Below, piece by piece: positions 1 to 24,883 of a stretch of DNA of 24,883 bases. The position numbers were made by a program, and so were the translations under genes. How positions within the stretch are numbered: position 1 is the stretch's first letter; every line of letters begins with the position of its first letter. The notes beneath the pieces are model-generated. The model saw only the letters and a program-made list of their open reading frames with translations. It was not told the origin of the DNA and ran no database searches. This stretch comes from a virus, in the IMG/VR virus record IMGVR_UViG_3300021335_000085, positions 1-24,883 of that record; one strand, written 5' to 3'.

Positions 1-60
1 GATTTAAACCCCCGTCTTCTTCGTTCGTAGCGAAGCACTCTTCCACTGAGTTACCAGAGT
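1..60 (-). tRNA. tRNA-Arg(ACG), 3' end cut by window edge
   Basis: Acceptor 5' strand ACTCTGG, D-arm ACTC/GAGT, anticodon stem CTTCG/CGAAG with loop CTACGAA (anticodon ACG) and the start of the T-arm. The T-arm 3' strand and acceptor 3' strand are outside the window. Confidence 0.85.
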
Positions 61-65
61 ATAGG

Positions 66-137
66 CGAAGGATGAGGGACTTGAACCCCCACTAACGGTT
101 TTGGAGACCGTCGTGCTACCAATTACACCAATCCGAC
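66..137 (-). tRNA. tRNA-Trp(CCA)
   Basis: Anticodon loop CTCCAAA (CCA), stem ACGGT/ACCGT-type, T-loop TTCAAGT, discriminator G. The acceptor GTCGGAT versus ATCCTTC has two mismatches (positions 2-71 and 3-70), so it may be less active or need editing. Confidence 0.8.
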
Positions 138-140
138 AGG

Positions 141-212
141 TTCTGAGGGTAGGATTCGAACCCACGAATGGCGGGACCAAAACCCGCTGCCTTACCGCTT
201 GGCGACCTCAGA
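141..212 (-). tRNA. tRNA-Gln(TTG)
   Basis: Acceptor TCTGAGG/CCTCAGA perfect, discriminator A. Anticodon stem GCGGG/CCCGC with loop TTTTGGT (TTG). T-loop TTCGAAT. Confidence 0.93.
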
Positions 213-284
213 AGCCCTCAGTCGGATTTGAACCAACGACCTACTCATTACTAGTGAGTTGCTCTACCACTGAGCTATAAGGGC
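213..284 (-). tRNA. tRNA-Thr(AGT)
   Basis: Acceptor GCCCTTA/TGAGGGC pairs with one G-T, discriminator T. Anticodon stem ACTCA/TGAGT with loop CTAGTAA, anticodon AGT. It abuts tRNA-Gln with no spacer. A34 in a Thr tRNA is unusual for bacterial systems. Confidence 0.9.
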
Positions 285-286
285 GG

Positions 287-358
287 GGTGCCGTATGGGA
301 ATTGAACCCATCTCCTCTGTTCCACAAACAGATGCCTTAACCACTAGGCTAACGACAC
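287..358 (-). tRNA. tRNA-His(GTG)
   Basis: Acceptor GTGTCGT/ACGGCAC with one G-T pair, discriminator C as expected for His. Anticodon stem TCTGT/ACAGA with loop TTGTGGA (GTG). The extra 5' G of tRNA-His is not encoded (T at that position). Confidence 0.92.
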
Positions 359-359
359 A

Positions 360-431
360 AGGCAGTGGGTAGAATTGAACTACCGACATAGAGGGTATGA
401 ATCTCTTGTTCTACCACTGAACTACACTGCC
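360..431 (-). tRNA. tRNA-Met(CAT) or Ile2(CAT)
   Basis: Acceptor GGCAGTG/CACTGCC perfect. Anticodon loop TTCATAC (CAT) with an A-C mismatch at the top of the stem. Discriminator is T, unusual for Met. Second CAT-anticodon tRNA in the cluster; one of the two could be the lysidine-type Ile tRNA. Confidence 0.88.
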
Positions 432-434
432 AAA

Positions 435-519
435 CGGAGAGTAGAGGATTCGAACCTCTGGTGCTGTTACACACAAGACCTTTCCAAGATCTCACCATAA
501 ACCACTCGGACAACTCTCC
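435..519 (-). tRNA. tRNA-Ser(GGA)
   Basis: Class II tRNA. Acceptor GGAGAGT/ACTCTCC perfect, discriminator G. Anticodon stem AGATC/GGTCT with loop TTGGAAA (GGA), long variable arm, T-loop TTCGAAT. Confidence 0.92.
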
Positions 520-523
520 ATAT

Positions 524-626
524 GATAAGGGCGTCTTTTTTAAAGTCTGCTATGCTCGTTTAACTAGGGCACTATTTCAGCCTCCCGTCCCTTCAGACTA
601 ATGTTTGGTGGGACGAGACCCTTATC
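524..626 (-). ncRNA. Pseudoknotted structured RNA between two tRNA-Ser genes
   Basis: 103 bases that are not a tRNA. Minus strand: closing helix GATAAGGG (626-619) with CCCTTATC (531-524); directly stacked helix TCTCGTCCC (618-610) with GGGACGGGA (591-583), one G-T pair; and AGTCTG (599-594), in the loop of that helix, with CAGACT (549-544). The last pairing crosses the second helix, so the whole is an H-type pseudoknot closed by an outer stem. No protein frame fits. Position within the tRNA transcript suggests release by tRNA processing. It could belong to a known phage RNA class such as manA or wcaG RNAs; not testable here. Confidence 0.7.
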
Positions 627-630
627 AAGG

Positions 631-713
631 CGGAAGATGTTGGATTCGAACCAACGGAGGTTTTACCCTCACGGTTTAGCAAACCGCTGCATTAACCACT
701 CTGCCAATCTTCC
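631..713 (-). tRNA. tRNA-Ser(GCT)
   Basis: Class II tRNA. Acceptor GGAAGAT/ATCTTCC perfect, discriminator G. Anticodon stem GCGGT/ACCGT with loop TTGCTAA (GCT). Long variable arm and T-loop TTCGAAT are present. Confidence 0.93.
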
Positions 714-718
714 TTAAT

Positions 719-765
719 GTTACCTTGAACCATCCTAAGTGCGATTTAGGTTGCTTCAAGGCAAC
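719..765 (-). ncRNA. 47-base two-stem hairpin between tRNA genes
   Basis: On the minus strand an 11-base outer stem (GTTGCCTTGAA with TTCAAGGTAAC, one G-T pair), a symmetric four-by-four internal loop (GCAA/ATGG), and a five-base inner stem CCTAA/TTAGG capped by a seven-base loop (ATCGCAC). It has the size of an anticodon arm on a long helix but no D- or T-arm. No T-run follows, so it is not an ordinary terminator. Confidence 0.6.
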
Positions 766-767
766 AA

Positions 768-840
768 TGGAAACAACTGGACTCGAACCAGTGCTCTTTC
801 GATTATCAGTCGAATGCTTTACCAACTAAGCTATGTTTCC
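768..840 (-). tRNA. tRNA-Ile(GAT)
   Basis: Acceptor GGAAACA/TGTTTCC perfect, discriminator A. Anticodon stem TTCGA/TCGAA with loop CTGATAA (GAT). T-arm ACTGG/CCAGT. Confidence 0.93.
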
Positions 841-843
841 AAG

Positions 844-917
844 TCCAGATGAAAGGATTTGAACCTCCGACAACTCCGCCCCAAACGGAGGGCTCTACCA
901 AACTGAGCTACATCTGG
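844..917 (-). tRNA. tRNA-Pro(TGG)
   Basis: Acceptor CCAGATG/CATCTGG perfect, discriminator A. Anticodon stem CTCCG/CGGAG with loop TTTGGGG (TGG). T-stem has two G-T pairs. Confidence 0.92.
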
Positions 918-920
918 ATA

Positions 921-992
921 CGACTCTAACGGGATTTGAACCCGTGATACTACCGTGACAGGGTAGCGTGATAACCACTTCACTATAGAGTC
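921..992 (-). tRNA. tRNA-Asp(GTC)
   Basis: Acceptor GACTCTA/TAGAGTC perfect, discriminator G. Anticodon stem CTACC/GGTAG with loop CTGTCAC (GTC). T-stem ACGGG/CCCGT. Confidence 0.93.
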
Positions 993-996
993 AAGG

Positions 997-1078
997 TGGG
1001 AGGAGCAGGATTCGAACCTGCGAAGGCAGAGCCGTCTGATTTACAGTCAGATTCCTTTAGCCACTCGGAAATCCTCCC
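997..1078 (-). tRNA. tRNA-Tyr(GTA)
   Basis: Class II tRNA with a long variable arm. Acceptor GGGAGGA/TCCTCCC, discriminator A. Anticodon stem TCTGA/TCAGA with loop CTGTAAA (GTA). T-loop TTCGAAT. Confidence 0.93.
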
Positions 1079-1082
1079 ACGA

Positions 1083-1154
1083 TGGGTCTGGAGAGATTCG
1101 AACTCTCAACTTCCAGATTAAAAGCCCGTTACTCTACCGTTGAGTTACAGACCC
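1083..1154 (-). tRNA. tRNA-Lys(TTT)
   Basis: Acceptor GGGTCTG/CAGACCC perfect, discriminator A. Anticodon loop CTTTTAA (TTT). The anticodon stem is weak (ACGGG/TCTGG, one mismatch and two G-T pairs). T-arm GAGAG/CTCTC with loop TTCGAAT. Confidence 0.9.
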
Positions 1155-1161
1155 ATATAAT

Positions 1162-1225
1162 GTGGTAAATATTCAGTTTTCGATGTTCGGGGTGTGGTCT
1201 CTCAACCACTTGTATAGAATACCAC
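1162..1225 (-). ncRNA. Possible structured leader or processing element before tRNA-Lys
   Basis: Between the terminator and tRNA-Lys the minus strand can fold an outer helix GTGGTATTC (1225-1217) with GAAT...ACCAC (1174-1162, three bulged bases) around an inner hairpin GTGGT/ACCAC (1209-1194). No promoter matching sigma70 or late consensus is convincing in this interval, although the terminator makes one necessary for the tRNA array. Confidence 0.35.
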
Positions 1226-1279
1226 CATTTGAACTCTGAGGGGAGGTTGGTGGGCACTTAGGAAACTGTCACAAGCAAC

Positions 1280-1313
1280 AAAAAAGGGGAGGAAACTTTC
1301 GGTTTCTCTCCCC
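1280..1313 (-). terminator. Strong terminator upstream of the main tRNA cluster
   Basis: On the minus strand GGGGAGAGAAAC pairs with GTTTCCTCCCC (one bulged A) around a five-base loop, then six T residues. It would stop transcription coming from the small late ORF before the main tRNA array. Confidence 0.9.
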
Positions 1314-1342
1314 TTCTTATTTGCTTTTATGAATTAAACATC

Positions 1343-1444
1343 TTACATATGTCTATCCATATCCGCAAACAGGGGAGCACCCTCAATATGCCAATAGCGG
1401 CAATCAAGGTTACTAATCTGTTTTGTGGGCATTGGATAAGACAT
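1343..1444 (-). CDS. Small late ORF (33 aa)
   Basis: A 33-codon frame (MSYPMPTKQISNLDCRYWHI to ADMDRHM) placed between an exact late promoter and a strong terminator. Only a weak Shine-Dalgarno (TTAGG) is present 11 bases upstream. The spacing of promoter to ATG (20 bases) matches other late genes here. It could be a micro-protein or the transcript could act as an RNA; no homologue is recognised. Confidence 0.45.
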   Translation of the reverse strand: MSYPMPTKQISNLDCRYWHIEGAPLFADMDRHM

Positions 1445-1464
1445 TGTTTTCGACCTAAGTGTTT

Positions 1465-1472
1465 TATTTATA
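1465..1472 (-). promoter_or_regulatory. Late promoter TATAAATA
   Basis: Exact late consensus on the minus strand, 20 bases before the ATG at 1444. An AT-rich hairpin (GACTTTTT/AAAAAGTC, 1493-1474) sits immediately upstream, between it and tRNA-Ala. Confidence 0.8.
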
Positions 1473-1496
1473 AGACTTTTTTCTCAAAAAGTCAAG

Positions 1497-1570
1497 TGGA
1501 GAATATCGGACTCGAACCGATGACATCTTGCTTGCAAAGCAAGTGCTACTACCAACTGAGCTAATTCCCC
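1497..1570 (-). tRNA. tRNA-Ala(TGC)
   Basis: Acceptor GGGGAAT/ATTCTCC with one G-T pair, discriminator A. Anticodon stem CTTGC/GCAAG with loop TTTGCAA (TGC). T-arm with loop TTCGAGT. An eight-base hairpin and a late promoter follow on its 3' side. Confidence 0.93.
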
Positions 1571-1573
1571 TGG

Positions 1574-1647
1574 CGTCTCGGACAGGACTCGAACCTGTGA
1601 CCAACTGCTTAGAAGGCAGATGCTCTATCCAACTGAGCTACCGAGAC
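1574..1647 (-). tRNA. tRNA-Arg(TCT)
   Basis: Acceptor GTCTCGG/CCGAGAC with discriminator G. The anticodon loop is CTTCTAA (TCT) with a T-T mismatch at the base of the stem. The bases CCA follow in the DNA (1573-1571), unlike most tRNAs here. Reads AGA codons, which are common in AT-rich genes. Confidence 0.93.
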
Positions 1648-1685
1648 ATAAAACAATCATATCAGTTAAAGATTTGATTGTCAAG

Positions 1686-1758
1686 TGCTCCTTGCGTGGA
1701 TCGAACACGCCTCAGGCGAATTATGAGTTCGCTGCATTCACCAGATTGCTAAAGGAGC
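1686..1758 (-). tRNA. tRNA-Met(CAT)
   Basis: Acceptor GCTCCTT pairs perfectly with AAGGAGC, followed by discriminator A. Anticodon stem GCGAA/TTCGC with loop CTCATAA, anticodon CAT. T-arm GCGTG/CACGC with loop TTCGATC. Initiator features are not seen, so an elongator Met is likelier; lysidine-modified Ile cannot be excluded from the anticodon alone. Confidence 0.9.
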
Positions 1759-1828
1759 GATGAGGTTTCTTGATTACCTAGTAATCATACCCCAAAAAGA
1801 TTGGGTTGTCTAGGGACCAGGTCCAGTT

Positions 1829-2374
1829 TTAAGAGTGTCCCCAGATTTGAATGGTATACCTTAATTCTGGACTTAATGGTGAAAGTGGAGTCACCATATG
1901 TAAAGTTTCATCATTATTTAACACCATAGTACCAAACTCGGGAACAACCACTTTCCAATTATTATGATCGGTCATATATTCTTCTTCAGATTCTTCCCAA
2001 TCAATTTTTTTATTATAATACAGGAAAATTCCTCCCCAGTCAACATCCCAATACTCATTGAGATAAATTGTAGCAGCAAAACTGTATCCTGGATCTGTAT
2101 GCTTTGAAATACCAGAATAAGGTTGCCAGATATAAAACATTACGGATATATCACCCACAGTTGATGGTAGATGATTTTGAATCTGGTCCAAGACCATTTT
2201 CTTAATCTCATCACTAGTTGAAGTAACAATACAAGATCCTGATATACATTCTCTAATACCTTCATTCCAAAAAGCAGTACTAGATTGCCATACAGGACTA
2301 TCTTTCAGTTTATTTATTTCATTGAAAGAGTAAAAACAAAGATCTTCAGATAGAGCATTTTTAACAACTTTCAT
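1829..2374 (-). CDS. 2OG-Fe(II) oxygenase (prolyl-hydroxylase-like), 181 aa
   Basis: Iron- and 2-oxoglutarate-dependent dioxygenase fold. The Fe-binding motif is HTD (His92, Asp94) in SKHTDPGYSFAATIYLN, with the distal His159 in DETLHMVTPLSP; Arg172, 13 residues later, is the 2-oxoglutarate anchor. The start is the ATG at 2374 (MKVVKNAL); a TTG two codons upstream is possible. Such oxygenases are frequent in T4-like cyanophages, and the substrate (protein proline, nucleic acid or small molecule) is unknown. Its stop lies 70 bases before the tRNA cluster; no strong terminator is seen. Confidence 0.9.
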   Translation of the reverse strand: MKVVKNALSEDLCFYSFNEINKLKDSPVWQSSTAFWNEGIRECISGSCIVTSTSDEIKKMVLDQIQNHLPSTVGDISVMFYIWQPYSGISKHTDPGYSFAATIYLNEYWDVDWGGIFLYYNKKIDWEESEEEYMTDHNNWKVVVPEFGTMVLNNDETLHMVTPLSPLSPELRYTIQIWGHS

Positions 2375-2376
2375 TA

Positions 2377-2592
2377 TCAAATAACATCAATTTCTTGATC
2401 TCCAAATCCTTTATCTTCAAGGCAAAGATATTCCATCTCGCCATCTTCCTGCTTAACATTAATCCATTCATCAAACTCTTCAGCAATTGCAACTGCATTA
2501 AACTGAGATTCAATGCCACCCCCATATAGTTGACGAATACGATCAATAGACCAATCACGAATTTGGACAACGGGTTCAATCTTCGCATTCAT
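2377..2592 (-). CDS. Conserved hypothetical protein (71 aa)
   Basis: Start at 2592 (MNAKIEPVVQIRDWSIDRIRQ). A longer frame reaching 2808 runs through the GIY-YIG gene in another frame and is rejected. The sequence has an N-terminal helix (SIDRIRQLYGGG), an acidic C-terminus and no cysteine pattern. The stop lies two bases before the ATG of the oxygenase gene, so the two are coupled. Confidence 0.75.
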   Translation of the reverse strand: MNAKIEPVVQIRDWSIDRIRQLYGGGIESQFNAVAIAEEFDEWINVKQEDGEMEYLCLEDKGFGDQEIDVI

Positions 2593-3031
2593 AGTAATCT
2601 TTTCGGAAGTATCTGTTGAGGATGTTGCTATTGTAGTATGCTGGTCCTCCTGTGTCAAGTCTTTCTGTAAGGACTCCGTTGATAAAGAGTTGTCTGGTTT
2701 CTTCGAAGTTTGTTTTTCCTTTTGTTTTATGGAGGGAGAGGATAGTCCGTCCAAATATCCCCTTTCCATAATTTTCCAAATCTTCTTTAAGTTCTGTACA
2801 AGACCCATAATAGTTTTTCCAGTCAGATTCTGATTTTACTTTTCGTTTTTTTCCTTTGGGCGTGCGAAACGACCAGAAATACTTTCTACCAATGTATTGT
2901 CGTTGGTTGGACTGATTGGTAATGAGATAAACAAAACCAAAGTTGTCCCCAATATCGCTAGAAGTAAAAACCTTGCCATTATAAATCCAAGGATTTTCAT
3001 AGGTTTCATCAGTAGTATAACTGCAACTCAT
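2576..3031 (-). CDS. GIY-YIG endonuclease, Seg-like (151 aa)
   Basis: A single-domain GIY-YIG nuclease. The first 30 residues are an extension; then FGFVYLITNQSNQRQYIGRK (31-50) gives the GIY-YIG core, with Arg49 or Arg56 as catalytic candidate. WKNYYGSCTELKEDL and NFEETRQLF (Glu111) complete the domain. No NUMOD modules are attached, which resembles the short Seg-type homing endonucleases of T4. It overlaps small genes at both ends (23 and 17 bases), so it may have entered by replacing intergenic space. A late-type promoter lies upstream. Confidence 0.85.
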   Translation of the reverse strand: MSCSYTTDETYENPWIYNGKVFTSSDIGDNFGFVYLITNQSNQRQYIGRKYFWSFRTPKGKKRKVKSESDWKNYYGSCTELKEDLENYGKGIFGRTILSLHKTKGKTNFEETRQLFINGVLTERLDTGGPAYYNSNILNRYFRKDYYECED

Positions 3032-3167
3032 TCACATAGTCAATAGCTTTGCTCAGATATTTATGAGCAAGTTCTTTCTCACGTGGAGTTGCATTTTCTG
3101 TGTCGATATGATGCTTGAGTTTATCAAGTCTTGATTTGAGTGTGAAAATATCCGTAAGACCAATCAT
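3009..3167 (-). CDS. Small hypothetical protein (52 aa)
   Basis: An uninterrupted 52-codon frame beginning MIGLTDIFTLKSRLDKLKHH and ending NELQLYY. It is highly charged and alpha-helical (one long amphipathic helix pair). Its ATG lies right after the terminator T-run and has no good Shine-Dalgarno, so expression is uncertain. It overlaps the following GIY-YIG gene by 23 bases, and a late-type promoter for that gene lies within it. No homology is recognised. Confidence 0.6.
   Translation of the reverse strand: MIGLTDIFTLKSRLDKLKHHIDTENATPREKELAHKYLSKAIDYVNELQLYY
3058..3065 (-). promoter_or_regulatory. Late-type promoter CATAAATA
   Basis: One mismatch from TATAAATA, 26 bases before the GIY-YIG ATG at 3031, within the small gene at 3009-3167. 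Confidence 0.45.
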
Positions 3168-3170
3168 TAG

Positions 3171-3197
3171 AAAAAAGAGGAGTTATAACGCTCCTCT
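3171..3197 (-). terminator. Terminator after the nrdB transcript
   Basis: On the minus strand AGAGGAG and CTCCTCT form a seven-base stem with an eight-base loop, followed by six T residues. It ends the nrdB/Cys-rich transcript and lies just four bases before the next start codon. Confidence 0.85.
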
Positions 3198-3199
3198 AT

Positions 3200-3376
3200 C
3201 TATACATCTAAGGTAGTTATACCTACCCATTCTTTACAATAGTCATAATCTCCAAACAAATACTCATCAGATTCTGCCGCTTTTCTATACATTTCTAAAG
3301 AATCTTCAATAGTAATGCAGTTACATTTACAATTTCCTTTACAACTGAAATCCTGAGAATGTGTTTGCTTTGACAT
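3200..3376 (-). CDS. Small Cys-rich protein downstream of nrdB (58 aa)
   Basis: Start at 3376 (MSKQTHSQDF) inside the nrdB 3' end; a start seven codons earlier is less likely. A CxxxCxCxC cluster (Cys12, Cys16, Cys18, Cys20), with a further Cys47, suggests metal or thiol chemistry. In related phages a glutaredoxin often follows nrdB, but no CPYC-type site exists here, so it is not a glutaredoxin. The acidic C-terminal half is helix-like. A clear terminator follows. Function unknown. Confidence 0.65.
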   Translation of the reverse strand: MSKQTHSQDFSCKGNCKCNCITIEDSLEMYRKAAESDEYLFGDYDYCKEWVGITTLDV

Positions 3377-4517
3377 CTTGTTTAATACCCCCAACAATGT
3401 AACTTTCTACTTCTGTTTCTTGTGGTGCGACCTGAAGTCCTTTAGAAGAAATCCAGTTCTGAGTCCAAGGAAGAGGGTTATTATTGGCAGAAATATCATA
3501 CTGAGGTTTCAGACCAATTGCTTTAATGCGGCGATTAGCAATCCACTCAACATACTGTTGAAGAAGTTTATCATTCAAACCAATCATAGATCCATCTTTG
3601 AAGAGATAGTCTGCCCACTTCTTCTCTTCATTTACTGCACGGTCAAACATAGCATAGACCCACTCTTCCTCTTCCTTAGCAATCTGCTTCATCTCAGGAT
3701 CATCACCATCACGCCACTTGTTCAGAATGTTCTGAGTGATAGCAAGATGCTGATTCTCATCACGAGCAATCAAAGAAATAATCTTAGCAGAACCTTCCAT
3801 AAGTTTCAGTTCACCAAAAGCAAAGCTGCAAGCAAAGGAAACGTAGAAGCGAATACCCTCAAGGATATTAACATTCGCAACTGCACGATAGAGTTTGCGC
3901 TTGACTTCTTTCAGAGATTCTTTTGCATATTCAACACCTTCAAGGCGGTGCTTCCATTGGTCAGAAACACCATAAAAATGAGCAGAGTTGATGAAGTCGT
4001 TGTAGGACTCTGTAACGCTCTCAGCACGCTCTAGAATGCGCTCATCTCCAATGATAGTATCAAAGACCACTGAAGGATCTGAATAAACATTTTTGATGAT
4101 ATAGGTATAAGAGCGTGAGTGAATCATCTCCATAAATCCCCAAACCTCCATACACGCTTCCAGCTCAGGAAGTGAGCAGTAGGGAATGAATGCCATACCA
4201 GGACCACGACCCTGAACAGAATCAAGCATGATCTGATACTTCAGATTAGAAGTGTAGATATGCTTTTGTTCAGGACGTAGAGTATGATAATCGCCACGAT
4301 CCTTCTGGAGGGAGACCTCCTCAGGTCTCCAGAAGTAACCTAATTGTTGTGTAGTAAGTTTATCGAAAACTGGATATTTGTAAGAGTCGTATCTTTGTAC
4401 TCCCAAAGGTTTACCAAAAAACATAGGTTGCTTTTTAGTGTTCACTTGTTCAGTATTAAAAACCGTAATCCCATTCATTTCATTCTTATCTTTGGATGTT
4501 ACAAAATCGTACTGCAT
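3339..4517 (-). CDS. nrdB: Class Ia ribonucleotide reductase, small subunit
   Basis: Radical-generating partner of NrdA, 392 aa. Recognised metal and radical residues by comparison with E. coli NrdB: Glu130, His133 and the radical Tyr137 (EMIHSRSY), Glu236 (FAFGE), Glu254 and His257 (RDENQH). The position of the E. coli ligand Asp84 (PEEVD) is Ser69 here (PEEVS). The C-terminus NTFSGFQL resembles the NrdA-binding tail (NFQL). The start has a good Shine-Dalgarno (AGAGG). It has its own sigma70-like promoter and overlaps the following small gene by 38 bases. Confidence 0.95.
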   Translation of the reverse strand: MQYDFVTSKDKNEMNGITVFNTEQVNTKKQPMFFGKPLGVQRYDSYKYPVFDKLTTQQLGYFWRPEEVSLQKDRGDYHTLRPEQKHIYTSNLKYQIMLDSVQGRGPGMAFIPYCSLPELEACMEVWGFMEMIHSRSYTYIIKNVYSDPSVVFDTIIGDERILERAESVTESYNDFINSAHFYGVSDQWKHRLEGVEYAKESLKEVKRKLYRAVANVNILEGIRFYVSFACSFAFGELKLMEGSAKIISLIARDENQHLAITQNILNKWRDGDDPEMKQIAKEEEEWVYAMFDRAVNEEKKWADYLFKDGSMIGLNDKLLQQYVEWIANRRIKAIGLKPQYDISANNNPLPWTQNWISSKGLQVAPQETEVESYIVGGIKQDVKANTFSGFQL

Positions 4518-4544
4518 TCGTTACCTCTTTTGATTCTTGTATAT

Positions 4545-4574
4545 ATTATAACTTAGATTTTACAGGATTCGCAA
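4545..4574 (-). promoter_or_regulatory. Sigma70-type promoter for nrdB
   Basis: TTGCGA (4574-4569) and TATAAT (4550-4545) on the minus strand with an 18-base spacer, 27 bases before the nrdB ATG. Four of six -35 bases and all six -10 bases fit the consensus. The -35 box lies within the leftover nrdA tail. Confidence 0.6.
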
Positions 4575-4582
4575 TCCTCCTC
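4553..4582 (-). pseudogene. Leftover nrdA 3' end (codons for EEDCESCKI and stop)
   Basis: The minus strand here reads codons for E-E-D-C-E-S-C-K-I and TAA, the same tail as functional NrdA at 6482-6511, but with different codons (TGC/GAA/TCC versus TGT/GAG/AGT). Upstream the resemblance to nrdA is lost. It sits 35 bases before the nrdB ATG, where nrdA would end if the two endonuclease genes were absent. It has no start codon of its own in frame. Confidence 0.85.
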
Positions 4583-4661
4583 TACTGAACTTAACTCTAA
4601 CAAAAACTTCACACATCCTATTTAACCTTGTAAAATATTTGGTTTTCATCATACTCCAAAA

Positions 4662-5759
4662 TTATGGTTTTGTCCACCCATAACAAGATTTTCTTACACC
4701 ACGCAAAACTGCATCAAGACCACATTTAATATTATGTTCCTTTGAAAATTGTTTTATATTATCAAAGGTATGAATTTTTCCATCTGGACTTTTAATCGTG
4801 TAAATTTTTTTCTCTAGAATTGTTTCTGGTAAAGTCCATCCCTTATGTTGAATATATTTTCCACGCAAAACATTACCAACTCCTCCTAAATTTAAATCAT
4901 TTTTATCGCAAAATTCTTTAAAGTTTTCAAAGATAATTATTTCTCCATTTGGATTTTTCAATTTGTATATTTTTTTATCTTTTCTCTCTAGTGCTTTTTT
5001 TCTAATTTTTTCTCTTGTTTCTGGTGAATGGGTTTTACCATACATAGGATTGTTTTCACCAGAAGTTCGTTCACTTAAAATTTGACTACGAACTTTTAAG
5101 TATTCTTGTGAGAATATTCCAATACCTTCTTTTTTACATTTTTTTCCCCAAGCACTCCTTTCCTCATAAGATAATCCACAAATCCCAGTTTTATTATCTC
5201 TGTTTTTAGCACCACCTATTTTTCCAGCAGCACTTCTTTCCTCAAATCCAAATCCACATACTCCAAGACCAAGTTCTTTTGCTTTTTGTCCTGCTTTTTT
5301 ACCATTTTCTTTTTTTTGTTCTGGGGTTTGTGAAAATATCCCAAGTCCGTTTTCTTTTACATAATTTCCATTTTTTACTCGTTGTTCTTTTGTGAGAGAA
5401 CAAACTCCTCTTTTTAATTGTGCGTTATGGTTTCCAATTACTTTTCCATTCCTTCTTCTTGCTTTTCTAACACCTTCACTAGGAATATATCCACTTACAC
5501 CTTCACCACCATTAGTAAGATTGCGAAGAATACCAGTCCCCAAATCTTTTCTACCAAACATTAGGATATAAAGTTTTTCTAATTCAAATGCTTCTTGTTC
5601 TGTTAGATTTTTTTTAATTATTTTAATTCTGTTTTTATCTCTTGGAGGACTAACACTTTCCTTTTTCCCCTTTACAAAGCATCTATCATCTTTACCTTTT
5701 CCAATATAATATGGACTCTTATCTTCACGAAGATAAGAATAAACATAAAAATTATTCAT
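4662..5759 (-). CDS. GIY-YIG homing endonuclease with repeated modules (365 aa), nrdB-proximal
   Basis: Start at 5759 (MNNFYVYSYLRED); a 14-residue upstream extension overlaps the previous gene. GIY-YIG domain: FYVYSYL (4-10), PYYIGKGKDDRCF (16-28, Arg26), the helical TEQEAFELEKLYI with Glu59/Glu61, and NLTNGGEG (80-87). About five tandem units of 22-26 residues follow (118-233), each built around G(V/I)(C/F)(S/G) and a helix such as TPEQKKENGKKAG. A NUMOD3 motif (GENNPMYGKTHSPETREK, 234-251) and two NUMOD1-like C-terminal repeats (264-310, 318-365, each with VLRG and GWT) complete it. It is the second of two endonucleases between nrdA and nrdB. Confidence 0.92.
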   Translation of the reverse strand: MNNFYVYSYLREDKSPYYIGKGKDDRCFVKGKKESVSPPRDKNRIKIIKKNLTEQEAFELEKLYILMFGRKDLGTGILRNLTNGGEGVSGYIPSEGVRKARRRNGKVIGNHNAQLKRGVCSLTKEQRVKNGNYVKENGLGIFSQTPEQKKENGKKAGQKAKELGLGVCGFGFEERSAAGKIGGAKNRDNKTGICGLSYEERSAWGKKCKKEGIGIFSQEYLKVRSQILSERTSGENNPMYGKTHSPETREKIRKKALERKDKKIYKLKNPNGEIIIFENFKEFCDKNDLNLGGVGNVLRGKYIQHKGWTLPETILEKKIYTIKSPDGKIHTFDNIKQFSKEHNIKCGLDAVLRGVRKSCYGWTKP

Positions 5760-6429
5760 AACTCCACTTGTATCCTTTGCAGTGTTTAAATTTTCCTTCA
5801 CAAGTATATTTGATATTAGAAGGAGTTGTTCCTACAAATTTAGAAGCATCACTAATAGATTGAAACTCTCTTAAAAAGTTTCCTTCAATATCATACTGAA
5901 ATACTTTGGTTCTTTTTACATTTGGATTATTTTTGAGTGTTTGAGATGTTTTACTTTTGCTTTCTTCTTTGTGCGATTTTCCAGCAAATCCACAAGGAGA
6001 TGGTTTCCCTTTTCTCATTTTACTCCAGTTCTTCTTTTGTTCCTCGGTATGTGTTTGATTATAGAATGGATTTTCTTCTCCAAGAAATTTACCTTTTCTT
6101 TTTGATGATAGAAGTTTCTTTGTTTCTTCTGTATGAGAATATCCAAGAATTCCACCATCACCACCAAGAGTTTGGTTATATTCTGGTTTTAATGAAGAAA
6201 TCCATTCAATTTCTTTTTCACCAAGAATATTAACATCACATCTATCTAATTCCTCAATAATAAAATTATCCTCACCATACTTTCTTAATGCTTTATGGAA
6301 GTAAGTTGTTGAACCATTTTTAGAAGCATACAAGTGGTTATAAAATCTTGTTGATAAAGATTTTATAGTTTTACCGACATATTTTTTATTATTAATTTTA
6401 TTAGTTATTAGATAGATGCGACCCGACAT
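5752..6429 (-). CDS. GIY-YIG homing endonuclease (225 aa), nrdA-proximal
   Basis: GIY-YIG catalytic domain at the N-terminus: GRIYLITNKINNKKYVGK (3-20), Arg28, the acidic LGEKEIEWI patch (69-77, catalytic Glu here) and YNQTLGG (Asn85). NUMOD3-like DNA-binding repeats follow (GEENPFYNQTHT near 117-128, GFAGKSHK), and the C-terminal 50 residues are a NUMOD1/helix-turn-helix type module (KVFQYDIEGNFLREF...GYKWSYE). The layout is I-TevI-like, free-standing rather than in an intron. Inserted between nrdA and nrdB, it probably cuts near that junction in phages lacking it. It has its own late promoter and overlaps the second endonuclease by eight bases. Confidence 0.93.
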   Translation of the reverse strand: MSGRIYLITNKINNKKYVGKTIKSLSTRFYNHLYASKNGSTTYFHKALRKYGEDNFIIEELDRCDVNILGEKEIEWISSLKPEYNQTLGGDGGILGYSHTEETKKLLSSKRKGKFLGEENPFYNQTHTEEQKKNWSKMRKGKPSPCGFAGKSHKEESKSKTSQTLKNNPNVKRTKVFQYDIEGNFLREFQSISDASKFVGTTPSNIKYTCEGKFKHCKGYKWSYE

Positions 6430-6440
6430 AAGAATTATTA

Positions 6441-6470
6441 AAACCTATTACTATTTATAATAATAGGTTT
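6441..6470 (-). promoter_or_regulatory. Perfect hairpin with late promoter in its loop, before the GIY-YIG gene
   Basis: On the minus strand AAACCTATTA (6470-6461) and TAATAGGTTT (6450-6441) form a perfect ten-base stem, and the ten-base loop is TTATAAATAG, which contains the exact late promoter TATAAATA (6459-6452). A transcript starting about six bases downstream would begin inside the 3' arm and could not fold. Read-through RNA from nrdA would fold it and hide the AGG at 6446-6444. The promoter is 22 bases before the ATG at 6429. T4 I-TevI is controlled by the same logic. Confidence 0.75.
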
Positions 6471-6481
6471 TTACACTTTCG

Positions 6482-8779
6482 TCAAATTTTACAACTCTCA
6501 CAATCGTCCTCTTCGGACTCCATAATATCATTTATTAAATTTTTAAGTTCCACTTTTTCAAAATCTTCATCATCTTTCTTGCCGTCATAAGTGTTTTGAT
6601 AATACGCTGTTTTCCATCCAAATTTCCAACAAGTAAGAAGATCTTGTGCCATTACAGATACAGGAACTTCATTGTCAGGATAGTTCTCTGGGTTATAACT
6701 CCAGTTACCACTTATTGCTTGATCAAAATATTTTTGCATCATAGCAACAATATTAATATAACCACGATTGGACTCCATATCCCACAGTAAAGTATAATTG
6801 TGTTTAAGAGTTTGATATTGTGGAACAATCTGTTTGAGTGTTCCCTTCTTCGACTTCTTAACGGACAAGTAATCTCTTGGTGGTTCGATTCCATTGGTTG
6901 CGTTTGACACAACGGAACTGCTCTCCGATGGCATCTGTGCGGACAATGTGCTGTGTCGCAATCCGTGTTCCAAGATAGATGCTCTAAGACCTTCCCAATC
7001 ATGTTGCAGTTTGATGTTTGAAATTTCGTCTATATCCTTCTTGTATGTATCAATTGGCAGAATACCATCAGCATACTTTGTGCGACCAAAATCAGTACAC
7101 CAACCCTTCTCCTTAGCAATCTCATTCGATGCTTTCAGAAGATAATATTGGAATGATTCAGAAAGACCATTTACAGCATCCCAGGCTTCTTGAGAATCGT
7201 AGTTGAATCCAAGTTTCGCCAAATAGTGTGCCAGACCAATAAAACCTACTCCAAGGGATCTGCGTGCCTTTGTAGCGCGTTCTGCTGCCTTTACAGGATA
7301 TTTCTGGTAGTCGATAAGTTCTTCCAGTCCACGGACAGAAAGTTCACAAAGTTCTTCCAGTTCTTCATCGGACTTAACCTTACCAACATTGATAGCAGAA
7401 AGAATACAAAGTGCAATCTCCCCCATATCATCATCAATATGTTGAATAGGATCAGTTGGCAAAGTAATCTCTTGGCAAAGGTTACTCATATTAACCTTAT
7501 CCTTAAAGGAAGAATGACTATTACAATGGTCAATATTCATCAGATACAAACGACCAGTTTCAGCACGCTCTTTCAGAATATCCAGAATGAGTTCTTGAGC
7601 CCTGACAGTCTTTCTTGGAACAGATGCATTTCGTTCATAATCATTGTATAGTGCATCAAATCCATCAGTGCCAAAAGCATCATACAAACCAGGAACGTCG
7701 TGTGGAGAGAAGAGGGAGATTTCTTTATCTTGGATGAAACGTTCATAGAAAAGTTTGCTGATTTGGATTGAGTAGTCTAGTTTACGAACACGATTATCTT
7801 CGGTTCCTTTATTATTCTTAAGAACAATGATATCTTCTATTTCTTGGTGCCAGATGGGGAAGTGGACTGTCGCGGATCCACCTCGTATGCCATTTTGCGT
7901 GCAACATCTGACAGTCGCTTCAAACTTTTTGAGAAACGGTACAACACCAGTGTGTTGAACTTCTCCGCCTCTGATTTTAGCGTTGATGCCACGGATTCTA
8001 CCTGCGTTGATACCGATTCCCGCCCTTTGTGCGACATATCTGCCAATAGCCATATCACTGCTAAAGATAGAATCGAGGGAGTCATCAACATCAACAAGAA
8101 CACAACTAGCAAATTGTCGCAGTGGCGTCCGCACTCCTGCCATAATTGGTGTTGGGATGTTGATTTTGTGCTTTGAGATTGCGTCATAATACCTCTTGAC
8201 ATATGACATTCTGGTTTCTTTTGGATACTCTGCAAAGATTGTCAGAGCAATCATAATGTACATGAACTGTGGGGTTTCATATACCCTTCCAGTGCTTCTA
8301 TCCTGCACAAGGTACTTGTCAACGACCTGACGTAGACCTGCATAAGTGAATAGGTAGTCACGGTGATGATCAATAAAGGAATTAGCTTTATCAATCTCCT
8401 CCTTAGAGTATTTAAGGAAAATATCTTTGTCATAAACTTCCGCATTGGTACAGTTCATAATATGATTTTCCAAATGTGGAAAATCACGAATCATTCCATA
8501 TAAAGACTTTCTCACAGAAAATAAAAGAAGACGTGCAGCAACAAACTGATAGTTTGGGTGATCAAGATCAATTAGATCACTTGCACTACGAATCAGAATC
8601 TGCTGAATCTCATTTGTAGAAATGCCATCATAAAACTGAATGCCAGACTTCATTTCTACTTGACTTGCAGACACTCCTGCAAGACCTTTACATGCCTCAT
8701 CGACCATGATGTGCATCTTATCTAGGTCAAGAGTTTCAATTCGACCATTTCTCTTGACTACCTTTGTTCCGTTGCTCAT
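6482..8779 (-). CDS. nrdA: Class Ia ribonucleotide reductase, large subunit
   Basis: Reduces ribonucleoside diphosphates to deoxy forms; partner of NrdB, also in this window. 765 aa from the ATG at 8779, chosen over a TTG-start extension of four residues. N-terminal ATP-cone (about 7-95, KVVKRNGRIETLDLDKMH). Active-site residues: Cys226 (RQFASC), the NLCQE triad Asn433/Cys435/Glu437, and Cys458 (ALCILSAIN). Tyr726/Tyr727 (KTAYYQ) match the radical-transfer tyrosines. The tail DDCESCKI holds the swinging Cys pair (760, 763). No intein or frameshift. The 3' end is followed by two GIY-YIG homing endonuclease genes; a second copy of its last codons lies before nrdB. Confidence 0.96.
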   Translation of the reverse strand: MSNGTKVVKRNGRIETLDLDKMHIMVDEACKGLAGVSASQVEMKSGIQFYDGISTNEIQQILIRSASDLIDLDHPNYQFVAARLLLFSVRKSLYGMIRDFPHLENHIMNCTNAEVYDKDIFLKYSKEEIDKANSFIDHHRDYLFTYAGLRQVVDKYLVQDRSTGRVYETPQFMYIMIALTIFAEYPKETRMSYVKRYYDAISKHKINIPTPIMAGVRTPLRQFASCVLVDVDDSLDSIFSSDMAIGRYVAQRAGIGINAGRIRGINAKIRGGEVQHTGVVPFLKKFEATVRCCTQNGIRGGSATVHFPIWHQEIEDIIVLKNNKGTEDNRVRKLDYSIQISKLFYERFIQDKEISLFSPHDVPGLYDAFGTDGFDALYNDYERNASVPRKTVRAQELILDILKERAETGRLYLMNIDHCNSHSSFKDKVNMSNLCQEITLPTDPIQHIDDDMGEIALCILSAINVGKVKSDEELEELCELSVRGLEELIDYQKYPVKAAERATKARRSLGVGFIGLAHYLAKLGFNYDSQEAWDAVNGLSESFQYYLLKASNEIAKEKGWCTDFGRTKYADGILPIDTYKKDIDEISNIKLQHDWEGLRASILEHGLRHSTLSAQMPSESSSVVSNATNGIEPPRDYLSVKKSKKGTLKQIVPQYQTLKHNYTLLWDMESNRGYINIVAMMQKYFDQAISGNWSYNPENYPDNEVPVSVMAQDLLTCWKFGWKTAYYQNTYDGKKDDEDFEKVELKNLINDIMESEEDDCESCKI

Positions 8780-9744
8780 ATTTTTTTCCAAGTAGTAAAC
8801 TTAAGTTTTGCTTCTAATCCTGAATAAGTATTACATTCTATCACGCTCTGAACGTCAAGTCCAGAGAGCACCATATCATTTATATCCTTTTCATTTATTG
8901 AAGAAGGCCAGATGACAACCTTTTGTCCATCTCCGATAACACGGGAAATTCTTGATAAGATTTCTGTATTACGAGGTTCGTTATCGTAAATCCAAACACA
9001 ATCGTTAATGCCCCACTTATCCACATCACCATCTGCACCGCATAGGGCAATCGCGTTGTGAATGAAGGTGCTATCGAATGGTCCTTCTGTAATGTAGACA
9101 GTTTCATTTTTCTTGACCTTATCGAGACCGTAGATTTTTGGTGCGTCATCATTAAACATCACAGTGATATATTTAACAGATTTGGAATTGAGGGATCTTC
9201 CCTGAACTCCAATTAAGTCTTGATTATAAAACAAAGGTATGATAATTCTAGGTTCATCATACCTCACATTCTCAAACTTGGGTGTTATGGTATTAACCCA
9301 AGTCATAAACTTTTCCGCATAGTAAAATCTATCCGCGTTTAACCTCCTTTTTTCTAGATACTTTTTTGCGGTTTCATTCTCCGATGCTTTTGGAAGGTCT
9401 ATTTTCTTAGAGAACTTTGGTGCCTCAAAGTTAAACTTAGGTTCTTCTACTGTAAAGTTCTTACCTGTCTTACCTTCTTTAAATTTCTCAAAACTATATT
9501 GTTTGTAAGTCTCAGAATCTACCTGCTTCAAAAAGTTATTAAAAGAAATGTTTAGTCCACAGTTATGGCACTTAAAGTTAATATTATTTTTGACTTGATA
9601 CAAATATCCCCTTGCTCTATTCTTGTTCTTCTTAGAGTCTCCACAAATAGGGCAACGAAAGTTGTAGAGATCGTTCTTTACCCTTTTAAATTTTTGAAGT
9701 CTTGTAGAAATCAAATTGATGTATTTGACATCAACAAAATCCAT
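8776..9744 (-). CDS. 61: DNA primase gp61
   Basis: DnaG-type primase of T4-like phages, 322 aa; it makes RNA primers and works with gp41 helicase. Zinc-binding domain at 31-62: CPIC (Cys31, Cys34) and CHNC (Cys59, Cys62). TOPRIM-like core: TVYITEGPFDS with Glu220, then CVWIYDNEP with Asp254. Length matches T4 gp61 (about 340 aa). Overlaps the nrdA start by four bases (ATGA), which suggests coupled translation of the primase and reductase. Confidence 0.93.
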   Translation of the reverse strand: MDFVDVKYINLISTRLQKFKRVKNDLYNFRCPICGDSKKNKNRARGYLYQVKNNINFKCHNCGLNISFNNFLKQVDSETYKQYSFEKFKEGKTGKNFTVEEPKFNFEAPKFSKKIDLPKASENETAKKYLEKRRLNADRFYYAEKFMTWVNTITPKFENVRYDEPRIIIPLFYNQDLIGVQGRSLNSKSVKYITVMFNDDAPKIYGLDKVKKNETVYITEGPFDSTFIHNAIALCGADGDVDKWGINDCVWIYDNEPRNTEILSRISRVIGDGQKVVIWPSSINEKDINDMVLSGLDVQSVIECNTYSGLEAKLKFTTWKKI

Positions 9745-9746
9745 AA

Positions 9747-10133
9747 TCAGGCCCTTGGTTCAATTCGTTCTATTATAGTGCTTTGTAGTTGTGGTGTCAA
9801 GAACTTCTGAAACAGACTTTGGTTATTGGCAAACATACTGAGAGCAAATATTGCACCCATCACTATCCATACACGTTTTTCTATTTGCTGTATTCTTGAC
9901 AACATACTGTTATGATCGATGTCAATTTTATCACGGAGTTTGTCAATTTTTGCAAAGAGTATATTGTCGGTTTCCTCTTGCTTAGAGATCCTTTGCTCAT
10001 GGACCGCGAGTATTTTACTTACATTACTATTTACTTCACTAATTTTTTCAATAGCATCATCTAATCGAATAAGAACACCTTTAAGATCGTCAACTTTTTG
10101 AGTTAAAACTGCAACCTTAACTTCCTCTTCCAT
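9747..10133 (-). CDS. Coiled-coil protein with one membrane segment (128 aa)
   Basis: Long heptad-like helix at about 5-85 (Lys/Glu/Asp/Leu/Ile pattern), then one hydrophobic segment (VWIVMGAIFALSMFA, about 88-103) and a short tail. This architecture resembles small phage membrane-anchored coiled-coil proteins such as XhlA-type proteins, but the match is general. The stop is two bases before the primase start, so the two are co-transcribed. A membrane role is inferred. Confidence 0.78.
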   Translation of the reverse strand: MEEEVKVAVLTQKVDDLKGVLIRLDDAIEKISEVNSNVSKILAVHEQRISKQEETDNILFAKIDKLRDKIDIDHNSMLSRIQQIEKRVWIVMGAIFALSMFANNQSLFQKFLTPQLQSTIIERIEPRA

Positions 10134-10362
10134 TTTTAGTTGTGATATTTTTTACCCACTTTCTATAATTTTTTGGGACACTTCTATAATCCACTTCATC
10201 TTTTTTCTTTCTTTTACGAAATCCCATTACGGGTTCAAATCCTGCAATTGGTACTCCTTGAGAAGTAATACCTTGAGAACCAACACTATTTGTTGGAGCA
10301 GATCCAACAACTTCTTCATTGATAGATCTAAAATATTCAATTATTCTATCAATCTTTTCCAT
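10117..10362 (-). CDS. Conserved small phage protein with basic C-terminus (81 aa)
   Basis: Start at 10362 (MEKIDRIIEYFRSINEE) is chosen because the longer frame upstream is the neighbour's coding sequence in another frame. A short N-terminal helix is followed by a Gly/Ser/Pro-rich middle (PTNSVGSQGITSQGVPIAG) and a Lys/Arg-rich C-terminus (GFRKRKKKDEVDYRS). Proteins of this layout occur next to the 130-aa neighbour in related phages. Overlaps the next gene by 17 bases. Function unknown. Confidence 0.75.
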   Translation of the reverse strand: MEKIDRIIEYFRSINEEVVGSAPTNSVGSQGITSQGVPIAGFEPVMGFRKRKKKDEVDYRSVPKNYRKWVKNITTKNGRGS

Positions 10363-10741
10363 TTTTGTTATAAATTTTTTGAAGTTGTGATAAGCATTCC
10401 AAATCCATTGCAATATCGTGAATATAACACTTAGGATGTGATGGCAACTTGTTCAAAAACACAATAAATGTTTTCATTGTTGACCATAGATCCGTTTCAA
10501 TTTTATAAAATAGCATTGGAGTTGTTGCTTCTCCAAATATATTATAGAGGACTATAAAATGATTTATCAATAAATGAGTTTTTAACTCCTTATTATTTTT
10601 ATATCTTTTAAGTAATCTTTTTATATACTTAAAATGATTTAAATCTTTATCAAAGTCCTCCTTTGTTACAGCCTGAGGATTCTCATAATGTTTAATAGCA
10701 AATAGAAGAAAATTTTCTTCGTTCAGTTCATTAAAGAACAT
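10349..10741 (-). CDS. Conserved phage protein upstream of primase (130 aa)
   Basis: Begins MFFNELNEENFLLFAIKHYE. Mostly helical, with Phe/Leu/Lys-rich composition and two Cys near the C-terminus (KCYIHDIAMDLECL). I recognise the N-terminal pattern from small conserved proteins that accompany the primase and RNR genes in T4-like cyanophages, but no function is established. It overlaps the next gene by 14 bases. It starts six bases after the end of the structural gene's stop region, without its own terminator or late promoter. Confidence 0.8.
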   Translation of the reverse strand: MFFNELNEENFLLFAIKHYENPQAVTKEDFDKDLNHFKYIKRLLKRYKNNKELKTHLLINHFIVLYNIFGEATTPMLFYKIETDLWSTMKTFIVFLNKLPSHPKCYIHDIAMDLECLSQLQKIYNKNGKD

Positions 10742-10747
10742 ATATTA

Positions 10748-11281
10748 TCAAGCAGGTGGATTTCCATATACTGGAGCATTACCTGTCTGAATACCAGACA
10801 TTGCTACAAGTATTTCTTTCTTAACTCTCAGTACTGGAGGAGTTTCCGAGTTATCCATATAAGTTGTAACACCAACCCAACCTGCTCCAGTTTCATATAC
10901 TGTTTGTGCAGTAGTTCCAACTTCATCTGCACTTACAGCGTATACATAAGAATCTTCAGTTCCAGAACCAGACTCACTATACTTAACATCACCGATTGTA
11001 TACTTTGGAAGTTGAGAAACTGTAAATTCCACTCCAGCAATTGCAGCACCGCTTAGTCCTGCAGTTGATGCAATTGTGAGATTCTCAGTATTTGCAATGC
11101 TTACGATTACAGCATCACCATAATAAGTTCCAGAACGATCACCAAATCTGATTACGTCTCCAGTTGATGCCGATCCAACTTGTCCAAAAGAAGTTCCAGC
11201 TCCTGCCACGAGAAGAGTATCATAATTTAAAGATACTGTTCCGGCAGATCCTACATTGTCATTATTGCCCCAGAGTGCCAT
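10748..11281 (-). CDS. Beta-rich structural-type virion protein (177 aa)
   Basis: Starts MALWGNNDNVGSAGTVSLNY and is rich in Gly, Ser, Thr, Val and Asp with almost no charged helices, the composition of phage tail or head decoration proteins. FGQVGSASTGDVIRFG (32-47) and LTIASTAGLSGAAIAG (68-83) are typical of a small beta-sandwich repeat. I recognise this N-terminus from T4-like cyanophage late proteins annotated only as structural. The exact late promoter upstream fits a virion component. No enzymatic residue is visible. Confidence 0.82.
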   Translation of the reverse strand: MALWGNNDNVGSAGTVSLNYDTLLVAGAGTSFGQVGSASTGDVIRFGDRSGTYYGDAVIVSIANTENLTIASTAGLSGAAIAGVEFTVSQLPKYTIGDVKYSESGSGTEDSYVYAVSADEVGTTAQTVYETGAGWVGVTTYMDNSETPPVLRVKKEILVAMSGIQTGNAPVYGNPPA

Positions 11282-11313
11282 GTTTTTACCCGTAAAAATT
11301 ATTTGCTATGAAA

Positions 11314-11321
11314 TATTTATA
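11314..11321 (-). promoter_or_regulatory. Late promoter TATAAATA
   Basis: Exact T4-type late promoter, 32 bases before the ATG at 11281 of the structural-type gene. It is embedded in the T-run of the preceding terminator. Confidence 0.85.
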
Positions 11322-11350
11322 AAAATGGGAGACCTTGATATTGGTCTCCC
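11320..11350 (-). terminator. Terminator overlapping the next late promoter
   Basis: On the minus strand GGGAGACC and GGTCTCCC form a perfect eight-base stem with an eight-base loop (11350-11327), followed by ATTTTTATA. The T-run runs straight into the late promoter TATAAATA at 11321-11314, so one gene's stop signal and the next gene's start signal are merged. Confidence 0.88.
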
Positions 11351-11372
11351 AGAAGTTTTATTTAATTAATAA

Positions 11373-11576
11373 TTAACCCTCAGAACGTGCTCTGATAGAC
11401 TTTTCGACAACGGCAAGAAGTTGATCATCCATATCAGTCTTAGTAAGTTTTACTGCCTTACTAAGAATTATCAAACAAATTTCAATCAGTTTCTCACCAA
11501 GTTCCTCATTTTCAGGAATCTTGGAAACTGCATCTTTAATAATTTTTCCAGCAAAAGGAAGTAGAAGAGATAGCAT
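11373..11576 (-). CDS. Small hypothetical protein, possible membrane-associated (67 aa)
   Basis: Begins MLSLLLPFAGKIIKDAVSKIP and has a second hydrophobic stretch (LIEICLIILSKAVKL). The start is supported by a good Shine-Dalgarno (GAGG) seven bases upstream. A TATAAT-like box at 11607-11602 could be a -10 element, but no -35 box fits. Small size and hydrophobic helices would fit a holin-like or membrane peptide, but no lysis gene is nearby, so this is only one possibility. A terminator follows directly. Confidence 0.65.
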   Translation of the reverse strand: MLSLLLPFAGKIIKDAVSKIPENEELGEKLIEICLIILSKAVKLTKTDMDDQLLAVVEKSIRARSEG

Positions 11577-11617
11577 GATTAACCTCAGTTACATTAGACA
11601 AATTATATATATCAAAT

Positions 11618-13639
11618 TCAATCAAATCTTGATGACATATTATCAATTGATCTCTGGCGATCAGCACGTCTCTTAGCAACCCTTTGGGCTGGTGATTGAG
11701 GAGCACCCCATTGACCAGCAGTAGGTGGTTTCTTACCAGGAACCTTCTTACGCTGTCCAGCAGGTTTTCCTTCCATTTTACGCATCATTCTCTTCACTTG
11801 AGTGAATGCTTTATCCTTAGAACCACCAGATTCTGTTGGTTTACCAGTCTTGGTATTGATGCCAGTTTCTTTTTCTGCGCGATTCAATTCATCAATCTGT
11901 TCAACATCTTCACCTTCACCTAACTCATAAGAGTTGTGTAGAGGAATGCCCTTAGAAAGTTGTTGCATTTTTGATCTCATAACTTTTTTCTGAATGTTAG
12001 CAACCTGCTTGTCCTTTTGTCTCTGAAGTTTTTCCTGCTTCTGATCTTGCTGAATACTTTGAGTCTGATTCTGCTTATCCATTACGGGATTGTTTTCCAT
12101 AACAATTTCCTCACCCAACTTCTTGGCAAGTTTATCAGCACCACGAGCAACAAAACGTGCGCTCTTACCAACAACAGACTTCAATCCTCTCTTCAACTTA
12201 GAACCAACACCTTCTTTAGAATCCTTAGAGTACTTAGAGTATCTGTAAGTCTTTGGTTTTCTTGTGGAAGATGAAGAATCAGATGATCCTTCACCATATC
12301 TACCTCTTACATATCCTCTGGTAAATTCTTTCTTCGCAGATTTAGCACCGCGAACAGCAGCACCAGCAGCATATCCAGCAGCTTTAACTGCTGCCTTAGC
12401 ACCTGCCTTAGCACCAGACTTGAGTGCGGATCCTACTTTCTTAGCAGTTTTCTTAATCTTTTCAATCTTGACTTGGCGTCTAGCAGCGGCAACTTCTGGT
12501 TTCTTAGAATTTTTCTTAGAAGTTTCAACTGCAGAATCATAGTATCCTTCTTCAATAATCTGATATGATCTATCTAATGATTCAGAGATATACTCAACAA
12601 TATCATCAATTTCATACCCCTCATCAATCATCTCAAAGAATACTTCCTCAACTGCTTCTTCAATAACTTCATCGGAAAGATATGCAAGTTCAGAATCAGA
12701 AATATTATCAAGAATTCCTTCAAACAATTCAGTCTCAACAATTGTTCCACCAATTTGATCAATTGCTTCTCCAAGATTCAAGTCTGGATTAACAACGACT
12801 TTATTCTTAATTGATGGATCTTCTTTAATTTTCTTGTCAGATTCTTTCTCTTTCTTATCCTCAACCTCAAAAAGATCAAATGATTCCTTTACTTTATTAG
12901 GACCAGAGAACTTTCTCTTTCCATTAGGAGTTGGAACAAACTCACCATACTCTCCCTTATGCTGATCATTATGCTCTACATCACCATCAATATCAGTGTC
13001 AATTCTTGAGACTGCTTTCTTTACCAACTTCTCAATATTGCCAAAAGGAACCTCAATATCTCCATGAATATTCTTTGCTTCTGTTACACCAAGTTCTTCT
13101 CTCCAATTTGAGAAGTTTTCATTATATGGCTTATTCTTAACTTTATTATTTGCTTTCTTTTTCGACATTCCAGATGCCTGCATTCTTGCTGACATTACAT
13201 CAGCAAAATCATTATCACCGTCACCGTCTTGGTCATTAGGACTAACAGATTTTACAATCTCAACTGAACGAATATTATTATTTGCTCTCAGTTCAGCAAT
13301 CTTAGCACGATCTGCTTTTCTACGATTAGTATTTCCAGTTGCTTTGTCAACTACTTTAACAATATACTTTTCTTCCTCATCAATAACCTCAACTCCCTCT
13401 CCAAAGAGTTTCTTCTTTGCAATTGCCTTAACTGCACCAGGAGCAGGAGATGAATTATACATCTCTCTATACTTTGCTTGAACCTGAGCAGGACTCAGAT
13501 TCGATCCAGAAGTTTCTTTCATCTTCTTTCTGACTTTATACTTGATGTCAGAAACAAGTTGAGATGCCTGCTGCTCAACACTTGAATCTCCAGCAGCGTG
13601 ACCCTGACGAGGTCCTTCTTCAAAGATGTGTTTACCCAT
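11618..13639 (-). CDS. Large Lys/Ala-rich late protein, likely virion component (673 aa)
   Basis: Starts MGKHIFEEGPRQGHAAGDSS, an N-terminus I associate with late proteins of T4-like cyanophages. Layout: basic helical N-terminal domain (20-130); DQDGDGDNDFAD at 136-147 and DTDIDGDVEHND at 214-225, both calcium-loop-like Asp-rich motifs; acidic helical region (290-365) with YEIDDIVEYISESLD; very Lys/Ala-rich histone-H1-like stretch (390-440, GSALKSGAKAGAKAAVKAA); Gln-rich coil near 530-560; basic C-terminus. IFE near the start could be a head-protease site. No enzyme motif. A role inside the capsid or in DNA packaging is inferred from composition and late promoter. Confidence 0.8.
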   Translation of the reverse strand: MGKHIFEEGPRQGHAAGDSSVEQQASQLVSDIKYKVRKKMKETSGSNLSPAQVQAKYREMYNSSPAPGAVKAIAKKKLFGEGVEVIDEEEKYIVKVVDKATGNTNRRKADRAKIAELRANNNIRSVEIVKSVSPNDQDGDGDNDFADVMSARMQASGMSKKKANNKVKNKPYNENFSNWREELGVTEAKNIHGDIEVPFGNIEKLVKKAVSRIDTDIDGDVEHNDQHKGEYGEFVPTPNGKRKFSGPNKVKESFDLFEVEDKKEKESDKKIKEDPSIKNKVVVNPDLNLGEAIDQIGGTIVETELFEGILDNISDSELAYLSDEVIEEAVEEVFFEMIDEGYEIDDIVEYISESLDRSYQIIEEGYYDSAVETSKKNSKKPEVAAARRQVKIEKIKKTAKKVGSALKSGAKAGAKAAVKAAGYAAGAAVRGAKSAKKEFTRGYVRGRYGEGSSDSSSSTRKPKTYRYSKYSKDSKEGVGSKLKRGLKSVVGKSARFVARGADKLAKKLGEEIVMENNPVMDKQNQTQSIQQDQKQEKLQRQKDKQVANIQKKVMRSKMQQLSKGIPLHNSYELGEGEDVEQIDELNRAEKETGINTKTGKPTESGGSKDKAFTQVKRMMRKMEGKPAGQRKKVPGKKPPTAGQWGAPQSPAQRVAKRRADRQRSIDNMSSRFD

Positions 13640-13657
13640 TGGAAAATCTAATAATTT

Positions 13658-14896
13658 CTACTTTTTTCTATACTTATTTATGAAATTCTTAATTCCCTTT
13701 GCTCCTATCATTTTCATTACATATTCCCTATGAGCATCAGTTCCAACTTCTCTTTGTTTTGCAGGAACTCCAGATGGATTAATCCACTCATTCACATTCG
13801 CAACATCTTTAATCCAAGATTTGAACATTAAATTATTTTCGGTTACACAGATAAGATAATTTGCTCCTCTACGAATTACTTTACCAACCAATCCTGTATT
13901 TAAGTTTTCAACTATATCACCAACTCTGTAAACTTCATTATTGATATAAGATTCTCTAAGTCCTTCCAAATCAAACTTAGGAGCAATTTCCCACATATTC
14001 CAACCCTCTTCAACCTTCATAGATTTGCGAAGAGTCATAAAGAACTTTCTTGCTTCCTTATCATCTAAGGACTTTGGTGTTCCTTTTCTGAATGTTTCAA
14101 AGTCTCCTTCTGCTGCTGCCTTGCGAAGTTTTGATGCTGACATTCCAGTCACATCTTCAGCATCAGGGTCTCTTTCTCCCGCAGATACAATATTCAGATT
14201 CTTGAAATCATACAGGTCACCATTATACTTGGTTGCAAGTTTTTGGAACTCTGCTTGACGGTCTGAACCAACAACAATATTTACACCACTGTAACCATCA
14301 GCGTGTGCTTGCTTTAGAACATCAAAGATTGTTTTTGAACCTGCGTCATTTACAATTCTTTCACCGTGCTTCGGATACATTCTACGCATCATCGAAATCT
14401 TAGTATCAGGATCTAATGGATTTTTCTTGGGATCATTAGACCTTGAAGGATAAATGCGATACTCACCCTTATCTGCAATATTAGCAACAGTATCTAAAAG
14501 TTTTTCGTGTCCAGTTGTAGGAGGATTGAAACGACCAAAAGCAATGGTGAGAGTTCCCTTGTCTTCTTGCTGCTCCTCTTCTGGGGGTGCTTCCTGCTGC
14601 CCCTGTGGTTGCTCCTGTGGCGGTGCTCCCTGCTGTACCTGCTGAGATGATGATGCCTGCGTCTGAGTGGCAACTGGTTGCTGGTTGGCAGCAGTTCTGC
14701 GCTGAGGAGGGTCCTGCTGATCAATAACCTGATTCTGATTGTAGAACTTTAGTTTTCCACGAACAGTTTTAGCAGTGAATTCTCCATTCTTATCATACCA
14801 TCCACCGTGACCATCTCCAGTCAGACCAAGACGCTTCGCCTGCATTACTGCCTGCGACTCTCTTGCCTCAGATAAAAATCGTGAAAAACTCTTCAT
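13658..14896 (-). CDS. NMNAT/cytidylyltransferase-like protein with head-targeting-like N-terminus (412 aa)
   Basis: Multi-domain late protein. Residues 1-12 (MKSFSRFLSEAR) resemble the T4 capsid-targeting leader of internal proteins (MKTYQEFIAEA) and contain LSE before Ala, a gp21-type cleavage site. A small domain (13-55) and a Gln/Pro/Glu-rich linker (60-112) follow. A HxGH-superfamily nucleotidyltransferase domain spans about 114-295: GRFNPPTTGH at 121-130, VVGSDRQ at 208-214, MSASKLRKA at 252-260 in place of the ISTxxR motif. The first His of HxGH is Thr here. The C-terminal part has a small beta-barrel-like stretch (VYRVGDIVENLNTGLVGKV). Nucleotide transfer, perhaps onto nicotinamide mononucleotide, is possible; the substrate is unknown. 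Late promoter 20 bases upstream. Confidence 0.85.
   Translation of the reverse strand: MKSFSRFLSEARESQAVMQAKRLGLTGDGHGGWYDKNGEFTAKTVRGKLKFYNQNQVIDQQDPPQRRTAANQQPVATQTQASSSQQVQQGAPPQEQPQGQQEAPPEEEQQEDKGTLTIAFGRFNPPTTGHEKLLDTVANIADKGEYRIYPSRSNDPKKNPLDPDTKISMMRRMYPKHGERIVNDAGSKTIFDVLKQAHADGYSGVNIVVGSDRQAEFQKLATKYNGDLYDFKNLNIVSAGERDPDAEDVTGMSASKLRKAAAEGDFETFRKGTPKSLDDKEARKFFMTLRKSMKVEEGWNMWEIAPKFDLEGLRESYINNEVYRVGDIVENLNTGLVGKVIRRGANYLICVTENNLMFKSWIKDVANVNEWINPSGVPAKQREVGTDAHREYVMKMIGAKGIKNFINKYRKK
13675..13682 (-). promoter_or_regulatory. Late-type promoter CATAAATA
   Basis: One mismatch at the first base of TATAAATA, 35 bases before the ATG at 13639; it lies in the 3' end of the previous gene. 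Confidence 0.5.
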
Positions 14897-15065
14897 ATTG
14901 ATTGTTTATATACTTATATTTATTCATCATCTTATCTGACTTGCATAATGAGATGTGCTTGTCAAAGGTTGTGTAGACGTGAGCAAGGAAGTCATTATAC
15001 TTCCTTTTCGGTTCCTTTGAGTCCGTCTCAAAGGACTGTAATAATTCTGTAATGTGGGGGTTCAT
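14868..15065 (-). CDS. Small hypothetical protein (65 aa) between late genes
   Basis: Begins MNPHITELLQSFETDSKEPK, ends YEEFFTIFI. The ATG is two bases after the previous stop and the 3' end overlaps the next gene by 29 bases. It is charged, helical-looking and has no known motif. The late promoter of the next gene lies within its coding sequence. Packing supports it, but a chance frame cannot be excluded. Confidence 0.5.
   Translation of the reverse strand: MNPHITELLQSFETDSKEPKRKYNDFLAHVYTTFDKHISLCKSDKMMNKYKYINNQYEEFFTIFI
14917..14924 (-). promoter_or_regulatory. Late-type promoter AATAAATA
   Basis: One mismatch from TATAAATA, 20 bases before the ATG at 14896 of the nucleotidyltransferase-like gene. 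It lies inside the 3' part of the small gene at 14868-15065. Confidence 0.55.
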
Positions 15066-15067
15066 AA

Positions 15068-16411
15068 TCAATAAAGTTTTCCATAAGGACCATATCTTCT
15101 ACCAGCTTTTTCAGCAGTAAAAATTAAAGAAGTGCAAAAATCATTTCTGTCTCTTTCTGATAATGTCATTAGGGCATACAAAAATCTAAGTTGTTGTAAC
15201 TTAGATACTGCAACCCAAGGTTGACTTCTATTTTGATCGAAGGTTTCTTTTAGATTTATAATCGCAGTTTCAACGGCAACCTGACCAGAACCAATTGGTC
15301 CTACATCTACAAATCTATCACTAACCAATTCCCCAATTATATCTCTATAGTCATCTTCAACTTCACCGAACTCAGTTTTGTTCCGTGGATACTGTTTATT
15401 ATCTGGTTCATAATAACGAAGTATATTATAACTCTTCATAAGATCCAAAACTAATTCAACTGTTGCTTTACCAAGTCTAGCACCAGTCGCAGAAGTAATC
15501 GTTGGTTCCCACTTCAAGTTTGAAAACTTTGTGGAGTCATTTGCTTTGATTTGAACTTTATACTTAGCACCAGGTTTACCTGCAAGACCTGGATCTGTTA
15601 TTAGTAAAACAGTGTCTTGAGTTAAAGTCGCAGCGTCAGGCAGTCCTCTACCTGTTTTTTTACCTGTAGCAGCGTTTAAAGCTCCTCTTGCTATATCCTT
15701 CTTTGCTTTATCTGGATCAATTCTCTTAGTTCCAAGAAGACATTTAGCCTCCGTAAGTGTCATATGCGTTGCTTCTAGTTTCTTAAAAAACTTTTCAGTA
15801 ACATTAACTTCTTTCCACTGTGCTGTCTTACCACTAACTTTTTTCAGAGATATACCAACAATCTGCCTAGATCTAAACAACCCCCTAAAAATAGCATTAA
15901 ACTTGGCAAGTTCTGCTTCGATAGTTCTAGCTTTTCTTACATTCCTATTATCAAATGCTTTTTTTATTTCTTTTCTCCACTTCATTTCATTTTGAATTAA
16001 CCAAATATCAGCTGGGTTCCAATTATCTTTTTGTGAAATTTGAAATTCATCCTTTACAAGATCACTGACCCATTCCATAAATGTTTTTGAATTTGTTCTA
16101 GATCCTGGAAGAGCATAGTCTCTACTGCGACAAAACTCAGTAAAGTTTGGTTTTCCTATTTTTTTAAGTAAAGTTGCTTGTTGTTTGTAAAAAGCACCTA
16201 TCCAAGAATAATCTTGTTCAAGGTCACCAAACTCAACTTTACCGATGGTTTTCCATATTTTCTTAATTTCTTTGAAAGTTTCTTTATCGTTCAATATATC
16301 ATCAGCACTATTAAAAACTACATTATCTCTAATGGCCCTTTTAAATACCCAAGCAGATCCAAGTTCTTGCATTTGAGTATAAGCTGCATCGCTTACTTTT
16401 TTAGACGCCAT
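15068..16411 (-). CDS. Late protein, paralogue B of a tandem pair, candidate D...SxK nuclease-like (447 aa)
   Basis: Second member of the tandem paralogue pair, starting MASKKVSDAAYTQMQELGSAW. The start at 16411 is preferred over an ATG at 16432 because the late promoter would initiate downstream of the latter. Shared blocks with the upstream paralogue: ADDILNDKET (36-45), NWNPADIWLIQNE (130-142), RQIVGISLKKVSGK (182-195), SNLKWEP, SKLQQLRFL and the C-terminal AGRRYGPYGKLY. Candidate active-site residues by analogy are Asp135, Ser188 and Lys190; unproven. The paralogues have diverged strongly between the blocks, so the duplication is old. The next gene starts two bases after the stop. Confidence 0.78.
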   Translation of the reverse strand: MASKKVSDAAYTQMQELGSAWVFKRAIRDNVVFNSADDILNDKETFKEIKKIWKTIGKVEFGDLEQDYSWIGAFYKQQATLLKKIGKPNFTEFCRSRDYALPGSRTNSKTFMEWVSDLVKDEFQISQKDNWNPADIWLIQNEMKWRKEIKKAFDNRNVRKARTIEAELAKFNAIFRGLFRSRQIVGISLKKVSGKTAQWKEVNVTEKFFKKLEATHMTLTEAKCLLGTKRIDPDKAKKDIARGALNAATGKKTGRGLPDAATLTQDTVLLITDPGLAGKPGAKYKVQIKANDSTKFSNLKWEPTITSATGARLGKATVELVLDLMKSYNILRYYEPDNKQYPRNKTEFGEVEDDYRDIIGELVSDRFVDVGPIGSGQVAVETAIINLKETFDQNRSQPWVAVSKLQQLRFLYALMTLSERDRNDFCTSLIFTAEKAGRRYGPYGKLY

Positions 16412-16433
16412 AATACGCAAACACTCTTTCAAG

Positions 16434-16441
16434 TATTTATT
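16434..16441 (-). promoter_or_regulatory. Late-type promoter AATAAATA
   Basis: One mismatch from TATAAATA, 22 bases before the ATG at 16411. Transcription from it would begin inside a longer reading frame that opens at 16432, which decides in favour of the ATG at 16411. Confidence 0.6.
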
Positions 16442-16445
16442 TCAC

Positions 16446-17888
16446 CTACGCTAGTTTACCATGAGGAGCAAACCTATTTCCGACTTTTAAAGAAAGGTAT
16501 AACATATCAGTCCAAAACTCCGGTTCATTCTTTTTCTTTGCTAATGCATCAGAGAAAAAGTGGAGTTGCATGAGTTTAGATTGAGCAACGCCTCTAGATT
16601 TAGAGTTCTTTGACTCATACATTGAGATTATTTTACTTCTGAAGTCTGCATAGTTTTTAGATCCTTTTATTATACCATTTAAACTTTTGTACATCTTTTC
16701 ATAGTCCCTATTATCATTCAAAAACTCATCTTTTGTTTTTGGATATAATTTATTATCATTCACAAATGTAGCACTCGGATTTCTGCTCTTTAGAAGTTGT
16801 CCAACCATAGCAACAGGTGCTGCTCCACCCCTACCTCCACTACCTTTCACAACACTCTCAAACTTTAAGTTTGAAAATCCAGATCCAGGAGTTCTTATTA
16901 TATTGATTGTATATTTTCCAAACAAACAGTATCCACCCTGAGACATACCATCTACAGTTTTTTCAGTTTTTATTTCAAATGAAATATCCGACATTTTGAC
17001 TTCTTCAACCTTAGCAAACTCAACCTTTTTTGGATCTTTGTTTACATATACAAAACTCGCTACTTCTTTTGGTTCAATCTTTTTTAGAGATAAACCAATA
17101 AGTCTATTTTCATTCAACATTTTCAAAAGAACATTATTCAACTCTTTTAAAGTTGCAGTTCCATCTTCTTGTATCGCTTTGTCTATCTCCGATTTTACCT
17201 TTCCCTTATCCTTTACTGCCCATATATCAGCAGGATTCCATGTTTCATACTTTCCAACATCTTTCAACTTTCCAGAAGCAGTAACTTCTTTTACAATCTG
17301 ACACTGCTCTTTGATAAAGGTCATAAAATCTTGACCACCGTGCTCAAAAATATCCCATTGAGATGGTTGAAACTTCTTAAAGAAAGCTTCTTGATGCTCA
17401 AAGTAACTATGTGTCCATTCTTTTATAGACTTTTTATATACTCCAAATATTTTTTCCAATCCCTTGTTTGTTTCCGTATCATTTAAGATATCAACCGCAC
17501 TTGTAAACTTTTTATTTTTTCTCAAAACTTGAGTCAAAATATAAGCACTACCCTCTTCCTGAATGGCAGTAGGAACACTTCCTGCTTCTCCCAGTTGTTC
17601 AACTTTTATTATTAAGGTATTGCTCTCAATTTCTACCTTTCCCTCTCGCGTAAACTCTTCATCCTTTACAGTTTCTATATCCTTAACTTCATAAGATCCG
17701 TAAAAGTTTTTTTCTAGTAAATCAATAACTTTTTTCTTTAAGGTAGTTTTTTGTCCTGTTGTAAGTTTTCTATCAAAGCTCAATTCAACACTCTCAGCAC
17801 TAGGTCCAACACTATCCAACTTTATGGTTCCTATTTTGCTATACTTTTCAAAAAATTCTCCAACACTTTTTGTATTAGCTTGTTCCAT
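16446..17888 (-). CDS. Late protein, paralogue A of a tandem pair, candidate D...SxK nuclease-like (480 aa)
   Basis: Function not recognised. It is clearly related to the next gene (15068-16411). Shared blocks are VDILNDTET (132-140), WNPADIW (217-223), RLIGLSLKK (262-270), SNLKFES, SKLMQLHFF and the C-terminal GNRFAPHGKLA. About 105 residues at the N-terminus are extra compared with the paralogue. NPADIW followed about 46 residues later by GLSLKK resembles a PD-(D/E)xK-type site in which Ser replaces the acidic residue (Asp221, Ser267, Lys269); this is a hypothesis only. A late-type promoter lies 17 bases upstream, so the product is probably virion-associated or made late. No signal peptide or membrane segment is seen. 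Confidence 0.75.
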   Translation of the reverse strand: MEQANTKSVGEFFEKYSKIGTIKLDSVGPSAESVELSFDRKLTTGQKTTLKKKVIDLLEKNFYGSYEVKDIETVKDEEFTREGKVEIESNTLIIKVEQLGEAGSVPTAIQEEGSAYILTQVLRKNKKFTSAVDILNDTETNKGLEKIFGVYKKSIKEWTHSYFEHQEAFFKKFQPSQWDIFEHGGQDFMTFIKEQCQIVKEVTASGKLKDVGKYETWNPADIWAVKDKGKVKSEIDKAIQEDGTATLKELNNVLLKMLNENRLIGLSLKKIEPKEVASFVYVNKDPKKVEFAKVEEVKMSDISFEIKTEKTVDGMSQGGYCLFGKYTINIIRTPGSGFSNLKFESVVKGSGGRGGAAPVAMVGQLLKSRNPSATFVNDNKLYPKTKDEFLNDNRDYEKMYKSLNGIIKGSKNYADFRSKIISMYESKNSKSRGVAQSKLMQLHFFSDALAKKKNEPEFWTDMLYLSLKVGNRFAPHGKLA

Positions 17889-17905
17889 CTCAACACTTTT
17901 TCAAG

Positions 17906-17913
17906 TATTTAGA
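17906..17913 (-). promoter_or_regulatory. Late-type promoter TCTAAATA
   Basis: One mismatch from TATAAATA, 17 bases before the ATG at 17888. The same downstream leader (TACTTGAAA(A/G)AGTGTT) follows the promoter of the paralogous gene at 15068-16411, so the two promoters share ancestry. Confidence 0.6.
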
Positions 17914-17944
17914 AATGGAGAATACTCAAACTCCTAACATCATC

Positions 17945-17983
17945 CTTACAAAGACCGCGCTCTACCAACTGAGATATATCCCC
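17945..17983 (-). pseudogene. 5' half of a tRNA-Thr(TGT), remnant
   Basis: Reads GGGGATATATCTCAGTTGG and on through a proper D-arm (TCTC...GAG) and the anticodon loop TTTGTAA with anticodon TGT. After the loop the stem no longer pairs, and no acceptor 3' strand (TATCCCC) is found. Only about 39 bases of tRNA identity remain. It lies between the terminator at 17996 and the late promoter at 17906-17913, 16 kb away from the tRNA cluster. Confidence 0.75.
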
Positions 17984-17995
17984 GATAAAGATATT

Positions 17996-18027
17996 AAAAA
18001 ACCCGCTCAACCTGAGTCGAGCGGGTT
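17996..18027 (-). terminator. Rho-independent terminator after the 402-aa gene
   Basis: On the minus strand AACCCGCTC pairs with GAGCGGGTT around a ten-base loop, followed by six T residues. This GC-rich nine-base stem is one of the strongest terminators in the window and closes the 18051-19259 transcript. Confidence 0.9.
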
Positions 18028-18050
18028 GGAGCAACCTTCCTCGTTATTTA

Positions 18051-19259
18051 TCAGCGGACATTCTTAGCATACCACTTCTCAAAGTCCTCTCTACGCTTAT
18101 CACCTCTTGGTGGCATAGGAGTTCTTTCTCCACGAACAGGAGCATACTTTTTGCTCTGCTCTCTTTCATACTTCTCAGGGTTGTTGCGAGCCTCTTGTGA
18201 TTCACCAACAAACTCTTCATTTTTAAGTGCTGCTGCTCTTCTTGCTGCTTTGTTTCCTGATCCCCCAATTCCAGAATATGATTTTGGCCAATTGGAACCT
18301 GCTGTTTTACGATTAGGAGGAGTTCCCCCAAGTCCATCTCTATTAGAGCGTTGGATATGCTTGATTTGAGCAACATTAGCACCTTTTCCAGACTTTGCTC
18401 TACCAGAAGCAGTGGTACGCTTAGCGATCATTTCTGATGCTTTTGCTTTACCCTTTTCACTGGTGATTGCTTCATCAAGATAGAACTCATACATTTCATC
18501 CCAGCTGTAATCAGAAAGGTCATACCCTTCTTCTACCAGAGCATCTACCCAAAGTTCAAACTCTTCTTTAGCGTGATACCAACCTTTTCCAGCATCTCTT
18601 TGAGAACCACCAGTTTTTTCTGCTTCTTTAGCACGACGAACTGCCATTCCCATCTTCATTCTACGATCTAAAGCATTACCACCTTTATCACGAAGTGCTA
18701 CTTGCTTTGCTTTAACCTTTTCGAGTGGAAATGGTTTTTCTCCTTCACCCAGAATAATACCAATTGCTTCCTCATCAATCATATTTGCCATCATCCACTC
18801 TGCTTCTTCCAGAGTTTCAGCAAATCCTTCTGCTTGGAGGAACTCAAGAACAATATCAAAAACATCAAAAGTCTCATCGCCCATATTGAGTTGCTTTCTC
18901 TCATTAGGAGTCAGAGCACCTCTTTGAGCACCTCTTGCTGCCTGCTTCGCTTTTACTGTGGGGTCATCAGATTTGTGCTGGCCAACCTGAAGTCCAGGAT
19001 TTGAAGATGCGGTCTTACGGAAATCACCTCTTTGTGCTCTCGCATAATTCTGTCTTTGCTTTGCCTTGTTAGCATCACCAAAGGTTGATTTCTTTTCAAG
19101 TGATGATGCTCTATCTGCTGATTCACCACCACCAGCGCGTTGGCGTAGTTTAGTCTCATCATAACCACGCTTTGCCATCGCAGTTGCTTCATCAACTTCT
19201 TGAGGGGCATTAACTTGTTGGTATGCTTCGTATAAAGCACGCAGTTCTTTAGAATTCAT
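18051..19259 (-). CDS. Late virion-type protein, candidate processed head protein (402 aa)
   Basis: Basic, low-complexity protein with an acidic central part. The N-terminus MNSKELRALYEAYQQV contains LYE followed by Ala, which fits the (L/I)xE cleavage rule of the T4 prohead protease gp21 and suggests a head-targeting leader of about 11 residues; this is inference. Residues 20-120 are rich in Arg, Lys, Gln and Gly. About 128-175 is an acidic helical segment (FDVFDIVLEFLQAEGFAE), a second one occurs near 230-265 (ELWVDALVEEGYDLSD), and the tail is again basic. Similar proteins sit in the late regions of T4-like cyanophages. It has an exact late promoter and is followed by a strong terminator at 17996-18027. 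No enzyme motif is seen. Confidence 0.8.
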   Translation of the reverse strand: MNSKELRALYEAYQQVNAPQEVDEATAMAKRGYDETKLRQRAGGGESADRASSLEKKSTFGDANKAKQRQNYARAQRGDFRKTASSNPGLQVGQHKSDDPTVKAKQAARGAQRGALTPNERKQLNMGDETFDVFDIVLEFLQAEGFAETLEEAEWMMANMIDEEAIGIILGEGEKPFPLEKVKAKQVALRDKGGNALDRRMKMGMAVRRAKEAEKTGGSQRDAGKGWYHAKEEFELWVDALVEEGYDLSDYSWDEMYEFYLDEAITSEKGKAKASEMIAKRTTASGRAKSGKGANVAQIKHIQRSNRDGLGGTPPNRKTAGSNWPKSYSGIGGSGNKAARRAAALKNEEFVGESQEARNNPEKYEREQSKKYAPVRGERTPMPPRGDKRREDFEKWYAKNVR

Positions 19260-19280
19260 CTTTACAAATACTTTTTTAGT

Positions 19281-19288
19281 TATTTATA
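19281..19288 (-). promoter_or_regulatory. Late promoter TATAAATA
   Basis: Exact T4-type late promoter on the minus strand, 21 bases before the ATG at 19259. It follows a T-run and would be read by RNA polymerase with a gp55-like late sigma factor. Confidence 0.8.
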
Positions 19289-19316
19289 AAAAAAAACCTC
19301 CTGAAAGATTTAAATA

Positions 19317-19514
19317 TCAAGCACCAATAACGGCACCAATACTATCATCAAGTTGTTGGATCACTTCACGAATACCATTAATCCTCTCAGGAACAAATTC
19401 TAAACTATAACCTCGTTGCGCTTCAAACAAAATATGCCGAATCTCTGCTGCTTGGCGAACGGTGAGATCCAGACGGACATTTACAACTTCATAATTAACT
19501 TCAGACTGACTCAT
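19317..19514 (-). CDS. Hypothetical protein (65 aa), end of replication operon
   Basis: Begins MSQSEVNYEVVNVRLDLTVR and ends in a helix with DDSIGAVIGA. The start at 19514 is chosen because a longer upstream extension (ten residues) runs into the previous gene's Arg-rich out-of-frame sequence. LTVRQAAEIRHILFEAQRG looks like a helix pair, but no known fold is claimed. It is the last gene before the late promoter of the next gene; no clear hairpin terminator separates them, only a T-run of nine bases. Confidence 0.7.
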   Translation of the reverse strand: MSQSEVNYEVVNVRLDLTVRQAAEIRHILFEAQRGYSLEFVPERINGIREVIQQLDDSIGAVIGA

Positions 19515-19716
19515 TCTCACTCTCCCTCTTTTTATTGAAACCAAATGGAATGTTACTTTCGATTTTTAGTTTAAGTGCTACGCCACCAATAGTTTCCATA
19601 ACTTTTAAGATGTCTTCTGGTTTAGCACCTTCACCGAGTTCTTTGGCAACATACCAATACTTGGGCCAAAATTCTTCGCCTGCTTTTTGATAATCTTCAA
19701 GAGTCAATAATTTCAT
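19501..19716 (-). CDS. Hypothetical protein (71 aa) after mazG
   Basis: Small acidic-to-neutral protein beginning MKLLTLEDYQKAGEEFWPKY, with an aromatic N-terminal helix and a predicted helical middle. No domain is recognised. It is coupled to mazG by a four-base ATGA overlap and overlaps the following gene by 14 bases, which makes it a real member of this operon. Function unknown; proximity suggests expression with the replication genes. Confidence 0.75.
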   Translation of the reverse strand: MKLLTLEDYQKAGEEFWPKYWYVAKELGEGAKPEDILKVMETIGGVALKLKIESNIPFGFNKKRESENESV

Positions 19717-20129
19717 AGGTCACCCTCAACACGGTTTTCGGAACGGTAAACATCAAAAGCACCTTCAGGATATCGGGCACTCAGTTTTTCATAATTCATT
19801 TCCATAATCTCACGGAAGTTTACATCAAGTGCCATACAGGCTTGAGCAAGATACCAACAAATATCACCCAACTCACGTTTCATATGGAAAACATTTTCTT
19901 CTGTATAAGGTTTACCTTGTAGGAAGATCTTCTTCACAACTTCAGTAAACTCACCTGCCTCAGCAGTAAGTCCAAGAGCAGCAGTCAGCAGTTGAGTTAC
20001 ATTTGCTCCTTCTGCTTCCAACTCACTCAAACGGGCGGAAAGAGTGGGGTAGTCAAGACTAGGAGCACTTGTAGTTGCTTTTACAAACTCAATGTACTTA
20101 TCGCTGTCAATAATCTTTTCAGTAGTCAT
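19713..20129 (-). CDS. mazG: MazG-type nucleotide pyrophosphohydrolase
   Basis: All-alpha NTP pyrophosphohydrolase, 138 aa. Nucleoside triphosphates are cleaved to monophosphate and pyrophosphate in this family. Visible metal-site motifs are LTAEAGEFTE (Glu57, Glu60) and the partner MKRELGDICWYL (Glu86, Asp89), with Asn112 further on, matching the EExxE...ExxD arrangement. MazG is a common auxiliary metabolic gene of T4-like cyanophages. A proposed ppGpp role has been debated and dNTP clean-up is an alternative, so the true substrate cannot be told here. It overlaps the genes on both sides by four bases (ATGA junctions). Confidence 0.9.
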   Translation of the reverse strand: MTTEKIIDSDKYIEFVKATTSAPSLDYPTLSARLSELEAEGANVTQLLTAALGLTAEAGEFTEVVKKIFLQGKPYTEENVFHMKRELGDICWYLAQACMALDVNFREIMEMNYEKLSARYPEGAFDVYRSENRVEGDL

Positions 20130-20401
20130 AGTTCTAATGGTTGTTGTTGAGATTCGGGTAAAATTTGTTGTGCTGGAAGTTGTGTATCATCATCCAGTCT
20201 TATATGAGGAACATTAACAGTCTTTGGTGACTCTGGAAGATAATGTTTTTGATAGGTAAATCCTGGATACATTTCACAAATTTTGATTGCATCGTATTCA
20301 CCGCCACAATGACAGTATCTTTTTCCATCAGAATTTTTGACCTCAAAGTAATGTGGTGATTCTGATATCTTCAGAGCATTTTTCCTAAGAGTAAGTCCCA
20401 T
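20126..20401 (-). CDS. Conserved small phage protein with CHC motif (91 aa)
   Basis: Hypothetical protein between gp41 and MazG. The ATG at 20401 (MGLTLRKN) lies one base after the gp41 stop; an alternative in-frame ATG at 20419 would add six residues and overlap gp41. The middle carries YCHCGGEYDAIKICEMYPGF, and the C-terminus is rich in Pro and Gln. The three Cys residues and one His could bind a metal, but the pattern is short and not a recognised finger. It overlaps the MazG start by four bases (ATGA), so the two are coupled. Function unknown. Confidence 0.8.
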   Translation of the reverse strand: MGLTLRKNALKISESPHYFEVKNSDGKRYCHCGGEYDAIKICEMYPGFTYQKHYLPESPKTVNVPHIRLDDDTQLPAQQILPESQQQPLEL

Positions 20402-20402
20402 A

Positions 20403-21779
20403 TCAGAATTTGAATCCATCAAATGATTTCTTAGGTTTAGTTTCCTCCCTATCATACTCCTCTTCTCTGGAGTTGTCAAGAATATCATTCTGTGCTGATT
20501 GCTCACAGTCATAGAGGCGCATCTTGGCGCGATCAATTCCAATCACAAACCTTCTATGAATTGTTGGGTCATTATATCGGTTCTTAAGTTGCTTAACTAG
20601 AAGTTGTCCCAACTCTTCAAGTTCTTCAGTAGAAATAAGGGCAAACATAAGATCAGCAGTAGCAGGGAGACCAAAGGACTCACTAGTATCAGTAAGTTCA
20701 ACATCACTGCTACCATAACCAGAACGAGTGGTCTGCGTGGCAGAAACGATAGGGACGTTTGCTTCAACAGCCAACCCTCTAAGTTCCTCAGCAATTGCTT
20801 TGATATAAGAATATGAATTGACAGTGCTGTTTCCGCGATACCTAGAGGAAGCACATATATTAAGGTAATCAATGAAAATAATATCAGGTCTAAATGACTT
20901 CTTAAGTGCAAGTTCATTAAGAAGTGACTTAAAGTGTCCAGCATGAGCAGAAGCAGTAGGATATTCTTTAATAATTAGAGTTCCTTGAGTTTTCTTAGAA
21001 AGACTATTCACTTTACTATCAAACATTGCTTTGGGCAAACTTGCAATATCCTGAATAGGAACGTTCAAGAGGTTTGCGTCAATTCTTTCAGCAATGCGTT
21101 CTTCTGCCATTTCCATTGTAATGTACAGAACGTTCCTCCCTTGGAGCAGGACGGAGCTAGCCACATGGCACATGAATAGAGACTTGCCGACACCCGTACC
21201 AGCAAGAGCGACATTAAGAGTTTTGTTAGGGAGACCGCCTTTGGTAATTTTATTAAAGTATTCAAGATCAAATTCAATTTTTTCCTCCTTACGGTGATAA
21301 GATTCGTATCGTTCTTCATAGTCTTGTAGATAATCGTGACCAATATGAGTATCAAAACTTACTGAAAGTGCATCAGTGAGAATTGAAGGAATACTATCTA
21401 CACTCTTCTTATCATCTTTACCATCAGCAATGTGAATCGATTCCATAAGTGCCAAGTAAATGGCACGTTCTTGACACCATTCTTCAGTTTTTTTAATTAA
21501 CCAATTAAATTCTGCAGGAACATCATCAAGACAATTGATAAGATGAATAAGTTCCTTAAAAGAAGATTCATTTACATCATTTCGTTTTTCAACTTCAATG
21601 AGAAGAACTTCTTTTGTTGAAAGTTGATTGTATTCTTGAATGAACTTTGAAATTTCTTCAAATACAATCTTTTGGTTCGGATCTTCAAAATATTCAAGTT
21701 TAATAAATGGTATTACTTTTCTAGCAAATTCTTCATTGTACAAAAGGTTTCTAAGAATTAGAAACTCAACCTTCTCCAT
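20403..21779 (-). CDS. 41: Replicative DNA helicase gp41 (DnaB family)
   Basis: Hexameric 5'-3' replicative helicase of T4 gp41 type; it unwinds the fork and works with gp61 primase, which is also in this window. Length 458 aa from the chosen ATG (MEKVEF), which overlaps the uvsX stop by 14 bases; an upstream extension of nine residues is possible but sits deeper in uvsX. Walker A is GTGVGKS at 194-200; Walker B is DIIFIDY with Asp304; the SATQTTR segment near 346-352 matches the DnaB motif after Walker B. The N-terminal helical domain (1-150) precedes a RecA-like ATPase core. No intein is present, although split inteins in gp41 are known from marine phage relatives. Its stop is followed one base later by the next gene's ATG. 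Confidence 0.95.
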   Translation of the reverse strand: MEKVEFLILRNLLYNEEFARKVIPFIKLEYFEDPNQKIVFEEISKFIQEYNQLSTKEVLLIEVEKRNDVNESSFKELIHLINCLDDVPAEFNWLIKKTEEWCQERAIYLALMESIHIADGKDDKKSVDSIPSILTDALSVSFDTHIGHDYLQDYEERYESYHRKEEKIEFDLEYFNKITKGGLPNKTLNVALAGTGVGKSLFMCHVASSVLLQGRNVLYITMEMAEERIAERIDANLLNVPIQDIASLPKAMFDSKVNSLSKKTQGTLIIKEYPTASAHAGHFKSLLNELALKKSFRPDIIFIDYLNICASSRYRGNSTVNSYSYIKAIAEELRGLAVEANVPIVSATQTTRSGYGSSDVELTDTSESFGLPATADLMFALISTEELEELGQLLVKQLKNRYNDPTIHRRFVIGIDRAKMRLYDCEQSAQNDILDNSREEEYDREETKPKKSFDGFKF

Positions 21780-22239
21780 AACTAAATTCCTTTCGTGCAA
21801 TTTCATCCAATTGTAGCATCACTTCCTCGGTGAAGTAAACCTCAGGTTCCTTAAGAATCTGCTTGGCATAAATTTTCTTACCATTCATTTCATAACGACC
21901 GGCAACATTCTTCCAGAGACCGCCCAGTTCACCGAGTTCAAGAAGACCGTAATATCGATCAAGACCACGCTCATCATAATAAAGACGTATTTCCACATCT
22001 TTGTTCTCCTTACTCAAACGCGACTTAGCAGTCTTAGCTTTGATAATATTGCCGACCACTTCTGTTCCATCTTTTTCTTTCTTTTTGCTGAGATAAATGA
22101 TTGAAGACGCTGCGTACTTGAGTCCAGAGTTGTGAGAAACAATACCACTATGAAGTATGTAATGATGCTCCCCCTTAACCGTAATATCGTATACTTTTTC
22201 TGTTTCAACTTTTTTGATACTCTTTACAATTTGATCCAT
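21766..22239 (-). CDS. uvsX: Split-intein C half fused to UvsX C-terminal fragment
   Basis: Second half of the fractured uvsX gene. Residues 1-37 are an intein C half: block F is KVYDITVKGEHHYIL, and block G is SGIVSHN ending in Asn37, followed by Ser38 as the first residue of the C-extein. Residues 38-157 (SGLKYAASSIIYLS onward) are the C-terminal part of UvsX, matching the region after the GGNALKFYAS-type sequence of RecA. The start is set by a perfect Shine-Dalgarno AGGAGGT five bases upstream and by the length typical for intein C halves (36-40 residues). It overlaps the HNH gene by 35 bases and the gp41 start by 14 bases. With the N precursor it should splice to a 335-aa recombinase. Confidence 0.93.
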   Translation of the reverse strand: MDQIVKSIKKVETEKVYDITVKGEHHYILHSGIVSHNSGLKYAASSIIYLSKKKEKDGTEVVGNIIKAKTAKSRLSKENKDVEIRLYYDERGLDRYYGLLELGELGGLWKNVAGRYEMNGKKIYAKQILKEPEVYFTEEVMLQLDEIARKEFSYGEG

Positions 22240-22873
22240 GCCACCTCCTATACATTGGGTATGTTATTTGTTTCTGACAGTGCTCACAGACAACCTGCCT
22301 GTGTTTTTTTCCATAACGAGGAGACTTCTCCCCCCTTCTTTCAGATGCCAATTCCGAAAGAAATTTTTTTGTTTGTTCTGAGTGTGTTTTGTTGAAGAAT
22401 GGATTAGACTCTCCACACATCTTTTCACTCATCATTTTTCTATGTTCTGGAGAAGAAACGATTTGTTTATGTTTCTCACGAACAGAAGGATTGAACATTG
22501 GATTATTTTGTCCATAATGTCCTTTCCCATAAAATGGATTATTCTCACCTGAAGTTAAATGAGAATAACTTCTCCTTATTCTATCATAAGAATTTAAATT
22601 TTTACACCTAACTCCATTACTATTACTAGAGCACATACGATAAAAAGCATAACACATTTTTTTCTTATACTTTCCATCAACCATCTTCAATAATAAATGA
22701 TGACAAACGAAATGTTCTCTTGGAGTTAAATTTACTAAATTATCTTTTGTATTTTTACCTCCAAATGATTTAGGAATGATGTGGTGTTTTTCTGTAATGT
22801 CGTTTATTTCTCTTTCCTTTGCTCTTTCTATAATACGAAAGTAACAACTTGTATATTTATTTTTTATAAACAT
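22205..22873 (-). CDS. Free-standing HNH homing endonuclease with NUMOD3 repeats, inside split uvsX
   Basis: A 222-aa HNH-family endonuclease gene between the two halves of uvsX, in a third reading frame. The HNH motif is at 29-58: KHHIIPKSFGG (His30/His31), then NLVNLTPREH with Glu53/His54, and His58. NUMOD3-type DNA-binding repeats follow (GENNPFYGK near 109-117, GQNNPMF near 121-127, GESNPFFNKTHS near 154-165, GEKSPRYGK near 181-189). A C-terminal Cys2-His-Cys zinc motif (Cys196, Cys199, His212, Cys216) ends the protein. It likely cuts intein-less uvsX alleles and so spreads the whole insert; this is inferred from family and position. Its last 35 bases overlap the start of the intein C-half gene. 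A late-type promoter inside a hairpin lies just upstream. Confidence 0.9.
   Translation of the reverse strand: MFIKNKYTSCYFRIIERAKEREINDITEKHHIIPKSFGGKNTKDNLVNLTPREHFVCHHLLLKMVDGKYKKKMCYAFYRMCSSNSNGVRCKNLNSYDRIRRSYSHLTSGENNPFYGKGHYGQNNPMFNPSVREKHKQIVSSPEHRKMMSEKMCGESNPFFNKTHSEQTKKFLSELASERRGEKSPRYGKKHRQVVCEHCQKQITYPMYRRWHGSNCKEYQKS
22243..22249 (-). promoter_or_regulatory. Strong ribosome binding site for the intein C half
   Basis: AGGAGGT on the minus strand, four to five bases before the ATG at 22239. It lies within the 3' coding end of the HNH gene. It shows that the intein C half is translated from its own start rather than by readthrough, which supports a true split intein. Confidence 0.85.
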
Positions 22874-22881
22874 TAGGTTCT

Positions 22882-22906
22882 GGTCTTAAGTATTACTATT
22901 TAGACC
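22882..22906 (-). promoter_or_regulatory. Hairpin plus late-type promoter TCTAAATA in front of the HNH gene
   Basis: On the minus strand GGTCTAA (22906-22900) can pair with TTAAGACC (22889-22882) with one bulged base, around a ten-base loop. The sequence TCTAAATA (22904-22897), one mismatch from the T4 late consensus, spans the 5' arm and loop. A transcript starting about six bases downstream would lack the 5' arm, so only read-through RNA could form the hairpin. The promoter is 23 bases from the HNH ATG, like other late promoters here. Confidence 0.5.
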
Positions 22907-23867
22907 CAATATATTTTATTCCATTACGAACCTCTTCTATTGAAATTGTTGGAATGGATTTAATTTTATCTCCAGGTAAGAGATCAATTACTCTTTTCCA
23001 CTCATAACCATTTTCAGTATCCACTAAAAATTTATGGTCCGCACTACACTTAACAATTTCTCCATTTTCAAGTTCCATCTCAAATACTTCTTTGTCATCA
23101 AAACAAAAAGTATTAGTAACATAAGAGTATCCAAACATAGTTCTTACTTTATCTCCAATTTGAATAGATTCAATAGGAACAGAACCTTTTACTGTTTGGA
23201 TTTTGGTTCCAGCAACCAAGCAACCACCACCCATTTCCTTTGTAGGAACATAAGCTCCGATAACATCGTAGGTATGATTAGTAACGATCATTGGAATTTT
23301 TGCTTGACCAAGTTTAAGAGTAAGCATTCGGAATGCACCCTTTACAAGTTGAGATTTGGTCATATCCCTAACTTGCTTATCATTCAGAGCATCAGTAATC
23401 TCCTTCTCAGTCGAAAGCATACCCAGAGAGTCTAGAACAAACATACAAGGTTTGCGTTCCTCTTCTGGTTTCTTAAGATATATATCTACTGCCTTAAGTG
23501 CTTTACTGCGGAAGTCCTCAATAGTTACAACATTAACCACTACAAGACGAGCGGTATCAACACCCCTAGACTCAAGTAAGGATTTGGTAATAGCTGCCTC
23601 AGAATCAAAATAGAGACAATAACCATCGGGATTGGAATCAAGAAAATTCTTAACAACGGCGAGACTGAAGAAAGTCTTTCCAGTAGAAGACTCTCCAGCA
23701 ATAGCAGTAATCTTATTCCCAGATACACCACCAAATACACTACCTGAAACCAATGCATTAAAAATGTACGAACCTGTGTCCACATATGTTTCAGTCTCAT
23801 CAATATCTGATGCAAGTTTGGTATAGTCATCACCAATCTCTTTTACAATATCTTTTAAAAAATCCAT
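22896..23867 (-). CDS. uvsX: UvsX recombinase N-terminal fragment fused to split-intein N half
   Basis: RecA-family strand-exchange protein of T4-like phages, here only its N-terminal part (residues 1-215), followed in frame by an intein N half (216-323) and a stop. Walker A is GESSTGKT at 58-65; Walker B is CMFVLDS with Asp146. The recombinase part ends in MGGG, the conserved spot just after the DNA-binding L2 loop region. The intein starts with Cys216 (CLVAGTKI, block A) and has block B near 270-280 with SADHKF, including His278. The frame stops at TAG about 108 residues into the intein, which resembles known naturally split inteins. No endonuclease domain is fused. The rest of the intein and UvsX are encoded by the frame at 21766-22239, so protein trans-splicing is expected to give a 335-aa UvsX. 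Confidence 0.93.
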   Translation of the reverse strand: MDFLKDIVKEIGDDYTKLASDIDETETYVDTGSYIFNALVSGSVFGGVSGNKITAIAGESSTGKTFFSLAVVKNFLDSNPDGYCLYFDSEAAITKSLLESRGVDTARLVVVNVVTIEDFRSKALKAVDIYLKKPEEERKPCMFVLDSLGMLSTEKEITDALNDKQVRDMTKSQLVKGAFRMLTLKLGQAKIPMIVTNHTYDVIGAYVPTKEMGGGCLVAGTKIQTVKGSVPIESIQIGDKVRTMFGYSYVTNTFCFDDKEVFEMELENGEIVKCSADHKFLVDTENGYEWKRVIDLLPGDKIKSIPTISIEEVRNGIKYIGSK

Positions 23868-23996
23868 TTAACGTTTCTCCATTTTATTTTTCATTGAAAA
23901 CTTATAAGACCACAGTTTAGCATATAAGTTTTTATCCACGTTCTTAATAGTAGATATTATCGTTTCAAGTTCTTTTTGTGTTATTGGCAAATCCAT
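23868..23996 (-). CDS. Small conserved-position protein between gp43 and uvsX (42 aa)
   Basis: A 42-codon frame (begins MDLPITQKELETIIS, ends KNKMEKR) that exactly fills the space between the polymerase and uvsX. Its ATG overlaps the polymerase stop by one base and its TAA directly abuts the uvsX ATG. The perfect packing, lack of any other gene in the gap and balanced amphipathic composition support it as real. T4-like cyanophages commonly carry a very small gene here; function unknown. It may act in translational coupling of the replication operon, which is inference only. Confidence 0.7.
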   Translation of the reverse strand: MDLPITQKELETIISTIKNVDKNLYAKLWSYKFSMKNKMEKR

Positions 23997-24883
23997 TAGC
24001 AAAAAAATGATTCTAGACTAGATGTTTTTTCTACTTTCCATCCAATTGAATCAAGAATAATCTTCAATGGTTCTAGGAATGCCTTATTAAATTGCAATTC
24101 ATAATCAATAAACCTATCAAGACTTAACTCTTTGGGGAAATCTTGAATAAACGAAATAACATTTTCGTGAATAGGATTGGGTTTTTTGAGATAAAGAAAT
24201 TTAATTTTTTCACCATTTTGAATGAGAGAATACTTATTTGTTAATTTATTCTGCTTAATGTAGTGATTAAACAGAAGAGCACCTCTGGCATGAATTGGCG
24301 TCCCCTTGCTATAAATTTCACTATGTGACTTGTACTTGACTACATCAGAAACACTTCTAGGAAAGGAAATTTCTTCTGGGGGCAATTTATTAAAATTCTT
24401 TCTACAATCAGAAATAAAATCAATCACATTATCCTCAGTTCCGCTCATCATCAACTTAAGAGCATCCTTAATCATCTTACGACAAGGAGCAGGTGTTGAA
24501 GACTTAACTGCTTCAATACCCATCATCTTAAGTTTAGGTTCTGCATAACGAACACCTTCACTGTCCCATACATTAAGAATATATCGCTTCTTTGCAGTCC
24601 AAATACCACGATCAGCAATATTTTCTCGCTTCATAAACATTTTTTGATCATACGCATTAACATAATCCGCCAAATCCTTATAGCTCTCCTCGATGAATGG
24701 TTCAATCTGACTTTCGCAAGCTTTATTGAGAAAGTCAACGACCTTCCCTTTATCAGATACTCCTGTATTAAATACTTTATCAACCAAAGGACCCATATTA
24801 AGATAGATAGAATCAGTATCAGATGCAATGACATAATCAACGTCATCCGTCTTGAGCAATTTATTTAGATACCCATTCATTCG
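23996..24883 (-). CDS. 43: DNA polymerase gp43, C-terminal part (family B), cut by window edge
   Basis: Replicative family B DNA polymerase of the T4 gp43 type. The reading frame stays open to the right edge (an Arg codon precedes the first Met seen), so the exonuclease domain and most of the polymerase domain lie outside; about 295 residues are visible. The visible part holds the catalytic motif C (ASDTDSIYLN, DTD near residues 21-23 of the visible part) and the downstream TAKKRYILNV segment, which matches the KKRY motif that contacts primer-template DNA. The end is the usual thumb region without extra domains. Its stop codon TAA shares one base with the start of the next small gene, indicating translational coupling. 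It heads the conserved polymerase-uvsX-gp41 gene order of T4-like cyanophages. Identification is secure. Confidence 0.95.
   Translation of the reverse strand, partial: RMNGYLNKLLKTDDVDYVIASDTDSIYLNMGPLVDKVFNTGVSDKGKVVDFLNKACESQIEPFIEESYKDLADYVNAYDQKMFMKRENIADRGIWTAKKRYILNVWDSEGVRYAEPKLKMMGIEAVKSSTPAPCRKMIKDALKLMMSGTEDNVIDFISDCRKNFNKLPPEEISFPRSVSDVVKYKSHSEIYSKGTPIHARGALLFNHYIKQNKLTNKYSLIQNGEKIKFLYLKKPNPIHENVISFIQDFPKELSLDRFIDYELQFNKAFLEPLKIILDSIGWKVEKTSSLESFFC

Follow-up and report, generated by a model that had tools for sequence, protein, structure and literature searches.

A predicted stem-closed pseudoknot RNA in the tRNA array of a T4-like cyanophage

The window, the whole 24,883-nt stretch of DNA analysed here (IMG/VR record IMGVR_UViG_3300021335_000085), is part of a T4-like cyanophage genome and carries protein genes and a tRNA array. 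The protein genes on its minus strand include UvsX with an intein, gp41, NrdA, NrdB and a 2OG oxygenase, and on the same strand ARAGORN and Rfam identify 15 complete tRNA genes and one cut by the window edge. Simple hairpins fill other inter-tRNA spacers. The spacer between tRNA-Ser(GCT) and tRNA-Ser(GGA) is filled almost end to end by a structured RNA at positions 524-626, which leaves a linker of about 2 nt on its upstream side and one of 3-4 nt on its downstream side. In the phage S-PM2 the same two serine tRNAs are adjacent, with no insert between them.

An initial annotation, made from the letters of the sequence, had described three helices of 8, 9 and 6 bp at this position, with a crossing pair that forms an H-type pseudoknot inside an outer closing stem. 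All three helices and the crossing are present exactly, on the minus strand (Table 1), in the order GATAAGGG, TCTCGTCCC, ACCAAACATT, AGTCTG, AA, GGGACGGGA, GGC TGAAATAGT GCC, CTAGTTAAACGAGCATAG, CAGACT, TTAAAAAAGACG, CCCTTATC. A further helix had been missed: the hairpin P4, GGC(TGAAATAGT)GCC, which is GGG/CCC in homologues and lost in one of them. The gapless stacking of P1 on P2 holds in part, as their 5' strands are contiguous; the 3' strands lie 51 nt apart, and a continuous stack is what we infer. The element was also rightly distinguished from a tRNA, since neither ARAGORN nor Rfam places one there although both call the tRNAs on either side, and it has no reading frame of note, the overlapping ORFs being unremarkable and at most 54 aa long.

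Table 1 Parts of the structured RNA and its flanking tRNA genes, with sequences as read on the minus strand
Feature	Sequence	Position	Strand	Remarks
Whole structured RNA		524..626	-	About 103 nt; between tRNA-Ser(GCT) and tRNA-Ser(GGA)
P1, 5' strand	GATAAGGG	619..626	-	8 bp; invariant in all homologues; homology ends here
P1, 3' strand	CCCTTATC	524..531	-	Invariant
P2, 5' strand	TCTCGTCCC	610..618	-	9 bp; homologues differ on both sides in 4/9 pairs
P2, 3' strand	GGGACGGGA	583..591	-	Partner of 610..618
L1, conserved loop	ACCAAACATT	600..609	-	1/10 columns variable
PK, 5' strand	AGTCTG	594..599	-	Inside the P2 loop; pairs with 544-549; 6 bp
PK, 3' strand	CAGACT	544..549	-	Crosses P2
P4 hairpin	GGC-TGAAATAGT-GCC	568..582	-	3 bp; compensated closing pair and invariant loop; missing from L048
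L3, conserved core	TTAAACGASCMWAG	550..567	-	Crosses P2; 3/18 columns variable
3' joining strand	TTAAAAAAGACG	532..543	-	Joins PK to P1; with the preceding T gives the conserved TTTAAA
tRNA-Ser (GCT)		629..713	-	Flank, upstream in transcription; ARAGORN, Rfam
tRNA-Ser (GGA)		434..520	-	Flank, downstream in transcription; ARAGORN, Rfam

The fold was compared with chance by shuffling. Its nested part has an MFE z-score of -3.3. An H-type pseudoknot of equally good stacking energy arose in 6 of 1000 dinucleotide shuffles, the pseudoknot energetics in this comparison being an approximation, and an 8-bp terminal stem arose in 1 of 1000. For a stretch that had been picked by hand, these results alone are suggestive and not decisive, and homologues were therefore sought.

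IMG/VR tRNA arrays were pulled by tRNA-Ser patterns and compared with the 524-626 element. Contig L064 contains a full-length relative, 81% identical over 103 nt, and a partial match in contig L048 extends to a full copy. A pattern built on the conserved loops yielded four further contigs that carry one and the same sequence (L185, L196, L197 and L207). This gives three further distinct homologues in six IMG/VR contigs besides the window, all inside T4-like cyanophage tRNA arrays, with RNAs of 89-103 nt; each of the six records, searched whole, holds a single copy. The gp41 proteins of the member phages are 66-81% identical to that of the window. The initial annotation had considered a complex RNA in a tRNA array to be rare, which is true of this RNA family but not of such arrays in general, as other structured elements occupy the tRNA spacers of related cyanophages.

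Wider searches added no members. BLASTN of the 524-626 element or of the L048 copy against 50,697 phage records found no relative, and a covariance model, applied to 159 sources and to the full length of 78 phage records, recovered no members beyond those known. A 23-bit match of the model at L263 was rejected, as there are no tRNAs around it and it misses the conserved loop motifs; among the weak matches of 14-16 bits, also rejected, some overlap tRNA-Tyr genes. Matches to the loose pattern GTCTGAAGGGAC...GCAGAC were all due to chance. Outside the known members, matches to TTAAACGANNNNAGCNNACTTT lack the rest of the element and mostly represent one recurring sequence family, and matches to the P1 strands in viral contigs have an unrelated interior and no tRNAs nearby. 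A search of genome contigs returned two chance matches, in Shewanella and in a Rhodospirillaceae MAG.

To assess covariation, the four distinct sequences, three of which are mutually close (92-98% over aligned columns), were placed in one alignment (A1). Across P1, P2, PK and P4, 98% of the pair cells are standard pairs and six pairs are changed on both sides; none of 500 shuffles reached either this count or the 98%. When the 3' partner was slid by 1-3 columns, the number of pairs changed on both sides dropped to 0-1. P2 contributes four of the six, with one mismatch in L064 and L185. PK contributes one (C-G to G-C), together with a one-sided change (U-A to U-G), and is paired in 24/24 cells. 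Taken alone, the two-sided change in PK is matched by 130 of 500 shuffles, and on its own the helix would be modest evidence; its weight comes from the full pairing of all four sequences, compared with pairing in 4-75% of cells for the slid versions. P4 contributes the last (GGC/GCC to GGG/CCC), and its absence from L048 indicates that it is dispensable. P1 is invariant across the homologues and its pairing is supported by complementarity alone; as it never varies, covariation speaks neither for nor against it. The compensatory changes in homologues, whose absence the initial annotation had named as a refutation, are therefore found in P2 and PK, the two crossing helices that constitute the H-type pseudoknot, with P1 uninformative either way. 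These six compensated pairs in four sequences are the strongest support for the predicted fold.

Five of the pair cells are G-U in the minus-strand reading but would turn into A-C mismatches if the plus strand were transcribed, indicating that the RNA is made on the strand of the tRNAs. Variable columns make up 9/18 of P2, against far fewer in L1, L3 and the P4 loop (0/9 in the last; Table 1), and the loops are this well conserved although the gp41 proteins of the member phages share only 66-81% identity with that of the window. Conserved loops combined with a compensated helix are, as judged from the alignment, the pattern of a functional RNA and not of a passive spacer. On this comparative evidence, 524-626 is a real and new pseudoknotted non-coding RNA.

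Known RNA families were then considered. At the gathering threshold, Rfam found nothing besides tRNA in the whole window, and no family matched 515-640 at E<=10. No tmRNA was found by ARAGORN or matched in Rfam. The only Rfam match of the L048 copy was a chance one, to a microRNA model on the opposite strand. The RNAs manA (RF01745) and wcaG (RF01761), proposed earlier as the candidates to compare, match neither the window copy nor the L048 homologue at E<=10. Both are structured RNAs of T4-like cyanophages, reported from putative 5' UTRs of protein-coding genes (PMC2864571), and phage S-CREM1 has both (PMC9964418); the 524-626 RNA, in contrast, lies in a tRNA array. The GOLLD and ROOL RNAs resemble it in being phage or prophage non-coding RNAs that are often near tRNA islands, with function unknown, and ROOL has multiple predicted pseudoknots (PMC12286853). 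They are very large, many GOLLD RNAs exceeding 800 nt (PMC12286853), compared with 89-103 nt here, and neither Rfam model matches the 524-626 RNA.

The closest precedent for the setting is provided by phage T4, whose rnaC (139 nt) and rnaD (119 nt), also called species 1 and 2, are small stable RNAs in the T4 tRNA cluster; in the T4 annotation rnaD lies 1 nt from tRNA-Arg and rnaC 6 nt further. Position in a tRNA cluster and small size are common to both systems. However, rnaC has a tRNA-like T-arm sequence, unlike the 524-626 RNA, and neither T4 RNA gave a comparable P1-closed pseudoknot in single-sequence folding, which models nested pairs only. The covariance model of the 524-626 RNA (R1) found nothing in T4 69500-73500 up to E=10. 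Since rnaC and rnaD are described and have no Rfam match either, absence from Rfam does not amount to absence from the literature; our literature search found no paper on RNAs with pseudoknots in the tRNA arrays of cyanophages. ToxI-type RNA antitoxins are shorter and occur as tandem repeats. They offer an analogy only: in the course of phage infection, these compact pseudoknots act in trans by binding a protein (PMC5772629).

The element behaves as a unit with defined edges. Homology starts and stops at P1 in four contexts in which the flanking tRNAs differ, with a conserved margin of TT before P1 and, in the three relatives only, AACTT after it. In the window the RNA occupies the Ser-GCT|Ser-GGA slot; in the relatives it follows Ile and precedes either Ser-GCT or a tRNA-like element. 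In most members a few nucleotides link the RNA to the adjoining tRNAs, and in L048 an extra short hairpin follows the upstream tRNA. Such a change of slots, together with an invariant P1 that extends to 10 bp in the relatives, would also suit a mobile, MITE-like DNA unit, in which P1 would simply be the perfect inverted repeat at its termini (TTGATAAGGG...CCCTTATCAA) and the internal fold would be secondary. We regard this as very improbable. Each searched record has a single copy, no target-site duplication was seen, and the internal covariation and strand-specific wobble pairs point to selection at the RNA level. Where this inverted repeat occurs elsewhere in viral contigs, its arms flank unrelated sequence without tRNAs, so that a DNA-level mobile repeat does not account for the conservation.

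The reading we favour, and hold to be somewhat probable, is that 524-626 encodes a small stable RNA that is freed by tRNA-processing enzymes and acts in trans through its conserved loops. The RNA would take one tRNA slot of a polycistronic tRNA transcript, being presumably co-transcribed with the tRNAs. Judging from its position, it could be released by RNase P acting at the 5' end of the downstream tRNA and by the enzymes that mature the 3' end of the upstream one; as the linkers are only a few nucleotides long, the product of these cuts would be compact, roughly 108 nt in length, with its ends closed by P1, in parallel to the stable RNAs C and D beside the T4 tRNAs. During infection, the loops that the pseudoknot displays (L1, L3 and that of P4) might then bind in trans to a protein or an RNA, of either the host or the phage. 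A host-factor mimic, as suggested by the initial annotation, would be compatible with the observations. A host translation or RNA-decay factor would be our guess at the target, and the trans role itself is suggested by the conservation of the loops.

The main rival to a trans-acting RNA is a spacer that acts in cis, a stable fold that prevents joint misfolding of neighbouring tRNAs, or that directs or obstructs ribonucleases while the array matures, and has no role once excised. We give it a smaller but appreciable chance. It would suit the strict conservation of P1, the near end-to-end occupation of the spacer, the use of simple hairpins in other inter-tRNA spacers and the fact that S-PM2 manages without the element. 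However, where a plain hairpin suffices elsewhere in the array, a cis spacer has no need for the conserved single-stranded ACCAAACAU, UGAAAUAGU and UUAAACGA beside a compensated P2, and the unit has changed slots with its loops intact.

Two catalytic or regulatory readings, both raised by the initial annotation, are less likely than the cis-acting spacer. A small pseudoknotted RNA with conserved loops, in a transcript that needs cuts, could be an undescribed self-cleaving ribozyme that helps to separate the tRNAs. The fold is compatible with this, yet we consider it improbable: none of the Rfam self-cleaving ribozymes (hammerhead, HDV, twister, pistol, hatchet and others) matches at E<=10, the tRNA enzymes already cut on both sides, and no cleavage site could be placed. 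The pistol and HDV topologies, compared by eye and from general knowledge, were rejected because their helix order does not fit. A riboswitch or other ligand-sensing cis element like manA or wcaG, which do occur in T4-like cyanophages (PMC2864571), would likewise account for a pseudoknot with conserved loops, but is hardly credible here. In the window the RNA is followed by the gene for tRNA-Ser(GGA), and in the homologues by a tRNA or a tRNA-like element; because the RNA has no reading frame downstream, lies between two tRNA genes in the window and has no Rfam match, a cis riboswitch is unlikely. No expression platform was seen either, the known members consistently lacking a downstream coding gene or terminator switch.

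A second stem-closed H-type pseudoknot was found in the Asp|Glu spacer of the cultured phage S-CREM1 (L023, 3352-3441, plus strand) and of contig L035 (1591-1680, minus strand). Its outer stems, GGGAGGG/CCCTCCC and TCTTGC/GCGAGA, enclose a pair of crossing helices, which in S-CREM1 are GCAAGTC/GACTTGT and GGAGTAG/CTACTTC. All 27 pairs are formed in both sequences, and five are changed on both sides, four of them in the crossing helices; slid controls gave 0-1, and 16 of 500 shuffles reached the observed value in this comparison of two sequences. Both this RNA and that at 524-626 are H-type pseudoknots closed by a stem and lie between tRNA genes of T4-like cyanophages, but the two have no sequence similarity and a different helix order, and they were treated as separate families. 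The non-tRNA RNAs listed in the S-CREM1 paper are abiF, wcaG, manA and glnA only (PMC9964418).

Because this second, unrelated family was found, a broader reading is kept open, tentatively and with some doubt: the large tRNA arrays of T4-like cyanophages may be a habitat of several unrelated small pseudoknotted RNA families, including these two and further structured candidates in other spacers. Freed by tRNA processing, such RNAs would work in trans to the detriment of the host, for instance by decoying ribonucleases, translation factors or defence proteins. Attention to phage tRNA arrays is usually confined to the tRNAs themselves. A covariation-supported, slot-changing pseudoknot RNA without an Rfam family implies that they also carry dedicated structured RNAs, as T4 rnaC and rnaD and GOLLD and ROOL had hinted before. 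The consensus and covariance model make the 524-626 family searchable, and the presence of the second family in a cultured phage opens the role of such RNAs to testing.

Several minor observations were made on neighbouring spacers. The interior of the Asp|Glu element differs in L106, L071, L048, L114 and L154, with a possible GGATT/AATCC crossed by TACGAAG/CTTCGTG, and in L149 and L072 it appears to be a plain hairpin. Directly upstream of the Asp|Glu RNA in S-CREM1 (L023 3296-3351) is a conserved stretch that could form a pseudoknot, with ACGTCAT/ATGACGT crossed by CCAGTTA/TAACTGG, and that has relatives in L106, L071, L052, L096, L048, L072, L114, L154, L149 and L035. When covariation was attempted on this CCAGTT/AACTGG pseudoknot, the register of helix 1 was found to shift between subgroups. 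The Ile|Phe spacer of L027 (5844-6006, minus strand) is 163 nt long and has a 9-bp outer stem, GGGTTGCTG/CAGCAACCC, with possible crossing pairs CCGAG/CTCGG and GAAGT..GGGG/CCCC..ACTTC.

A tRNA-like element of 95-96 nt, uncalled by ARAGORN, occupies the Ser-GCT|Ser-GGA spacer of L031, L036, L042, L044, L051, L058, L062 and part of L030, and occurs also at about 3600-3690 of L023 and after the 524-626-type RNA in L185. It has an acceptor stem and two apparent T-arms (GGCGG-TTCGATT-CCGTC and GGTGG-TTCGATT-CCACC), and no ordinary anticodon arm was seen in it; T4 rnaC likewise has a T-arm-like sequence. A conserved insert of 85-87 nt, GGACTCCAGCAAGGTGCTTGCTAGGATATAAAAGACTGACGCC...GGTCAGCGTCC, follows the Ser tRNA in L025, L055, L056, L057, L128 and L154, at or beside the slot of the window RNA, and is absent from L024 and L026.

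Within the window, the hairpin of the Ile|Ser spacer (714-766, minus strand) contains TTGAAGCAACCTAAATCGCACTTAGG, near-identical in S-CREM1 and L024-L027, a conservation beyond what a spacer hairpin needs. Upstream of tRNA-Lys (window about 1265-1450, minus strand; L022 1590-1935; L002 4425-4800), a short possible reading frame ending DCRYWHI...DxxM is followed by a terminator-like hairpin with a T run and then by a conserved stretch. This arrangement is common to the window, S-PM2 and L002, the last having an extra small ORF that is HNH-like by eye. Homing elements lie near the tRNA array of the window, as segB does in T4. Minus-strand candidates are a SegE-like GIY-YIG endonuclease (2576-3031), a NUMOD3-containing ORF with an adjacent ORF between NrdB and NrdA (4662-6429), and UvsX split by its intein, followed by an ORF resembling an endonuclease (22205-23867).
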